Shown in pieces: positions 1-64,000 of a stretch of 64,000 nucleotides of DNA; the first letter of the stretch is position 1; every line of letters begins with the position of its first letter. Location: positions 24,898-88,897 of the forward strand of contig VXNK01000149.1 of NCBI GenBank assembly GCA_009840595.1, given 5' to 3'. This stretch comes from Rhodospirillaceae bacterium (lineage in GTDB: Bacteria; Pseudomonadota; Alphaproteobacteria; Bin65). The notes below the pieces were generated by a model that worked only from the letters and a program-made list of their open reading frames with translations, made no database searches and was not told the origin of the DNA. Position numbers and translations under genes: made by a program.

Positions 1-326
1 ATCAGGACCAGCGAGGCCTCGCCCGGCATGGAGAACGAGGCGAGCGCGACAACGGCCGCGCAGACGGCCATCAGGGCGAGGCCGGCACCGCCGGCCGAGC
101 CACGGCCGCACAGGCCGGCCCATTCCCAGGCCATCAGGCCGGCCGCGCCGAGGATCAGCAGATGAAAATACGGCCAGCCGAAATAGAGGCATCCGGCCAG
201 CAGGCCCGACAGGCCGGCTGCGGACAGGGTCCGGACCAGAACCTCGCGTGGCCCGCCCGTCCCGTCCGCGGCTGCCGGGGAAGCGATGGTCGGCTCCGCG
301 GCAGCCCGGTCAGCCGACAGCGCCAA
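1..326 (-). CDS. cdsA: Phosphatidate cytidylyltransferase, N-terminal part (cut by window edge)
   Basis: CDP-diacylglycerol synthase makes CDP-diacylglycerol from phosphatidate and CTP in the inner membrane. Only about the first 108 residues are present; the gene runs off the left edge. The visible part has a polar, Ala/Pro-rich N-terminus followed by hydrophobic helices with the family-typical MAWEW stretch (a glycine-rich LILGAAGLMAWEWAGL segment). I place the start at a TTG at 326, which overlaps the 3' end of uppS by 17 bases; no better ATG or GTG is available in frame. The uppS-cdsA order is the usual one. Function is well supported by position and partial sequence; the start codon is uncertain. 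Confidence 0.8.
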   Translation of the reverse strand, partial: MALSADRAAAEPTIASPAAADGTGGPREVLVRTLSAAGLSGLLAGCLYFGWPYFHLLILGAAGLMAWEWAGLCGRGSAGGAGLALMAVCAAVVALASFSMPGEASLVL

Positions 327-1041
327 AACGGCGGTCCCGCCGGTAATATTCCGAAACCGCGGCCCGCAGGGTGTCGGCGTCGAAATCCGGCCACAGGCAT
401 TTGGTGAAGACCAGTTCGGCATATGCCGACTGCCAGAGCAGGAAGTTGCTCAACCGCTGCTCGCCGCTCGTCCGGATCACCAGATCCGGATCGGGGATAT
501 CGCAGGTCAGCAGGTGGCGGGAAAATTCCTCCTGCCCGATCGCGTCGGGATCGAGGTCGCCGCGCGCCGCCCGTACGGCCATCCGGCGCACGGCGGCCAG
601 GATTTCGTCCCGGCCGCCATAACTCAAAGCGATGACCAGGGTGAAGACGCCGTTGCCGGCGGTGCGCCGCTCGGCATGGTCGATCTGCGCGACGATATCG
701 GCGGGCAACCGCGCCCTGTCGCCGATAAACCGGAGCCGGACTCCCTGTTCGTGCAGCTCGTCGATTTCGCTGCGCAGGTAGTGGCGCAGCAACTTCATCA
801 ATTCGTCGACTTCCGAGGCCGGACGGTTCCAGTTCTCGGAAGAAAAGCCGTAAAGCGTAACGAAGCGGATGCCGTTCTCGATCGCCGCCTCGACCGTCCG
901 GCGCACCGCCTCCACGCCGTGCCGGTGCCCGGCCGTGCGCGGCAGGCCGCGGGCCTTCGCCCACCGGCCGTTGCCATCCATGATGATCGCAACGTGGCGG
1001 GGCGGCGTCCGCTCGATCGCGCAGGGCGAAAGGGCATCCAT
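310..1041 (-). CDS. uppS: Undecaprenyl diphosphate synthase (cis-prenyltransferase)
   Basis: Adds isoprene units to farnesyl diphosphate in cis to make the C55 carrier for peptidoglycan and other wall polymers. The 243-residue protein has the diagnostic IIMDGNGRWA block at residues 19-28 (catalytic Asp in MDGNGRWA), the YGFSSENW block near residue 65 and the C-terminal RTSGEQRLSNF block near residue 191. Length is normal for the family. It lies 12 bases after frr and overlaps cdsA, in the conserved rpsB-tsf-pyrH-frr-uppS-cdsA order. Confidence 0.97.
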   Translation of the reverse strand: MDALSPCAIERTPPRHVAIIMDGNGRWAKARGLPRTAGHRHGVEAVRRTVEAAIENGIRFVTLYGFSSENWNRPASEVDELMKLLRHYLRSEIDELHEQGVRLRFIGDRARLPADIVAQIDHAERRTAGNGVFTLVIALSYGGRDEILAAVRRMAVRAARGDLDPDAIGQEEFSRHLLTCDIPDPDLVIRTSGEQRLSNFLLWQSAYAELVFTKCLWPDFDADTLRAAVSEYYRRDRRFGAVG

Positions 1042-1053
1042 CTCCGGCAGTCT

Positions 1054-1611
1054 CTAGACCTGCATGATCTCGCCCCGCTTCTGGGCGAGCAACGAATCGA
1101 TGTCCTCTATATGGGCGTCGGTCGTTTTCTGGATATCCTCGGCCCGGGCGTGCTGTTCGTCCTGCGAAATCTCGCCGGCCTTCTCGGCTTTCTTGAGCTG
1201 CTCCATGCCGTCGCGGCGGACGTTGCGCACTGCGACCCGCGCCTGTTCCGCATAGTTGCCCGCCACCTTCACGAGCTCCTTGCGGCGCTCTTCCGTCAGG
1301 TCGGGCAGCGGCACACGGATCACCTGCCCCTCCGTTTGCGGGTTGAGGCCCAGATCGGACGCGCGGATGGCCTTCTCGACAGCCGCGACCAGCGAGTTGT
1401 CCCAGACCTGGACCGTGAGCAGGCGCGGCTCGGGCGCGGAAATGTTGCTTACCTGGTTGAGCGGCATCTGCGTGCCGTAGGCCTCCACCGTTATCGGCTC
1501 CAGCAGGCCGGTCGACGCGCGGCCGGTGCGCAGCCCCGCTAGGTCGCCGCGCAGCGCTTCCATCGCGCCGTCCATCCGGCGCCTGATGTCTTTAAGAACG
1601 GGATCCCTCAT
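1054..1611 (-). CDS. frr: Ribosome recycling factor
   Basis: RRF acts with EF-G to split post-termination ribosomes. The 185-residue length is exact for the family, and the sequence shows the typical GLRTGRAS motif (residues 25-32), the [14 protein letters not shown] segment and the C-terminal basic helix with [11 protein letters not shown] and VRNVRRDG. It sits between pyrH and uppS on the minus strand. The start ATG at 1611 follows a 116-base gap after pyrH. Confidence 0.97.
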
Positions 1612-1727
1612 GGCCCGGCCTCTCGTTCCGTTTCCACACGCGGCGGCGGCGTTGCGTTTCGCCGGCTCTTCTTCCCGCGCGTTTCCCGATGCACTTTTTT
1701 ATCAGAATGTTCGAAACGGGGAATGCC

Positions 1728-2447
1728 TTATTCGGCGATGATGGTGAACGCGCCCCGGCCATGCACCACTTCGGCGATCGCGCCGGGCGTCTGGATCGAA
1801 AAAACCAGGATCGGGATGCCGTTCTCCCGCGCCAGGGCGATGGCGGTGGCGTCCATGACCTTCAGGTCGCGGTTCAGCGCCTCGGTGAAGGACAGTCTGT
1901 CGAACCGCTCCGCCGCCGGGTTGCCGGCGGGATCGTCGCTGTAGACGCCGTCGACCTTGGTGCCCTTGAACAGCGCGTCGCAATTCATTTCCGAGGCGCG
2001 CAGGGCGGCGGCCGTATCGGTGGTGAAGAAGGGGTTGCCGGTTCCGGCGGCGAAGATCACCGCCCTGCCCTTCTCGAGATGCCGGACGGCGCGGCGCCGG
2101 ATATACGGCTCGGAAACGGTCGACATCGGAATCGCCGACTGGACGCGCGTATCGACCCCGAGCTGTTCCAGCGCGCCCTGGATCGCCAACGAGTTCATCA
2201 CCGTCGCGAGCATGCCCATATAGTCGCCGGTCGCCCGGTCGATGGCATGGGCGGCGGACTGGATGCCCCGGAAAATGTTGCCGCCGCCGATGACGAGGCA
2301 GACCTCGATCCCGATATCGTGGATCGATTTCACCTCTGCCGCGATACGCTCCAGCGTCGCCGGATCCAGCCCGAAGCTGCGCTCGCCCATCAGCGCCTCG
2401 CCGGACAGTTTCAGAAGGACGCGCTTGTATTTCGGACCGTTTTTCAT
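1728..2447 (-). CDS. pyrH: UMP kinase
   Basis: Phosphorylates UMP to UDP in pyrimidine synthesis. The 239-residue protein starts with [15 protein letters not shown], the amino-acid-kinase Lys motif, and has IGGGNIFRG near residue 55, the [15 protein letters not shown] stretch near residue 135 and DGVYSDDP near residue 167, all characteristic of the bacterial hexameric UMP kinase. It is 51 bases downstream of tsf and the third gene of the minus-strand operon. Confidence 0.97.
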
Positions 2448-2498
2448 CGGCGGCGGCCTCTCTCGGCGCCGGCAGCCTGTTCGCGCGCCGCTGCGGGA

Positions 2499-3422
2499 TC
2501 AGCCGGCAAGCTGCGCCACTTCCGCGGCGAAGTCGTCCGCCCTGCGTTCGACGCCTTCGCCCAGCCGATAGCACACGAAGCCGGCGATCTCGACCGGCGC
2601 GCCGAACTCCTTTGCCGCCGCCGCGATGACCTTCGACACCTTCGATTCGCCGTCGATCACCCAGGTCTGGTTCATCAGAACGACCTCTTCGTAGAACTTG
2701 CGGAGCCGGCCTTCGATCATCTTCTCGACGATCTCCGGCGGCTTGCCGCTGCCGGCGGCCTGTTCGCGCAGGATTTCACGCTCCTTCTCGACGGTCCCGG
2801 CGTCCAGGTCCTCGGCGGTGACGGCCCGGGGGCTGCTCGCCGCGATGTGCATGGCGACCTGCTTGCCGAGCTGCTGCAACGCTTCGGGATCGGCGGAGGA
2901 TTTCATGCCGACCAGCACGCCGATCTTGCCCAGGCCGGGCCCGGCCGAATTATGCATGTAGGAGGCGACGATCCCTTCCTCGACGCTCAGGCCGGCCGAG
3001 CGGCGCAGGGTCATGTTCTCGCCGATGGTTGCAATCAGGTTGGTGAGTTCGCCTTCGACCGTGCGGCCGCTGTCCGGGTAATCCGCCGCCTTGAGGGCCG
3101 CGGGGTCGCCGCCGACCGTCAGTGCGATATCGGAAACCGCGCCGACGAATTCCTGGAAGCTCTCGTTGCGCGCCACGAAGTCCGTCTCGGCGTTGACCTC
3201 GACCAGGGCACCCCGCCCGCCGGCGGTGCGCAACCCGACAAGGCCCTCCGCCGCCACGCGGCCGGATTTCTTCGCCGCGGCCGCCAGGCCCTTCTTGCGC
3301 AGCCATTCGCCGGCCGCCTCGATATCGCCGCCGGATTCGACCAGAGCCTTCTTGCAGTCCAGCATGCCGGCGCCGGTGCGCCCGCGCAGTTCCTTCACCA
3401 TGGACGCACTGATCTGAACCAT
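2499..3422 (-). CDS. tsf: Elongation factor Ts
   Basis: Nucleotide exchange factor for EF-Tu. The 307-residue protein begins with the conserved LRGRTGAGMLDCKKAL motif (residues 13-28), followed by ETDFVARN near residue 80, which forms part of the EF-Tu contact. Length is normal. It follows rpsB by about 100 bases and precedes pyrH, the standard order. Confidence 0.97.
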   Translation of the reverse strand: MVQISASMVKELRGRTGAGMLDCKKALVESGGDIEAAGEWLRKKGLAAAAKKSGRVAAEGLVGLRTAGGRGALVEVNAETDFVARNESFQEFVGAVSDIALTVGGDPAALKAADYPDSGRTVEGELTNLIATIGENMTLRRSAGLSVEEGIVASYMHNSAGPGLGKIGVLVGMKSSADPEALQQLGKQVAMHIAASSPRAVTAEDLDAGTVEKEREILREQAAGSGKPPEIVEKMIEGRLRKFYEEVVLMNQTWVIDGESKVSKVIAAAAKEFGAPVEIAGFVCYRLGEGVERRADDFAAEVAQLAG

Positions 3423-3526
3423 TTCATCCTCTTATTCGCTGGGTGTTTGCCGGATGTCGGCCGGCTTCCCTGCAGCCGGCTGCGGCATTTCGCGGGGCCG
3501 TTCGGCACCTGCCGGCGGCCGGCCGT

Positions 3527-4630
3527 TCAGCCGGCAGCCTTTTCTTCGGTGGCCTGCTCTCCGGCAGTCTCCCCGTCCGCGCCCGCCGTTTCGCGGTCCT
3601 TCGCCTCGGCGCCCCGTCCTTCCGCCTCCGGCGTTTCGCCCGGCTCCGGCGCAGCGTCGGAAGCCGTATCGGGTGCGCCTTCCGCCGTCGTTTCTCCGGC
3701 CGACTCCGGAGTCGCTTCCGAAGCGGATTCGGAGGCGGATTCGGGGACCGATTCCGAAGCCGTTTCCGGGGCGCCTTCCGAAGCCGGGCCATCGCCTTCT
3801 TCCGGTGCGCCGCCAGGCTCGGCGGACTCTGCCGGCCCGGTCCCGGCTGCGGCGGCTTCGTCCGCCGCGGAGGCATCGGGCAACTCTTCGGGCAGCGGCG
3901 CCTCGGCTTCGCCCAGGTCGCCGCCGGACAGCGCGACTTCCTGCGCCAGCCCGTCCAGCACCGCACCCCAGAACAGTTCCATATAGATTTCGATGGCGCG
4001 CAGCGAATCGTCGTTGCCGGGCACCGGGAAGTCGATGCCGTCCGGGTCGCTGTTGCTGTCGATCACGGCGATGACCGGGATTTTCAGCTTGTTCGCCTCG
4101 GCAACCGCGATCGCCTCCTTGTTGGTGTCGATCACAACGACGATGTCCGGCAGGGCGGACATTTCCTTGATGCCGCCCAGCGCCTTCTCCAGCTTGTCGC
4201 GTTCGCGGGTGAGCTGGAGCAATTCCTTCTTGGTCAGGCCCTGGGTCTCTTCCTCGTTGCCGAGCTGGGCATCGAGGGCCTTCAGCCGCGCGATCGACCG
4301 CTGGATGGTCGCCCAGTTGGTCAGCATGCCGCCGAGCCAGCGGTGATCGACATAGAACTGGCCGCACCGCTCGGCGGACTGGGCAATCATGCGCGACGCC
4401 TGGCGCTTGGTGCCGACGAACAACACCCGGCCGCCCGCCGCCGCCACCTCGCGCACCGCGTTCATGGCGCGCTGGAGCAGCGGCACGGTCTGCTGCAGGT
4501 CGATGATATGGACATTGTTGCGCGCGCCGAAGATGTAGGGCGACATCTTCGGGTTCCAGCGGCGCGTGTTGTGTCCGAAATGAACGCCAGCCTCGAGCAG
4601 CTGGCGCATGGTGAAGCTGGGCATCGCCAT
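3527..4630 (-). CDS. rpsB: 30S ribosomal protein S2 with a long acidic C-terminal tail
   Basis: S2 binds the 30S subunit near S1. The core (about residues 1-240) has [28 protein letters not shown] and [12 protein letters not shown], all typical. I choose the ATG at 4630 because an AAAGGA sits seven bases upstream, giving 367 residues; an in-frame ATG further upstream would add 12 residues without a ribosome site. After the S2 fold comes a low-complexity tail of about 120 residues made almost only of Ala, Glu, Ser, Pro, Thr and Gly, with repeated ESxSE-like units; ordinary S2 is about 250 residues. First gene of the operon. Confidence 0.95.
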
Positions 4631-5004
4631 GGCAGGGTCCTTTACCGGTTCGGCCGCCGCGGACATTCATCCGGATCCCGGCCGTTTCGGCCGCGAGGGT
4701 CCGGACACCGGAACGACAGGACCGGATTTCCCGGCCGCCGCAAATCCGCGTGAGGGGTTGACGGCGCAAGACCTAGGCTCGCGGCGGCCGAAGCGCAACG
4801 CCCGCGCGGCGGGATGCGGCAAATCTCCTGCCTGCGGCCCCTGTCGTGCGGGCGCGCCGATGGTGCCGGGATCATGCGGAGCTGCCCGGAGTCGCCGGCG
4901 CGGCCGGCCCGTTGCTTCGGCGCCCGGCCGCCATGCTCCGCCGCCGCGCGAACGCGCACTATTACAAAATATTGACGATTTCAGACGTGCGCCACAAAAT
5001 CTTG

Positions 5005-5033
5005 TTGACAAATTTTCCTGTCGCCTTTATGGA
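5005..5033 (+). promoter_or_regulatory. Candidate sigma-70-type promoter
   Basis: TTGACA at 5005-5010, a 17-base spacer, then TATGGA at 5028-5033. The -35 is perfect and the -10 is weak. It points toward the hairpin terminator at 5078-5114 with no open reading frame between, so it would drive a short RNA. Confidence 0.4.
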
Positions 5034-5039
5034 GGCGCC

Positions 5040-5115
5040 GCACAGGTGCGAAAGACGCGGACAGGCCCTGGCACAGCAAACCCGGCTGCACTCCGGTGCG
5101 GCCGGGTTTTGTTTT
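5040..5115 (+). ncRNA. Candidate small RNA of about 75 nt
   Basis: The stretch between the promoter at 5005-5033 and a strong intrinsic terminator has no plausible coding sequence. The predicted transcript would start near 5040 and end in the T-rich run near 5113. It does not match tRNA, 4.5S RNA or 6S RNA features that I can recognise. Existence is inferred only from the promoter-terminator pair. Confidence 0.35.
5078..5114 (+). terminator. Rho-independent terminator
   Basis: AAACCCGGC at 5078-5086 pairs with GCCGGGTTT at 5101-5109, with an extra GCAC/GTGC stem inside, followed by TTTTGTTTT. The T tract is on the plus strand, so it terminates rightward transcription. No protein gene ends here. 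Confidence 0.75.
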
Positions 5116-5280
5116 GCGGTATCGGCGGCGAAAGCGGAAGGCCCTGTCTTTCAGCGGGGCGGCAGGATCCCCCGATCCGAAGGCAATGCTCCAAACGCAA
5201 AGAAGGCGCCAGGTGCTTCGACGCGGACGTCCCTGCATGGCTCCGAAGAGCCCCCTGACACCTTCTCTGCGGGCCTGCCC

Positions 5281-5560
5281 CGAAGGGCTTCCCACACGGC
5301 CCCTGCCCTAAGGCCCGGACCGCGGGCTCGCCCTTGCGGGCTGCCCTGCCGTTCCGCGTTCCCGAAGGTCCGCTTCCCGGCTGCCGGCTCGCCCGAAGGC
5401 TCCCCGGCTCCCGACCTCGACGGCCGAAGCCGCCTGGCCGTTCCGCCTTCGATCCTTTCCCCGAAGGGTCCGGCTCTCCGGCTCGGGCGTCTTCCGCCCG
5501 AAGGCTTCCGACGCTCCCGCGACCTGCGTCCTTGCGGTTGCCTGTCGCGCGACTGAATAC
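5281..5560. repeat. GC-rich spacer with degenerate CCCGAAGG repeats
   Basis: At least five copies of CCCGAAGG or a close variant occur between about 5279 and 5504, interspersed with CTTCCG/TTCCCGGC words on the same strand. Open frames across it are compositionally biased and resemble no protein. It borders the DnaA-box cluster. Confidence 0.45.
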
Positions 5561-5615
5561 TGCTGCGCTCCCGCCGCCGAAGCAACAAAAAATTGTGTCG
5601 TATCTTCGAAAATCC

Positions 5616-5722
5616 GGTGGATAACCAAGTAGTTAGCGCACAAATGCCTTCAATTTTTTCCACAGTTCGACGCGACTATCGCGAATTTCCGCGCATTCGG
5701 GTTGTGGATAAAGTTATCCCCA
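5616..5722. other. Cluster of DnaA-box-like sites (possible replication origin)
   Basis: Four sites fall in 107 bases: GGTGGATAA (5616-5624, reverse of TTATCCACC, one mismatch), TTTTCCACA (5656-5664, fits TTWTNCACA), TGTGGATAA (5703-5711, reverse of the perfect box TTATCCACA) and TTATCCCCA (5714-5722, one mismatch). The DNA around them is AT-richer than the rest of the window. The rpsB operon is transcribed away from this site, as highly expressed genes are near origins. No dnaA, parAB or gidA gene is visible, so a DnaA-titrating or regulatory cluster is the alternative. Confidence 0.45.
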
Positions 5723-5796
5723 AGAAATTTCAGGCAGAAAGAAAACAGCCGCGAAGCCGGCGACGGACGGCCGACCCGCAGGACGGATCGGGACCG

Positions 5797-6609
5797 TCAC
5801 GCGCCGTTCCGGTTCACCAGCGGCCGGGCGTAGAGCGGATGGTGCAGGCTGCGCACTTCGTGCTCGATGGCGAACAGCGGCGTCTCCGCCCCCGGCGCCG
5901 CGATATCCACGAAGCGGTACTGGCTCGCATTGTCCTCGGCGGTGACGAGGCCGCGTTCGGCGAGCGCGCGGTACGGGCCGGAAAAGTCGGCGGCGTAAAC
6001 CGCCACATGGTGCCCGTCGTATTCGGCCGCGGGCGCACCGCTCTCGCGGAACAGGAAATGCTGGCCGGGCCCCACCGTCACCCGCGCGCGGTCGCCGTCG
6101 ACCGCCGCCGGCGCCCCCATCACCGTGCGGTAGAACTGCGCGATGCCGGCCGCCGCTCCCTCGGGAACCGGCATGTCGAGATAAGGGATACCCAGCGGAC
6201 CGGCGCTGTCTCCGCCGGCCGGATGCGCCCGGAAGCGGTTGCCCCACGGGCAGGTCAGGGCGATACGGCCGTTTTCGCGGCGCCATGAGAATTGCGTTCC
6301 GTCGAGCCGGGCGGCGACCCGGCGCAGCCGTGCCTCAAGCGCCTCCAGATCCGGCAGAACCAGGCCGATGATCCCGCGGAAGCGCTGCGGATTTCCCTTC
6401 GGCAGGTGGAACTGCTGGCGGCCGGCGTTGATCCACATATTGTCGGTACCGACCATCATGTAGGGGTCGCGGGTCAGTCCCAGCCCGGCGACGTAGAAAT
6501 CCGTCGCCGTCTCCTGGTCCGGGACGGTGAGGTTGACATGCTCGAAGAAAACGATGTTGCCGACGTCCTGGGAAGCGGGATCGAAGCGCATTTGCTGTTC
6601 CTCGCTCAT
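5797..6609 (-). CDS. VOC-family (glyoxalase/extradiol dioxygenase-like) protein
   Basis: A 270-residue protein of the vicinal oxygen chelate superfamily with two beta-alpha-beta-beta-beta modules. The first has FFEHVNLTVPD at residues 21-31 and FYVAGLGL near residue 38; the second begins near residue 143 with IPYLDMPVP. His in EHVNLTV, HLPKG and EHEV are candidate metal ligands. The substrate cannot be told from the sequence. Start MSEEQQMRF at 6609. It is followed downstream on the same strand by nothing but the gene-free region, and 32 bases separate it from the exported protein upstream. Confidence 0.8.
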   Translation of the reverse strand: MSEEQQMRFDPASQDVGNIVFFEHVNLTVPDQETATDFYVAGLGLTRDPYMMVGTDNMWINAGRQQFHLPKGNPQRFRGIIGLVLPDLEALEARLRRVAARLDGTQFSWRRENGRIALTCPWGNRFRAHPAGGDSAGPLGIPYLDMPVPEGAAAGIAQFYRTVMGAPAAVDGDRARVTVGPGQHFLFRESGAPAAEYDGHHVAVYAADFSGPYRALAERGLVTAEDNASQYRFVDIAAPGAETPLFAIEHEVRSLHHPLYARPLVNRNGA

Positions 6610-6641
6610 TTTCGCCCGGATTGCCGGCGCGGCGGAGCGCC

Positions 6642-7178
6642 CTACGGCACGGCGCCGATCCGGCCGAAATCGGTCGAGGCGATATGGGCCATCAGGGTCG
6701 TCCGGTCCGACGTGCCGAAGAAGAGCACCGAATAGCGGCCGTCAACGAAGGTGGCGGCGGTGTATTCGCCCTGAATCTTCACGATCGCGAATCGCCGGCC
6801 GGCAATCTCGCGGAATTCGCCTTTCCTGGCCCGGACCACGGCGGGATCCATGAAGGTCCGCTTCCGCTTCTCCAGCGTCGCGGGCGTTTCGCTGCGCACC
6901 GCGATCGCGATAACGGGCTTGCCGTCCGCGTCGAGATAGACCCGCTGGACGCGAACCTGCCCGGTTTCGGCATTGTCTTCGATCCGCTCGCGCGCGGTAT
7001 GGCCGTCCAGGGGCGCCGGCAGCGCCACGGCCAGCCTGTCGCCGCGGGTCGGCGCCGCCTCCTGGCCGGACCCGGATTGCGCCCTGGACGTCGATTGCGC
7101 CTCTGCGACAGCGACCGCGCCGACGACGAGGGCGGCGGCGGCGAGATGCAGTAACAGCAGGCGGCCCCAACGGGACAT
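6642..7178 (-). CDS. Exported protein of unknown function
   Basis: A 178-residue protein with a clear Sec signal peptide: MSRWGR, a hydrophobic run of about 20 residues and an AEA-type cleavage site near residue 26. The mature part is small, soluble and basic, with no family I recognise; it ends with a beta-rich stretch (YSVLFFGTSDRTTLMAHI). I choose the ATG at 7178 because GGAGAA lies five bases upstream; a longer open frame to 7259 adds no signal-like sequence. It is divergent from purB, so the 170 bases between them hold both promoters. Confidence 0.65.
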   Translation of the reverse strand: MSRWGRLLLLHLAAAALVVGAVAVAEAQSTSRAQSGSGQEAAPTRGDRLAVALPAPLDGHTARERIEDNAETGQVRVQRVYLDADGKPVIAIAVRSETPATLEKRKRTFMDPAVVRARKGEFREIAGRRFAIVKIQGEYTAATFVDGRYSVLFFGTSDRTTLMAHIASTDFGRIGAVP

Positions 7179-7348
7179 ACGGTTCTCCAGCGTTGGCGGA
7201 TCGGGAGCGCGTTCGGCCGGCGGTATAGCATCGCCCCCGGTACGACGCCACAGCCGCACAGCGCTTTCGGCGCGCGGCGACCCGTCTGCTGGCGGCGGAC
7301 GGCCTTCCGGTGTAGCAGCGGTTGCCAGCCTCCGACAGGAGCCCGTTC

Positions 7349-8659
7349 ATGATTCCCCGCTATACCCGTCCGGCCATGGCCGCCATCTGGGAACCGGCAA
7401 CCCGGTTTCGAATCTGGTTCGAAATCGAGGCCCATGCCTGCGACGCGCTGGAAAAGCTGGGCGCCGTTCCGGAAGGGACGGCAGCGGCGGTGTGGCGCAA
7501 CGGCGACCGCCCCTATACGCCGGAGCGCATCGCCCGGATCGATACCATCGAGGCCGAGGTCCGGCATGATGTCATCGCCTTTCTGACCGAACTGGCGGAG
7601 CAGGTCGGCCCGGAAGCCCGCTTCGTGCACCAGGGCCTGACCTCGTCCGATGTTCTGGACACCTGTCTCGCAGTCCAGTTCTGCCGGGCGACCGACCTCC
7701 TGCTGGACGAACTGGACGGGTTGCTGGTCGCCCTGAAGCGCCGGGCGGAAGAGCATAAATTCACCCTGACGATGGGGCGCAGCCACGGCATCCACGCCGA
7801 GCCGACCACCTTCGGCGTCAAGCTGGCCGGCCACTATGCCGAATTCGCCCGCTGCAAGACGCGGCTTGAGGCGGCGCGGGCCGAAATTGCGACCTGTGCA
7901 ATTTCCGGCGCGGTCGGCACCTTCGCCACCGTCGATCCGCGGGTCGAGGCCCATGTTGCGGAAAAGCTGGGCCTGACGCCCGAGCCGGTCTCGACCCAAA
8001 TCATTCCGCGCGACCGCCACGCCATGTATTTCGCCACCCTCGGCGTAATTGCCGGCGCAATCGAGCGGCTGGCGGTCGAGATCCGGCACCTGCAACGCAC
8101 CGAAGTACGCGAGGCGGAGGAATTCTTCTCCGAGGGCCAGAAAGGCTCTTCGGCCATGCCGCACAAGCGCAACCCGGTGCTGACCGAGAACCTGACCGGC
8201 CAGGCCCGGCTGATCCGCGGCATGGTCCTGCCGGCAATGGAGAACGCCGCCCTGTGGCACGAACGCGACATCTCGCACAGCTCGGTCGAACGCCATATCG
8301 CCCCGGACGCCACGGTGGCGCTGGATTTCTCGCTGGCCCGGCTGACCGGCGTCGTCGAGAAGCTCGTGGTCTATCCGGAGCGCATGCAGGCCAACATCGA
8401 CGCCCTCGGCGGCCTGCACAATTCCCAACGCGTCCTGCTCGCGCTCACCCAGGCCGGCATGAGCCGGGAAGACGCCTACCGCGCCGTCCAGCGCTACGCC
8501 ATGGCGGTCTGGCAGGACGGCGGCGACTTCGCCGCTGCGCTCAAAGGCGATACGGAGATCGCCGCGCTTCTGACTGCGGCGGAAATCGACGCCCTGTTCG
8601 ATCCGGCTTTCTTCACAAGCCGGGTCGAAACGATCTTCGTGCGGGTGTTCGGCGGATAA
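7349..8659 (+). CDS. purB: Adenylosuccinate lyase
   Basis: Catalyses two fumarate-releasing steps of purine synthesis (SAICAR to AICAR and adenylosuccinate to AMP). The 436-residue protein carries the superfamily signature GSSAMPHKRNP around residue 270, the TSSDVLDT block near residue 93 and MGRSHGIHAEPTTFG near residue 141 with the catalytic His. The ATG at 7349 is preceded by CAGGAG seven bases upstream. Length fits the short bacterial form. Confidence 0.95.
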   Translation: MIPRYTRPAMAAIWEPATRFRIWFEIEAHACDALEKLGAVPEGTAAAVWRNGDRPYTPERIARIDTIEAEVRHDVIAFLTELAEQVGPEARFVHQGLTSSDVLDTCLAVQFCRATDLLLDELDGLLVALKRRAEEHKFTLTMGRSHGIHAEPTTFGVKLAGHYAEFARCKTRLEAARAEIATCAISGAVGTFATVDPRVEAHVAEKLGLTPEPVSTQIIPRDRHAMYFATLGVIAGAIERLAVEIRHLQRTEVREAEEFFSEGQKGSSAMPHKRNPVLTENLTGQARLIRGMVLPAMENAALWHERDISHSSVERHIAPDATVALDFSLARLTGVVEKLVVYPERMQANIDALGGLHNSQRVLLALTQAGMSREDAYRAVQRYAMAVWQDGGDFAAALKGDTEIAALLTAAEIDALFDPAFFTSRVETIFVRVFGG

Positions 8660-8687
8660 GCCGCTCCGGGCTGGGCGCGTCCCGGTA

Positions 8688-8718
8688 TGTAGGGGACGGT
8701 TTTAAAACCTCCCCTACA
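8688..8718. repeat. 31-bp inverted repeat downstream of purB
   Basis: TGTAGGGG (8688-8695) and CCCCTACA (8711-8718) are perfect 8-bp arms around a centre that is itself nearly palindromic (TTTTAAAA). There is no T tract, so it is a poor intrinsic terminator. It looks like a REP-type element or a protein-binding site. Confidence 0.5.
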
Positions 8719-8802
8719 ATGTCGAGCGAAGAACGAGACACGCCTTGGGATACCGGCGGTTATTTCTCGCCAATAACGCCCCATACAAGTTAGCCTTATC
8801 GC

Positions 8803-9039
8803 ATGACTATGAAGAAGAAGTCGCCACCGGATTCTCTCAAACCCATCGCGGACGACTGGGTCGATGCCGATGGCTCCTGCCCGCCCAATGATTGCATCGG
8901 CGAACCGGTCCGCAATGACCGCGACCGGCAGCGCTTGCGCACCCGCATTCTCGAAGGGGCCGCTTCGCCGCCGGCCGGTATGGCCGATGCAGACTATTTC
9001 GACCGGCTCCGCAGCCGGGTCCGCGAAACCGGTCGATAG
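8803..9039 (+). CDS. Small hypothetical protein, possibly antitoxin-like
   Basis: A 78-residue hydrophilic, charged protein. The C-terminal half (ILEGAASPPAGMADADYFDRLRSRV) resembles the tail of ParD-like antitoxins in style, but there is no adjacent toxin gene and no N-terminal DNA-binding module that I recognise. No clear ribosome site precedes either candidate ATG (8803 or 8809). Kept as a probable gene because codon use and charge pattern look real. Confidence 0.45.
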   Translation: MTMKKKSPPDSLKPIADDWVDADGSCPPNDCIGEPVRNDRDRQRLRTRILEGAASPPAGMADADYFDRLRSRVRETGR

Positions 9040-9199
9040 CGAGCGCCAAACCGCCGCCGCGGGTCGCGCGCCGATCACGCCGAATTTAGCGTGGATTTCC
9101 GCCGGTCCGGCATAGTATCCCGCGCTATTGCCGGCCGGCCCGCAACGACCGGACCGGACAACGGATTCGACGGGCAGCGGAGATGGGGAGGCCCTGCGG

Positions 9200-11644
9200 A
9201 TGAAGAACCAGGCGCGCGTCGTCGTGATCGGCGGCGGGGTGGTCGGCGTTTCGACCCTGTATCATCTGGCCAAAAAGGGCTGGAGCGATGTCGTGCTGGT
9301 CGAGCGCACCGAGTTGACGGCCGGCTCAACCTGGCACGCCGCCGGCCTGCTGCCCCTGTTCAACATGAGCTATTCGGTCGGCCAGCTGCACCAGTATTCG
9401 GTCAACCTGTACAAGACGCTGGAGGCGGAGACCGGCCAAGACGTCAGCTTCCACGTCAACGGCAACCTGCGCCTCGCGACCAACCGCGACCGCATGGACG
9501 AATACCGCCTCTACCAGTGCACGGCGGAAACCATCGGCGTCGAATGTGAGATCATCGACGTCGAACGGATCAAACAGCTCTGGCCGCTGATCAACGCCGA
9601 AGGGCTGGTCGGCGCCCTCTGGCACCCGACGGACGGCCACATCGCGCCGGTCGACGTCACGATGGCGCTGGCCAGGGGTGCGCGCAACCGCGGCGCGGAA
9701 ATCCACCAGCACACCACCGTGACCGGGATCGAGCGCGACAACCGCGAGTGGATCGTGAAGACCGACAGGGGCGACATCCGCTGCGAGCATGTCGTGAGCG
9801 CGACCGGCAACTATGCCCGCGCCACGGCCCGGATGGTGGGCCTGGAAATCCCGGCGATCCCGGTGCAGCACCAGTATATCGTGACCGACGTCGATCCCGT
9901 GCTGCAGGAATACCGCGAGGCCGGCAACGCGGAACTCGCCGTGCTTCGCGAGTCCGACGCCTCCTACTATCTGCGCGAGGAGCGCATGGGCTGGATCCTC
10001 GGCCCCTACGAGCGCCACGCGCCGGCCTGCTTCGTCGACGGCGTGCCGGAGAGCTTCGAGAAGGACCTGTTCCCCGGCGAACTCGACCGGCTCGTGCCCC
10101 ATGTCGAAGCCGCCATGAACCGGGTGCCGAGCTTCCAGAATGCCGGCATCAAGGACATCGTCAACGGCCCGATCGCCTACACGCCCGACGGCAACCCGAT
10201 GGTCGGCCCGGCCTTCGGGCTGGAGAATTTCTGGCTCTCCGAGGGCCACAGCTTCGGCATCACCGCGGCCGGCGGCGCCGGCTGGCAGCTCGCTGAGTGG
10301 ATCGTCGACGGCGAACCGACCGTCGACATGATCGGCGTCGATCCTCGGCGCTTCGGCGTGGTCTCGAAGAATTTCGCCAAGATCAAGAACGAAGAGGCCT
10401 ACGAACACGTCTTCATCAACCATTATCCCATGGAGGAGCGCCTGCTCGGCCGGCCGGCCAAGGCGCCGCCCTGCTACGAGCGGCTCGACGGGGCCGGCGC
10501 CGTCTGGGGCGCGCGTTTCGGCTGGGAGCGGCCGAACTGGTTCGCGCCGGTCGGTGTCGAACGGAAGGACGAGTACTCCTACCGCCGCTCCAACTGGTTC
10601 GCGCATGTCGGCAACGAAGTCCGCACCATGCGCGAGCGGGTCGGCCTGATGGAACTCTCCAGCTTCGCGAAATATCTGGTTGAAGGCCCGGGCGCGCGCG
10701 CCTGGCTCGACGGCATGGTGGCCAACAACGTGCCGCGCAAGGTCTCGCGCATGACGCTGGCCCATGCGCTCAACCCGTCCGGCTCGGTGCGCAGCGAATT
10801 CACCATCCTGCGCCTGCCCGACGGCCTGTACGGCGAGCGCTTCTACCTGGTCGGCCCCGGCGCGGCCCACGACATGGACTGGGACATCCTCACCCGCCGC
10901 GTGCCGCGCGACGGCTCGGTCTTCCTGCAGGATCTGACGACGCAATACGGCGTCTTCGTGCTCGCCGGCCCGCAGGCGCGAAAGGTGCTGGAAAAGCTCG
11001 CCGACGCCGACGTCTCGAACGAGGCCTTTCCGTGGCTCACCGGCCGGGACATCCCGGTCGGCTACTGCCCGGACGTGCGCGCGCTCCGGGTCAACTTCGT
11101 CGGCTCCCTCGGCTGGGAATTGCACCATCCGATCGAATACCAGATCCATCTGTATGACGCGCTGATGGCAGCCGGCGCGGAATTCGACATCGGCCCGGTC
11201 GGCATGCGCGCGATGGATTCGATGCGGCTGGAAAAGAGCTACCGGCTGTTCGGCACCGACCTGAACGCCGAGAACAGCATCCTGGAGGCCGGGCTGGACC
11301 GCTTCGTGCGCTTCGACAAGAACGCCGACTTCACCGGCCGCGCCGCCCTGCTGGCGCAGAAGGAGCAGGGCGTACCCAACGCCTACCGCACCATCGAGAT
11401 CGACGCCGACGACGCCGACCCGTTCGGCAACGAGCCGGTCTATATCGACGGCGAGGTCGCCGGCCGCGGCACCGCCGGCGGCTACGGCCACCATGTCGGC
11501 AAGAGCCTGCTGCTCGGCTATGTGCGCAGCGACGCGGCGGAGATCGGCCGGGAATGCGAGGTCCGGGTGCTCGACCAGCGCCGCCCGGCCCGGATCATCG
11601 CCGAGAGTCCTTACGATCCGGAAAACGCCGCGCTGCGCTCCTAG
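9200..11644 (+). CDS. FAD-dependent dimethylglycine/sarcosine dehydrogenase-like protein with GcvT domain
   Basis: An 814-residue two-domain enzyme. The N-terminal FAD (DAO-type) domain has the dinucleotide motif GGGVVG (G11, G13, G16) and AGSTWHAAGL with H46, the position that carries covalent FAD in mammalian dimethylglycine dehydrogenase. From about residue 430 onward it is a GcvT/aminomethyltransferase-like folate domain, including GWELHHP and the C-terminal barrel. Such enzymes demethylate N-methylated glycines and pass the one-carbon unit to tetrahydrofolate. Start at 9200 is supported by GGGGAGG nine bases upstream. Substrate (dimethylglycine, sarcosine or a betaine product) is inferred. 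Context: the MttB/corrinoid system is 5 kb away. Confidence 0.85.
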   Translation: MKNQARVVVIGGGVVGVSTLYHLAKKGWSDVVLVERTELTAGSTWHAAGLLPLFNMSYSVGQLHQYSVNLYKTLEAETGQDVSFHVNGNLRLATNRDRMDEYRLYQCTAETIGVECEIIDVERIKQLWPLINAEGLVGALWHPTDGHIAPVDVTMALARGARNRGAEIHQHTTVTGIERDNREWIVKTDRGDIRCEHVVSATGNYARATARMVGLEIPAIPVQHQYIVTDVDPVLQEYREAGNAELAVLRESDASYYLREERMGWILGPYERHAPACFVDGVPESFEKDLFPGELDRLVPHVEAAMNRVPSFQNAGIKDIVNGPIAYTPDGNPMVGPAFGLENFWLSEGHSFGITAAGGAGWQLAEWIVDGEPTVDMIGVDPRRFGVVSKNFAKIKNEEAYEHVFINHYPMEERLLGRPAKAPPCYERLDGAGAVWGARFGWERPNWFAPVGVERKDEYSYRRSNWFAHVGNEVRTMRERVGLMELSSFAKYLVEGPGARAWLDGMVANNVPRKVSRMTLAHALNPSGSVRSEFTILRLPDGLYGERFYLVGPGAAHDMDWDILTRRVPRDGSVFLQDLTTQYGVFVLAGPQARKVLEKLADADVSNEAFPWLTGRDIPVGYCPDVRALRVNFVGSLGWELHHPIEYQIHLYDALMAAGAEFDIGPVGMRAMDSMRLEKSYRLFGTDLNAENSILEAGLDRFVRFDKNADFTGRAALLAQKEQGVPNAYRTIEIDADDADPFGNEPVYIDGEVAGRGTAGGYGHHVGKSLLLGYVRSDAAEIGRECEVRVLDQRRPARIIAESPYDPENAALRS

Positions 11645-11720
11645 AGCGAAGCCGCTTCAACCGGCACTGCTGAAACGCCGGAAATCACGCTGTTCGATAC
11701 GCCGCTTCGCAACCGGCCGT

Positions 11721-12494
11721 TCAGACTTTCGAGAAATCCGGACACCATTTCAGGATACCGTCCTTGTAGCTCTGCCGGTCTCGGAGAGCCGCCGCCCAGC
11801 GCGAAATGTTCGAATAACTCTCGAACGGATAGCGGCATCCAACGAGCACAAAGTGCAGGGGGATCCAGGAAATATCGGCCAGGGTGAATCGATCGCCCAT
11901 TATCCATTCGCGGTCCGCCAGGGCGTTTTCGAGTCTGGCGAAACAGTCCTCAAGTATTTCGCGCGCCCTGGCGATATCCTTCTCGTCGAACGCACTGTCG
12001 CCGGCGTGCCTTGCGTGAAATTCCTTCAGCTCCTCGTTCTTCTGAAGTGCGTCGTATCTCCTTTGCTCCTCGGCGGTCTTTTTCAGCTTCTTCTGCATCT
12101 TCGTTGCGTAGACATACGGCTTGACCGCCGGCTCATGGATCGACGCAGCAAGACGAAGCCATTCGAGCATCCCGTCTTCCCCGTCTCGATCGCCTGCCGC
12201 GCGCAGCGAAGGTTCGGGGTAGGTCAGGTCGAGATAGTCGATGATCTCGTTGGACTCGATATGCACGACGCCGTTGTCGATCAGGGTCGGCACCAGACCG
12301 TTCGGGTTGATGCCGAAATACGCGTCCGAAATGTTTTCTTTCTTCTTCAGGTCGAGGTGGTGGCTGGTCCAGGGCAACCCCTTCTCGATCAGCGTCATGC
12401 GGACCCGCATCGAGCAGTTCGAGATATCGCCGTGGTAAAGGTGAATGCCCTCGAATGTTTCCACGGATCTGTCGGTCGGGACGATCACAGCCAT
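11721..12494 (-). CDS. Glutathione S-transferase family protein
   Basis: A 257-residue GST. The N-terminal thioredoxin-like domain (residues 17-95) has LYHGDISNCSMRVRMTLIEKG, where Ser/Cys near residues 22-24 would be the active-site pair, and GLVPTLIDNGVVHIESNEII with the cis-Pro and the glutathione-binding ES motif. The C-terminal helical domain contains MGDRFTLADISWIP. An insertion of charged helices (residues 125-165, MQKKLKKTAEEQRRY) is unusual. ATG at 12494 with GGAGAA eight bases upstream; the open frame continues further but without a ribosome site. Confidence 0.88.
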   Translation of the reverse strand: MAVIVPTDRSVETFEGIHLYHGDISNCSMRVRMTLIEKGLPWTSHHLDLKKKENISDAYFGINPNGLVPTLIDNGVVHIESNEIIDYLDLTYPEPSLRAAGDRDGEDGMLEWLRLAASIHEPAVKPYVYATKMQKKLKKTAEEQRRYDALQKNEELKEFHARHAGDSAFDEKDIARAREILEDCFARLENALADREWIMGDRFTLADISWIPLHFVLVGCRYPFESYSNISRWAAALRDRQSYKDGILKWCPDFSKV

Positions 12495-12580
12495 GAGAAG
12501 GTTCTCCGTTGCTCTAGCGCGGCGGGCCCTGGAGACGGCGTCCCGAACGGCATCGCCCGGAAGGGCGCAACAAGGGGAGG

Positions 12581-13156
12581 CTATTCTTTCTTCGACATCA
12601 GATCCGCGACGTTCAGGTTCTCGCCGATCCGATGGAACGGGCGGCCCGAGTCGCTGACCGCCACGACGACGACGATCTCGTCGCCGCGCGGGGCATCCGC
12701 GACCGAAACCTGCATCGCGTCGAAATGGCTGAATGTCCACATTTCGTCCTTGTGATGCAGCGGGCAATCGATCGCCGTGCCCGGCCCGCCGATCTTCTTG
12801 GTCGACGGCATGATCGACTTCGCCGGGCCGACGATTGCGCGCACCGGCTTGCCCATCGTGGGGTGCATCACCGCCGCCGCGTGCTCGCGCTCGCCCTTCA
12901 CGCCGACGATCGCCGCCTTGCCGTAGCCCGCGACCGACGCCCCGTCGATGCCGAGCGCGTCCATCGCCCGCTGCACCAGGAGAGCGCCGAGCTCGGCCCC
13001 CGCCTGCTGCAGTTCCTCCAGTTCCTCGTCGTAGACCCCGGCATAGGGGTTTGCGATCACCGCGATGGCCGCGGCCTGGCGGGTCGCCGGCTCCACCGGC
13101 CGGTCGAGCTCGCGCCGGGTCTCCTCGACGACGGTGACGATCTTGCGGATCTTCAT
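12581..13156 (-). CDS. Amino acid synthesis (AA_synth, DUF1185-type) family protein
   Basis: A 191-residue protein starting MKIRKIVTVVEETRRELDRPV. The pattern AVIANPYAGVY near residue 32, GKAAIVGVKGEREHAAAVMHPTMG near residue 80 and the TKKIGGPGTAIDCPLHHKD stretch match the family annotated as amino acid synthesis protein, often near amidohydrolases. The biochemical role is not established. Probably co-transcribed with the GST gene 86 bases downstream. Confidence 0.8.
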   Translation of the reverse strand: MKIRKIVTVVEETRRELDRPVEPATRQAAAIAVIANPYAGVYDEELEELQQAGAELGALLVQRAMDALGIDGASVAGYGKAAIVGVKGEREHAAAVMHPTMGKPVRAIVGPAKSIMPSTKKIGGPGTAIDCPLHHKDEMWTFSHFDAMQVSVADAPRGDEIVVVVAVSDSGRPFHRIGENLNVADLMSKKE

Positions 13157-13379
13157 CCCGTTTCTCCCGATCGTGGCAGGCGTGACTGGTTCCGGGCACT
13201 ATGCCACCGCCGAAGCCCGTTGCAACGCCTGCGTTCGCCCGCTGCCGGCGTTACGCTAATTCCGGTTCCGTCGCTTTGGCGGCGATTCGCGGCCGGCGGG
13301 AGCGGTTCATCGACGAAATGGACCCGGCGCCGTGCGCCGCCGCGGCGCGGGCGCGCGGGCCGGGCAACGGATATCGGCC

Positions 13380-13850
13380 TCAATCCCCCGCGAAGGCGAT
13401 CAATCGCCCGCAGACGAGGGCGCCCGACCAGCACACCGTCGAGAGGATGGCGTGACCGGCCAGACGGGCGCGCGGGGCATCCTTGAGCAGGAACCCGTGG
13501 GCCCGGCACAGGGCGAGCGTGGAGAGAACCCCGACCGCGATGAAGATCAGCTTGAGCTGCAGGAATTCGATACCGCTGTATTCCCGCGCCCGGACCGAGA
13601 ACAGCAGCGGCCCCGTGACGAGGGCAAGGATCAGCCCGCCCGCCGCAACGGGCGCCAGCACCCGTACCACCGCTTCGCGCGGGATGCCGCGCCACACGCC
13701 GAGGAGCCGCAGGTTGAGCGGGACGACCGACCCGATCAGCAGGGCGATTGCGAAGATGTGCGCGGCGTTGACGCCGGCATAGAGCCAGCGGGAACTCCGC
13801 AGGGTTTGCGCCAGGGCCGTCCCTTCGAGCGCTGCGAACAGGGATTCCAA
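13380..13850 (-). CDS. Four-helix integral membrane protein (DUF2214/DUF6644-like)
   Basis: A 156-residue protein with four hydrophobic segments: about 27-46, 65-84, 98-115 and 130-150. N-terminal LRSSRWLYAGVNAAHIFAIALLIGSVVPLNLRLLG, with a His in the first helix, is typical of small membrane proteins found next to DUF6152 genes. It starts four bases after the DUF6152 gene upstream, so the two form an operon. Possible haem or copper role is speculation. Confidence 0.7.
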   Translation of the reverse strand: MESLFAALEGTALAQTLRSSRWLYAGVNAAHIFAIALLIGSVVPLNLRLLGVWRGIPREAVVRVLAPVAAGGLILALVTGPLLFSVRAREYSGIEFLQLKLIFIAVGVLSTLALCRAHGFLLKDAPRARLAGHAILSTVCWSGALVCGRLIAFAGD

Positions 13851-13854
13851 GATC

Positions 13855-14223
13855 TCAGTTGCGCCCGGGGTAAAGGACGTGTTCCCGTTTGCCCAGGAAC
13901 AGCCGCTCCACCTTGACCCGCCGTTCCGACAGGTCGGCGGCCGGCTCGCCGATCACCCGGATCTCGACCCCTTCGGCCAGGTCGCCGTCCCTGAGGCCGG
14001 CGCGACGGTTGCGCCAGGGCTGGCCGACCTCAACCGTCCACTCCTCGCCCTCTACGTCGACCTTCAGGACCCCGTGGGGATTGCCCAGGCGGACGGTCTT
14101 GATGATGCCGGTCAGGTCGATATTGCCGCCGGTCGTCCACGCCCAGCCGTGATGGGCCAGCGCCCCGGCTGCCGGAGCCGCGAGTCCCAGGGCCAGGATC
14201 GCGACGAACAGGAACCTCGTCAT
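13855..14223 (-). CDS. DUF6152 family exported protein
   Basis: A 122-residue protein with a signal peptide (cleavage near ALA, residue 23) and mature N-terminus HHGW, the hallmark His-His-Gly-Trp of DUF6152. It continues as a small beta-barrel-like domain (GIIKTVRLGNPHGVLKVDVEGEEWTVEVG) with a second conserved NPH. The His-rich start of the mature chain suggests periplasmic metal (copper) binding, which is inference. First gene of a two-gene operon with the membrane protein. Confidence 0.75.
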   Translation of the reverse strand: MTRFLFVAILALGLAAPAAGALAHHGWAWTTGGNIDLTGIIKTVRLGNPHGVLKVDVEGEEWTVEVGQPWRNRRAGLRDGDLAEGVEIRVIGEPAADLSERRVKVERLFLGKREHVLYPGRN

Positions 14224-14486
14224 GGTGTGCCTCCGATGCCTCGAGCGTTACCGGCAAGGTTGCGTCACACGGCCGGACATTCAAGCCGGCGCTTCCCGGA
14301 TAACCTTCAGGTCCGTGACGACCCTACCGGACCCGGCCCGGAACGGGATGTCGTGAGGTCCGGCATCGGCTATTGGATGGGGCCTGACGTCTTCAGGACC
14401 CGGTACGGTACGGGTCGGGAGCCGGCGGAGCGGTCCGGGTCGGGTCGCAACTCGAAGGCAGACCGATACCGATGGAGCACTCTTCA

Positions 14487-15347
14487 ATGACCGAATCCCG
14501 CCCCCGGCTCACGATTCCGGATCTCGCTGCCAAAAAGGCGGCGGGCAAGCGTTTGGCAATGGTCGCGGTCGGCGAGTGCCTGACCGCGGCCTGGGCGGAG
14601 CGGGCCGGAATCGACATCCTGGGCGTCGGGGACAGCCTGGGCATGACGCTGTACGGCCACGAGAATACGCTGCCCATGACCGTCGATCAGATGATCGAGC
14701 ATACCAGGGCCGTCCGCCGCGGCGCGCCGAACACCTTCTGCCTCGTGTCCATGCCCTACGGCTCCTACGCCACCGCCGACCTGGCGGTGACAAACGCCGT
14801 GCGGATGATGAAGGAGAGCGGCGCCGAGGCGGTGAAGCTGCAAGGCGGGCGCGAGATGTTCGACATCATCAAGGCCGTCGCCGACGCCGGCGTGCCGGTC
14901 ATGAGCCATGTCGGGCTGCTGCCACACTATGTGCATCGGTTCGGCGGCTTCAAAATGCAGGGCCGCACGGCGGAGGACGCGCTGAAGATCGTCGACAACG
15001 CCCGGGCGATCGAAGAGGCCGGCGCCATCGGTCTGGAGATCGAGGCGATGCCCTATGAGGTCGGCAAGGCCGTCGACGACGCGGTGAGCATCTTCACCTT
15101 CTCGATCGGCGCCGGCTCGGCAGGTACCTGCCAGCTGCTCAACGGCTACGACCTGATCGGCGCGTTCGACACGTTCAAGCCGAAATTCGCCAAGCGTTAC
15201 GGCAATATCAACGAAATCGCGACCGAAGCCTTCGCCCGGTATGCCGAAGAGGTGCGCGCCGGAGCCTTCCCGGACGAGGACCACAGCTACAAGATGAAGC
15301 CCGAAGAGGCGGCGAAGTTCGCCCAAGCCCTGAAGGCGGGCACATGA
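14487..15347 (+). CDS. panB: 3-methyl-2-oxobutanoate hydroxymethyltransferase
   Basis: Uses methylene-tetrahydrofolate and ketoisovalerate to make ketopantoate for pantothenate and CoA. Conserved blocks: VGDSLGMTLYGHENTLPMTVDQMIEHTRAV (metal-binding Asp in VGDS), VSMPYGSY, EAVKLQGG with the catalytic Lys, and PVMSHVGLLPHY. About 286 residues. The ATG at 14487 has GGAG nine bases upstream and is preferred to the ATG at 14472. panC is not adjacent. Confidence 0.88.
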   Translation: MTESRPRLTIPDLAAKKAAGKRLAMVAVGECLTAAWAERAGIDILGVGDSLGMTLYGHENTLPMTVDQMIEHTRAVRRGAPNTFCLVSMPYGSYATADLAVTNAVRMMKESGAEAVKLQGGREMFDIIKAVADAGVPVMSHVGLLPHYVHRFGGFKMQGRTAEDALKIVDNARAIEEAGAIGLEIEAMPYEVGKAVDDAVSIFTFSIGAGSAGTCQLLNGYDLIGAFDTFKPKFAKRYGNINEIATEAFARYAEEVRAGAFPDEDHSYKMKPEEAAKFAQALKAGT

Positions 15348-15447
15348 CACGCCGGTCGAAAGTTCGATCGCATATTCGATGCGGAGCCCGGGAGACGTAT
15401 TTCGCGGGACCCGGCCAGACTCTGCGCGGCTGACGAGGACTCCTGCC

Positions 15448-16086
15448 ATGAACGAAAAAGACAAACCCGGCCTCGACGCTTCCTACGGATCGGGCTCGGC
15501 GGAAGAAAACCGCCGCGTCTATCGCGACTGGGCGGCGACCTACGACGAGGAATTCGCCGGGCGCAGCGGATACCGGTTCGGCGGGCTGATCGCCGAGGCC
15601 TTTGTCGATGCGGGCGGAAACGGTCCCGTCCTCGACGCCGGGTGCGGTACGGGCCTGGTCGCCGATCGCCTGCCGGCCGCCATCGTCGTCGACGGCGTCG
15701 ATCTTTCGCCGGACATGCTTGCCGTCGCCGAGGACAAGGGACGCTACCGGACGCTCGTCGAGGCCGACCTGACGAAGCCGTTGCCGTTCGAAGACGATGC
15801 GTATAACGGCCTCACCTGCGCGGGCACGTTCACACAGGGCCATGTCGGGCCGGAGGCGCTGGCCGAACTGTTGCGCGTGCTCCGGCCCGGCGCCATCTGC
15901 GCGATCAGCGTCAGATTGCCCTTCTACGATACCGCGGGATTTGCAGCGGCGTTCGAGGCGCTCGCCGCCGGAAAACGAATCTCCCGGCCGTCGATCCGCG
16001 AGGAGCGCGTCTACAGCGCCGACTCGACGCCACCGGAAGGCCACGAGAACGATCTCGCCTACATCGTCACGTTCCGGAAGACCTGA
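15448..16086 (+). CDS. Class I SAM-dependent methyltransferase
   Basis: A 212-residue Rossmann-fold methyltransferase. SAM motif I is VLDAGCGTGLVAD near residue 63, motif II GVDLSPDMLAVAE near 84, and a post-motif LLRVLRPGAICAISV near 144. The N-terminal VYRDWAATYDEEF is typical of the WBSCR27/METTL27-like group. Substrate unknown. Start at 15448 is supported by GAGGA about ten bases upstream. Same direction as panB, 100 bases downstream. Confidence 0.82.
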   Translation: MNEKDKPGLDASYGSGSAEENRRVYRDWAATYDEEFAGRSGYRFGGLIAEAFVDAGGNGPVLDAGCGTGLVADRLPAAIVVDGVDLSPDMLAVAEDKGRYRTLVEADLTKPLPFEDDAYNGLTCAGTFTQGHVGPEALAELLRVLRPGAICAISVRLPFYDTAGFAAAFEALAAGKRISRPSIREERVYSADSTPPEGHENDLAYIVTFRKT

Positions 16087-16296
16087 CCTGCCGGTGCAGG
16101 CCGCCGGATATCCTGGCAATCCGGTCGAAGAGAACGGAGCGACGCAGCGGAGTCCAAGCCCGGAAAAGATCCGCCTGCGTTCGGGAGACGAAGCCGGCCT
16201 TGAACAAATTAACGCATTGTAAAACAACAATAAATCATCGCAATTGCAGAACATGATATTTCGTGGCATCGCTGCACCCGAAACGGAGGCCCGGCC

Positions 16297-17868
16297 ATGA
16301 GCGAAGAACGCGGCAGGAAGCGCGGCGAACGGGCCGGGCGGCGGGCCGGCAGGTCCGGCGGCGGCCGGGAAAGCCGGCGCGCGGCGCGGACCGCCGGGCC
16401 GGTCGAGCAGTTGCGTGCGATCCAGCGCAATATCCCGAAGGTTGAGTTGCTGTCAGCCGAGGGGCTGGAGCTTATCGAGCATAACGCCGACACGATCCTG
16501 GAAGAGATCGGCATCGAGTTCCGGGACGATCCGGAATGCCTGGACATGTTCCGCGACGCCGGCGCGGACGTGCAGGATACGCGGGTCCGTTTTCCGCGCG
16601 GCCTTGCCCAACAGCTGTGCTCGACCGCGCCGGCGCAATACACCCAGCATGCCCGCAACCCCGAACGCTCGGTCGAGATCGGCGGCGACCATACGGTGTT
16701 CGCGCCGGTCTACGGCCCGCCCTTCGTGCGCGACCTGGACCGCGGCCGGCGCTATGGCACCATCGAGGATTTCCGCAACTTCGTGAAGCTCGCTTACCTG
16801 TCGCCCGCCCTGCACCATTCCGGCGGCACGGTGTGCGAGCCGGTCGACGTGCCGATCAACAAGCGGCATCTCGATATGGTTTACGCGCATATGCGCCTTT
16901 CCGACAAACCCTTCATGGGTTCGGTCACCCATCCGGAGCGCGCCGCCGATACCGTCGCCATGGCGAAAATCCTGTTCGGCGACGATTTCGTCGACGAGAA
17001 CTGCGTCTGCACCAGTCTGATCAACGCCAACTCGCCCATGGTGTTCGATGCCACCATGCTGGGCGCGCTCAAGACCTATGCGAAAGCCGGCCAGGCGACG
17101 GTGGTCAGCCCCTTCATCCTGGCCGGCGCGATGGCGCCGGTGACCGTTGCCGGCGTGATGGCCCAGACCCTCGCCGAGGCGATGGCCGGCGTCGCGGTGA
17201 CCCAGCTGTGCCGGCCGGGCACGCCGGTCGTGTTCGGCAGCTTTTCCAGCTCGATCTCCATGCAGTCCGGCGCGCCGACCTTCGGCACTCCGGAGCCCGC
17301 GCTTGCCCTGTTCGGACTGGCGGCGCTGGCCCGCCGGCTGAACCTGCCTTTCCGCAACGGCGGCTCGCTTTGCGCCTCGAAACTCCCGGACGCCCAGGCG
17401 GCCTACGAGAGCGCGAACACGCTGATGCCCACGGTGCTGGCCGGCGTGAATTTCGTGCTCCACGCCGCCGGCTGGCTGGAGGGGGGCCTGGCGTCGAGCT
17501 ACGAGAAGCTGATCATGGACGCCGACCAGCTCGCCCTGCACCAGGTGATCGCCGACGGTTACGACCTCTCGGAGAACGGCCAGGCCCTGAGCGCGGTGCG
17601 CGAGGTCGGCCCCGGCAGCCACTATCTCGGCTGCCAACACACCCAGGACAATTTCGAAACCGCCTTCTGGCGCTCGGCCGTGGCCGACAACAACAGCTTC
17701 GAGCAATGGCAGAACGACGGCTCGAAGGACATCGTCGCGCGCGCCAACGAACGCTGGAAGGCCATGCTGGCGAGCTACGAGGCGCCGCCGATCGACCCGG
17801 CCATCGACGAGGCGCTCAATGCGTTCATCGCGAAAAAGAAGGAAAGCCTGCCGGACGGGATCGGGTGA
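16297..17868 (+). CDS. Trimethylamine methyltransferase (MttB) family protein, non-pyrrolysine type
   Basis: Members move a methyl group from a methylated amine to a cognate corrinoid protein. The 523-residue chain has an Arg/Gly-rich N-terminal 40 residues, then the MttB TIM barrel (GIEFRDDPECLDMFRDAGADV, TVCEPVDVPINKRHLD, and the glycine-rich GGSLCASKLPDAQAAYESANTL). There is no in-frame amber codon, so it is the MtgB-like class that acts on quaternary amines such as glycine betaine rather than pyrrolysine-dependent TMA methyltransferase. The AT-rich stretch 16205-16260 upstream is a likely promoter region. Companion corrinoid protein and methyltransferase genes lie at 18-24 kb. Confidence 0.85.
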   Translation: MSEERGRKRGERAGRRAGRSGGGRESRRAARTAGPVEQLRAIQRNIPKVELLSAEGLELIEHNADTILEEIGIEFRDDPECLDMFRDAGADVQDTRVRFPRGLAQQLCSTAPAQYTQHARNPERSVEIGGDHTVFAPVYGPPFVRDLDRGRRYGTIEDFRNFVKLAYLSPALHHSGGTVCEPVDVPINKRHLDMVYAHMRLSDKPFMGSVTHPERAADTVAMAKILFGDDFVDENCVCTSLINANSPMVFDATMLGALKTYAKAGQATVVSPFILAGAMAPVTVAGVMAQTLAEAMAGVAVTQLCRPGTPVVFGSFSSSISMQSGAPTFGTPEPALALFGLAALARRLNLPFRNGGSLCASKLPDAQAAYESANTLMPTVLAGVNFVLHAAGWLEGGLASSYEKLIMDADQLALHQVIADGYDLSENGQALSAVREVGPGSHYLGCQHTQDNFETAFWRSAVADNNSFEQWQNDGSKDIVARANERWKAMLASYEAPPIDPAIDEALNAFIAKKKESLPDGIG

Positions 17869-17872
17869 TGCA

Positions 17873-18053
17873 TCCTTCGAGACAGGGCTTCGAGACGCGA
17901 TCCTGCGGATCGCTCCTCAGCCCTTCCTCAGGATGAAGAAACATATTGGCTTAACAGTTTTAGCTTCATCCTGAGGAGGCCATTGAGGAAGCGCCCCTCG
18001 GCTTCGCTCGGGACAGGCTCCGCGCCGTCGCGAAATGACCGTCTCGAAGGACG
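17873..18053. repeat. Intergenic palindromic repeat (CATCCTTCGAGAC/TCCTCAGGATGA family)
   Basis: Two inverted arms: CATCCTTCGAGAC ... TCCTCAGGATGA at 17873-17937, and its reverse form TCATCCTGAGGA ... GTCTCGAAGGACGG at about 17968-18053. These words are typical of a mobile intergenic repeat widespread in Alphaproteobacteria. It lies between the convergent MttB and RACo genes and may act as a bidirectional transcription stop. Confidence 0.6.
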
Positions 18054-18071
18054 GCGGGCGACGGGCGCGCC

Positions 18072-20123
18072 CTATCTCCGCCGGCGGCGGCCCCGACGGC
18101 CGGCGCTCTCCGCCGCGGCGCCGTCGTCCGCCAGGCGCGCCGGCAGGGTCACTTGCCCGGAAAGATTCGGGTAGTCGGCGGTGGCGTGGGGCAGCGCCAT
18201 CGCGTCGACGAAGTGGCGCTGGAATTCGGGCTCGACGGCGGTCTCGACCTTTTCGATGCCGCGCACGACCTGCTCGATCTCGTCGCGCGCCGCCTGGTTG
18301 AGCAGCGCGATGCGCGCGCCGGTGCCGGCAGCGTTGCCGGCCGAGGCCACCTTGTCCAGCGCGCAGTCCGGGATCATGCCCAGGATCATGGCGTATTTCG
18401 GCTCGATATGGGTGCCGAAGGCGCCGGCCAGCACGATCCGTTCCGGCGCGGCGATGCCCATACGGTCCATCAACAGACGGGCGCCGGCATAGAGCGCCGC
18501 CTTGGCAAGCTGGATCGCCCGCACGTCGACCTGGTAGATGCGGATGTCGCGGTCGCCCGCCTTGTACAGGCGGTAACTGAACGTCCGGTCCTCGGCCTGA
18601 AGCCGGTCCGTGCGCCCGCCCAAGCCGCCGTCGATCGTCCCGTCGGGCCTGATCAGGCCGGCAAGATACATTTCGGCCAGCGCCTCGATGATGCCGGAGC
18701 CGCAGATGCCGGTGACGCCGGTCTCGCCCGCCGCCTCTTCGAAGCCCGGCTCGTCGGACCACAGGTCGCAGCCGATCACTTTGATGCGCGCCTCCAGCGT
18801 CTCCGGATCGATGCGCACCCGCTCGATGGCGCCGGGGGCGGCGCGCTGACCGCAGATAATCTGGGCGCCTTCGAAGGCCGGGCCGGTCGGCGACGAAGCG
18901 GCGAGAATGCGCTCCCGGTTGCCGAGGACGATCTCGGCGTTGGTCCCGACATCGACGATCAGCACGGTCTCGTCGGAGAGATACGGCGTTTCGGACAGGA
19001 TAACGCCGGCGGCGTCGGCGCCGACATGGCCGGCGATGCAGGGCAGGAAATAGACCCGCGCGTCCGGATTGACCGCCAGGCCGATTTCGGATGCCCAGAG
19101 CGTCTGCGCCCGGTTGGTCGCCAGCGCAAAGGGCGCGCCGCCCAGTTCGACCGGATCGATGCCGAGCAGCAGGTGATGCATGATCGGGTTGCCGACGAAG
19201 GTCGCGTTGAGGATGTCGTCGGCCGCGATCCCCGCCTCCGCCGCCGCATCGGCGACCAGCCGGTTGACCGCCCCGCGCACCGCCTCGGTCAGTTCGGCGT
19301 CACCGCCCGGATTCATCATGGCGTAGGAGACCCGGCTCATCAGGTCTTCTCCGAAGCGGATCTGCGGGTTCATGATCCCGACCGAGGCGACGACCTCCCC
19401 CGTCGCAAGGTCGGCGAGATGGGCCGCCACGGTCGTCGAGCCGACGTCGTAGGCGAGGCCGTAAGCCGTGTCGCGAAAGCCCGGCCAGATCGCGATGATC
19501 CGCTCTCTCCGGTGAATGGCCACGGTCGCCGTCCAGTCCCCGTCGCGCAGTATTTTCTGCAGCCCTTGCAGGGTCCGGATGTCGCCTTCGAGCTCGCCGA
19601 GACCCCACTGGTCCCGCAGCGCCGCGGCCAGCCGTTCGAAATCGCCGGTCGGCCGGTGCATGTCGGGCTTCTCGACCTCGACATAATGCAGCCGGACCGC
19701 CGGGTTGACCGTAATATCCCGAACCTCGGCGCGTTTACGGACGACCTGCTTGTGGACCTGGCTGTCCGGCGGCACGTCGATCACCAGATCGCCCTGCACC
19801 GTGGCGTGGCAGCCCAGGCGCCGCTCTTCGGCCAGGCCGCGCCGGTCCTTGTAGCGCTGCTCGTTGGCGCTGAAGGCGCTCAGATGGCCGGACGCGCTTT
19901 CGATGCCGAGCTTGGCAAAGCTGCCGACGCTGACGACGATCTGGCAGCGGCCGCAAATGCCCCGGCCACCGCATACCGAATCGAGATCGACGCCGAGGTC
20001 GCGCGCCGCCTGCAGGAGATTGGTGCCGACCGGGAATGTTCCGCGCTTGCCCGACGGCGTGAAGACGACCTTCGCCGCCCGGCCGGCGGCGGCATCCCCG
20101 GCGTGCGGCGGGCCTTCAGGCAC
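18072..20123 (-). CDS. RACo-type corrinoid activation protein (2Fe-2S ferredoxin plus ASKHA ATPase)
   Basis: Reductively reactivates Co(II) corrinoid proteins with ATP. The 683-residue chain has an N-terminal plant-type [2Fe-2S] domain (CGGRGICGRC with C51, C57, C60 and a fourth Cys in LGCHATV near residue 104), a middle domain and a C-terminal ASKHA domain (YDVGSTTVAAHLAD near 225, LIVDVGTNAEIVLG near 390, GICGSGIIEALAEM near 490, LAGAFGTHIEPKYA near 587). It ends in an Arg-rich tail. It starts inside the last bases of the methyltransferase gene (8-base overlap), so the two are translationally coupled. Confidence 0.9.
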   Translation of the reverse strand: MPEGPPHAGDAAAGRAAKVVFTPSGKRGTFPVGTNLLQAARDLGVDLDSVCGGRGICGRCQIVVSVGSFAKLGIESASGHLSAFSANEQRYKDRRGLAEERRLGCHATVQGDLVIDVPPDSQVHKQVVRKRAEVRDITVNPAVRLHYVEVEKPDMHRPTGDFERLAAALRDQWGLGELEGDIRTLQGLQKILRDGDWTATVAIHRRERIIAIWPGFRDTAYGLAYDVGSTTVAAHLADLATGEVVASVGIMNPQIRFGEDLMSRVSYAMMNPGGDAELTEAVRGAVNRLVADAAAEAGIAADDILNATFVGNPIMHHLLLGIDPVELGGAPFALATNRAQTLWASEIGLAVNPDARVYFLPCIAGHVGADAAGVILSETPYLSDETVLIVDVGTNAEIVLGNRERILAASSPTGPAFEGAQIICGQRAAPGAIERVRIDPETLEARIKVIGCDLWSDEPGFEEAAGETGVTGICGSGIIEALAEMYLAGLIRPDGTIDGGLGGRTDRLQAEDRTFSYRLYKAGDRDIRIYQVDVRAIQLAKAALYAGARLLMDRMGIAAPERIVLAGAFGTHIEPKYAMILGMIPDCALDKVASAGNAAGTGARIALLNQAARDEIEQVVRGIEKVETAVEPEFQRHFVDAMALPHATADYPNLSGQVTLPARLADDGAAAESAGRRGRRRRR

Positions 20124-21024
20124 GGCGGCGGCGGCGCCCTTCCCGGCCGCGCCGGCTCTCGCCCTCGGCGGCGGGGTCGCGGAACTTCTTCAGCCAGCGC
20201 CGGCAGTCGGGATCGTTGCCGTTCATCACATCGGCCGCCATCACGGCATCGACCTCGTGGGAATGCAAGGGATTCATAATCGCCGAGGTCATGCCCGAAC
20301 AGGCCGCCATGCTCAGAAAGGCCGCATTGAGCCCAGGCCGGTTCGGCAGGCCGAAGCCGATGTTGGACGCGCCGCAGGTGCTGTTGACGCCCAGCTCGTC
20401 GCGCAGCCGGTTCAGGATGTAGAAGACCTGCCGGCCCGCTTGGTTGATCGCACCGATCGGCATGACCAGCGGATCGACGACGATGTCCTCCTTCGGGATG
20501 CCGTAGTCGGCGGCCCGATGGACGATCTTCCTGGCAACTTCGAAGCGCACGTCCGGGTCTTCCGAAATGCCCGATTCGTCGTTGGAAATTGCCACCACGG
20601 CGCAGCCGTACTTCTTCACCAGCGGAAGGACGGCCTCCAGTCGCTCCTCCTCCCCGGTTACCGAATTGAGCAGCGGCTTGCCCTGATAGACCGACAGCCC
20701 CGCCTCCAGCGCCGCAACGATGGACGAGTCGATCGACAGCGGGACGTCGACCAGCGACTGCACCAGTTCGATGCAATCGGCCAGGATTTTCGGCTCGTCC
20801 GCCAGCGGCACGCCGGCGTTGACATCCAGCATGTGCGCCCCGGCCTCGACCTGGGCGACGGCGTCGGCCTCGACCCGGCTGTAGTCGCCGCGGCGCAGGT
20901 CCTCCATCAGCAGCTTGCGCCCCGTGGGGTTGATGCGCTCGCCGATGATGCAGAAGGGCCGGTCGAAGCCGATGACGACCTCCCGGGTCGCGGAACTGAC
21001 GACGGTTCGGCTCATGTCGGGCAA
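20116..21024 (-). CDS. Methyltetrahydrofolate:corrinoid methyltransferase (pterin-binding), intact copy
   Basis: Transfers methyl between a corrinoid protein and tetrahydrofolate. The 302-residue TIM barrel begins with FCIIGERINPTGRK (residues 24-37), then GAHMLDVNAG near residue 62, PLSIDSS near 95, SVTGEEERLE near 121, AISNDESGI near 145 and CGASNIGFGLPNR near 218, all pterin-binding family motifs (AcsE/MtgA/MtvA-like). The C-terminus ends in an Arg-rich tail. It is the downstream one of two copies created by a tandem duplication; this copy keeps its full 3' end and overlaps the RACo gene. Confidence 0.9.
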   Translation of the reverse strand: MPDMSRTVVSSATREVVIGFDRPFCIIGERINPTGRKLLMEDLRRGDYSRVEADAVAQVEAGAHMLDVNAGVPLADEPKILADCIELVQSLVDVPLSIDSSIVAALEAGLSVYQGKPLLNSVTGEEERLEAVLPLVKKYGCAVVAISNDESGISEDPDVRFEVARKIVHRAADYGIPKEDIVVDPLVMPIGAINQAGRQVFYILNRLRDELGVNSTCGASNIGFGLPNRPGLNAAFLSMAACSGMTSAIMNPLHSHEVDAVMAADVMNGNDPDCRRWLKKFRDPAAEGESRRGREGRRRRRA

Positions 21025-21042
21025 ACTCTCCGGTCCGGATGT

Positions 21043-21351
21043 CTAGACGGTCGCTTCGTCGACGCCGTTCGACCGGACGATCCGCTCGACCCGGTCTTCG
21101 GGATAGTCCCGCTCGAGCCGGCTGGCGGCTTCATCGGCCGCCGCTTCCAGATCGTCCCCGCAATCGACCGGCGCGCTGCGGCGCCATTGTTCGAGATAAT
21201 CGTCGGTGCCGTGCAGCTTCGCGCGGATGGCGGCCCGGTCGATCGCCTTCTCGAACCGCACGTCCAGCTGCCGGCGCGCTTTTTTCCGGCCGGCAGACAC
21301 GATAATCTGGGCCGGAATATCGCGCCAGTAGATGATCTGGAGCTTCGCCAT
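21043..21351 (-). CDS. Virulence-factor-family small protein, copy 1
   Basis: A 102-residue soluble protein starting MAKLQIIYWRDIPAQIIV, of the family named virulence factor (conserved small protein commonly found beside corrinoid/DUF1638 genes). N-terminal beta strand with YWRDIPAQ, basic RKKARRQLDVRF and an acidic helical second half. Role unknown; the name carries no evidence of virulence. Identical to the copy at 22361-22669. Confidence 0.8.
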   Translation of the reverse strand: MAKLQIIYWRDIPAQIIVSAGRKKARRQLDVRFEKAIDRAAIRAKLHGTDDYLEQWRRSAPVDCGDDLEAAADEAASRLERDYPEDRVERIVRSNGVDEATV

Positions 21352-22342
21352 GCCTCAGGCCCCGGGCTCCGGTGCGGAAGCGGCGGCGCGGCGCAGGAAA
21401 TCTTCCAATTCGCCGTAGCCGACATAGCGGTAGGCATAGCCGAGGCTCAGCCGCGCCGCAGCCGCCTGCGCCTTGACCTGGAGCCCGGCATCGCGGGTCT
21501 GGGCGATATAGAGGCAGCGCGTATAATGGCGGAAATAATCGTCGCGCATCGGCCGCCATCACGGCATCGACCTCGTGGGAATGCAAGGGATTCATAATCG
21601 CCGAGGTCATGCCCGAACAGGCCGCCATGCTCAGAAAGGCCGCATTGAGCCCAGGCCGGTTCGGCAGGCCGAAGCCGATGTTGGACGCGCCGCAGGTGCT
21701 GTTGACGCCCAGCTCGTCGCGCAGCCGGTTCAGGATGTAGAAGACCTGCCGGCCCGCTTGGTTGATCGCACCGATCGGCATGACCAGCGGATCGACGACG
21801 ATGTCCTCCTTCGGGATGCCGTAGTCGGCGGCCCGATGGACGATCTTCCTGGCAACTTCGAAGCGCACGTCCGGGTCTTCCGAAATGCCCGATTCGTCGT
21901 TGGAAATTGCCACCACGGCGCAGCCGTACTTCTTCACCAGCGGAAGGACGGCCTCCAGTCGCTCCTCCTCCCCGGTTACCGAATTGAGCAGCGGCTTGCC
22001 CTGATAGACCGACAGCCCCGCCTCCAGCGCCGCAACGATGGACGAGTCGATCGACAGCGGGACGTCGACCAGCGACTGCACCAGTTCGATGCAATCGGCC
22101 AGGATTTTCGGCTCGTCCGCCAGCGGCACGCCGGCGTTGACATCCAGCATGTGCGCCCCGGCCTCGACCTGGGCGACGGCGTCGGCCTCGACCCGGCTGT
22201 AGTCGCCGCGGCGCAGGTCCTCCATCAGCAGCTTGCGCCCCGTGGGGTTGATGCGCTCGCCGATGATGCAGAAGGGCCGGTCGAAGCCGATGACGACCTC
22301 CCGGGTCGCGGAACTGACGACGGTTCGGCTCATGTCGGGCAA
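21131..22342 (-). CDS. Chimeric copy of the pterin methyltransferase created at the duplication junction
   Basis: Residues 1-265 are identical to the intact methyltransferase at 20116-21024. At the junction (21546/21547) the frame runs into DNA that encodes the DUF1638 and virulence-factor genes in another frame, giving about 138 extra residues of Arg/Pro/Gly-rich nonsense before a stop at 21131. The lost part is only the last 37 residues of the normal protein (final helix and Arg tail), so the pterin barrel is nearly complete, but the new tail makes function doubtful. It overlaps the genuine small gene at 21043-21351. Best read as a by-product of duplication. Confidence 0.55.
   Translation of the reverse strand: MPDMSRTVVSSATREVVIGFDRPFCIIGERINPTGRKLLMEDLRRGDYSRVEADAVAQVEAGAHMLDVNAGVPLADEPKILADCIELVQSLVDVPLSIDSSIVAALEAGLSVYQGKPLLNSVTGEEERLEAVLPLVKKYGCAVVAISNDESGISEDPDVRFEVARKIVHRAADYGIPKEDIVVDPLVMPIGAINQAGRQVFYILNRLRDELGVNSTCGASNIGFGLPNRPGLNAAFLSMAACSGMTSAIMNPLHSHEVDAVMAADARRLFPPLYALPLYRPDPRCRAPGQGAGGCGAAEPRLCLPLCRLRRIGRFPAPRRRFRTGARGLRHGEAPDHLLARYSGPDYRVCRPEKSAPAAGRAVREGDRPGRHPREAARHRRLSRTMAPQRAGRLRGRSGSGGR
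21355..21549 (-). pseudogene. Truncated 3' fragment of the DUF1638 gene
   Basis: Encodes the last 63 residues (RDDYFRHYTRCLYIAQ ... APEPGA) of the DUF1638 protein found complete at 22673-23431. The ATG that opens it arises at the duplication junction. No ribosome site belongs to it and it lacks most of the domain, so I call it a broken copy. Confidence 0.8.
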
Positions 22343-22360
22343 ACTCTCCGGTCCGGATGT

Positions 22361-22669
22361 CTAGACGGTCGCTTCGTCGACGCCGTTCGACCGGACGATC
22401 CGCTCGACCCGGTCTTCGGGATAGTCCCGCTCGAGCCGGCTGGCGGCTTCATCGGCCGCCGCTTCCAGATCGTCCCCGCAATCGACCGGCGCGCTGCGGC
22501 GCCATTGTTCGAGATAATCGTCGGTGCCGTGCAGCTTCGCGCGGATGGCGGCCCGGTCGATCGCCTTCTCGAACCGCACGTCCAGCTGCCGGCGCGCTTT
22601 TTTCCGGCCGGCAGACACGATAATCTGGGCCGGAATATCGCGCCAGTAGATGATCTGGAGCTTCGCCAT
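22361..22669 (-). CDS. Virulence-factor-family small protein, copy 2 (original position)
   Basis: Identical 102-residue protein to that at 21043-21351. It starts three bases after the complete DUF1638 gene (stop at 22673), with the methyltransferase copy starting 19 bases further on. This is the ancestral order: corrinoid protein, DUF1638, this gene, pterin methyltransferase, RACo. Conservation in that operon suggests a role in corrinoid methyl transfer, which is inference. Confidence 0.8.
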   Translation of the reverse strand: MAKLQIIYWRDIPAQIIVSAGRKKARRQLDVRFEKAIDRAAIRAKLHGTDDYLEQWRRSAPVDCGDDLEAAADEAASRLERDYPEDRVERIVRSNGVDEATV

Positions 22670-22672
22670 GCC

Positions 22673-23431
22673 TCAGGCCCCGGGCTCCGGTGCGGAAGCG
22701 GCGGCGCGGCGCAGGAAATCTTCCAATTCGCCGTAGCCGACATAGCGGTAGGCATAGCCGAGGCTCAGCCGCGCCGCAGCCGCCTGCGCCTTGACCTGGA
22801 GCCCGGCATCGCGGGTCTGGGCGATATAGAGGCAGCGCGTATAATGGCGGAAATAATCGTCGCGCAACTCGGGATGGCGGTCGAGGCCGAGGCCCTCGAC
22901 GATGAGCCGGTCGAAATGCCGGACCATGTAGTCGGTCAGGTAGAACGTCCCGGTTTCCGCTTCCGCCAGGTCCGCGAAAGCCTGCCGGCCGGTATAGAAG
23001 GCGTAGCAATGCGGCCCGTCGATCCGCTCCGCGCCCTCTTCTTCCAGGACCCGGTCGAGCAGCCCGCCGGTGCCGCAGTCGGCGTAGGCCACCAGGATCC
23101 GGCCGTAGGCCTTGCGGTATTCGCGGATTTTCTCGCGCACCCGGTCGGGAATCAGGTGCGGCGCGTTGTGGAGCCACGCCGGCACGCAGGCGACATCGAA
23201 GGCGGGGACGGCGTTCATGTTTCTGAAATGGACGATTTCCCGGGCCAGGGCGCCGCAGGCGATCACCATGGTGCCGGCCCTGCTTCGCCCGGCAAGGACC
23301 GCCTCGCTGTCCGGCGCTACATCGGGCGCCGGATCGGGCAGGCCAGCAGCGGGGGTCGGCCGCGCGCCGCTCCGGGGGCGTCCGCTCCTGCCGGTTCGTG
23401 CGGTCGGGCGACGCGCCAGCGCAGCCTCCAT
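22673..23431 (-). CDS. DUF1638 domain protein
   Basis: A 252-residue protein. The first 54 residues are Ala/Arg/Pro-rich and probably disordered; the domain begins with MVIACGALAREI at residue 55. It contains VPAWLHNAPHLIPDRVREKI, VAYADCGTGG and GPHCYAFYTG with conserved Cys and His residues that could bind a metal or cofactor. The family recurs next to MttB and corrinoid-protein genes but its reaction is unknown. The true start may be the internal ATG at 23269; the upstream ATG at 23431 follows the corrinoid gene by three bases. Confidence 0.78.
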   Translation of the reverse strand: MEAALARRPTARTGRSGRPRSGARPTPAAGLPDPAPDVAPDSEAVLAGRSRAGTMVIACGALAREIVHFRNMNAVPAFDVACVPAWLHNAPHLIPDRVREKIREYRKAYGRILVAYADCGTGGLLDRVLEEEGAERIDGPHCYAFYTGRQAFADLAEAETGTFYLTDYMVRHFDRLIVEGLGLDRHPELRDDYFRHYTRCLYIAQTRDAGLQVKAQAAAARLSLGYAYRYVGYGELEDFLRRAAASAPEPGA

Positions 23432-23434
23432 GAT

Positions 23435-24148
23435 TCAATTGATCGTCGCGCCGCCAAGCAGATTGTGCTTGCGCTTCATAAAGTCCTTGGCAATTTCAAC
23501 CGCAACCGCGGCGTCCGGGCAATAGGCATCGGCGCCGACCGCCTGGGCGAATTCCTCGTTCAGCGGTGCGCCGCCGACCAGGACGGTATAGTCCTCGCGG
23601 ATGCCCCGTTCCTTCAGGGTTTCGATCACGACCTTCATATAGGGCATCGTCGTCGTGAGCAGCGCCGACATGCCGAGGATGTCGGGCTCGTGCTCCTCGA
23701 TGGCGGCGAGATAGTTCTCGACCGGATTGTCGATCCCGATATCGACCACCTCGAAACCGGCACCCTCCATCATCATCGACACAAGGTTCTTGCCGATGTC
23801 GTGGATGTCGCCCTTAACGGTGCCGATCACCATCTTGCCGACCCGCGGCGCGCCGGTCTCGGCGAGCAGCGGCCGGAGGATCGCCATGCCGGCCTTCATC
23901 GCGTTGGCCGATTGCAGCACTTCCGGCACGAACAGGATGCCGTCGCGGAAATCGATCCCCACGATGCGCATGCCTTCGACCAGCGCTTCGGTCAGGATAT
24001 TGTAGGGTTGCCACTTGCGTTCGAGCAGGATGTTGACGCCCTCTTCGATCTCCTCGCGGAGACCGTCATAGAGATCGTCGTGCATCTGCTCGACAAGCTC
24101 TTCGTCGTCCAGTTCGCTGAGAACGAGATCGTCGTCTTCGTCGGACAT
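23435..24148 (-). CDS. Corrinoid protein (B12-binding methyl carrier)
   Basis: A 237-residue methyl-carrier of the MtaC/MtbC/MttC class. An acidic N-terminus (SDEDDDLVLSELDDEELVEQ) leads into the four-helix cap domain, then the B12 Rossmann domain with VKGDIHDIGKN: D114, H116 (cobalt axial ligand) and G119. The later MSALLTTTM and VGGAPLNEEFA stretches are also typical. Start at 24148 with a purine-rich GGGGGA upstream. First gene of the minus-strand corrinoid operon; it would accept methyl from the MttB protein and give it to the pterin methyltransferase. Confidence 0.92.
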   Translation of the reverse strand: MSDEDDDLVLSELDDEELVEQMHDDLYDGLREEIEEGVNILLERKWQPYNILTEALVEGMRIVGIDFRDGILFVPEVLQSANAMKAGMAILRPLLAETGAPRVGKMVIGTVKGDIHDIGKNLVSMMMEGAGFEVVDIGIDNPVENYLAAIEEHEPDILGMSALLTTTMPYMKVVIETLKERGIREDYTVLVGGAPLNEEFAQAVGADAYCPDAAVAVEIAKDFMKRKHNLLGGATIN

Positions 24149-24386
24149 GGCGGTTCCATCCCCCGGAATGCGCAGCGATGCTTGACAACCGGCGCGCGGC
24201 GGCGCGGGAACATGCACATAACGGCCTGCCGGGTCACGAAAAATCGGCAGCGGACGGATGACAATTTCGTGCGTCGCGCTGTCGCTGGCGCCAGCCCGCC
24301 CCCCGCGCCGCCATTCGGCGGCCTTTCGGCAACGGCGCCGCGGTGCTACAGCCCCGGCAACGGGACCCGCCGCAAAGGAGAATATC

Positions 24387-25199
24387 ATGTCCGGAAACCG
24401 TTACGACGCCTACGAACGCCTGAAAATCGACTGGCCGGCCGACGGCGTGTTGCGGCTCACCATGCACAATCCGGACAACCCGCTGAATTCCGTCGACGGG
24501 CAGATGCACAGGGAACTTGTCTCGGTCTGGCCCGAAATCGATGCCGACCGCGATGTCGGCGCGGTCATCCTGTGCGGCGCCGGCCGGGCCTATTCGGCGG
24601 GCGGCGACTTCGGCATGATCGACGAGATCATCGGCGACCACGGCGTCCGGATGCGCGCGATGAAAGAGGCGCGCGACATCGTCTACAACGTCATCAACTG
24701 CTCCCGGCCGACGATCGCCGCGATGCACGGGGTTGCCGTCGGCGCCGGCCTGGCGGCCGGCATGGTCTGCGACATCACCATCGCCACGAAGAGCTGCCGC
24801 ATCATCGACGGCCACACCAATCTCGGTGTCGCGGCGGGCGACCACGCGGTGATCAACTGGCCACTGCAGTGCGGCATGGCCAAGGCGAAATATTATCTGA
24901 TGACCTGCGAACCGATGACCGGGGAGGAGGCGGAGCGGATCGGACTGATCTCGCTGGCAGTCGAGGACAACGCCCTGGAGGCTGAAGCGCTGCGCGTCGC
25001 GACGCGGCTCGCCGGCGGCGCCCGGACCGCGATCAGCCACACGAAAATGGCCCTGAACAACTGGTACCGCATGAACGGGCCGGGCTTCGATGCCTCGCTG
25101 GGCTACGAATTCCTGGCCTGGGACGGCCCGGAAGCGAAGGAAGGCGTCGCCGCCCTCAAGGAAAAGCGCAAACCGCAATTCGGCCGGATGCCGGTCTAG
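24387..25199 (+). CDS. Enoyl-CoA hydratase/isomerase family protein
   Basis: A 270-residue crotonase-fold protein. Oxyanion-hole segments are CGAGRAYSAGGDFGMID near residue 58 and MHGVAVGAGLAAGMVCDI near residue 112, followed by HTNLGVAAGDHAVINWP. The usual catalytic Glu pair is not obvious, so hydratase versus another crotonase activity is open. AAAGGAG lies eight bases before the ATG at 24387. Divergent from the corrinoid gene, with 238 bases between them. Confidence 0.82.
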   Translation: MSGNRYDAYERLKIDWPADGVLRLTMHNPDNPLNSVDGQMHRELVSVWPEIDADRDVGAVILCGAGRAYSAGGDFGMIDEIIGDHGVRMRAMKEARDIVYNVINCSRPTIAAMHGVAVGAGLAAGMVCDITIATKSCRIIDGHTNLGVAAGDHAVINWPLQCGMAKAKYYLMTCEPMTGEEAERIGLISLAVEDNALEAEALRVATRLAGGARTAISHTKMALNNWYRMNGPGFDASLGYEFLAWDGPEAKEGVAALKEKRKPQFGRMPV

Positions 25200-25253
25200 A
25201 GGACAACTGCCCTGGATGGAACGACCGCGGCCTGTCCCTCGATATGCCCCGCT

Positions 25254-25805
25254 TCAGGCCGCCCGGGCCTGCGGCTCCCGATCATCGAGATAGCCGCGCA
25301 GCCATTCGAGCATCGTGTCGGCGTCCGAGACCTCGAAGGGATCGGCCGGGCATTCGTCGTCGAAGCCCGGCTCGACGAACATTTTCACGACCTCGCCGTC
25401 GTCGACGAAGGCGGAATGGCGCTAGGAGCGCATGCCGAAGCCGAGATTGTCCTTCGAGACCAGCATACCCATCCGGCGGGTGAAGGCGGCCGAGCCGTCG
25501 GGGAGCATCGTCACCTTTTCGACGCCCTGGTGCCGGCCCCAGCGGAACATGACGAAGGCGTCGTTGACGCTCAGGCAGATGACCTCGTCCACGCCCAGCG
25601 CAGCGAAATCGTCGTGCAATTCCTCGTAACGTGGCAAATGGGTCGAGGAGCAGGTCGGCGTGAAGGCGCCGGGCAGGGCAAAGAGCACGACCTTCCGGCC
25701 GCGGAAGATGTCGGCACTGGCGAGGTCCTGCCAGCGGTAGGGGTTCGGTCCTTCGACATTCGCGTCGCGAACGCGGGTCTTGAAAGTCACGTTGGGTACG
25801 CGCAT
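25254..25805 (-). pseudogene. Peroxiredoxin (Prx5-like) interrupted by an in-frame amber codon
   Basis: Residues 1-127 form a good Prx5-type peroxiredoxin: FALPGAFTPTCSSTHLP carries the peroxidatic Cys and GVDEVICLSVNDAFVM follows. A TAG at 25422-25424 stands exactly where homologs have Trp in GMRSWRHS; past it the same frame continues with RHSAFVDDGEVVKMFVEPG and a normal C-terminal region to a TGA at 25254-25256. One G-to-A change explains the stop. Either the gene is broken, the base is an error, or the codon is read through. Start ATG at 25805 has GGAGAA nine bases upstream. Confidence 0.8.
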
Positions 25806-25835
25806 GGATCGGGTTCTCCGTATGAAACAAGAAAC

Positions 25836-25865
25836 CTAATATAGAATTAGTCTAAATTAAATCAA
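25836..25865 (-). promoter_or_regulatory. Peroxiredoxin promoter with overlapping palindrome
   Basis: On the minus strand, TTGATT (25865-25860), 16 bases, then TATATT (25843-25838). The palindrome CTAAT-N5-ATTAG (25836-25850) covers the -10, so a repressor could block it. The flanking 60 bases are unusually AT-rich for this genome. Regulator unknown. Confidence 0.45.
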
Positions 25866-25957
25866 TAACGCATTTCCCTGCCCTGTTGACATTTTTGTGA
25901 CGCCGTCGGGATGCATTGGTGACTATGCCATACAGGCCGCCGCCTCCGCCGCACAAG

Positions 25958-26878
25958 TCAGCCTTCCCGTCCGCCCGGCGGATGTCCCGTCCGCCTCATG
26001 AAATCGCGGAGCGCCGGCACCACCCTGCCGGGCGCTTCTTCCGCCAGAAAATGTCCGCAATCCTCAAATTCGTGCAGTTCGAAATCCGGCAGTGTGCGCT
26101 TCCACCGGTCGAGTTCCTTCCTTCGGAACGCGATATCCTTCAGGCCCCACAGGAGGAGCGCCGGCTTGCCGGCAAAGGCCGCGCGGTCGTCCCAGATCGA
26201 GCGCAGCCAGTCGCCCGCCCCCACGATATATCCCGGCAACGCCGCGTTGGCGGCGCGCGCGGCGGGCGCCGGCTGCGCGTTGCGGTAATGCGCCATGATC
26301 TCGGGCGTCAGGATGCTCCGGTCGCCCACCGCCCTGGGCATCACCGAATTCACGAACATGTTGCGGTGCCGGATCAGATACTGGCCGATCCAGCTCGACA
26401 TCAGGAAGCTGAACGCCGCGAAGTGAAAATCGCCGCCGACCGGCCAGCACCAGGTATTCGCAATGACGAGACGGCGGACACGCTCCGGATGCCGGCGGGC
26501 GAAGTCCAGGCCGATCGGCCCGCCCCAGTCGTTCATGAACAGGGTGATGCCGCGAAGGTCGAGATGGTCGAGCAGGGCGGCGAACCGGCGCGCGTGGCTT
26601 TCCGGATGATGATCCTCGCGCCGGCTGCTGCGCGACGACAGGCCGAAACCGATATGATCCGGCGCGACGCAGCGGAACTCCGAGCGAAGCTCCCGGATGG
26701 CGTGGCGGAACTCGAACGACCAGGTCGGGTTGCCGTGTACGAACACGATCGGTTCGCCTTCGCCCTCATCCACGAAGTGCATCCGGTGTCCCGACGCGGT
26801 GGCGAAGAACCGGCTCTCGAAGGGATACATATCGTCCGACACCCAGTCCGGACGGAGAGTCGACGCACGCCGGTTCAT
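25958..26878 (-). CDS. Haloalkane dehalogenase-like alpha/beta hydrolase
   Basis: A 306-residue alpha/beta hydrolase. HGNPTWSFEFR (residues 49-59) is the oxyanion/halide-site block with N50; MNDWGGPIG has D117 as nucleophile followed by W118, the Asp-Trp pair typical of haloalkane dehalogenases; WGLKDIAF supplies a candidate acid and CGHFLAEEAP the catalytic His. Substrate is not predictable. The ATG at 26878 overlaps the stop of the SRPBCC gene (ATGA), so it is translated with it. Third gene of an ArsR-SRPBCC-hydrolase operon. Confidence 0.85.
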   Translation of the reverse strand: MNRRASTLRPDWVSDDMYPFESRFFATASGHRMHFVDEGEGEPIVFVHGNPTWSFEFRHAIRELRSEFRCVAPDHIGFGLSSRSSRREDHHPESHARRFAALLDHLDLRGITLFMNDWGGPIGLDFARRHPERVRRLVIANTWCWPVGGDFHFAAFSFLMSSWIGQYLIRHRNMFVNSVMPRAVGDRSILTPEIMAHYRNAQPAPAARAANAALPGYIVGAGDWLRSIWDDRAAFAGKPALLLWGLKDIAFRRKELDRWKRTLPDFELHEFEDCGHFLAEEAPGRVVPALRDFMRRTGHPPGGREG

Positions 26879-27336
26879 GCCGGCCACAAGTCCCCGAGCT
26901 TCGCGAGGCACCCGGTCCAGCCCTGCACATGCTCGTCGCGGGCCTCTTCCTGCGCAAACCGCGCGTGCGTCAGGGTCAGGCGCGTCCTACCGGCCTCTTC
27001 CGGCTCGAATTCGACGGTGACCAGCGTCTCGACATCGCTGCCGTCCCAGCGCCAGGTGTGAACCAGACGGCGGAGGGGCACGACATCCCGATACCGGCCG
27101 CGGGTGAGCCATTTCCGGCCGTCCGCTCCCCGCATCTCGATCAGGAACGTCCCGCCGACGGTCGCTTCGGCAACGGCGCGCACGACCGTGGCATTGCCGG
27201 GCGCCAGCCAGCGGCGCAGCATCTCCGGCTCGGTCCACGCGGCGTAGACCGCCTCGACCGGCGCGTCGATAACGCGATGCAGCGTCAGGGAGACGTTTCT
27301 TTCGGCGGCGCCGGCCGATGGCTCTAACCCGGTCAT
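26875..27336 (-). CDS. SRPBCC/AHSA1 domain protein
   Basis: A 153-residue START-like protein of the activator of Hsp90 ATPase (AHSA1) type. It has the usual LHRVIDAPVEAVYAAWTEPEMLRRWLAP opening and C-terminal GWTGCLAKLGDLW. Such proteins often pair with ArsR regulators and bind hydrophobic ligands. It overlaps both neighbours by ATGA (27333-27336 and 26875-26878), a fully coupled operon. Confidence 0.88.
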   Translation of the reverse strand: MTGLEPSAGAAERNVSLTLHRVIDAPVEAVYAAWTEPEMLRRWLAPGNATVVRAVAEATVGGTFLIEMRGADGRKWLTRGRYRDVVPLRRLVHTWRWDGSDVETLVTVEFEPEEAGRTRLTLTHARFAQEEARDEHVQGWTGCLAKLGDLWPA

Positions 27337-27674
27337 CGCGTTTGGTCCGAACTGTCCGGGGCGGTCCCGACGAGCGCCTTGAGCGCCTCCAGGCGGTCCG
27401 TCCAGAAGCGTTCGTGGACTTCGAGCCAGGCGCGAGCGTCGGCGAGCGCAGCCGGATTGATCCGGCACACCCGTTCCCTCCCCCGCGCCCTGCGCGTCAC
27501 AAGGCCCGCATTTTCGAGCACGTTGAGATGCTTCGACACGGCGGCGAACGAGAGGTCGAAGGGCCGGGAGAGATGGCTGACGGTCGCCTCCCCGGCGGCC
27601 AGACGATCGAGAATGGCGCGGCGGGTCGGATCGCCGAGCGCGTGGAAGACGCGGTTCAGATCATGCTCAACCAT
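27333..27674 (-). CDS. ArsR-family transcriptional regulator
   Basis: A 113-residue winged-helix repressor. ALGDPTRRAILDRLAAGEATVSHLSRPFDLSFAAVSKHLNVLENAGLV is the canonical HTH with recognition helix near residues 43-56. No CxC metal site is visible, so it belongs to the non-metal (SdpR-like) group that senses through its SRPBCC partner or another ligand. It starts within a perfect palindrome that is its likely operator. Confidence 0.92.
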   Translation of the reverse strand: MVEHDLNRVFHALGDPTRRAILDRLAAGEATVSHLSRPFDLSFAAVSKHLNVLENAGLVTRRARGRERVCRINPAALADARAWLEVHERFWTDRLEALKALVGTAPDSSDQTR

Positions 27675-27682
27675 GCGGTTGA
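27667..27682. promoter_or_regulatory. Palindromic operator over the arsR start codon
   Basis: TCAACCATGCGGTTGA is a perfect 16-bp palindrome; the central CAT at 27672-27674 is the start codon of the ArsR gene. A related half site (TCAACC) recurs at about 27703. An ArsR dimer could bind here and autorepress. Confidence 0.55.
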
Positions 27683-28045
27683 ATATACCGCCTTCCGGTC
27701 AATGCTCAACCCATTGGTAAAATATTTTTCGAGACGCACCGGGGGCGCACCGGCGGCACGCGTTACGCATGTCCGGTATGCGGCCGTTAGGGCCGGGCGC
27801 ATCGGCCCCCGGATTGGGCTCCCGGATTCGGCCCCCGGACCCGCGAGGCCAAGCGGCCCTCTATCTCCGGCGAGCCGTTCTATTTCGCCAAGGGGGCGAT
27901 GATCGTGCTATAGGCCGCCATTCCGATCGCCGATCCGATTCTGTCGCTCGCAGGCCGGAGCCTCTCCCCGATGCCCGTACCGAACGGGGAAACCGGCCTT
28001 CGCCTTCGCGACCGGACGGTCGGCACAACACAGGGAGAGAGTGGA
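27683..28045. other. Intergenic region between arsR and SDR genes
   Basis: 363 bases holding divergent promoters. The first 40 are AT-rich (AAAATATTTTTCG), presumably the arsR promoter; the rest is GC-rich with repeated CCCCCGGA/CCCGGATT words and no plausible gene. A short plus-strand frame ending near 27912 may be a gene remnant, but nothing identifies it. Confidence 0.4.
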
Positions 28046-28801
28046 ATGAGCAGGCTTGACGGAAAGGTCGCGATCGTAACCGGGGCCGCCCAGGGCATCG
28101 GCGAGACATATTCGAAGGCGCTCGCGGAGCAAGGCGCCCGGGTGGTGGTTTCGGACATTGCCGATTCGTCCCGTGTGGTCGACGAGATAACGAGCGCCGG
28201 TGGCGAGGCCATCGCCAAGATCGCCGACGTGACCGACGACGCGTCGCTTTCGGATCTCGTCGAGGCTGCCGAATCGGCGTTCGGGCCGATCGATATCCTG
28301 GTCAACAACGCAGGGCTTTTCTCGGAGTTGCGCCTGACCCCGATCATGCAGCTCACGAACGAGGAATGGGACCGGGTGATGAAGGTGAACATGCGGGGCA
28401 CGTTCCAGGCCACCAAGGCCGTCGTTCCCAGCATGCTCAAGAACGGAGGGGGCAAGATCATCAATATCAGTTCGGGCACCTTTTTCTACGGCGGGCCCGG
28501 CATCGCTCACTATGTCTGCTCGAAGGGCGCGGTCATCGCCTTCACGCGCTCGGCGTCGCGGGAATTCGGCGACAAGAACATCAAGGTGAACTGTATCGCG
28601 CCCGGCCTGGTCGAGACCGAAGGCGTGCGGAACCACCCCGATCTTCACGTCGCGCGGGCGCCGACGTTGCAGGCGCGCGCCATCAAGCGGGAGATGGTAT
28701 CGGAAGACCTGATCGGGACGCTGCTGTTCCTGGCGAGCGAAGACAGCGACTTCGTGACCGGACAGACCTTCAACATCGACGGCGGCAGGCACAACTACTA
28801 A
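28046..28801 (+). CDS. Short-chain dehydrogenase/reductase
   Basis: A 251-residue classical SDR. TGAAQGIGE (residues 12-20) binds NAD(P), NNAG is near residue 91, catalytic Ser lies in INISSGTFF near 141 and YVCSK gives Tyr and Lys near 156-160. PGLVETEG follows. The C-terminal DFVTGQTFNIDGG is typical. GGGAGAGAG upstream supports the ATG at 28046. Substrate unknown. Confidence 0.88.
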   Translation: MSRLDGKVAIVTGAAQGIGETYSKALAEQGARVVVSDIADSSRVVDEITSAGGEAIAKIADVTDDASLSDLVEAAESAFGPIDILVNNAGLFSELRLTPIMQLTNEEWDRVMKVNMRGTFQATKAVVPSMLKNGGGKIINISSGTFFYGGPGIAHYVCSKGAVIAFTRSASREFGDKNIKVNCIAPGLVETEGVRNHPDLHVARAPTLQARAIKREMVSEDLIGTLLFLASEDSDFVTGQTFNIDGGRHNY

Positions 28802-28863
28802 GCCGCGCCTCGGCTGTCGTTTCCAAGGGAGCCGGACCTGTCGCGGGACGGTCCGGCCACCTC

Positions 28864-29562
28864 TCACGCCGCCCGCACCATCCCCTCCGCGCGCTTGCTC
28901 TCGCGCTGCCAGAAGTAGGCGGCGAGGAGCCCGAGCAGGCTCCAGGCGGCGAGGCCGGTGCCCAGCGCCCGGGCCGCGAACAGGCTGGCCAGTTCCGGCG
29001 GCGCCGGGCCGATGAATTCGTCCGGGTGCGGCGCGCCGATAACGTGCGGCGCCAGTAAGAGCAGGGCGGCGACGCCCCGAAGCGCCCAGCCGCGGCCGAA
29101 GGCGATCAGCGCGAGGCCGGCCGCGGTCGCGCCGACGGTGCCGAACCACCAGATCTGGCGCGGACCGATCTCCGCCGCCGCGGAGCCCGGCAGTTCCGGC
29201 GGCGCGCCGAGCGCCGGGGCGAGTTGCACCGCCAGGAACCCGGCCACGCCCCAGACCAGCCCCTGCCGGACAGCGATGCGGACACCGCGGTCTTCGGCCA
29301 ACGCCATTGCGGCGACCAGCAGGAAGGCGTAGCCGGTATAGGTCAGGGTCGTGAACAGCACGCTCAGGCCGTCGCGCTCCAGATCGACGCCGGGAACGGC
29401 CGCAGCGCCCCCCCCGCCGTCGCCGAAATGGTTCAGCGTCCCGCTCTCATACAGCTCGGCATGGAGCAGCACCGGCTGGACGAAGACCAACTGCAGCAGG
29501 GCGGCGATCAGCCCCGTCAGGAAGCCAGCGAACAGCGCGCTGACCAATATGCGGGTAAACAT
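28864..29562 (-). CDS. cbtA: CbtA cobalt transporter subunit
   Basis: A 232-residue membrane protein with about five or six hydrophobic helices and the family opening MFTRILVSALFAGFLTGLIAALLQ. The conserved short motifs HAELYE, PHVIGAPHP and a His-rich loop fit CbtA, thought to import cobalt. It starts two bases after the cbtB stop. Under the cobalamin riboswitch at 29750-29945. Confidence 0.88.
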   Translation of the reverse strand: MFTRILVSALFAGFLTGLIAALLQLVFVQPVLLHAELYESGTLNHFGDGGGGAAAVPGVDLERDGLSVLFTTLTYTGYAFLLVAAMALAEDRGVRIAVRQGLVWGVAGFLAVQLAPALGAPPELPGSAAAEIGPRQIWWFGTVGATAAGLALIAFGRGWALRGVAALLLLAPHVIGAPHPDEFIGPAPPELASLFAARALGTGLAAWSLLGLLAAYFWQRESKRAEGMVRAA

Positions 29563-29564
29563 GT

Positions 29565-29735
29565 CTAGTGGCAGGGAAAGCCCATGGCGTGGCGCGAATC
29601 GTGCGCAGCATCATGCAGGGCGGCCGTCTGGACATGGCCGGCCAGCGTGACGATCGCCAGGCCGATGAAGGCAGACAGCGCGATGGCGGCGAGCTTCGCC
29701 GAAATTCCTGTCCTGCTCTGGGTTTGGGCAGTCAT
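29565..29735 (-). CDS. cbtB: CbtB cobalt transporter subunit
   Basis: A 56-residue protein with one transmembrane helix (residues 13-32) and a His-rich C-terminus HDAAHDSRHAMGFPCH, the diagnostic metal-binding tail of CbtB. Ends two bases before cbtA. ATG at 29735 lies close to the riboswitch 3' end, fitting translational or transcriptional control by B12. Confidence 0.92.
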   Translation of the reverse strand: MTAQTQSRTGISAKLAAIALSAFIGLAIVTLAGHVQTAALHDAAHDSRHAMGFPCH

Positions 29736-29749
29736 TCGAATACTCCGTC

Positions 29750-29945
29750 GTAACACCCGACAACGATTTTCCCCAACGCCCGGCAGGTTTCCTGGCTCAC
29801 GGTTACCGGCCCTGGTGCGCTCGCCTTCCCGGTCTTTTGTCCAGTGGCTTTCGAGCGCGGCCAACCGTCTACAGTTGCGGGGACAGCTCCGGACTCGATC
29901 AGCCGATCTCACCGGATTCCCTATTAAGCCCCTCCCCTTCCGGTT
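29750..29945 (-). promoter_or_regulatory. Cobalamin riboswitch
   Basis: Read on the minus strand, the conserved elements come in the right order: AATAGGGAATCCGGTGAGA, then GAGCTGTCCCCGCAACTGTA, GCCACTG and finally the B12 box GAGCCAGGAAACCTGCC (complement of 29782-29798). It directly precedes cbtBA, so cobalamin would turn off cobalt uptake. Exact ends are approximate. Confidence 0.93.
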
Positions 29946-30307
29946 CAGGACGCCAAGCCCGCAAGGATTTGCCCCATGACTCGAACGCCGTCAAGCGTCC
30001 GGTCGCGGGACGGTTCGAAATACCGACACGGCGGCGTTGCCGAATCGCCCCGCCTGAATCGCCTGACCTGAATCGCCGGGCAACCTGCTGCATTTCCCGG
30101 CAACCGGCCGGACCGGTTTTGCCGCGCCTGCGTTCCGCCATCGTCGCCTGTCGCGCGTCGAAAAAGGGGATTTGTTCCTGTCATGCGTTCCGGCAATTGA
30201 CCGGGCGCGCCCGAATCCCTAGCGTCCCGGGCATCGGGCGCCCGGGCCCGCGCATTCGCCCGAGGCGGCGACCGAGGGCGCACGACGGAGAGGGAGCGAC
30301 AGGCGCA
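29946..30307. other. Intergenic region upstream of the second SDR
   Basis: 362 bases with no credible gene. It includes repeated CTGAATCGCC words (about 30040-30090) and must hold the divergent promoters of cbtBA and the SDR, which I could not define. Confidence 0.4.
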
Positions 30308-31060
30308 ATGAACGAATTGGCGAACCAGGTGGCCTGGGTTACCGGCGGCGGGACGGGAATCGGCGCTGCCGCGGCCGAGGCGCTGGCGGCGGACGGCGCC
30401 GCTGTCGTCCTGTCCGGCCGGCGCCGGGACGTGCTGGACGAGGTGGCGGCGCGGGTCGCGGAGCGCGGCGGCGCGGCGGACGTAAAGCCGGTGGACGTCG
30501 CAGACGGCGCGGCCATGGCGGCAGCGGCCGACGGGATCCGCGACGCGCACGGCAGGATCGACATCCTGGTCCATTCCGCCGGCACCAATATCCCCAACCG
30601 GTCCTGGAGCAAGATCGAGCCGGAGGGCTGGAAACTGATCGTGGATGTCAACCTCAACGGCTCCTACAACGCGGTGCAGGCGGTGCTGCCTGCGATGCGC
30701 GAGGCCGGCGGCGGTCTCCTGATCCTGATTTCCTCCTGGGCCGGCCGCTACGATACGCTGCTCACCGGCCCCGGCTATAACGCCACCAAGCACGGCATGC
30801 GCGCCATGGCCGCCCACCTCAATCTCGAAGAGGGGAAAAACGGCATCCGCTGCTGCACCGTCATGCCCGGCGAAGTGAACACGCCGATCCTCGACAAGCG
30901 GCCAATCCCGGTGCCGGAGGAAGAGCGCGTGCGTATGATGCAGCCGGAGGATATGGGCGAGACCGTCCGCTACGTCGCCCGGCTGCACCCGCGGGTCTGC
31001 GTCAACGAAATCCTGATATCGCCGACCTGGAACCGGCTGAACGTCCAGCCCGCGGGGTAA
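30308..31060 (+). CDS. Short-chain dehydrogenase/reductase
   Basis: A 250-residue [12 protein letters not shown] (residues 12-20), HSAGTN near 91, Ser in LISSWAG near 142 and YNATK (Tyr/Lys near 157-161). PGEVNTPIL near 190. Unlike the neighbour at 28046 it ends with [15 protein letters not shown], the ending of the SDR group near glucose/ribitol dehydrogenase-like enzymes. ATG at 30308 follows GGGAG at 12 bases. Confidence 0.87.
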
Positions 31061-31155
31061 GACGGGCGGAACAATGGGCGCAGTTGGCATCGCCGCCGGC
31101 GCGCCCTAGCTTTTGCGCCGTGGCTGCAACGGTCCACCGAAGGCACAGGTGCGCA

Positions 31156-32538
31156 ATGTCTGCCGAAAGATGGTCGCCGGAATCGTGGCGCGGCAAGCCC
31201 GCGTTGCAAATGCCGGTCTATGACGATGAGGCGCAACTCCGGCAGGTCGAGACGACGCTGTCCGGCTATCCGCCGCTGGTCTTCGCCGGCGAGGCGCGGG
31301 AGCTGACCCGCCAGCTCGGCCTGGCGGCGGAAGGCAGGGCCTTCCTGCTGCAGGGCGGCGACTGCGCCGAGAGCTTCGCCGAGTTCACGCCGAACAACAT
31401 CCGCGACACCTTCAAGGTGCTGCTCCAGATGACGGTCGTGCTCATGTACGGCGCGTCGCTGCCGGTGGTGAAGGTGGCGCGCCTGGCCGGCCAGTTCGCC
31501 AAGCCGCGCTCCTCGGACGTCGAGCGGCAAGACGACCGCGAATTGCCGTCCTACCGCGGCGATATCGTCAATAGCATCGATTTCGAGGCGGCAGCGCGCG
31601 TGCCCGATCCGGCGCGCATGATCCAGGCCTACAACCAGTCGGCCGCGACCATGAACCTGGTCCGGGCCTTCGCGCTGGGCGGCTTCGCCGACCTGCACCA
31701 AGTCAACCGCTGGACCCAGGATTTCATCCGGGACGGCGCTTTCGGGCGGCGCTACCTGGAACTCGCGGATCGGATCACCGAGGCGCTGGACTTCATGGCG
31801 GCCTGCGGCGTCGACGCCTCGACCTCACCCCATGTCCGCGAGGCCAGCGTCTTCACCTCGCACGAGGGGCTGCTCCTGCCCTACGAACAGGCATTAACCC
31901 GGCAGGACAGCCTGACCGGCGGCTGGTACGACTGTTCGGCCCACATGCTGTGGATCGGCGACCGGACGCGCCAGCCCGGCGGCGCCCATGTCGAGTTCCT
32001 GCGCGGAGTCGGCAACCCGATCGGCCTGAAATGCGGCCCGAGCCTCGATCCGGACGAACTCCTCCGCCTGATCGACATCCTGAATCCCGATAACGTCCCC
32101 GGCCGCCTCACCCTGATCGCGCGCATGGGCGCCGGCAAGGTGCGCGCCGGCCTGCCGCCGCTGATCCGCGCGGTCGAGCGCGAAGGCCGCAAGGTCGTGT
32201 GGTCCTGCGATCCCATGCACGGCAACACGATCAAGGCAACCAACGGCTACAAGACCCGGCAGTTCGACCGGATCCTGGAAGAGGTGCGCGGATTTTTCGA
32301 GGTGCACCGGGCCGAGGGCACCTACGCCGGCGGCGTCCATTTCGAGATGACCGGCCAGGACGTGACCGAATGCACCGGCGGCGCGCGGGAAATCACCGAA
32401 GAGCGCCTCGGCGACCGCTACCACACCCACTGCGATCCGCGCCTGAACGCCAACCAGGCGCTGGAACTCGCTTTCCTGATCGCGGAAATGCTCAAGGCGG
32501 GCCGGCAGAACGCCGGCCTGCAGGTGGCGGCCGAATAA
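31156..32538 (+). CDS. aroG: 3-deoxy-7-phosphoheptulonate synthase, class II
   Basis: First enzyme of the shikimate pathway: condenses PEP and erythrose 4-phosphate. The 460-residue protein has the class II motifs [11 protein letters not shown] near residue 63 (Cys metal ligand), [22 protein letters not shown] near 223, WIGDRTRQ near 265, GLKCGPS near 289, and CDPMHGNT near 355. Length fits plant-type DAHP synthase. The start ATG at 31156 follows AGGT. Possibly co-transcribed with the NAPRTase 41 bases downstream. Confidence 0.95.
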
Positions 32539-32579
32539 TCCTCCCGTGAGACCTTGAGGGAATTTCGAGGGGACCGCCG

Positions 32580-33707
32580 GTGAACGACACGCGTCCGCCA
32601 GAAGCCGATGTGGCGGCCTGGACCGACGCCTATTTCAACCGGTCCAAGGGCATCGTGCGCAAATTCGGCGATGTCGCCGTCACCTATGCGATTTTCATGC
32701 GCCGTCCGGTTCTTTCTGCGCCGCGCCTGATGATCGACTGGCTGGAGGCGATGGCGGCGGCGCGCGGCATCTCCGTCGGGATCGACCTGCGCTACCCGGA
32801 GGGCAAATGGGTCGGCGCCGGCGAACCGATCCTTTACCTGACCGGGCCGTTCGAACATCTGGTCGATCTCGAAACCCTGTTCCTGCAGAAGCTCGGCGCG
32901 GCCTGCGTGGCGGCCTACAACGCCGATGTGATGTGCACCGAACTGCCGAAAGTCGCCTTTCTCGGCTTCGACGCACGACACTGCGCCGGTACGGACATGG
33001 CCGAGATGATGGCCTACGCCGCCAGCGTCGGCTCCAGCCGGGCCCGCCGCAAGGTCGGCGCCGTCGGTTTCGTCGGCAACGCGACTACGGCCACGGCGCA
33101 TTATTTCGGGCAGGACCGGGGCCTCGGCACCATGCCCCACGCCATCATCGGCTATGCCGGCTCGACCCTCAGGGCCGCCGAGATGTTCCACGAGGCCTAT
33201 CCGGACGAGGACCTGACCGTCCTGGTCGATTATTTCGGCCGCGAGGTCACGGATTCGCTCGAGGTCTGCCGCGCATTTCCCGAACTGGCCGCGGCCGGCC
33301 GGCTGTCCGTCCGGCTCGATACGCCGGGCAGCCGCTACATGGAAGGGCTCGATCCGTCGATCGCCTACGCGGTGCTCGATCGCAACGCGCCGGAGTCGAT
33401 CCGCGGCTACCGGAGCGAGGCCGAACTGCGCTACCTGATCGGCCCCGGCGTTTCGGCGGCCGCGATCTGGATGATGCGCGAAAGGCTCGACGAGGCCGGC
33501 TTCGGCGGGGTGCGGATCGTCGCTTCCTCCGGGTTCGGCCCGGCCAAGTGCCGGGTCATGGCGATCGCCCATGCGCCGGTCGACGCGATCGGCACCGGCA
33601 GTTTCCTGCCCGAGGACTGGCAGGAAACCTACGCCACAGCCGATGTCGTCGAATACGACGGCGAGGCCCGCGTGAAAATCGGCCGCGAATTCCTGCTTCG
33701 GAAATAG
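32580..33707 (+). CDS. pncB: Nicotinate phosphoribosyltransferase
   Basis: Converts nicotinate and PRPP to nicotinate mononucleotide in NAD salvage. The 375-residue protein begins TDAYFNRSKGIV (substrate-binding Tyr/Phe motif near residue 15), has FLGFDARHCAG near residue 125, the VGFVGNATTATAHYFG region, and VDYFGREVTDS near 220. Short bacterial form. GTG start at 32580 with GAGGGGA nine bases upstream. Related quinolinate and nicotinamide enzymes are a lower-probability alternative. Confidence 0.85.
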   Translation: MNDTRPPEADVAAWTDAYFNRSKGIVRKFGDVAVTYAIFMRRPVLSAPRLMIDWLEAMAAARGISVGIDLRYPEGKWVGAGEPILYLTGPFEHLVDLETLFLQKLGAACVAAYNADVMCTELPKVAFLGFDARHCAGTDMAEMMAYAASVGSSRARRKVGAVGFVGNATTATAHYFGQDRGLGTMPHAIIGYAGSTLRAAEMFHEAYPDEDLTVLVDYFGREVTDSLEVCRAFPELAAAGRLSVRLDTPGSRYMEGLDPSIAYAVLDRNAPESIRGYRSEAELRYLIGPGVSAAAIWMMRERLDEAGFGGVRIVASSGFGPAKCRVMAIAHAPVDAIGTGSFLPEDWQETYATADVVEYDGEARVKIGREFLLRK

Positions 33708-33746
33708 TGCCGCCGCCCCCGCGCGGAATTGCATCCCCGGGCCGGG

Positions 33747-34295
33747 TCAGTTGAACGCGACGACGACCTTGAAAGGGACCTCGGCGACGACGCGCCGGCC
33801 ATCGAGCAGCGTCATCGTCCAGCGGCCTTCCGCCATTTCCCACAGATGGTCGAAGCGGAACAACTGCCGCCGCACGATGCCGATGGCCACGAACCGGTCG
33901 AACAGGACGTCGCCGGACCGGCCAGTCCGCGGGTCGGTCATCCTCGGGAACCGCATGACGAGGGTGAGGGTCTTGCCGATCAGGCCGGGATCGCGCACGC
34001 GAAAGCGCATGCCGAAGGCGAGTCCGGATTGCGCCAGGATCGTCTGCGTCCGCCGCAGGAGCCGGACATCGGCCGCCGCGAAGCGCCGGCCCGAAATGTC
34101 TTCGGGCGCCTCGACGAAACCGAGATCGCTGTACGCATAGATGCCGTAGTCGAAGATCCGGACGCCGGATTGCCGGACTTGCCACGGATTCCCGTCTTGC
34201 GCCTGCGCGGCCGGAGGGCCCGCGACCGCAAACAGCGCGAGCGCCGCGATTGCCGGCCTAATTGAGCGGAACCACGACACGCAGCACTTCCTCAT
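33747..34295 (-). CDS. DUF3859 family exported protein
   Basis: A 182-residue protein with a signal peptide (Arg/Cys-rich start then a hydrophobic run ending AAQAQ near residue 33). The mature part starts with VRIFDYGIYAY, the conserved DUF3859 opening, and ends WEMAEGRWTMTLLDGRRVVAEVPFKVV. Paralog of the next gene, with which it overlaps by 38 bases in another frame. Function unknown. Confidence 0.72.
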   Translation of the reverse strand: MRKCCVSWFRSIRPAIAALALFAVAGPPAAQAQDGNPWQVRQSGVRIFDYGIYAYSDLGFVEAPEDISGRRFAAADVRLLRRTQTILAQSGLAFGMRFRVRDPGLIGKTLTLVMRFPRMTDPRTGRSGDVLFDRFVAIGIVRRQLFRFDHLWEMAEGRWTMTLLDGRRVVAEVPFKVVVAFN

Positions 34296-34749
34296 GCAAC
34301 AGAGTCTCGCCGTCCAGAAGCTGAAAGCGCCACAGCCCTTCGGCCAGTTCCCACATGAAATCGAAACGGTAGCCGACAAAATACACGCCGTTCGACAGCG
34401 GCATGAACGGGCGCGACTGCGACGTGCCGCGGCGGCCGGTCTTCGGATCGTGCAACGGCGGAAACGCGGTGCGCAGCGTCAGTTGCCGCCCGAGCAACGT
34501 CGGGTCGGCAATCCTGAAGCGGTAGCCGAAATTCCGGCCCAGCTGGGCGAAAACCGTGCGTGTGCGCCGGAATATCCGGATATTCGAGACGACGTTGCGG
34601 CCGCCGGCGACGGTCTGCGGCGCCTTCGTCCGGTGATCGATGCTGAGCTTGTAGATGCCGAAATCGACCACCGAAATTGCAGAACCGCTCCGCGCGGGAC
34701 CGGCCGGGATGCCCGCGACGAGGATCAGGATGGCAATGAGCTGCTTCAT
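34258..34749 (-). CDS. DUF3859 family exported protein, paralog
   Basis: A 163-residue protein with a Sec signal (MKQLIAILILVAGIPAGPA) and the same ISVVDFGIYKL opening and MWELAEGLWRFQLLDG ending as its downstream neighbour. Tandem duplication of an ancestral gene, now well diverged. The pair is co-translated. The start ATG at 34749 is chosen over a longer frame because the signal peptide begins there. Confidence 0.72.
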   Translation of the reverse strand: MKQLIAILILVAGIPAGPARSGSAISVVDFGIYKLSIDHRTKAPQTVAGGRNVVSNIRIFRRTRTVFAQLGRNFGYRFRIADPTLLGRQLTLRTAFPPLHDPKTGRRGTSQSRPFMPLSNGVYFVGYRFDFMWELAEGLWRFQLLDGETLLHEEVLRVVVPLN

Positions 34750-34985
34750 GCACCGTCCCGGTCGAGAAGCGAAGCGATGGCCGGCGGCGGGAGCCGGTCG
34801 TCGCCCCGTCTTCATATTATGGACGGCTTCCGGCCGTCTGCAAGCGCCGGCCGGCGGCAAAACCGGAAGCGTCCTGCTTCGGCGGCGTTTGCCGCCCCGC
34901 CGTTTTCGGATATCGCCACGCCTCACGACGAATTAAACAGTTCCGTCAGTTTCTGTCCTTCGCGAACCCGTACGGAACCCGCCCC

Positions 34986-35837
34986 ATGCCCCTTGTCGAC
35001 TGCGCCGGCCGAACCGTGAACTACGAGGCCGGCGGACCGGACGACGGAACCGCGCCGCTCATGCCTTTCCAGCCGCCCGGCGCGAGCGGCGCCCCGATCT
35101 GGCGGTCGATCGCAGCGGCGTTGCAGGACCGCTTCCGCACGGCCGCCGTCAACCCCTCGGCCTATGGCGAGACCGAGGCCTTTGCCGGCCCGGAACCGAT
35201 GACCCTGCGCGACGAGGCCGCCGCGCTCGCCGCGGTGATCCGGGCCGAACTGCCGAAGTGCCGCGGCAAGCGCGCCCATATCGTCGGCCATTCCTATGGC
35301 GGCACGATCGCGCTGGTGCTGGCGCTCGCATGGCCGGAACTCACCGGCCGGCTCACCCTGCTCGAGCCCGCGCCCTACGTCCTGCTGCGCGATGCCGGAG
35401 AGACCGCGCTGGCCGACGAGATCGGCGGCCAGAACGCGCAATTCATCGCCACTGTGCGCGCCGGCAGCCGCAATGCCGAGGCGATGGAACAGTATCTCGA
35501 CTATTTCAACAACCGGCCGGGTTTCTGGCAGGGCCTCGACGGGCGGTCGCAGCAGAAGATGCTGACGCTGGCCGAACGGCTCGCCGTCGGGCTGGACGCC
35601 GTCGAGCGGCTCGACATGCGCGTCGCCGATCTCGCAGCGATCGATGTGCCGGTCACGGTCGTCCGGGGTGGCGACACCGATCCCCTGCACGCCCGGCTCT
35701 CGGAACTGGTCGCGCAGGCGATCCCCGGCGCGACGCTGATCGACCTGCCCGGCGCCGGCCACATGATGACCCTGACCCACGGCGCGGAGATTGCCGGGAT
35801 GCTGCGGGAGACGGCCTGTTCGGACCAGCTGGGCTAA
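34986..35837 (+). CDS. Alpha/beta hydrolase
   Basis: A 283-residue hydrolase. The nucleophile elbow is GHSYGG near residue 102; the acid may be Asp in RGGDTDPLH near 226 and the His is in GAGHMM near 259. The usual HG oxyanion block is replaced by FQPPGASG. Substrate unknown. The stop overlaps the stop of livF on the other strand. Confidence 0.82.
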   Translation: MPLVDCAGRTVNYEAGGPDDGTAPLMPFQPPGASGAPIWRSIAAALQDRFRTAAVNPSAYGETEAFAGPEPMTLRDEAAALAAVIRAELPKCRGKRAHIVGHSYGGTIALVLALAWPELTGRLTLLEPAPYVLLRDAGETALADEIGGQNAQFIATVRAGSRNAEAMEQYLDYFNNRPGFWQGLDGRSQQKMLTLAERLAVGLDAVERLDMRVADLAAIDVPVTVVRGGDTDPLHARLSELVAQAIPGATLIDLPGAGHMMTLTHGAEIAGMLRETACSDQLG

Positions 35838-36541
35838 AGCCCCAGGTAGGCCTCGCGCACACGATCGTCCTGCAACAGGTCCTCGCCCGGACCGCTCAGC
35901 ACGATGCGGCCGTTTTCCAGCACATAGGCGCGGTTCGCCATCTTGAGCGAGACGGCGACATTCTGTTCGACCAGGATGATCGGCGTACCGTCGGCGTTCA
36001 GCCGTTCGACGATGCCGAAGACCTCCTGGACAATGGTCGGCGCCAGGCCGAGCGACGGCTCGTCGAACATGATCAACTCGGGCTGGCCGAGCAGGCAGCG
36101 GCCGATCGCCAGCATCTGCTGCTCGCCGCCGGAAAGCGTGCCGGCCTGCTGTTCGGCGCGCTCGAGCAGGATCGGGAACATGGCGAAGACCCGCTCCATG
36201 GTCTCCGCGCTCTTTCCCCGACCGCGTTCCAGATAGGCGCCGACCTCCAGATTCTCGCGCACCGTCAGCCCGGCGAAGATCTGGCGGCCCTCGGCGACCT
36301 GGCCGACGCCAAGGTTGCAGACCCGGTGGCTCGGCCAGCCGGTGATGTCGACACCCTTGTAGACGATCTGCCCGGAGCGCGGCTTCTCGATCCCGGCGAT
36401 GGTCCGGATCAGCGAACTCTTGCCGGCGCCGTTCGAGCCGACGACCGCGACGATGTCGCCGGCATCGACCTCCAGCGATACGTCGTCGAGCGCCTGGGCG
36501 TCGCCGTAAAACAGGTTCAGGCCGCTGATGCTGAGGATCAC
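35834..36541 (-). CDS. livF: Branched-chain-type ABC transporter ATPase (LivF)
   Basis: A 235-residue ATPase. Walker A GSNGAGKSS near residue 34, signature LSGGEQQML near 134, Walker B LIMFDEPSLGL near 155. The GTG start at 36541 overlaps the livG stop. Last gene of the minus-strand cassette livK-livH-livM-livG-livF. Confidence 0.92.
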   Translation of the reverse strand: MILSISGLNLFYGDAQALDDVSLEVDAGDIVAVVGSNGAGKSSLIRTIAGIEKPRSGQIVYKGVDITGWPSHRVCNLGVGQVAEGRQIFAGLTVRENLEVGAYLERGRGKSAETMERVFAMFPILLERAEQQAGTLSGGEQQMLAIGRCLLGQPELIMFDEPSLGLAPTIVQEVFGIVERLNADGTPIILVEQNVAVSLKMANRAYVLENGRIVLSGPGEDLLQDDRVREAYLGL

Positions 36542-37263
36542 AGGTCCTGGTCCCCGAGATAGCATTCCAGCACCGCCGGATCGCGCACGATCCGATCCGG
36601 CGTCCCCTCGCTGATCTTCTCGCCGTGATGCAGCACGGTGATATGCTCGGACAGCGCCATCACGGCGCGCATGACATGCTCGATCAAAAGGATGGTCAGC
36701 CCGGTATCGTCGCGCAGCCGGCGCAGGGTCGCGACCATGCGGTCGGTTTCCGACGGGCGCAGGCCGGCCATCACCTCGTCGAGCAGGAGCAGGCGCGGGC
36801 CGGTCGCGAGCGCCCGGGCGACTTCCAGGCGCTTGCGGTCGGGCAGGGTCAGGTTGGCGGCATGCTGGGCGGCCTTGGCATCGAGTTCGAGCAATTCGAG
36901 GAAGCCGCGGGCCGCTTCGCGCGCCGCGGCAACGCTGGCGGCAGTGTGCAGGGCCGCCACCGTCACGTTTTCCAGCACGGTCATCTGGGCGAACGGCTTA
37001 ACGATCTGGAACGTGCGGCCGATGCCGGCGTGGCAGATTTCGTCCGGCCGCCGGCCGGTGATGTCGGCGCCGCCGAGATGGACGGATCCGCTGTCCGGCC
37101 GGAAGACGCCGGCGATCACGTTGAACAGGGTCGTCTTGCCGGCACCGTTCGGCCCGATGAGGGCGGCGATTTCGCGCTCCGACACCTCGAAAGAGACGTT
37201 GTTCAACGCCAGCAGGCCGCGGAAGCTCTTGCTCACGCCGTCGACCCGGAGCAGCGCAGCCAT
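36538..37263 (-). CDS. livG: Branched-chain-type ABC transporter ATPase (LivG)
   Basis: A 241-residue ATPase with Walker A GPNGAGKTT near residue 36. The Walker B region reads LLLLDEVMAGLRPSE with the LivG-type AGLxPxE. The signature LSGGQ is degenerate here (LTLPDRKRLEVARAL), as often seen in LivG. It starts six bases after the livM stop. Confidence 0.9.
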   Translation of the reverse strand: MAALLRVDGVSKSFRGLLALNNVSFEVSEREIAALIGPNGAGKTTLFNVIAGVFRPDSGSVHLGGADITGRRPDEICHAGIGRTFQIVKPFAQMTVLENVTVAALHTAASVAAAREAARGFLELLELDAKAAQHAANLTLPDRKRLEVARALATGPRLLLLDEVMAGLRPSETDRMVATLRRLRDDTGLTILLIEHVMRAVMALSEHITVLHHGEKISEGTPDRIVRDPAVLECYLGDQDL

Positions 37264-37268
37264 GCCGC

Positions 37269-38315
37269 TCAGCCCTCCGCCTCGGGCCGCGTCAGGCGCA
37301 GCCGGGCGCACACCCAAGGCCACAGTCCCTTCGGCTTGAACAGCACGATCAGCACGACGATGAAGCCCCAGATCAGCAGCTTCAGCCCGTCCAGCTTGAT
37401 CTGCGGATCGATCACGCCCCAGTGCTTCAGCAGGTCGATCGCCTCGGTGACGATCTCGCCCAGCGGCGTCAGGATGAAGGTGCCGAAAATCGGCCCGAAC
37501 AGGGTGCCGACCCCGCCGACGATGGAGCCGAGCGTCGCCTCGATCGAGCGCTCGATGTTGAACACGATCTCCGGGAACAGGCTGTTCTGGTAGAAGGCGT
37601 AGAAGACGCCCGCCACGCCCGCCATGCCGGAGGAGATTGCGACCGCGTACATCTTGTAGCGCAGGATGTTGACGCCGAGCGCCTGGGCGGCCTCGGCATC
37701 GTCGCGGATCGCCTGCCAGTAGTAGCCAAGCCGGCTGCGCAGCAAGAAGCGGCACAGCACCAGAGCGCCCAGAGCGAGCGCCATGATCAGGTAGTAATAC
37801 ATCTCCGGCGCGCCGCGCAGGTTCGCCAGGTCGATGCCGTGCCGGTCCGCCGCCGAGACTTTCAGGAAGAAGCCTTCGGTGGCGCCGAGCCACGACACAT
37901 GGTCGATCACGATGCGCACGAATTCGGCAAAGGCGATGGTGAGCAGCGCGAAATAGACCCCGCCGATGGCGAAGCGGAAACCCAGATAGCCGATGAGCAG
38001 CCCCATCAGGACCGCCAGGCCGACCGCCGGCAGTACGCCGATTACCGGCGGCAGGCCGATGGCGGCGAACAGGTAGGCCGCGGTATAGGCGCCGATGCCG
38101 ACGAAGAGGGCGTGGCCGATCGACAGCAGCCCGGCGAAGCCGAGCATCAGGTTCCAGGACTGGCCGATCAGCGCCAGATAGAAGACGGTGATGGCGACCG
38201 TCATGATGTAGGAACTGCCCCACCAGGGCAGCAACAAGAGCAGCAGGAGGAACGCTCCGCCGAGCCAGAGCCCGGCCCGCGAAAGCGGACCGAAGAAGCG
38301 GCGGACCGGCGTCAC
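37269..38315 (-). CDS. livM: Branched-chain-type ABC transporter permease (LivM)
   Basis: A 348-residue permease with about eight to ten helices. Family landmarks are LSIGHALFVGIGAYTAA near residue 64 and GVNILRYKMYAVAISSGMAGVAG near 228, followed by SIVGGVGTLFGPIFG. GTG start at 38315 overlaps the livH stop (GTGA). Confidence 0.9.
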   Translation of the reverse strand: MTPVRRFFGPLSRAGLWLGGAFLLLLLLLPWWGSSYIMTVAITVFYLALIGQSWNLMLGFAGLLSIGHALFVGIGAYTAAYLFAAIGLPPVIGVLPAVGLAVLMGLLIGYLGFRFAIGGVYFALLTIAFAEFVRIVIDHVSWLGATEGFFLKVSAADRHGIDLANLRGAPEMYYYLIMALALGALVLCRFLLRSRLGYYWQAIRDDAEAAQALGVNILRYKMYAVAISSGMAGVAGVFYAFYQNSLFPEIVFNIERSIEATLGSIVGGVGTLFGPIFGTFILTPLGEIVTEAIDLLKHWGVIDPQIKLDGLKLLIWGFIVVLIVLFKPKGLWPWVCARLRLTRPEAEG

Positions 38316-39184
38316 CGGACGGCCTTGCCCAGCAGGCCCTGCGGCCGCAGCAGCAGGATCAGGATCAGCAGGCCGAAGCTGAAGGCGGTCTTCATCGACG
38401 GCTGGAACAGGACCGCCGCGAGGGCTTCCGACACGCCGATCAGGATGCCACCGACCAGCGCGCCGAACAGGCTGCCGAGTCCGCCGATGATGACGATGAC
38501 GAAGGCGAGCAGGGTGTAGCCCGGCGCCAGGTAGGGATGGACCTCGAACAGCAGCAGGATGATCGCGCCGGCCGCGCCGAGGCAGGCCGCGCCGATGCCG
38601 AAGGTGAGCGCATAGAGCCGGCTCACGTTGAGGCCGACGACCTGCGCCCCCATGCGGTTGTCGGCGCAGGCGCGGATCGCCTTGCCGGTCGCGGTGCATT
38701 TGAAAAAGGCGAGCAGCAGGGAGGCGACGATGACGGCCGCAATTGCGGCGAACATCTTCGGATAGTCGATGATCAGCTCACCGACCGCGAAGCTGTCCCA
38801 CGCATAGTCGACCTCCACGCCCTGGGCGTCGGGCCCGAAGACCAGCAGCAGCGCGCTCACGATCATGATCGCGATGGCGGCCAGCAGCAGGAACTGCATG
38901 TGCTCCGGCAGGTGCGAGACCCGGCTGACCACGAGGAGTTGCAGGACATAGCCGAAGCCGAACATGAGCGCCGCCGCCAGCGGCACCGACAGCAGCGGGT
39001 CCAGCCCCAGCCAGCGGAACATGAGCAGCGCAAAGAACATGCCCATGACCATGATCTCGCCATGGGCGAAGTTCACGATGCGGATGACGCCGAAGATGAC
39101 CGAAAGGCCGAGCGCGCTGAGGCCGTAGACCAGCCCGATCAGCAATCCGCCGACCGTGGCATTGGCCAGTGTCCAGAAATCCAA
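38312..39184 (-). CDS. livH: Branched-chain-type ABC transporter permease (LivH)
   Basis: A 290-residue permease. GLVYGLSALGLSVIFGVIRIVNFAHGEIMVMGMF (residues 17-50) is the classic LivH start, and IVIIGGLGSLFGALVGG near 234 is the EAA-like loop. Second gene of the cassette, 73 bases after the binding-protein gene. Confidence 0.92.
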   Translation of the reverse strand: MDFWTLANATVGGLLIGLVYGLSALGLSVIFGVIRIVNFAHGEIMVMGMFFALLMFRWLGLDPLLSVPLAAALMFGFGYVLQLLVVSRVSHLPEHMQFLLLAAIAIMIVSALLLVFGPDAQGVEVDYAWDSFAVGELIIDYPKMFAAIAAVIVASLLLAFFKCTATGKAIRACADNRMGAQVVGLNVSRLYALTFGIGAACLGAAGAIILLLFEVHPYLAPGYTLLAFVIVIIGGLGSLFGALVGGILIGVSEALAAVLFQPSMKTAFSFGLLILILLLRPQGLLGKAVR

Positions 39185-39257
39185 TCCGGCGTCCTCCGAT
39201 CAAGCCGGCTCGCCGGCCCCGACGGCGCATCGGAGCCGGCGGGCAGTCCGGATCGTA

Positions 39258-40487
39258 CTAGCGCTTGCGCCAGGGCCGCATTGGCCAGATCGGTTTGCCG
39301 GTGGCCGCCTCCTGCGGCAGCAGGACGACAAGATCGCCGTCGCGGTTCTGCACCGCACCGCAGGGCACATAGGGCACCTGCCCCTTTTCGTTGAACTTGA
39401 TGGCGTGGCCGAGGCCGACATTGTTGGTCAGGTTCGTCTTGCGCAGGGCCGCCTGCAAGTCGGTGTTCTTCGTCGAGCCCGCCCGCTTGAATGCGTCCGC
39501 CGCGATCAGGCAGGCATCGAAGGTAAAGGTCTGGTTGGTGGTCAGCAGAAGATCCGGATGCGCTTTTTTGAATGCAGCCTTCAGTTTCTGCGTCATCGGC
39601 TTGTTTTCGTCGTACCAGGGGATCAGGTTGACGACGTCGTTGCCGTATTTGCCCGTTGCCTTCAGATAGGCGTTTTCGTACCAGCCCGGGCCGGTCGAAA
39701 GGATGCCCATCAGGTCGACGCGCTGGCGCACCAATTCCTTGGTGATCGCGATCGCATCGTTGAGCCGGCTGACCGCCCACAAGGCGTCCGGCTTGGCACC
39801 CTTGACCTTGCGCACCTCGGCCGAGAAATCGCGACCGTAGGGATCGTAGGGAATCTTCTCGACGATTTTGTACGGCATCTTGAAACGCGGCGCCAAGGCG
39901 AACAGGGCGCCGGCAAGGCTGGTGCCGAAGGTGTCGTTGACGTGCAGCAGGGCCACGGTCTTCGGCGTCGCTCCGGTCGCCCCGAACAGCTTCTTTTGGT
40001 TCTTGAAGGCATCGCCGACGATCATCGGGCCGGTCGGGAAATTGCGGAACACCCATTTGTAGCCGAGTTCCGTCAATTTCGGGACGGCCGCTATGTTGAC
40101 GATCAGCGGGATGTTCTTCTGTTCGCACACCTGGGCGGCTGCCATCGTCTGGCCCGAATCGAAACAGCCGATGATCGCCTGGGCGCCGGCGTCGATTAGC
40201 CTCTCGCACTGGGCCCGGGCGACATCGACCTTGGTCTCGGTATCGCCGAGCATGAACTCGAGTTCGGGATAGCCTTCGGACTTCAGAATCGGCAGGGCAA
40301 CATCCGCGCCATACTGACACTCGATACCGATCTGGGCCTGGCCCCCGGATCGCGGCAGGAGGACACCGACTTTCAGAGCGGTTGCCGCTAGGCCGTGACG
40401 AAGCGGCACGGCAGAGGCGACAGCGCCTGCGCCCGCGCCGGCCAGAACGGTGCGGCGGCTTACCGCCGGAGTTTTCGGAGTCTTCAT
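39258..40487 (-). CDS. Branched-chain-type ABC transporter substrate-binding protein (LivK-like)
   Basis: A 409-residue periplasmic protein with a twin-arginine-like signal (SRRTVLAGAGAGAVASA, residues 10-26). The mature part has LKVGVLLPRSGGQAQIG, typical of peripla_BP_6 proteins in the NMT1/amide-type or urea-type group, and VNIAAVPKLTELGYKWVFR. ATG at 40487 with GGGAGGAAG just upstream. Ligand unknown; the second cassette's hut genes do not prove it is urocanate. Confidence 0.88.
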   Translation of the reverse strand: MKTPKTPAVSRRTVLAGAGAGAVASAVPLRHGLAATALKVGVLLPRSGGQAQIGIECQYGADVALPILKSEGYPELEFMLGDTETKVDVARAQCERLIDAGAQAIIGCFDSGQTMAAAQVCEQKNIPLIVNIAAVPKLTELGYKWVFRNFPTGPMIVGDAFKNQKKLFGATGATPKTVALLHVNDTFGTSLAGALFALAPRFKMPYKIVEKIPYDPYGRDFSAEVRKVKGAKPDALWAVSRLNDAIAITKELVRQRVDLMGILSTGPGWYENAYLKATGKYGNDVVNLIPWYDENKPMTQKLKAAFKKAHPDLLLTTNQTFTFDACLIAADAFKRAGSTKNTDLQAALRKTNLTNNVGLGHAIKFNEKGQVPYVPCGAVQNRDGDLVVLLPQEAATGKPIWPMRPWRKR

Positions 40488-40539
40488 CGCTTCCTCCCTT
40501 ATCCGGGACAATACCCGCAAAGCCGAGTGTATCCGGTCG

Positions 40540-40600
40540 ATTCGGAGAGGTCTATAGACTGTCGGGTCCGAGAGGTCTTGACTTGTATATATAACCTGCT
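40540..40600. promoter_or_regulatory. Candidate HutC-type operators in the divergent promoter region
   Basis: Between the divergent binding-protein genes lie GTCTATAGAC (40550-40559), a perfect 10-bp palindrome, and TTGTATATATAAC (40583-40595), which resembles TGTATATACA-type sites bound by HutC/GntR repressors. hutC is the seventh gene of the rightward operon. Both cassettes could be controlled from here. Confidence 0.45.
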
Positions 40601-40694
40601 TTCCACTGCCGGAACGCCGCGGCGACGGGCCGGCGGCGCGACGAGGTGAACATCGAGCGCCGGATCGCCCGCGCTCAGCGAAGGGAGGAGTATC

Positions 40695-41840
40695 ATGACG
40701 TCCTGGAAGCTCAGCATCGCCGCCGCTGCGGCGGTCGCCCTGGCGGCGTCCGCAGCATCGGCGGAGACCATCAAGATCGGCTTCAACACGCCTCAGACGG
40801 GCTTCGCGGCGGCCGACGGCAAATCGGTCCTGACCGGCGCGCAGATCGCCATAGATACGGTGAACGCCGCCGGCGGCGTCAACGGCAAGAAGCTCGAACT
40901 GATCGTTTACGACGACCAGGCCAAGCCGAAATTCGCCGTGCCGATCGCAACCAAGCTGATCCAGCAGGACAAGGTCGCGATGGGCATTTCGGGCAGCTAT
41001 TCGGCACCGACCCGGGCCTCCGCCGGCGTCTACCAGAACGCCAAGGTGCCCTACATCTCGGCCTACGCCGTGCATCCGGACATCACCCGGGCCGGCAACT
41101 ATGTCTTCCGCACCGGCATCCTGGGCAGCGTGCTCGGCAAGGCGGCGGCCAAGCTGGTCGGCGACAAGCTGGGCAAGAAGCGCGTCGTCATCACCATCAT
41201 GAAAAACGACTACGGCAAGGCGCTCGCCGCCGGCTTCAAGTCCGTGATGGCCAACTACGGCATCCAGGTCGTCAACGAATATCAGTATTCCCTGCGCGAC
41301 CGGCAGTTCGGCCCGATCGTGTCGTCGATCAAGGGTGACAACCCCGACGCCATTTTCGACACCGGCTACTGGTTCGTCGCCGCACCCTTCGTCAGCCAGC
41401 TGCGCGCCGGCGGCGTCAAGGCGGTGGTCGTCGCCCAGGAAGGCTATGACGGCGTCAAGTTTATCGAGATCGCCAAGAAGGCGGCCGAGGGCGTCATCAT
41501 CGTCACGGCGCTGGACCGGGACAGCAAGGACCCGGCGGTCGTCAAGTTCATGACCGAGTTCAAGAAGCGCACCGGCTACGGCGCGGACATGGTCGGCGCT
41601 TCCGGCCACGCCGCCGTGATGGTCGCCGCCGCGGCGCTGAAGAAGGCGGGTTCGACCGACCGGGCCGCGATCCGCGACGCGCTTGCCTCGATCAAGGTCG
41701 ACGCGATCACCGGAACGCTCTCCTTCAACAAGCTGGGCGAGGTCCAGAAGTCGCTCAAGGTCCAGGAGGTCCGGGGCGGCGGCTGGCACTATCATTCGGA
41801 AATCACCGACGCCAAGCTGCTGACGCCGCCGGACAAGTAA
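40695..41840 (+). CDS. Branched-chain-type ABC transporter substrate-binding protein (second cassette)
   Basis: A 381-residue periplasmic binding protein with a Sec signal cleaved near ASA (residue 23). IKIGFNTPQTGFAAADGKSVLTGAQIAIDTVN is the family start and DDQAKPKFAVPIATKLIQQDK follows. AAGGGAGGAG precedes the ATG at 40695. It opens an operon with permeases, ATPases, hutC and hutU, so histidine, urocanate or a related compound is the likely ligand (inference). Confidence 0.9.
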   Translation: MTSWKLSIAAAAAVALAASAASAETIKIGFNTPQTGFAAADGKSVLTGAQIAIDTVNAAGGVNGKKLELIVYDDQAKPKFAVPIATKLIQQDKVAMGISGSYSAPTRASAGVYQNAKVPYISAYAVHPDITRAGNYVFRTGILGSVLGKAAAKLVGDKLGKKRVVITIMKNDYGKALAAGFKSVMANYGIQVVNEYQYSLRDRQFGPIVSSIKGDNPDAIFDTGYWFVAAPFVSQLRAGGVKAVVVAQEGYDGVKFIEIAKKAAEGVIIVTALDRDSKDPAVVKFMTEFKKRTGYGADMVGASGHAAVMVAAAALKKAGSTDRAAIRDALASIKVDAITGTLSFNKLGEVQKSLKVQEVRGGGWHYHSEITDAKLLTPPDK

Positions 41841-41854
41841 GACCGGCATCGGCC

Positions 41855-41903
41855 GCAGAGCGGGCGGCGCCGCAAAGGGCGTCGGCGCCGCCCGATTCTC
41901 TGC
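41855..41903 (+). terminator. Strong intra-operon hairpin
   Basis: GCAGAG plus GGGCGGCGCCG on one side pairs with CGGCGCCGCCC plus CTCTGC on the other, with a short loop. No T tract follows. Such stems after binding-protein genes stabilise the upstream mRNA and lower downstream expression. Confidence 0.55.
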
Positions 41904-41962
41904 AGCCCGTAATCGCCTGATCCGACAGGACGCGATCTGAATCGCGAACGGGGCCTTCTGCG

Positions 41963-42823
41963 TTGAACTATTCCGATCTTCTGGTCCAGGGGCTGGTTGA
42001 GGGCTGCATTTATGCCCTGATCGCCGTCGGCCTGACGCTGGTCTACGGCCTGCTCCGGATCCTGCATATTGCCCATGCCGGGATTTTCACGCTGGGCGCT
42101 TATGTTGGCCTGCTGCTAACCAACGAGACCGGCAGCTTCGCCGCCGCCTTCGTCATCACCGTCGTGGCGGTCGGCTTCTTCGGCATGGCCTTCTACCGGC
42201 TGTTCTACGAGCCGATCCTCGACAAGCCGCCCCATGTCGCGCTGATCGCCTCGATCGGCCTGTTCGTGGCGATGGAGGAGATCTACCGGATCGTCTTCGG
42301 CGCGACGAGCATCTCCTTCCTGGCGCCGCCGCTGAAGGACACGGTCGAGGTCGCCGGCGTCCGGCTCGAGGAAGGCCGCATCGCGGTCGTCGTGCTGGCC
42401 GTCGTCCTGATCGGCGGACTTGCCGTGCTGGCCGGACGGACACGCATCGGCATCGCCTGGCGCGCCACGGTGTCGGACGCCGCAATGGCCGAGTCCTTCG
42501 GCATCGATCTCGCCCGGGTGCGCTACATCAACTTCTTCGTGGCCTCGGCTCTGGCCGCCGCCGCTGGCGTCATGGTCGCGCTGCTGCTCAACCAGGTGAT
42601 CCCGACCATGGGCGGCGTGCCGGCCTACAAGGCGCTCGCCATCATCGTTCTGGGCGGGCTGGGCAACGTGAAGGGGACCCTGATCGCCGCGCTGGCCCTG
42701 GGCGTCATCGAATCCTTCGGCACGATCTATCTCGACCGGGTGCTCGACCGTGACGCCATCGCCTTCGCCTTCCTCATCGCCGTCCTGATGATCCGGCCCC
42801 AGGGCCTGTTCGCCCGGCGATAG
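41963..42823 (+). CDS. Branched-chain-type ABC transporter permease (LivH-like, second cassette)
   Basis: A 286-residue permease with about eight helices. GCIYALIAVGLTLVYGLLRILHIAHAGIFTLGAYVG is the family opening, and IIVLGGLGNVKGTLIAALALG near residue 229 is the cytoplasmic coupling loop. TTG start at 41963 is the best in-frame choice. It follows the hairpin by 60 bases. Confidence 0.88.
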   Translation: MNYSDLLVQGLVEGCIYALIAVGLTLVYGLLRILHIAHAGIFTLGAYVGLLLTNETGSFAAAFVITVVAVGFFGMAFYRLFYEPILDKPPHVALIASIGLFVAMEEIYRIVFGATSISFLAPPLKDTVEVAGVRLEEGRIAVVVLAVVLIGGLAVLAGRTRIGIAWRATVSDAAMAESFGIDLARVRYINFFVASALAAAAGVMVALLLNQVIPTMGGVPAYKALAIIVLGGLGNVKGTLIAALALGVIESFGTIYLDRVLDRDAIAFAFLIAVLMIRPQGLFARR

Positions 42824-42842
42824 GGACCGAGGGGGCGCCGGC

Positions 42843-43697
42843 ATGTACGAAATCTCGCTCCTGACCGTGATGAGCTTCAGCGTGATCTTCGCGCTGAGCC
42901 TGAACCTCATCACCGGCTTCTGCGGCCAGATCAGCCTGGGCCACGCTGCCTTCTACGGCATCGGCGCCTATTCGGCCGCCCTGTTCACGACCGATGGCGG
43001 TTCCTTTTGGCTGGCGCTGCCGCTTGCCATGGCCGTCGCCGGATTTTTCGGCTTCATCGTCGGCTTCGCCTCGCTCAGGGTGCGCCACGATTTCCTGGCG
43101 ATCACCACCATGGGCGTGGGCTTCCTGTTCACGGGATTCGTGCGCCAGCAGGATTTCCTGGGCGGCGAAGAGGGCATCGCCGGTATCCCGGACCCCGGCA
43201 TCGGCCAGATCCCGTACATGCTGCTGTGCGCCGCCCTGGCCACGGCGGTCATCGCCTTCAGCCTCTACCTCAAGCGGTCGTGGATGGGCCATGCGTTCGA
43301 CGCCATCGCGACCGACGAGGACACGGCCCGGACCCTCGGCATCGACGTGGCACGCTACAAGCTGACGGCGTTCGTGTTCGGTACGGCGCTGGCCGGGCTC
43401 GCCGGCGCCCTGTTCGCCCACTATGTCAAGTTCGTCGAGGTCGAGAGCTTCGATTTCATCGAATCGATTTCCGTTCTCGCCATGGTCATCGTCGGCGGCA
43501 TCGGATCGGTCTGGGGCGTCGTGGTGGCAGCCGCCTTCCTGAGCGTGTTGCCGCTGCTGCTCCAGGTCTTCGCCGATTTCAAGCTGCTGATCTACGGCGT
43601 TCTGCTCTTCACCGTCATGTATTTCGCGCCCGGCGGCATCGACAGCCTGATGCGCATGCTGTGGCGGCGGATTTCGGGCCGGCGGACGGCGGGGTAG
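42843..43697 (+). CDS. Branched-chain-type ABC transporter permease (LivM-like, second cassette)
   Basis: A 284-residue permease. FALSLNLITGFCGQISLGHAAFYGIGAYSAA (residues 19-49) and GIDVARYKLTAFVFGTALAGLAGALFAHYV near 166 are LivM landmarks, with IVGGIGSVWG near 217. It starts 19 bases after the LivH-like gene. Confidence 0.9.
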   Translation: MYEISLLTVMSFSVIFALSLNLITGFCGQISLGHAAFYGIGAYSAALFTTDGGSFWLALPLAMAVAGFFGFIVGFASLRVRHDFLAITTMGVGFLFTGFVRQQDFLGGEEGIAGIPDPGIGQIPYMLLCAALATAVIAFSLYLKRSWMGHAFDAIATDEDTARTLGIDVARYKLTAFVFGTALAGLAGALFAHYVKFVEVESFDFIESISVLAMVIVGGIGSVWGVVVAAAFLSVLPLLLQVFADFKLLIYGVLLFTVMYFAPGGIDSLMRMLWRRISGRRTAG

Positions 43698-43707
43698 GAC
43701 GGCGGCG

Positions 43708-44490
43708 ATGGATGCGTTGCTCTCCATTACCGGCGTCTCGGTGCGCTTCGGCGGCGTGAATGCGCTCGCCGATGTCGGTTTCGACGTGCCCCAGGGCGCC
43801 CTGCTCGGGCTGATCGGCCCGAACGGCGCCGGCAAGACGACGATGATGCGCGCGGTCACCGGCATGGTCCGGCCGCAGGCCGGCAGTATCGTGCTCGACG
43901 GCGTCGAGATTTCGCGGCTGCCGACCCATCGCCGGGTGCGCCTCGGCCTCGGCCTGTCCCAGCAGATCGTCCGGCCTTTCGCGGGCATGACCGCAGCGGA
44001 GAATGTCGCGCTCGCCGCCGGTTACGCGAAGACGGCGGATCCGCTCAGGGCGCTCGCCACCGCCTCGCGGGACGCCGAGCGGGAACGGGCGCGCACCCTG
44101 CTCGACCTGGTCGGGATCGCCGATGCCGCCGACGCGCTGCCGGCCGAACTGCCGCTCGGCTATCTCAAGCGGGTGGAGGTGGCGCGGGCGCTCGCGCTCG
44201 ATCCCAAGGTCCTGCTGCTGGACGAACCGCTGGCCGGCCTTAACACCGGCGAGGCCGCGCGGCTTGCCGACACGGTCGTGGACCTGAACCGCCAGGGCAC
44301 CACCGTCGTCCTCATCGAACACAATCTGAGCGAGGTCATGCGGGTCTGCCGGCATCTCGTGGTGCTGGACAACGGCCGGAAGATCGGCGACGGCGATCCG
44401 GCGGAGGTCATGGCCGATCCTGCGGTGCGCGACGCCTATCTCGGCGCGCCGAAGGAAGGTTCGGGGGAAGCCCGGCATGCTGCAGCTTGA
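43708..44490 (+). CDS. Branched-chain-type ABC transporter ATPase (LivG-like, second cassette)
   Basis: A 260-residue ATPase. Walker A GPNGAGKTT near residue 37 and Walker B VLLLDEPLAGLNTGE near 171. The signature region reads ELPLGYLKRVEVARAL, as in other LivG proteins. It overlaps the next gene by 14 bases. Confidence 0.9.
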   Translation: MDALLSITGVSVRFGGVNALADVGFDVPQGALLGLIGPNGAGKTTMMRAVTGMVRPQAGSIVLDGVEISRLPTHRRVRLGLGLSQQIVRPFAGMTAAENVALAAGYAKTADPLRALATASRDAERERARTLLDLVGIADAADALPAELPLGYLKRVEVARALALDPKVLLLDEPLAGLNTGEAARLADTVVDLNRQGTTVVLIEHNLSEVMRVCRHLVVLDNGRKIGDGDPAEVMADPAVRDAYLGAPKEGSGEARHAAA

Positions 44491-45184
44491 CCGCCTGACC
44501 TGCGGCTACGGACCCTTCCGGGCGGTGACCGATCTGAGCCTGGAGGTTCCGGACGGCAGCGTGCTCGCGCTGATCGGCGCCAACGGCGCGGGCAAATCCT
44601 CGACCCTGATGGCGGTCGCCGGCCATGTCTCCGCGATGGACGGGCGGATACTGTTCGACGGCGCGGACATCACCGGCGAGCCGGCGCGCGCCCGGGTCCG
44701 CCGGGGCATCGCGCTGGCGCCGGAGGGCCGCCGCCTGTTCCCTGACCTGACCGTCCAGGAAAACCTGACCGTCGGCGGTTACAGCCGGTCCCGCCGGGCC
44801 GAGGCGCGCAATGTCGAGCGGGTCATGGCGCTGTTCCCGCGACTGGAAGGGCGGCTGACCCAGTTGGCCGGCTCGATGTCCGGCGGCGAGCAGCAGATGC
44901 TGGCGATCGGCCGCGCCCTGATGGCGGAGCCGAAGCTCCTGATGATCGACGAGGTCTCCCTCGGCCTCATGCCGGCGGTGATCGACATGTGTTACGAAGC
45001 GCTCGGCCGGCTGCGCGACGACGGGCTCGCCATCCTGCTGGTCGAGCAGAGCACCCAGCGCGCCTTCGACATCGCCGATACCGTGTGCGTCCTCGAATCC
45101 GGTAAGGCGGTCTGGACCGGCGCCGCCGAGGCCGCACGCGAGGATCCGGCCCTCGTCGAGGCCTATCTGGGGCTGGCGCAATGA
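44477..45184 (+). CDS. Branched-chain-type ABC transporter ATPase (LivF-like, second cassette)
   Basis: A 235-residue ATPase. Walker A GANGAGKSS near residue 34, signature MSGGEQQML near 134 and Walker B LLMIDEVSLGLMP near 154. It ends within the first codon of hutC (ATGA overlap), linking transport to regulation. Confidence 0.91.
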   Translation: MLQLDRLTCGYGPFRAVTDLSLEVPDGSVLALIGANGAGKSSTLMAVAGHVSAMDGRILFDGADITGEPARARVRRGIALAPEGRRLFPDLTVQENLTVGGYSRSRRAEARNVERVMALFPRLEGRLTQLAGSMSGGEQQMLAIGRALMAEPKLLMIDEVSLGLMPAVIDMCYEALGRLRDDGLAILLVEQSTQRAFDIADTVCVLESGKAVWTGAAEAAREDPALVEAYLGLAQ

Positions 45185-45960
45185 GCGGCCCGGCGCCCGC
45201 GGCGGCCTTCGACGCGGCCGGTCCGACACCGCTCTACCAGCAGGTCAAGGACTATGTCCGCCGGTCGATCCTGACCGGGGCCTGGCCGGTCGACCACCGC
45301 ATCCCTTCGGAGAACGAGCTGGTCCGCCTGTCCGGCGCCAGCCGGATGACGGTGCACCGCGCCCTGCGTGAACTCAAGGACGACGGCTGGCTGCGCCGGG
45401 TCCAGGGCCAGGGGACCTTCGTCGCCGACCGGCGCGCTAGGCTCGACCTGCTCGAAATCCGCAACATCGCCGACGTCATCCGCCGGCGCGGCGCCTACAG
45501 CTGCGACGTGATCCGCCACGAGCGCGCCCTGCCGTCTGACGAAATCGCGGAGGAGATGGAAACCGGGCCGAAGGCGGACCTGTTCCACAGCCGGCTGGTC
45601 CACCGGCTCGACGGCGCGCCGTTCCAGCTCGAGGACCGCTGGGTCAACCCGGCCGTCGCGCCGGACTATCTCGGCGTCGACCTGACGCGCCGGACGCCGA
45701 ACGAATATCTCATGCGCGCGGCGCCGCTGAGCGAAGTGGAACACAGGCTCGAAGCCGTATTGCCCGGCCCGATGGAGCAGCACCTGCTCGGCATCGGCCG
45801 GCACCAGCCCTGCCTGCTGCTGCACCGGCGCACTTGGTCCGGCGGCCGGGTCGCGTCGCGCGCCTGGCTGACCCATCCGGGCGACCGCTTCTACCTGGCG
45901 ACCCGTTTCGCCCATGACGAAGGCCTGCCGCGATCCCCCCAACCGGAGCACATGCCGTGA
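45181..45960 (+). CDS. hutC: Histidine utilization repressor, GntR/HutC family
   Basis: A 259-residue regulator. The N-terminal winged helix contains [57 protein letters not shown] (residues 18-74) and [10 protein letters not shown]; the C-terminal UTRA domain binds an effector, in HutC urocanate. It lies between the transporter and hutU in one operon with 4-base overlaps at both ends, which strongly supports the hut assignment. Confidence 0.9.
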
Positions 45961-47645
45961 GCGACCGCCCGACCGAGAACAGCCGCCTCGACAACACGCG
46001 CGAGATCCGCGCGCCGCACGGCGACGAGTTGAGCTGCAAGAGTTGGCTGACCGAAGCGCCGATGCGCATGCTGATGAACAATCTGGACGCCCAGGTCGCG
46101 GAGAAGCCGCAGGAACTGGTGGTTTACGGCGGCATCGGCCGGGCGGCGCGCAACTGGGAGAGCTACGACCGTATCGTTCGCGCGCTACAGGGTCTCGAAG
46201 ACGACGAGACCCTGCTGGTCCAGTCGGGCAAGCCGGTCGGCGTGTTCCGCACCCACGCCGACGCGCCGCGGGTTCTGATCGCCAATTCCAACATCGTGCC
46301 CCACTGGGCGACGCTGGAGAAATTCAACGAACTCGACCGGCTCGGCCTGATGATGTTCGGCCAGATGACGGCGGGCTCGTGGATCTATATCGGCAGCCAG
46401 GGCATCGTCCAGGGCACCTACGAGACCTTCGTCGAGGTCGGCCGCCAGCATTATGGCGGCGACCTTGCGGGCCGCTGGATCCTGACCGGCGGGCTCGGCG
46501 GCATGGGCGGCGCTCAGCCGATGGCAGCGACTATGGCCGGGGCGTCGCTGCTCTCGGTCGAGTGCCAGCCGAGCCGAATCGAAATGCGCCTCAAGACCGG
46601 CTATCTGGACCGGCAGACGACCGACCTGGACGAGGCGCTGGCGATCGTCGAAGACGCCTGCGCGAAGAAGGAGGCGGTCTCGGTCGGCCTGCTCGGCAAC
46701 GCGGCCGAAATCTATCCCGAACTGGTCCGGCGCGGCGTGCGCCCCGACGCCGTGACCGACCAGACCAGCGCCCACGATCCGCTGAACGGCTATCTGCCGG
46801 CTGGCTGGACCCTCGCCGAGTGGGAGGAGCGGCGAGAGCGCGATCCCGCCGGCACCATGAAGGCGGCGAAGGAGTCGATGGCCGTGCAGGTTCGCGCGAT
46901 GCTGGACTTCTGGGCCCGGGGCGTGCCGACCCTCGATTACGGCAACAACATCCGCCAGATGGCGCAGGAAATGGGCGTGGAGAACGCCTTCGACTTCCCC
47001 GGCTTCGTGCCGGCCTATATCCGGCCGCTGTTCTGCCGCGGCGTCGGGCCGTTCCGTTGGGCGGCGCTGTCCGGCGATCCGGAGGACATCTACCGCACCG
47101 ACGCCAGGGTGAAGGAGCTGATGCCGGACAACCCGCACCTGCACAACTGGCTCGACATGGCGCGCAAGCGCATCCGCTTCCAGGGCCTGCCCTCGCGCAT
47201 CTGCTGGGTCGGCCTGGGCGACCGGCATCGGCTCGGCCTCGCCTTCAACGAGATGGTCGCGAAGGGCGAATTGTCAGCGCCGGTGGTGATCGGCCGGGAT
47301 CATCTGGACAGCGGCTCGGTCGCGAGCCCGAACCGCGAGACCGAGGGCATGATCGACGGCTCGGACGCGGTGTCGGACTGGCCGATGCTCAACGCCATGC
47401 TCAACACGGCCTCGGGCGCGACCTGGGTCAGCCTGCATCACGGCGGCGGCGTCGGCATCGGCTTTTCCCAGCATGCCGGCATGGTGATCGTGTGCGACGG
47501 CACCGAGGCGGCCGCGGCGCGCATCGGGCGGGTGCTGTGGAACGATCCGGCCAGCGGCGTCATGCGCCACGCCGATGCCGGCTACGACGACGCCATCGCC
47601 TGCGCGCGGCAGCACGGGCTGAACCTGCCGTTTCTGGAGGGGTGA
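45957..47645 (+). CDS. hutU: Urocanate hydratase
   Basis: Second step of histidine degradation: urocanate to imidazolonepropionate, with NAD+ as tight cofactor. The 562-residue protein matches urocanase throughout: [19 protein letters not shown] near residue 24, [19 protein letters not shown] near 179 (NAD loop), [16 protein letters not shown] near 417 with the conserved Cys, and [17 protein letters not shown] near 500. GTG start at 45957 overlaps hutC stop. hutH, hutI and hutG are not in the window. Confidence 0.96.
47616..47635 (+). repeat. 20-bp direct repeat, copy in the hutU 3' end
   Basis: GGGCTGAACCTGCCGTTTCT encodes the GLNLPF end of HutU. The same 20 bases recur at 48427-48446, so the vapBC module is bracketed by it. 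Confidence 0.7.
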
Positions 47646-47713
47646 GAAGCCGTTACGCTCATCCGTTCCCACGGCGGGTTGACCTGGCGCAGACAGCGGC
47701 ATAGGTTTGGCAT

Positions 47714-47977
47714 ATGCCAGCAACCTACCCGGATACGCCGCCTTCCGCCCGCCGCGCGCGGTTGTTTCGGAACGGCCGCAACCAGGCCGTTCGCATTCCG
47801 CGCGAGTTCGAGTTGGCGGCTGACGAGGTGGCGATCTACAGGGAAGACGGCCGTTTGGTCGTGGTACCGGTCGAACGGTCTCCATCTCTGGCCGAGGTTC
47901 TGTCGCGGCTTGCGCCCCTGGGAGAGGATTTCCCGGACATCGCCGATCCGCCGTCCGCGCCGGAAGAATTTCTCTGA
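47714..47977 (+). CDS. vapB: VapB-type (AbrB/SpoVT fold) antitoxin
   Basis: An 87-residue antitoxin. RRARLFRNGRNQAVRIPREFELAADEVAIYREDGRLVVVPV (residues 13-53) is the swapped-hairpin DNA-binding domain; the C-terminal acidic and Pro-rich tail would wrap the toxin. It ends one base before the VapC start. Confidence 0.88.
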   Translation: MPATYPDTPPSARRARLFRNGRNQAVRIPREFELAADEVAIYREDGRLVVVPVERSPSLAEVLSRLAPLGEDFPDIADPPSAPEEFL

Positions 47978-47978
47978 A

Positions 47979-48383
47979 GTGGCCCAACTCCGGTACATGC
48001 TGGACACGAATATCGTATCCGACCTGGTCCGCCGGCCCGGCGGCGACATTGCGAAACGGGCCGCAGCGCTCGAGCCGGGAAGCATCGCCGTCAGCATCGT
48101 CGTTGCATCCGAGCTCCGGTACGGTGCGGAGCGCCGCGGGTCCAGGCGCCTGACGAAACAGCTTGAGGCCGTGCTTTCGGCGATCGGGACGCTTCCCCTG
48201 GCCGAGCCGGCGGACAGGCACTATGGCGCAATCCGGAGCGAACTGGAGCGGGCCGGCCGGCCGATCGGCCACAACGATCTGCTGATTGCCGCCCATGCAC
48301 GGGCCCTCGGCGCAACGCTCGTAACGAGAAATACCGGCGAATTCGGCCGCGTTCCGGGTCTCGCCGTCGACGACTGGCAATGA
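47979..48383 (+). CDS. vapC: VapC-type PIN-domain toxin
   Basis: A 134-residue RNase. The PIN acidic residues are D9 in MLDTNIVSD, Glu in VASELRYGAERR near residue 44, and Asp in GHNDLLIAAHA near 97-100; LVTRNTGEFGRVPGL is the standard end. GTG at 47979 with GGAAGA 12 bases upstream; ATG at 47997 is the alternative. Confidence 0.9.
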   Translation: MAQLRYMLDTNIVSDLVRRPGGDIAKRAAALEPGSIAVSIVVASELRYGAERRGSRRLTKQLEAVLSAIGTLPLAEPADRHYGAIRSELERAGRPIGHNDLLIAAHARALGATLVTRNTGEFGRVPGLAVDDWQ

Positions 48384-48426
48384 CGGCCTGCGGCGCGCCG
48401 GCTTCCCCGCCCGCGCCCGCGAGCAT

Positions 48427-48446
48427 GGGCTGAACCTGCCGTTTCT
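48427..48446 (+). repeat. 20-bp direct repeat, copy downstream of vapC
   Basis: Identical to 47616-47635, in the same orientation, with further partial similarity on the left (GAGCAT versus CAGCAC). It is 43 bases after the vapC stop and outside any gene. Confidence 0.7.
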
Positions 48447-48500
48447 TGACAGCCGGGAACCGCGCCGCGACATTCCCCTGCAAAGCGTAAGGAAACATCC

Positions 48501-49385
48501 ATGCCCGATTCGATGGACATTGCCAGCCTCGACATTTCGCCGTCCGGCGGCGGGGTCGGCGCGTTCGTCAACGATATCGACCTGCGGACGATCGGCGCCG
48601 GGGAGGCGGCGGCGATCCGGGCGGCGCTGGGGCGCCACGGCGTGCTGTTCTTCCGCGATCAGCAGCTCGATCCCGACGCCCACGTCGCCTTCGCCCGCAA
48701 GATCGGCAAGATCAACATCAACCGCTTCTTCAGGCCGACCGACACCCACCCCGAGGTCGCGACCGTGCTGAAAGAGCCGGACCAGAAGCACAATATCGGC
48801 GGCGGCTGGCACGCCGACCACAGCTATGACGAGGCGCCGGCGCTCGGCTCGATCCTCGTCGCGGTCGAGACCCCGCCCCACGGCGGCGATACCCTGTTCG
48901 CGGGCGCCTCAGCGGCCTGGGAGACACTATCCGACGGCATGAAGAAAATGCTCTCCGGCCTGCGCGCCGTGCATTCCAGCCGCCATACATTCGGCAAGGA
49001 GGCGGGCGCAAGGAACGCGGAGATTCAGGCGGAGCACTTCGGCAATGCCGAACTGGCAACGCAGGATTCCGTGCATCCTGTCGTCATCCGCCATCCGACA
49101 AGCGGCCGGCCGTCGCTTTACGTCAATCCGGGGTTTACGCGGCGCTTCGACGGCTGGACCGATGCCGAGAGCAAGCCGCTGCTCGACTATCTCTACGCCC
49201 ACGTCGTCAAGCCGGAACACACCTACCGCTTCCGCTGGGAGCCGGGCTCGGTCGCCTTCTGGGACAACCGGGCGACCTGGCACTACGCGCTCAACGACTA
49301 TCACGGCCACCGCCGGCTGATGCACCGCATCACCCTGGAAGGCGAAGTTCTGGACCCCGTGTCGAATGGCGCATCGGAAGCCTAG
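48501..49385 (+). CDS. TauD/TfdA-family 2-oxoglutarate-dependent dioxygenase
   Basis: A 294-residue Fe(II)/2-oxoglutarate oxygenase. Metal ligands fit WHADHS (H104, D106) and TWHYAL (H261), with an Arg in HRRLMHRI near residue 276 for 2-oxoglutarate. LGRHGVLFFRDQQLD near residue 43 is also typical. Substrate unknown. It is downstream of hutU and vapBC but has its own gap of 117 bases. Confidence 0.88.
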   Translation: MPDSMDIASLDISPSGGGVGAFVNDIDLRTIGAGEAAAIRAALGRHGVLFFRDQQLDPDAHVAFARKIGKININRFFRPTDTHPEVATVLKEPDQKHNIGGGWHADHSYDEAPALGSILVAVETPPHGGDTLFAGASAAWETLSDGMKKMLSGLRAVHSSRHTFGKEAGARNAEIQAEHFGNAELATQDSVHPVVIRHPTSGRPSLYVNPGFTRRFDGWTDAESKPLLDYLYAHVVKPEHTYRFRWEPGSVAFWDNRATWHYALNDYHGHRRLMHRITLEGEVLDPVSNGASEA

Positions 49386-49423
49386 CGTCGGAATATCCGC
49401 CGCCGGGCCGGGCGCGCCATCTC

Positions 49424-50161
49424 TTACACCATGACCATGCCGCCGTTGACGTGGACGGTCTGGCCGGTGACCCATGCCGCCTCGTCGCTTGCGAGCCAGA
49501 CCGCGGCGCCGGCGATGTCGCCGGGCTCGCCGATCCGCCCGGCCGGAATCCGCTCGAGCAGGCCGGTCTGTTGCTGCTCGCTCAGCGCGTCGGTCATGGG
49601 CGAGCGGACGAAGCCCGGCGCGATGCAGTTGAGCGTCACCCCGCGCGCCGCGACCTCGGCCGCCATGCTCTTCGTCATGCCGATCATGCCGGCCTTGGAG
49701 GCGGCATAGTTCGCCTGGCCGGGATTGCCGGTGACGCCGACAATCGACGTGATGTTGACGATCCGGCCGTGGCGCCGACGCATCATGCCGCGCAGGGCGG
49801 CGCGGCTCAGCCGGAAGGTGGCGGTCAGGTTGACGTCGATCACGCTCTGCCACTGGTCGTCGGACAGGCGCAGGGCAAGCATGTCGCGGGTCAGGCCGGC
49901 ATTGTTGACCAGGATGTGCAGGTCGCCGAGCGCTTCCTCGACCCTGCCGGGCAACGCGTCAGTCTCTTGCGCGTCGCCGAGGTTGGCCGGAGCGACATGA
50001 ACCCGTTCGCCGAGTTCCCCGGCCAGTGCGTCCAGCGCCGCGCGCCGGGTACCCGAGAGAGCGACCGCCGCGCCCTGAGCGTGCAGGGCCTTTGCAATCG
50101 CCCCGCCGATGGCGCCCGAAGCGCCGGTGACGAGGGCATTCCTGCCGGTAAGGTCGAACAT
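49424..50161 (-). CDS. fabG: 3-oxoacyl-ACP reductase
   Basis: A 245-residue SDR. TGASGAIGG (residues 12-20) binds NADPH, NNAGLTRDML near 85 and VNITSIVG with catalytic Ser near 136, and YAASKAG with Tyr/Lys near 151-155 match FabG. The end WVTGQTVHVNGGMVMV is also FabG-typical. Lies 41 bases after fabD in the usual fabD-fabG order. Confidence 0.94.
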   Translation of the reverse strand: MFDLTGRNALVTGASGAIGGAIAKALHAQGAAVALSGTRRAALDALAGELGERVHVAPANLGDAQETDALPGRVEEALGDLHILVNNAGLTRDMLALRLSDDQWQSVIDVNLTATFRLSRAALRGMMRRRHGRIVNITSIVGVTGNPGQANYAASKAGMIGMTKSMAAEVAARGVTLNCIAPGFVRSPMTDALSEQQQTGLLERIPAGRIGEPGDIAGAAVWLASDEAAWVTGQTVHVNGGMVMV

Positions 50162-50202
50162 GCTGTTGCCCCGAATTTGTACCTTTCGCGCCACCCGGCC
50201 GG

Positions 50203-51144
50203 TCACGCCGCGGCGAGGAGGTTGTCGATATCGTCCGGCGTGTTGACCGCGGTTCCCGTGAGCTCCGGATCGATGCGCCGCGCCATGGTCGCCAGCACCT
50301 TGCCGGCGCCGAGCTCGACCAGTTCGCTGCAGCCCTCGTCCCGGGCGAACAGCATGCTCTCGCGCCAGCGCACCAGGCCGGTGACCTGCTGTACCAGCAG
50401 ATCGCCGATGGTCGGACCGTCGCTCACCGCCTGCGCCGTCACGTTGGCGATCAGCGGCACGGCGGGCATCCCCGGCGGCGCCCGTTCCAACTCTTCGGCC
50501 ATGACGTCGGCGGCCGGCTGCATCAGACTGCAATGGAAAGGGGCGCTCACCTGCAGTTTCATGGCGCGGCGCACGCCCATCTCCTGCGCCGCGGCGATCG
50601 CCCGGTCGATGGCGCCGGCATGGCCGCTGATCACGACCTGCCCCGTCGCGTTGTCGTTGGCGATGGCGCACACCTCGTCCTGCGCCGCGCCGGCCACCGC
50701 CTCCTCGGCCTGTTCCAGCGTGGCGCCGAGCAGTGCAGCCATCGCGCCCTCCCCGACCGGCACTGCCGCCTGCATCGCCCGGCCGCGCGCCTTGAGCAGC
50801 CGGGCGGCGTCGGGCAGCGAAAAGGCGCCGGCAGCGCAGAGTGCCGAATATTCGCCCAGCGAATGGCCGGCCACGAAACGCGCTCTGTCCGCCAGCGTCA
50901 GTCCGGCGTCCTCGAGCGTGCGCAGGACGGCCAGGCTGACCGCCATCAACGCCGGCTGGGCATTCTCGGTCAGCGTCAGATCCTCGCCCGGCCCGTCGAA
51001 CATCAGCCGGGAGAGACTCTGCGACAGCGCATCGTCCACTTCCTCGAAGACCAGGCGGGCCACGCTCGACGCTTCGGCGAGATCCCGGCCCATGCCGACG
51101 GCTTGGGACCCCTGCCCCGGAAAGACGAAAACGCGATCTGCCAT
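50203..51144 (-). CDS. fabD: Malonyl-CoA:ACP transacylase
   Basis: Loads malonyl onto ACP. The 313-residue protein begins with FVFPGQGSQ (residues 7-15) and has the nucleophile in GHSLGEY (S95), and SAPFHCSLM with catalytic His near 203. Divergent from rpsF, a common alphaproteobacterial arrangement. Confidence 0.95.
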   Translation of the reverse strand: MADRVFVFPGQGSQAVGMGRDLAEASSVARLVFEEVDDALSQSLSRLMFDGPGEDLTLTENAQPALMAVSLAVLRTLEDAGLTLADRARFVAGHSLGEYSALCAAGAFSLPDAARLLKARGRAMQAAVPVGEGAMAALLGATLEQAEEAVAGAAQDEVCAIANDNATGQVVISGHAGAIDRAIAAAQEMGVRRAMKLQVSAPFHCSLMQPAADVMAEELERAPPGMPAVPLIANVTAQAVSDGPTIGDLLVQQVTGLVRWRESMLFARDEGCSELVELGAGKVLATMARRIDPELTGTAVNTPDDIDNLLAAA

Positions 51145-51326
51145 GACCCTGTCTTGAAGCGGTTAAGCCGGATGCGGGTTCTTAGCCCGGCGGGCTGACA
51201 TGCGGCAATAGCGTGCCGGACCGGCCCCTTGCGCCGGTTACGCGCCGCCGTATATTCCGGGCTTGCCATATCTCCTTGCCGGGGAGAGGGCTTTCTCGTT
51301 CATCCTGAGAACCCTGGACCCCGGCT

Positions 51327-51350
51327 AGACCTGTGCGGCTGGTCTTTTTG
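51327..51350 (+). terminator. Hairpin with T run in the rpsF leader
   Basis: AGACC (51327-51331) pairs with GGTCT (51341-51345) and is followed by TTTTTG. It lies between the divergent fabD start and rpsF, so it may be an attenuator in the rpsF leader rather than an end terminator. Confidence 0.45.
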
Positions 51351-51433
51351 TTGCTGCACCGGCCTTGGGGCCGGAACCGCAAACGAAAGAAAAACAGCGG
51401 CAGGTCGCGAAACAGCCGTAAGGAGCGTTTGTC

Positions 51434-52111
51434 TTGCCGTATTACGAATGCGTGTATCTCGCGCGCCAGGACATTGCCGCCAGCCAGGTCGATACCCTGA
51501 GCGACGGCTTCGCCGAAGTCATTGCCAACGGCGGCGGCGAAGTGAAAAAGCGGGAATACTGGGGCCTGCGCAACCTCGCCTACCGGGTCAAAAAGAACCG
51601 CAAGGCCCACTATGTGCTGATGAACATCGACGCGCCGGCGTCGGCGGTGCAGGAGATGCAGCGCCTGATGCGGCTCAACGCCGATGTGCTGCGCGAACTC
51701 ACCCTGCGCGTCGACGCGCTGAACGAGGGCCCGTCGATCATGATGCAGCGCCGGGAGGAACGGCGCGACCGCGGCGAGCGGCGCAGCCGGCGCGACGAAG
51801 AACGCCGGGCCGAGAAGGCGGCTGCGGAGAATGCCGGGGAGACGGAGGCCGGCGGGAAATCGGCCGCCGCGGAGGACACTTCCGGCAAAACCGCTGCGGA
51901 AAAAGAGGCGCCGGCCGACTCCGAATCCGCAAAAAAGGACGCCGGCAAGCCGACGAAAAAGGCCGGCAGGAAAGCAGACGAACAAACCGCAGCGGAGGAT
52001 TCGAAACCTGCGCCGGCCGAGGCCGGGAAAGCCGCTGACGAAGCGCCTGCAGAAGACACCGCCGCCAAGGCCGCCGAGAAAACCGCCGAAAGCAAAGGGG
52101 GAGACGACTGA
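51434..52111 (+). CDS. rpsF: 30S ribosomal protein S6 with long Lys/Ala/Glu tail
   Basis: Residues 1-97 form S6 ([59 protein letters not shown]). A tail of about 125 residues rich in Lys, Ala, Glu and Asp follows, from [12 protein letters not shown] onward; ordinary S6 is 95-135 residues. TTG start at 51434 with AAGGAG ten bases upstream. Stop overlaps the rpsR start. Confidence 0.94.
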
Positions 52112-52338
52112 TGGCCCGCCGCCCGTTTTTCCGCCGCCGCAAGAGCTGCCCCTTCTCCGGCCCGAACGCGCCGAAGATCGATCATATGGACGTGAAGCTG
52201 CTCCAGCGCTTCATGTCGGAGCGCGGCAAGATCGTGCCGAGCCGCATCACCGCGGTCTCCGCCAAGAAGCAGCGCGAACTCGCCCGGGCGATCAAGCGCG
52301 CGCGTTTTCTGGCACTGATTCCCTACGTTTCGAGCTAG
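52111..52338 (+). CDS. rpsR: 30S ribosomal protein S18
   Basis: A 75-residue protein. [66 protein letters not shown] is a textbook S18. The ATG shares a base with the rpsF stop (TGATG). Confidence 0.97.
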
Positions 52339-52350
52339 GAGGGGGAAGTC

Positions 52351-53031
52351 ATGGACGTGATCCTGCTCGAACGCATCGAAAAGCTCGGCCAGATGGGCGA
52401 CATCGTCTCGGTCAAACCCGGCTTTGCCCGCAACTACCTGCTGCCGCAACGCAAGGCGCTGCGCGCGACCGACGACAATGTCACCTTGTTCGAGGCGCGC
52501 AAGGCGCAGCTCGAGGCCGATAACCTGACCCTCAAGACAGAGGCCGGATCGGTCGCTGAAAAGATGGATGGCGCGGCCGTCACGGCGATTCGCAACGCCG
52601 GCGAGGCGGGCCAGCTCTACGGCTCGGTCACCGGGCGGGACATCGCCGCCGGCCTCACCGAAGCCGGTTACACGGTCGACAAGCGCCAGGTCGTCATCGG
52701 CCAGCCGATCAAGATGCTCGGCGTGTTCCCGGTGCGGGTCGTGCTGCATCCCGAAGTCTCGGTGACCGTTACGGTCAATGTCGCGCGCTCGCCCGAAGAA
52801 GCGGAGATGCAGGCCGAACGGGCTGCGCGCGGCGAGGACCCGGTGGTGCTCGGCCGGGCCGAGGGCGAAGAGGATACGCTCAACGACGAGGACGCCATCA
52901 CCATGATGGACCGCGAGGAGCGCCGCGCCGCCCGCGAAGCCGCGCGCGCCGCCGAAGCCGAGGCCGAAGCCGCCGCCGAGGCCGCCCGCCGGGCCATGCT
53001 CGATCCAGGCCAAGCCGAACAGCCGGGTTGA
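52351..53031 (+). CDS. rplI: 50S ribosomal protein L9 with acidic/Ala-rich tail
   Basis: The N-terminal domain ([37 protein letters not shown]) and C-terminal domain ([51 protein letters not shown]) are normal L9. About 75 extra residues follow, ending in a Glu/Ala/Arg helix ([28 protein letters not shown]). L9 is usually about 150 residues; alphaproteobacterial forms often have extensions. Confidence 0.95.
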
Positions 53032-53548
53032 GGCCCGGCGGCATTTCGTTCGCCGCGTTCCAGCGACTCGTTCTTTTCGAGGTCGGCCGCGGGTTACCGC
53101 GGTCTGCGCCGGGAACCTGCCGGCAGAAGATTTGCCGCTTGCGATTCGCGCCGGAAGCTTCGCCGCGGGTTTGCACGCCGGAACGCACTACAGCAGGGCG
53201 AAACATTTGAATTTCTTATCGGCAATATGATTAAGCTGTCTTGGACAATATATGACAATATTGCCTAATTTTCGCCCTATCGGTCGATGCCGCGGCTTTC
53301 CCGAAGATGGAGGTGCCGACATGCAAAGTTCGCAATTCTTCGGAACGCGAACGGCGACGGATTCGGCTCGGCGCAACGACCGCCGCGATGCCGGCCGGAA
53401 AATGCGCAGCAGTATCGGCAGGACCCTGGAAACGAAATCGGGGCCGGTATCCCGCGGCTTCGGTTTGGACCCGCGGTCCCTCTAGCGGAGCATTTGGCAG
53501 ATATCGGCCTCGATGACCTCAGGATCGAGCATACCGCAGGACGCATCG
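53032..53548. other. Region between rplI and the sterol operon
   Basis: 517 bases with no convincing gene. It contains an AT-rich segment (53200-53275) with a palindrome and repeated ACAATAT, the likely promoter of the sterol operon. A 77-codon frame at 53252 has no ribosome site or family and is not called. Confidence 0.5.
53221..53255. promoter_or_regulatory. Inverted repeat and direct repeats upstream of the sterol operon
   Basis: GGCAATAT (53221-53228) and ATATTGCC (53248-53255) are 8-bp inverted arms separated by 19 bases. Inside, ACAATAT occurs twice ten bases apart. The area is AT-rich, so it can hold a promoter with an operator. Regulator unknown. Confidence 0.5.
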
Positions 53549-54673
53549 ATGGAGCCGGTTTTCGTTACCGGTGCGGCCGGGCATGTCGGCGCCAACCTCG
53601 TGCGCCGGCTGCTCGACGAGGGCGTGCCGGTCCGGGTGTTGCTGCGACCGGAGGACAACAACGAGGGACTGGACGGCCTCGACGTCGAGCGCGCGTTCGG
53701 GGACCTTCGGGACCTTGAGGCCACCAAGGCGGCGCTTGCGGGATGCCGGGGCGTTTACCACTGCGCGGCCTACGTCTCGACCATCGAAGGCAACCGTGCG
53801 CATCGCCGGGACCTGTTCGAGTGCAACGTGCTCGGCACCCGCAACGTGCTGCTGGCGGCCCGGGAAGCGGAGGCCGGCCGGGTCGTGGTCACGGGCTCGT
53901 TCAGCGCGGTCGGGTACGATCTCGACGATCCGTCGGCCCCCAGCAACGAAACCATGCAATTCTACCCCATGGAACGCACGATGCCCTACGAGCGCAGCAA
54001 GTCGCTCGTCGAGCAGGAGTGCTGGCGCGCCGCCGCCGCGGGCCAGGATGTTGTGGTCGCGACATGCTGTGCGGTGGTCGGGGGCGCCGATTTCTTTCCG
54101 TCGCGACTGGGCAGAACCCTGTGCGACTACACCAACGGCAAACTCCGCGCCTATATCGACGGCGGCTTCGAATTCGTCGCGGCGCGCGACATCGTCGAAG
54201 GGCATCTGTTGTGCATGCGCCACGGCCGCTCGGGCGAAAAGTACATTTTCAGCAGCGAGTACAAGACGATCTCGGAAATCCTGGATCTGTATGAAGAAGT
54301 AACGGGCGTGCCGCGGCCGCGCCGCCGGATTCCAACCCGCCTGATGCTCGTTTTCTCGGAAGTGGCAAGCTTTTACCTGAGCCGGTTCCACCCGGACTTT
54401 CCCCAGCGCTTCACCCCCGGCGCCATCCGCCTGCTGCAAAAATGCCGACACGCCGACACGAGCAAGGCGAGGCGGGAACTCGACTATCGGCCGACCACCA
54501 TCCTCGACGCAGTCCATGAAGCCTACGCCTTTCATTACAACCGCAACGCGATCGCCAACCTGAACGCGAAACGCCCGCGCACAGTCGCCGCGGATCGCCC
54601 TGCTGCGAAGCGAGAGGGGAATACCGCGCCGGACCGGGACAGGCGGATGATGCCCGACGGGAGCCCGACATGA
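53549..54673 (+). CDS. NAD(P)-dependent epimerase/3beta-hydroxysteroid dehydrogenase-like SDR
   Basis: A 374-residue extended SDR. TGAAGHVG (T7, G8, G11, G14) binds the dinucleotide; GDLRD and CAAYVST follow; the catalytic pair is Y147/K151 in PYERSKS. It resembles HpnA-type epimerases and 3beta-HSD/sterol-4-carboxylate dehydrogenases. In this operon, ahead of a Rieske oxygenase, a role in C-4 demethylation (SdmB-like) is plausible. A hydrophobic, membrane-associating stretch (LMLVFSEVASFYLS) lies near residue 270. The ATG at 53549 with CAGGA seven bases upstream is preferred to the ATG at 53513. Confidence 0.82.
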   Translation: MEPVFVTGAAGHVGANLVRRLLDEGVPVRVLLRPEDNNEGLDGLDVERAFGDLRDLEATKAALAGCRGVYHCAAYVSTIEGNRAHRRDLFECNVLGTRNVLLAAREAEAGRVVVTGSFSAVGYDLDDPSAPSNETMQFYPMERTMPYERSKSLVEQECWRAAAAGQDVVVATCCAVVGGADFFPSRLGRTLCDYTNGKLRAYIDGGFEFVAARDIVEGHLLCMRHGRSGEKYIFSSEYKTISEILDLYEEVTGVPRPRRRIPTRLMLVFSEVASFYLSRFHPDFPQRFTPGAIRLLQKCRHADTSKARRELDYRPTTILDAVHEAYAFHYNRNAIANLNAKRPRTVAADRPAAKREGNTAPDRDRRMMPDGSPT

Positions 54674-55767
54674 CGCCGGCGCCAGATGCGCCGCCCGGCT
54701 TCGAAACCGCCGGCACCCTGCGTCAGCAGGCGCGCGCCGCGGGTATGGATCCGAATTATTGGTATGCGGTCGAAGAAGTGCGCCGGGTCAAGCCGGGTTC
54801 GGTCGTCGAGGTCGTTTTCTGGAAGCATTCCATTGCGCTGTTCCGGGGAGCGGACGGCAAGTTCCAGGCAGTCGAGAATCGCTGCGCGCATCGCCAGCTC
54901 AAACTCTCCATCGGCGACGTGAAGGGATGCCGGCTCGTCTGCGCCTACCATGGCTGGGAATATGGCGGCGAAGGGCGCCCGCCGGGGGTTCCTTACGATA
55001 CCGACGGACGGGGCATGCCACGGCTCGCGATCAGGACCTATCCGGTGAAGATCCGCTACGGCCTGGTCTGGCTCTTCCCCGGCGATCCGGAACTGGCGGA
55101 GGAGCGCCGGATCCCGGACATCCCGGAGCTCGAGGGGCCCGGCCGATGGGCCTGCGTGCCGCTGCGCTTTACCTGGTCGGCGCACCATTCGATGGTGATC
55201 GACAATGTGAGCGACTTCACCCACGCCCATCTGCACCGCCGCTACCGTCCCTTTGACGGGGCCAACCTCACCCGCTGCGAGACGGTCGGCGACAATGTGC
55301 ATCTGTCCTACGACACGCGGGTCGGGCGCGGGCGCATCTCCGGGCTGTTCGTCGACCACAAGCGGCTCAATACCAACCGCATGGAGCTCTGCTACGAATA
55401 TCCCTACCAGTGGTCGAACACCGACGATTCGATCAAGCACTGGCTTTTCGTTTTGCCGATGGACGAGCGCACCACCCGGGTGTTCTTCCTGTTCTACTTC
55501 GAGTCGCTGAAAATCCCCTTGCTGCCGGTGCGCATTCCCCGCTTCGCCATGACCGCGGTCATGAAAATCTCCAACCGCCTGCTTATCGCGCCCCTGCTCT
55601 CCCAGGACCGGTTTGCGCTCGAAGCGGAGCAGGAAGGGTATGAAGAACATTGGGACGCCCGTCCCTACGAGTTCAATCCGGTAGTGCAGGCGTTTCAGGA
55701 AGTGACCGTGCGCAAGTGGCGCGAGCATCTGGCGAACGGTTCGGGGAACGGCGATGCCCGCGGCTGA
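54670..55767 (+). CDS. Rieske non-haem iron oxygenase, possible sterol C-4 demethylase (SdmA-like)
   Basis: A 365-residue oxygenase. The Rieske [2Fe-2S] site is CAHR (C72, H74) and CAYHGW (C91, H94); the mononuclear iron site is in DNVSDFTHAHLH (D182, H185, H189 region). The C-terminal part carries hydrophobic stretches near residues 268-300, hinting at membrane contact. Overlaps the SDR stop by four bases. In Methylococcus capsulatus SdmA/SdmB demethylate C-4 using this enzyme pair; whether this protein does so is inferred from context. Another sterol oxidation, for example C-7 desaturation, remains possible. Confidence 0.85.
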   Translation: MTPAPDAPPGFETAGTLRQQARAAGMDPNYWYAVEEVRRVKPGSVVEVVFWKHSIALFRGADGKFQAVENRCAHRQLKLSIGDVKGCRLVCAYHGWEYGGEGRPPGVPYDTDGRGMPRLAIRTYPVKIRYGLVWLFPGDPELAEERRIPDIPELEGPGRWACVPLRFTWSAHHSMVIDNVSDFTHAHLHRRYRPFDGANLTRCETVGDNVHLSYDTRVGRGRISGLFVDHKRLNTNRMELCYEYPYQWSNTDDSIKHWLFVLPMDERTTRVFFLFYFESLKIPLLPVRIPRFAMTAVMKISNRLLIAPLLSQDRFALEAEQEGYEEHWDARPYEFNPVVQAFQEVTVRKWREHLANGSGNGDARG

Positions 55768-56854
55768 GCCGTTCGTCCAGCTGTCGGCGCTGTCGGGCGA
55801 AGTCTTGCTCGCAGCGGCAGCGATGGCGGTGGGGTTTGTCGCCCTGTTGTTCCTGGGTTCGGCACTCCTGCCGGGCCGCCGGATCGAGGGCCCGGACGCC
55901 GACGGAAAACAGCGCGTCTACAAGCTCAACGGCCTAGCCCTGTTCCTGATCGCCGCGGCTGCGGCAGGTCTTGCCCAGGCCTTCGGCTGGTTCTCGCTCT
56001 CGGTGCTCCATACCCACTTCGTCGCCCTGTTCGTGGCGGCAAACGTATTCGCCTTCGCTCTCTCGGGCTGGCTGTATTTCCAAGGGGTACGCGCGCGTCG
56101 GGCCGCACCGGGGGCCTGGCGGGGATTCTTCTACGGCGTGGAGGCCGGGCCGATCTGGTTCGGGCTGGATCTGAAGCTCTTCAGCTACCGCCCCTCGCTC
56201 ATCGGACTGGCGCTGTTCAATGCGTCCTTTGCCGCCGTGCAGTACGAAACCTACGGCGGTCTCACCCTGGCGATGGCGCTCTACCAGATTTTCACCTTCC
56301 TCTATGTGCTCAACTACTTCCAGTTCGAACACGGCATGATCCACACCTGGGACATCGTCAGCGAGCGTTTCGGGTGGATGCTGGTCTGGGGCGATTACGT
56401 CCTGGTGCCGTTTTTCTACTGCCTCCCCGGCTGGTGGCTGGTTCACGCGCCCGATCCGCTGTCGCCGGCCGCGGCGGCGGCGATCGTCCTGTTGTTCGTC
56501 TTCGGCTTCTGGCTCTTCCGCGGCGCCAACCAGCAGAAGCACCGCTTCAAGCGCGATCCCAACATCACGATCTGGGGGCAACCCGCCCGGACGCTGGACG
56601 GGCGCCTCCTGGTGTCCGGATTCTGGGGCATCGGACGGCATCTCAACTATACCGGCGAAATTTGCGTCTATTTCGCATTCGCCCTCACGACCGGCCTCGC
56701 CTCCTGGGTTCCCTACCTGTTGCCGGCATGGCTGGCGTCTCTGCTGTGGCACCGTTCGATACGCGACGAGCACCGCTGCCGGGCCAAGTATGGCGCGCTG
56801 TGGGAGCGCTACACGCAGCGGGCGCGCTTCTCGATGCTGCCGTTCATTCATTGA
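55754..56854 (+). CDS. Sterol C-14 reductase, ERG24/TM7SF2 family
   Basis: A 366-residue membrane protein with eight to nine helices. The family end is unmistakable: LNYTGEICVYFAFALTTG near residue 298 and RDEHRCRAKYGALWERYTQRARFSMLPFIH at the C-terminus, matching the HPNYxGD and RDExxCxxKYGxxWxxYCxxV blocks of ERG24/DHCR7/ERG4. FGWMLVWGDYVLVPFFYCLPGWWLV near residue 205 is the conserved middle. It would reduce the C14-C15 double bond left by CYP51, using NADPH. Overlaps the Rieske gene by 14 bases. Delta-7 or C-24 reduction is the alternative within the family. Confidence 0.88.
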   Translation: MPAAEPFVQLSALSGEVLLAAAAMAVGFVALLFLGSALLPGRRIEGPDADGKQRVYKLNGLALFLIAAAAAGLAQAFGWFSLSVLHTHFVALFVAANVFAFALSGWLYFQGVRARRAAPGAWRGFFYGVEAGPIWFGLDLKLFSYRPSLIGLALFNASFAAVQYETYGGLTLAMALYQIFTFLYVLNYFQFEHGMIHTWDIVSERFGWMLVWGDYVLVPFFYCLPGWWLVHAPDPLSPAAAAAIVLLFVFGFWLFRGANQQKHRFKRDPNITIWGQPARTLDGRLLVSGFWGIGRHLNYTGEICVYFAFALTTGLASWVPYLLPAWLASLLWHRSIRDEHRCRAKYGALWERYTQRARFSMLPFIH

Positions 56855-56862
56855 GCGCGGAG

Positions 56863-58272
56863 ATGGCAAACCGGTCCGACAGCCTGGCGACACCGGATAC
56901 CGCGGCGCTTCCGCAGCGAGCGGCGAAGGCCGCCCCCCGGCTCGCGGGCGGATGGCCGCTGATCGGCCAGCTGCCGGAATTTCAAAGGGATCCGGTCGCC
57001 ATGTTGAGCCGCGGCTGGCGCGAGCACGGCGATCTCTTCCGCTTCCGGATCGGCCCCCGCGACTTCGCTCTCTTCACCGGGCCGGAAGCCCACGATTTCT
57101 ATTTCCGGGCGCCCGAAGAGCAGCTGAACGCCAAGGCCGTCTACCGGTTCACCGTGCCGATTTTCGGGCGCGGCGTGGCCTACGACACGTCTCCGGAGAT
57201 CATGTCGGAGCAGCTGGGATTCCTGTTTCCGGCGCTGCGCGAAGCCAACATGCGCAGATTTGCCCTCATCATGTTCGACGAGGCGCGGCGGTTCGCCGAC
57301 GATCTCGGGGACGGCGGGGAAATCGATCTGCCGCAGGCGCTGAACGAACTTACCGTCAGGATCGCCAGCCGCAGCCTGATCGGACAGGAAGTGCGCGACC
57401 GGGTGGACACCGGATTTGCCGAGGCGTACCGCGATTTGCAGAACGGCATCAACGTCCTGGGGTTTTTTCTTCCCAGGCTGCCGACCGCCGCGCATCGGAG
57501 CCGCGACAGAGCCCGGCGCAAAGTAGCCGATATCTTTAGCGGAATCATGGCGGAGCGCCGGAAGTCTGGGGCCGACCCCGACGATTTCATGCAGACGCTG
57601 ATGAACGCCCGCTACAAGGACGGCCGCGCCCTGACCGACGACGAGATCACCGGCATCCTGCTGACGGTGTTGTTCGCGGGCCAGCACACGAGTGCCGTGC
57701 TCGCGACCTGGACCGGCCTGGAGCTCTTGAGGGCGCCCGCCTATGTCGAACGCATCAGGGACGAGGCGCGGGAGGTCTACGGCGAAGCGGGCGCCATGAG
57801 CTTCGACAGTCTCCAGCGCCAGCCGGCGATGGAAAACGCCGTGCGCGAATGCGAGCGGCTGCACCCGCCGCTGATATTGCTGGTCCGGAAAGTGCTCGAA
57901 CCTCTGCGATACGGGGGCCGCGTCGTGCCCGCCGGCACCATGGCCATGGTGTCGCCGGCGGTATCCCACCGGCTGCCCCACATTTTCGCCGATCCGGAAC
58001 GGTTCGATCCCGACCGTTTCGCGCCGCCGGCCTGCGAGGACAGGCAACATCATTACGCCCTGATCGGTTTCGGCGGCGGCAAGCACGCCTGTATGGGGAA
58101 GAATTTCGCTTACATGCAGCTCAAGGCGATCTGGACCGTTCTGCTCGATCGCTTCGACTTCGTTCTCGACGGCGAATTTCCGCGGCCGAACTACGGCAGC
58201 TGGGTGACGGGACCGGAAACGCCGTGCCGGGTCCGCTACCGCCGCCGCCCGGAGCCGAGCGTTTTCCGATGA
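56863..58272 (+). CDS. cyp51: Sterol 14alpha-demethylase, cytochrome P450 CYP51
   Basis: A 469-residue soluble-type P450 without a membrane anchor. CYP51 hallmarks: FGRGVAYD (Y107), FAGQHTS in helix I (A272-S277), ExxR in VRECERLHPP followed by LIMLMRKV-like LILLVRKV, and the haem loop FGGGKHACMGKNFAYMQLK with C410. It removes the 14alpha-methyl of lanosterol/cycloartenol-type sterols in three oxidations. No fused ferredoxin is present, unlike Methylococcus CYP51; a separate redox partner is needed. Stop overlaps the next ATG. Confidence 0.94.
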   Translation: MANRSDSLATPDTAALPQRAAKAAPRLAGGWPLIGQLPEFQRDPVAMLSRGWREHGDLFRFRIGPRDFALFTGPEAHDFYFRAPEEQLNAKAVYRFTVPIFGRGVAYDTSPEIMSEQLGFLFPALREANMRRFALIMFDEARRFADDLGDGGEIDLPQALNELTVRIASRSLIGQEVRDRVDTGFAEAYRDLQNGINVLGFFLPRLPTAAHRSRDRARRKVADIFSGIMAERRKSGADPDDFMQTLMNARYKDGRALTDDEITGILLTVLFAGQHTSAVLATWTGLELLRAPAYVERIRDEAREVYGEAGAMSFDSLQRQPAMENAVRECERLHPPLILLVRKVLEPLRYGGRVVPAGTMAMVSPAVSHRLPHIFADPERFDPDRFAPPACEDRQHHYALIGFGGGKHACMGKNFAYMQLKAIWTVLLDRFDFVLDGEFPRPNYGSWVTGPETPCRVRYRRRPEPSVFR

Positions 58273-61200
58273 GTGCCGCCGCGTCGCGGCAGTACGACGT
58301 CGCCATTGTCGGCGCCGGTCCGGTCGGCAGCCTGTGCGCGCTTGCCCATGCGCGCAAAGGCGCCCGGGTGGCCCTGCTCGAAGCGAATCCGAAAGCGTCC
58401 GGGCGGCTGGCGGGCGAATGGCTGCATCCGCCCGCCGTCCGGATCCTGCGCGACATCGGAATCGATCTCGACTCGCTGGCCCGCACCGCCCCCGGCAAGG
58501 GATTCGTGGTGTTTCCGGAAGACGGCTCCGAGCCGATCGAGCTTCCCTATGCGAGGGAATCCCTGGGTCTGGCATGCGACCATGCGGTGCTCGTCTCGAA
58601 GCTGCGCGAGGCGATCGGCGACCAATCGGATATCGATTTCATCCCGCACGCACGGGTCAACGCGGTCGACGACGAGCGCGTCGCCTATTCCCTGAACGGC
58701 AAGGAACGGTCCCTCACCGCCGCGCGGATTGTCGGCGCCGACGGCCGCGCCTCGGTCGTGCGCAAATCCCTGGGTCTGTCGACCGATCCCATGCTCTGCT
58801 CGCGGATGCTGGGGGTCACTCTGGAAGGGGCGCGCCTGCCGTTCGAGAATTACGGGCATGTGCTGCTCGGCGGGCCGGGGCCGGTCCTCGTATACGGCCT
58901 GGCCGAAGATTGCGTCCGGGTCATCGTCGATGTTCCGCTCGACCGCTGGACGCCCCGCGACCGGGTCGGTTCCCTGTCAGAGGCCTTTGCCGGCCTGCTG
59001 CCGGGCGCGCTCGGCCCGGCGTTCGTCGAAGCGCTGCGGGCCGGACGGTTCCACGCCGCCACCAACCAGTTGCGGCCGCGCGCCACCTACGGAAGCTCCC
59101 GCCGCGTGCTGATCGGCGACGCGGCCGGGCACTACCATCCCATGACCGCGGTCGGAATGACCCTCGGTTTCGGCGATGCGCTTGCGCTCGCCGAAGGCGG
59201 AAAATTCCGCGATTTCGCCAACGGACGTTTCAGGGCGACCCGGGTTCCGGAGTTCCTCGCCTTGGGGCTTTACGAGGTCTTTGCCGATCATCGGGCCGAA
59301 TCGGTCGCGCTCAGGCACGCGATCTACCGGGGCTGGCGGACGAATTCCGTTTACCGGGACCGGACCACGCGCATTCTGGCCTGCGAAGACCGGTCGGCGA
59401 CCGGAATGAGCCTCGCATTCAGCGGAACGATCCTCCGGGCGGTGGCGCGGGAGATTTCGCTGGGCAACCGCCGCCGGGTTTCCTGGCGCCGGGCCCGCGG
59501 CATCTTTCATGCCCTCGCCGTTCGTCTGTGGTGGTTCGTGCGCGGAATTCTCCAGGTGCGCGGAGCGAAAGGCGCGGGCGGGGAAAAGGGCAAACGGGCG
59601 CGCGGCAACCTCGCCCGCGCGTTTCTGTATTCCATGTCCGCGGAGACCCAAACCGCCGGCCCCGCCCGGCCGAAAGAGGCCGAAGCGCCCGATGCCGGCC
59701 CGGCATTGCAGCGCGCGACCGCGCGCCTGTTGAGCGTTCAGGGAGAGGACGGCGCCTGGGAAGGCGAGATGATCTGGTGCCCCATGCTCACCGCGCAATA
59801 TGTGCTGCTGCATCACATTATCGGGCGGCCGCTCGAGCCCGGCCGCCGCCGGCGGGTCCTGCGCTCCTTCGAACGGACCCGGCTGGAAGGCGGCGCGTGG
59901 GGCCTGCACGAACACTCGCCGCCCCATCTGTTCGTCACCGCCCTGGTCTATGCCGCCGCGAGACTGCTCGGCGTCGAGCGCGACGATCCTCTGGTCGTAC
60001 CGGCCCGGCAATTCATCCGGGCTGAGGGAATTCTCGGCATTCCGAGCTGGGGCAAGTTCTGGCTGGCGCTCCTCAATCTCTACGACTGGCGCGGAGTCAA
60101 CGCCGTCCTGCCGGAGCTGTGGCGCCTGCCGCGCCGGATACCGCTGCACCCGTCGAACTGGTATTGCCATACGCGGCTGATCTACATGGCGATGGCGGCG
60201 GTTTATGCGCGCCGTTTCCAGGCGCCCGTCACGCCGGTAATCGAGGCGCTGCGGGAGGAACTGTTCCCCGAAGGCTTTGCGAACGCCGGTTTCTCCGCCG
60301 CCCGCAACCGCCTGCGCGAGGCCGACCTCTATGCGCGGCCGAGCGGGTGGCTCAAGGCCGGATACGGGATCGCGCGGCTGTACGACCGGTTCCACGGCAA
60401 GCGCCTGCGCACCCGGTGCTCGGAAGCGATACGCCAACGCATCAAATGGGAGTTGCAGACCACCAGCCATACCAGCATCTCCCCGGTCAGCGGCCTGCTC
60501 AACATCCTCGCCCTGTGGCTGCACGATCCGGACGACGCCGATTGCCGCCAGGCGCTCGAAAGGCTGGACGGCTGGATCTGGGAAGACGAAGACCGGGGCG
60601 CGCGGGTCGTCGGCGCGCGCAGCGCCTCGTGGGATACCGGATTCGCCCTGCAGGCGCTCGCCGCGACGCCCGGGGCGGACGGCGTTGAAGATGCCCTCCG
60701 GCGCGGCGCCGACTTCCTGTTCGAGCATCAGATCCATGCCAGCTTCGACGGGTTCCGCGAAGCCTACCGGTCCGACCCGAAGGGCGGCTGGTGCTTTGCC
60801 GGCGGCTGGCACGGCTGGCCGGTGAGCGACTGCACGGCGGAAGCAGTGCTCGGAATTCTCGCCGCCGGGCGCGGCTCGGAGAACGCGGCCGCGCTGGGCG
60901 ATGCGGTCGCGTTCATGCTGCGCAGCCAGAACCGCGACGGCGGGTTCGGCAGCTACGAGGCACGCCGCGCGGCATTCGGCCTGGAATGGCTGAACCCGGC
61001 CGAGATGTTCGGCGATTCGATGACCGAGCATTCCTTCGTCGAGTGCACCGCGTCCTGTCTTGCGGCACTGGCCGCTTGCGGGGAGCAGTTTCCCGAAATC
61101 GCGGATGGGGCGGTGACGAGCGCCATCCTCCGGGCCAATTCCTGGCTGCGCCGGACCCAAGCGACCGACGGCTCGTGGCGCGGCGTATGGGGCGTTCAGT

Positions 61201-61685
61201 TCATTTACGGAACCTTGTTCGGGATCCGGGGCCTGCTTGCCGCCGGGGCCCGGCCCGGCGATCCGGCGCTGCGCGCGGCCTGCCGCTGGCTGCTGGACCG
61301 CCAACGGGAGGACGGGGGCTGGGGCGAGCACCACAGCGGCTGCCTGACCGGCCGCTACGTCCCGCACGGGGAAAGCCAGGTCATCCAGACCGCGTGGGCG
61401 ATGATGGCGCTCCTTGAGGCGGGCGAGCCGGACTGGGCCGCGATTTCGCGCGGCGCCCGGTTCCTTATCGATACGCAGGAGGCCGACGGATCGTGGCCGA
61501 AGCAGGACATGGCCGGGGTGTTCTTCCGGACGGCGCTTTTGGACTATGTGCTCTACCGCCAGTATTTCCCGCTGCACGCGCTGGGCCTCTACGAGCAACG
61601 ACGGCGGGACCGGCTCGGCCTGTCCGCCTGCGGTGCCGCTGCCTCCGTCGCGACGTCGCCCGCGCCCGAAGCCGCGGTCGCCTGA
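58269..61685 (+). CDS. Squalene epoxidase-oxidosqualene cyclase fusion protein
   Basis: One 1138-residue polypeptide. Residues 1-455 are a squalene monooxygenase: FAD motif VGAGPVG (G15, G17, G20), GADGRAS (D158), LIGDAAGHYHPMTAVGMT (D284), ending in a helical, basic stretch. From M456 on it is an oxidosqualene cyclase of 683 residues: catalytic DCTAE (D854 in VSDCTAE), WDTGFALQA, several QW motifs and the end AGVFFRTALLDYVLYRQYFPLHALG. DCTAE and not DDTA separates it from squalene-hopene cyclases. No stop or ribosome site lies between the parts; M456 at 59634 has no Shine-Dalgarno sequence. The fusion would couple epoxidation of squalene to cyclisation. Candidate product-setting residues A783, H848 and V852 are discussed as a finding. 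Confidence 0.92.
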   Translation: MSAAASRQYDVAIVGAGPVGSLCALAHARKGARVALLEANPKASGRLAGEWLHPPAVRILRDIGIDLDSLARTAPGKGFVVFPEDGSEPIELPYARESLGLACDHAVLVSKLREAIGDQSDIDFIPHARVNAVDDERVAYSLNGKERSLTAARIVGADGRASVVRKSLGLSTDPMLCSRMLGVTLEGARLPFENYGHVLLGGPGPVLVYGLAEDCVRVIVDVPLDRWTPRDRVGSLSEAFAGLLPGALGPAFVEALRAGRFHAATNQLRPRATYGSSRRVLIGDAAGHYHPMTAVGMTLGFGDALALAEGGKFRDFANGRFRATRVPEFLALGLYEVFADHRAESVALRHAIYRGWRTNSVYRDRTTRILACEDRSATGMSLAFSGTILRAVAREISLGNRRRVSWRRARGIFHALAVRLWWFVRGILQVRGAKGAGGEKGKRARGNLARAFLYSMSAETQTAGPARPKEAEAPDAGPALQRATARLLSVQGEDGAWEGEMIWCPMLTAQYVLLHHIIGRPLEPGRRRRVLRSFERTRLEGGAWGLHEHSPPHLFVTALVYAAARLLGVERDDPLVVPARQFIRAEGILGIPSWGKFWLALLNLYDWRGVNAVLPELWRLPRRIPLHPSNWYCHTRLIYMAMAAVYARRFQAPVTPVIEALREELFPEGFANAGFSAARNRLREADLYARPSGWLKAGYGIARLYDRFHGKRLRTRCSEAIRQRIKWELQTTSHTSISPVSGLLNILALWLHDPDDADCRQALERLDGWIWEDEDRGARVVGARSASWDTGFALQALAATPGADGVEDALRRGADFLFEHQIHASFDGFREAYRSDPKGGWCFAGGWHGWPVSDCTAEAVLGILAAGRGSENAAALGDAVAFMLRSQNRDGGFGSYEARRAAFGLEWLNPAEMFGDSMTEHSFVECTASCLAALAACGEQFPEIADGAVTSAILRANSWLRRTQATDGSWRGVWGVQFIYGTLFGIRGLLAAGARPGDPALRAACRWLLDRQREDGGWGEHHSGCLTGRYVPHGESQVIQTAWAMMALLEAGEPDWAAISRGARFLIDTQEADGSWPKQDMAGVFFRTALLDYVLYRQYFPLHALGLYEQRRRDRLGLSACGAAASVATSPAPEAAVA

Positions 61686-61690
61686 GCCCC

Positions 61691-61712
61691 CCGCCGGGCC
61701 GAACGCCGGCGG
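61691..61712. terminator. Hairpin between convergent operons
   Basis: CCGCCGG (61691-61697) and CCGGCGG (61706-61712) form a 7-bp GC stem with an 8-base loop between the cyclase stop and the convergent methyltransferase stop. No T tract; a weak bidirectional terminator at best. Confidence 0.4.
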
Positions 61713-61748
61713 CCCCGCAGCGGTTCGCCGGACCGGAAGCCTCTCCGT

Positions 61749-62780
61749 TCAGCCTGCCGGGCGCTCCGGCTTGCGAGCCAGGAAGAAGAACATCGGCGTA
61801 AAGATGCCGGACCTGCCGCCTTCGACCAGCGCGTCCGCCGCCCGGTTCAGCAGCGTGCTGACCGCCCGGGTGCCTTCCGGAAACAGCCGCACTCTCTCCC
61901 CGACCCGCAATGTCAGGTTGGTCAGGGCGCGGCCGAACGGTGTGCGCGGAATGCTCGAAAGGCTGAAATCCCGGCCCTGCAAGGCGCGGTACCAGGGCGT
62001 CTGCGGGTCTGATTCGGGCGCGCGGTCGCGCGCTTCGAGAAGCTCGAACCCGGCCGTCCGCAACGCGGCGCAAATCTCGGGCATGGAGGGGATATCCGGC
62101 ATCGCGTCCCCCTCCATGATGTCGTCCCTGATCCGCCGGTGTTCGGCATTGCCGGAATCGAAGCTGTCGGTGAGGCACCACTCGTAGCCGCCGAAACAGG
62201 CGCCCGGACGCAGGACGCGGAAGACCTCGCGGAACGCCGCCGTCTTGTCCGGCGCATGGGGCATGGATTCGATGGCGATGGCGGCGTCGTAACGGTCGTC
62301 ACCTTCGGGAATCTGCATGTAGTCGCCGTGGATGAAGCGGCACAGCGCCTGAACGTCCTTCGTGTGCAGCTTCGCGCGCTCGATCTGGTAGGCGTTGTTG
62401 TTGATGCCGACGAAGCCGGCTCCGGAATGGCGGGCCATGTTGCCCATCGGCCCGCCGACCCCGCATCCCACATCGAGAACCTCCATCCCCGGCTTCAGGG
62501 ACAGCCGGTCGGCGAGATAGTGCTGGTGCCTGAGCAGCGACTCCTTGAAACGCTCGCCGCGGCGCCGGGGTGCGAAGTGGAAGGACTGCCCCCAGCCGAA
62601 CTCGTAGAAATCGGTGACCAGGTCATAATAACGATTGACGAACGACCGGTATTGCTCCCGCCTTTCCGCCGGGCCGGCGTCGTAAATCGCGGTGTAGCCG
62701 TCGACGGTGGATTTTACCTCGTCCGGCGCAAGATTCGCGAGCGAGCGGCCCCCCGGACTCTTGGCGGTATGCTGGTTCAT
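61749..62780 (-). CDS. Sterol C-24 methyltransferase, ERG6/SMT family
   Basis: A 343-residue SAM methyltransferase. YYDLVTDFYEFGWGQSFHF (residues 51-69) is the sterol-binding region I of Erg6, RHQHYLA near 84 follows, SAM motif I is VLDVGCGVGGP (101-111) and NNNAYQIERAK near 131. EWCLTDSFDSGNAEHRRI (near 225) matches the Erg6 middle block. It alkylates C-24 of a delta-24 sterol side chain. Convergent with the cyclase operon. The start at 62780 has only a weak ribosome site. Bacterial SMTs are rare; single or double methylation cannot be told. Confidence 0.92.
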   Translation of the reverse strand: MNQHTAKSPGGRSLANLAPDEVKSTVDGYTAIYDAGPAERREQYRSFVNRYYDLVTDFYEFGWGQSFHFAPRRRGERFKESLLRHQHYLADRLSLKPGMEVLDVGCGVGGPMGNMARHSGAGFVGINNNAYQIERAKLHTKDVQALCRFIHGDYMQIPEGDDRYDAAIAIESMPHAPDKTAAFREVFRVLRPGACFGGYEWCLTDSFDSGNAEHRRIRDDIMEGDAMPDIPSMPEICAALRTAGFELLEARDRAPESDPQTPWYRALQGRDFSLSSIPRTPFGRALTNLTLRVGERVRLFPEGTRAVSTLLNRAADALVEGGRSGIFTPMFFFLARKPERPAG

Positions 62781-62971
62781 TCCAACATTCTGCCAGAGCC
62801 GCACAACTTCCCCAAGACCGGAATTTTCCAGACGCCGCAATATCTTGCGCCGCGGCGCCGAAATCGAAAACGCCCTTCCGGAGCGCGGCAGGTTTGTCCG
62901 GGGCGCAGGACGCGTCGACGGATACAATGCGGCCAGCGGCAACGCCGGACATTCAGCAGGGACCGGAGAGC

Positions 62972-63706
62972 ATGCCCGAAGACCGAGCCGACCGAGCGCC
63001 TTCCGAAGCCGCCACGCGCCCGGCCGGGCCGGCGATACCGGCCGCGCTGCTCGCAGCGCTGGCCATCGCGCTCCTGACCGCGGCCGGCACCGGCGCACGC
63101 TACTGGTTCCGCGGGGATTTCGGCGCCGTCCACGCCCTGCTGGTCCTGTTCTTCTCGATCAATCTGTGGATCTGCTATTGGGAGATATGCCTGTTCCTCC
63201 GGCGCGATTATGTCGAGCGGCGTGTCGCATACTGGCGCGGGCGCCAGCGCGAAACGGGCCGGAAACCGGTCATCGACTTCCTGACCTCGAAGGTTCCGCT
63301 GGCGAAGGTGTTGTCGCCGACGGTCTGGGCCGATGTCTGGGCGGCCTACGCGGAGATCGACGAGTCCTTCGCCGACCGGCGGGCCCACGGCTACAACGTG
63401 GATATCGCCAACGGCTTCGTGACCCCGGTCCCGATCCTGGTCCTCTACGCCGCCTACACCTTCGGGATCCTGCCCGCCCCGGCCGCCGGCATTATCGGCG
63501 CGATGCTGTTCTGGCAACTGTGGTACGCAACCCTGGTCTATTGGATCGGTTTCTTCGGGGCCGGCCGGCAATCCCGGATCGGCCGAAAGGACCGGTATAT
63601 CTACATCTGGGCGCCGAACACCCCATGGGTGCTGTTCTCGCTGCTGGGCCTCTATGTCTCCATCCGCCTGATCGTGGACGGCGACTACGGCGTTCTGGGT
63701 TACTGA
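62972..63706 (+). CDS. Five-helix membrane protein, possibly emopamil-binding/sterol isomerase-like
   Basis: A 244-residue protein with hydrophobic segments near residues 19-40, 50-75, 148-166, 172-196 and 212-236. Features reminiscent of EBP (delta8-delta7 sterol isomerase, EXPERA fold): a WEICLF-containing second helix with a Glu, VWADVWAAYAEIDESF in the loop that looks like LWKEYAKGDSRY, and NTPW (N216, W219) at the last helix matching the N-x-x-W pair of EBP. The similarity is judged by eye and is weak. ATG at 62972 with GGAGAG four bases upstream. Next to the sterol methyltransferase and divergent from it. It could be an unrelated membrane protein. Confidence 0.5.
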   Translation: MPEDRADRAPSEAATRPAGPAIPAALLAALAIALLTAAGTGARYWFRGDFGAVHALLVLFFSINLWICYWEICLFLRRDYVERRVAYWRGRQRETGRKPVIDFLTSKVPLAKVLSPTVWADVWAAYAEIDESFADRRAHGYNVDIANGFVTPVPILVLYAAYTFGILPAPAAGIIGAMLFWQLWYATLVYWIGFFGAGRQSRIGRKDRYIYIWAPNTPWVLFSLLGLYVSIRLIVDGDYGVLGY

Positions 63707-63803
63707 CCGCGGCCTTCCCGCTTCGCTGCCGGCCCAACGACCCGCTGGGCCGACATGACGGATGGCGCGGCGCGGTGGGGCGGCAATGGGGATCGCATTT
63801 TCC

Positions 63804-63835
63804 TTGACATCGCCAATTTTGTTCACTATATGTCC
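63804..63835 (+). promoter_or_regulatory. Sigma-70-type promoter with possible LexA-like site, gene off the end
   Basis: TTGACA (63804-63809), 17 bases, TATATG (63827-63832): a strong promoter pointing right. GTTC-N7-GTCC (63821-63835) is one base off the alphaproteobacterial SOS box GTTC-N7-GTTC and overlaps the -10. The gene it drives is not in the window. Confidence 0.5.
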
Positions 63836-63892
63836 GTGGCCAGCGCCCGAAGTGTGCCTGCCGCGGCCGGACACGCTCCATCCGCCACTTTT

Positions 63893-64000
63893 CCGCCCCG
63901 CCCCCGTGGGGGGGGGCGGGGGCGGGGTGGTCGGGGGCGGCGGCCCGCCACGACCCCCCCCCCCGCCCGGCCCCAAAAAACAAAAAGAAAGAATATATTT
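63893..64000. other. Low-complexity contig end
   Basis: Long G and C homopolymers (GGGGGGGGGCGGGGG, CCCCCCCCCGCCC) then an A-rich tail. It is unlike the rest of the genome and probably an assembly or read-end artefact. Confidence 0.6.

Follow-up and report, generated by a model that had tools for sequence, protein, structure and literature searches.

The locus studied here raises the question whether one bacterial gene can encode both squalene epoxidase (SQE) and oxidosqualene cyclase (OSC), and what such a gene would do in its host. It lies in a window of 64,000 nucleotides, the whole stretch of DNA that was analysed. A sequence-only reading of this window had claimed one uninterrupted SQE-OSC frame of 1138 residues, had named its motifs (among them G15, G17, D158, HPMTAVGMT and DCTAE) and had placed it in a sterol setting. 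The frame was confirmed by translation and by its Pfam domains: positions 58269-61685 (+) were free of stops over 1138 codons, and domains of both enzymes were predicted above cut-off, namely FAD_binding_3 (residues 9-308) and SE (154-309) in the epoxidase half and SQHop_cyclase_N (481-775) and SQHop_cyclase_C (785-1109) in the cyclase half. With 73.6 bits against a cut-off of 20.1, the SE domain (PF08491) assigned the first half to the epoxidase family. Searching the PDB by sequence matched residues 7-304 to human squalene monooxygenase (E 1.7e-25) and residues 486-1115 to human lanosterol synthase (E 5.2e-136).

The structure model of the fusion (pLDDT 81.7, pTM 0.85) was compared with the human enzymes. 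Its halves matched human SQLE (7-435) and human OSC (474-1116) over nearly the whole catalytic length of each, and the SQLE fold, including the C-terminal helices, was present in the epoxidase half. The cyclase half had the OSC fold and the OSC acid motif DCTAE, and not the DXDD motif of hopene cyclases. Conservation was assessed over 198 fused rows, which include repeats and are not all independent (91 rows remain at 85% identity); six of 83 loci were left out of them, four on account of their shortness and L045 and L089 because a stop interrupts their cyclase half. The residues D158, G283, D284, H290, H634, W788, V852, D854, C855, E858 and C926 were invariant in 198/198 rows. The FAD motifs GxGxxG, DG and GD were present in the epoxidase half with their residues unchanged or nearly so (G15 in 197/198, G17 in 196/198), and P291 was found in 198/198. 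The motifs named in the sequence-only reading are thus present and near-fixed across the fused rows.

Table 1. Features of the fused gene and of the neighbouring sterol genes (positions in the window).
Feature	Position	Strand	Remarks
SdmB-like sterol C-4 demethylation gene, NAD-dependent epimerase fold	53513..54673	+	NF052578 SdmB is the best NCBIfam match, 303 bits, below the cut-off of 600; PF01370
SdmA-like 4-methylsterol monooxygenase (Rieske)	54670..55767	+	NF052579 is the best NCBIfam match, 401 bits, below the cut-off of 600; PF00355; start overlaps the SdmB stop
Sterol C-14 reductase, ERG4/ERG24 family	55754..56854	+	PF01222, 241 bits
Cytochrome P450, predicted CYP51 (sterol 14-alpha demethylase)	56863..58272	+	PF00067; start codon assigned in this analysis
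Fused squalene epoxidase-oxidosqualene cyclase	58269..61685	+	1138 aa; open-frame translation, Pfam, structure model
Squalene epoxidase half	58287..59573	+	Residues 7-435
Joining segment	59574..59687	+	Residues 436-473; in the model a helix at 439-451, then coil; variable part 457-472
Oxidosqualene cyclase half	59688..61616	+	Residues 474-1116, with D854-C855-T-A-E858
Predicted sterol C-24 methyltransferase	61749..62780	-	PF08498 Sterol_MT_C, PF08241; start codon assigned in this analysis

A misassembly or a base-calling slip could join two genes into a single frame of this kind, and the assembly is in draft state, with 168 contigs. However, the same open fused frame recurred in three of the six other genomes of the genus, with identities of 91% (G003), 85% (G005) and 78% (G006); a profile search found no cyclase of this Pfam family in the remaining three (G001, G002 and G004). 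The protein search gave 848 hits, and the 120 listed all measured 1104-1162 aa and contained domains of both halves. Among 83 related loci, the matched stretch was free of stops in 79, the sole stop lay at most 10 codons from the end of the match in L081 and L100, and a stop was located inside the cyclase half in L045 and L089. Independent assemblies with the same frame refute an assembly slip, the probability of which we consider negligible. The search for the same fusion in related genomes, proposed as a check in the sequence-only reading, was therefore positive within the genus and also in other phyla. Separate genes in close relatives, which that reading had regarded as evidence against a fusion, were absent within the genus, where all three carriers are fused, and were encountered farther away, in the two-gene locus L113. 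A different way in which this frame could yield two proteins is a restart at an internal ATG at 59634 (M456), giving a second, shorter cyclase. Methionine occupies this position in 150/198 rows, and some of the listed relatives were called as stand-alone cyclases starting near it (P0123, P0124). However, 48/198 rows have no methionine here (Ile 39, Val 6 and Leu 3, with GTG or TTG codons possible among Val/Leu), the preceding residue S455 is even more constant (195/198), and no ribosome-binding-like stretch was found in the 30 bases 5' of the ATG. The variability of this methionine and the missing ribosome-binding-like stretch leave the internal restart unsupported, and we regard it as very improbable.

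The joint between the halves comprises about 38 residues. Its variable part measured exactly 16 aa in 175/198 rows, with a loose sequence: column conservation was 0.42 in the linker compared with 0.755 and 0.828 in the two cores (91 dereplicated rows). Residues 460-469 were modelled below pLDDT 50 and are predicted to form a disordered linker core. The pairwise distances of the two halves were correlated over the 91 rows (Mantel r 0.816, with 0/999 permutations as high), as expected if both halves travel together.

As the sequence-only reading had stated, sterol genes adjoin the fusion. The SdmB-like, SdmA-like, C-14 reductase, P450 and fusion genes are co-directed with ends overlapping or close, the ATG of the fusion overlapping the TGA (58270-58272) of the P450 gene, and the methyltransferase gene lies on the opposite strand. 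The P450 had no NCBIfam match above cut-off and was named CYP51 because this gene order is common to the msbD and CSG operons. The osq_cycl model TIGR03463 was below the NCBI cut-off for the cyclase half, as were the SdmA and SdmB models for their genes. The neighbourhood was compared over 86 loci (L003-L005, L032-L111 and L136-L138), many of them cut by contig ends; L003/L032 and L004/L033 are probable duplicate records, and these repeats, perhaps with others, were kept in the 86 loci as in the 198 rows. Homologues of SdmB, SdmA and ERG24 each lay within 9.5 kb of the cyclase in 59/86 loci, P450 matches lay near it in 70/86 (up to five weak ones, 23-38% identity) and methyltransferase matches in 46/86 (some with 43-55% identity). 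A 270-aa protein encoded at 62894-63706 (+) gave no Pfam or NCBIfam match, and its homologues occurred near the fusion in 25/86 loci, with up to 77% identity. At the contig end, positions 63900-64000 translate as a proline-/glycine-rich low-complexity sequence that is possibly an assembly edge.

Elsewhere in the genome, HpnC, HpnD and HpnE were found above their cut-offs on contig C99, away from the fusion contig; the genome also has a further match of that synthase family, with an internal stop. Together with the fusion, HpnC, HpnD and HpnE are predicted to lead from farnesyl diphosphate to a cyclised triterpenoid. The fusion was the sole PF13243 match in this genome (98% estimated completeness); the lack of a second cyclase is not general in the genus, since in G006 the fusion is accompanied by a separate cyclase of 669 aa. 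G006 also contains a cyclase fragment (G006:C199:14311-15773, 66% identity to the window's) with two stops, adjoining a methyltransferase match with two in-frame stops, as though a second copy of the locus had decayed there. In G003, three tandem sterol methyltransferase homologues (G003:C40:88239-91428; identities of 89, 50 and 49% to the homologue in the window, with a stop in the copy of 50%) lie beside the fusion and recall the stepwise methylation needed for 24-isopropyl sterols. The genomes G001, G002 and G004 have sterol methyltransferase homologues (42-54% identity, 4/5 matches with an in-frame stop) and no cyclase match, so that they may alkylate host-derived sterols.

In sequence and model, both halves are whole with conserved motifs, the linker is of nearly fixed length and free sequence, and the gene follows those for SdmB, SdmA, the C-14 reductase and the P450. 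We therefore hold with high confidence that positions 58269-61685 are one open frame, in which a linker of nearly constant length joins a whole SQE domain to a whole OSC domain, and that the encoded protein likely opens the sterol pathway of the surrounding operon by turning squalene, over two consecutive reactions, into a sterol of the lanosterol type. The epoxidase half would take squalene (from HpnCDE) and O2, using FAD reduced by a reductase, and the epoxide would pass to the cyclase half, where D854 would protonate it and start the ring cascade to a lanosterol-type product. Later tailoring of the sterol would fall to CYP51, the C-14 reductase, SdmA/SdmB and the methyltransferase. SQLE and OSC rest on membranes. 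Because both halves resemble such membrane-resting enzymes, the likeliest gain from the fusion would be that the hydrophobic epoxide is made beside the cyclase entrance, on one membrane face.

The nature of the product and of the transfer between the halves can both be construed differently. When the protein was aligned pairwise with human OSC, two product-determining positions deviated: A783 lies near human T381, and H848 takes the place of human C449. Both are unchanged in 198/198 rows, so the product need not be lanosterol and could be cycloartenol, parkeol or a pentacycle. Against this, V852, which aligns with human V453, is a residue of the lanosterol type and is itself unchanged in 198/198 rows, and the adjoining P450, C-14 reductase and SdmA/B-like genes would act on lanosterol-type sterols. 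The residues point both ways; a product other than lanosterol appears the less likely outcome, though with an appreciable probability. For the transfer itself, channelling of oxidosqualene between the halves is plausible, and the open-licence literature searched, as far as its accessible text goes, contained no assay of an SQE-OSC fusion. The fusion might instead serve fixed stoichiometry and co-expression, the halves acting as independent membrane enzymes with no direct hand-over of the epoxide. The existence of split two-gene versions (see below), with four changes on each tree, two and three of them forced by well-supported branches, and the predicted disorder of the linker core speak for such independence, whereas the 16-residue linker length held in 175/198 rows and the whole-chain pTM, which hints at a defined arrangement, speak against it; we give this explanation a serious chance, though somewhat short of even.

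The fusion was widespread among bacteria. A scan of named genomes gave 135 encoding loci, and the best 80 of these were examined. Seventy-six had a phylum label, from nine phyla: Pseudomonadota 44, Chloroflexota 8, Actinomycetota 7, Nitrospirota 6, Gemmatimonadota 3, and Binatota, Acidobacteriota, Rhodothermota and Bacteroidota 2 each; the other 4 had no phylum. Two short proteins marked as partial, labelled Myxococcota (P0359, 45%) and Burkholderiales (P0338, 50%), likewise combine the SE with the cyclase N domain. Identity to the window's protein was about 58-75% in other phyla. A quick tree was calculated from the window's protein and 74 named fusions. Most phyla formed one clade in it, Pseudomonadota required four changes and Acidobacteriota two, the Acidobacteriota rows L072 and L056 grouping with Gemmatimonadota and with Actinomycetota (support 99), respectively. 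The cross-phylum identity fits transfer between phyla, although the tree, which mostly keeps phyla together, is no proof by itself; transfer of these operons between lineages was reported in the available text of Kelly et al., 2022 (PMC9531527). Among the best 80 of the 135 loci, 23 had isolate names of the form jk18x.. and 2 had sponge names, the former being the naming of the Ircinia MAGs in the same study. Some carriers of the fusion are therefore sponge-labelled, and confinement to sponges is not claimed. The genus of the window's host, which is alphaproteobacterial, includes a genome judged to be sponge-derived (G005, Rhodospirillaceae Spongia_Bin9). Six Acidimicrobiia loci (L073, L075, L076, L078, L084 and L085) had the fusion without other sterol genes in their flanks, some of which are short upstream. 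A divergent fusion (L132/L136, G809:C22, 49% identity) had none of the window's other sterol genes in the 19 kb of DNA covered.

When each half was used as a query by itself, the matches comprised fragments of fusions and also numerous separate cyclases (644-652 aa) and numerous separate epoxidases (about 428-478 aa). Split SQE/OSC pairs were inferred from source contigs of the same size, 28 of them being picked by eye among the 120 + 120 matches listed. In the pairs displayed, the two proteins jointly covered nearly the whole fused sequence and parted within the variable linker. In the DNA of L113, the epoxidase ended with TAG at 1487-1489, followed by the ribosome-binding-like AGGAGAG and, in another frame, the cyclase ATG at 1501. 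Trees of each half were calculated with FastTree from 91 fused and 27 split rows, the pair P0227-P0355 with its 569-aa partial cyclase being left out. The split state needed four changes on both trees, and the well-supported branches alone forced two fused/split changes on the cyclase tree and three on the epoxidase tree. In the cyclase tree, 22 split rows formed a clade neighbouring the fused Chloroflexota (support 90); in the epoxidase tree the two were parted by a branch of 84.

Three sets of genomes were searched for further split forms. The 198 genomes from the class of an Acidimicrobiia genome yielded only that genome's own fused copy and no split cyclase. The 294 from the class of a Dehalococcoidia genome yielded 17 matches: 13 frames of at least 1146 codons, the split L113, L114, and two cut by contig ends. 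In L114 (G630:C74), a cyclase frame of 762 codons starts inside the epoxidase half, which may be a break or a further split type. The 297 genomes from the phylum of a Bryobacterales genome yielded three matches, all with frames of more than 1150 codons. Since the distant relative L132 from this last search (49% identity) is also fused, the sequences are most simply explained by an older fusion that underwent fission repeatedly, but stand-alone cyclases also lie near L132 in the cyclase tree that included hopene cyclases. Rooting of the cyclase tree with hopene cyclases failed, 2/5 rows (the longest frames of L013 and L018) falling inside the ingroup on very long branches, probably as wrong frames, and in the cyclase tree of fused and split rows the chosen outgroup likewise was not one side of any branch. 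For this reason, the direction from fused to split is not proven. The split pairs in relatives indicate that linkage of the halves is not essential. We tentatively propose, as a possibility on the doubtful side, that the fusion is one ancestral, spreading channelling enzyme, borne by its operon between phyla of the sponge microbiome. With its linker set to one length, it would transfer oxidosqualene along the membrane between its two active sites, and it would later have been split on several occasions, the two-gene Dehalococcoidia relative being an example.

Among known systems, cultured sterol-making bacteria such as Methylococcus capsulatus use the same two enzyme families and reactions and are set apart by having separate genes, in that species SQE MCA2872 (Wei et al., 2016, PMC4919349) and OSC MCA2873 (Brown et al., 2023, PMC10070321). 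The CSGs of Ircinia symbionts, reported in 115/537 MAGs from 11 classes and 10 phyla, share the ERG24-CYP51-cyclase core with the window: they have an ERG24-CYP51-LSS core, at whose sides a DFR and a hypothetical gene usually lie together with SMT or FDFT1, and in the main text, as far as available, neither a fusion nor the epoxidase half is named (Kelly et al., 2022, PMC9531527). The sequence-only reading knew of no described SQE-OSC fusion, which was mistaken in view of two publications (Mohanty et al., 2020; Brown et al., 2023). Fused SMO/OSC homologs in metagenomes, in a setting of sterol gene clusters with methyltransferases as in the window, are named once by Brown et al. (2023, PMC10070321), in the methods, where their N-termini were trimmed; the accessible text holds no analysis of the fusion. 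According to the argument in the same source, the dispute about sponge sterane fossils is affected by the question which organisms produce alkylated sterols in sponges, and the predicted C-24 methyltransferase beside the operon lends the locus this significance. A close likeness is to MsbE of the msb cluster, a fused epoxidase-cyclase from a gamma-proteobacterial symbiont of the sponge Melophlus sarasinorum, called a lanosterol cyclase from "a key valine" and accompanied by an NAD(P) oxidoreductase, a Rieske oxygenase, a sterol reductase, a C-14 (lanosterol C30) demethylase and a sterol methyltransferase (Mohanty et al., 2020, PMC7074536). As far as the published text describes MsbE, a fused SQE-OSC and similar neighbours are common to both, whereas the window's gene comes from an alphaproteobacterial genus. 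The window has the msb/CSG-type order SdmB-SdmA-ERG24-CYP51-cyclase with SMT close by, the cyclase being fused to the epoxidase as in MsbE. Because a fused gene was described from a sponge symbiont in 2020, the window's gene is a further member of a fusion enzyme already in print and not a new enzyme. As far as the searches show, three points are new here: the linker of near-constant length, the count of how far the fused form itself has spread, and the natural split versions. With both fused and split enzymes available in nature, channelling from the first sterol step to the second can be tested directly.
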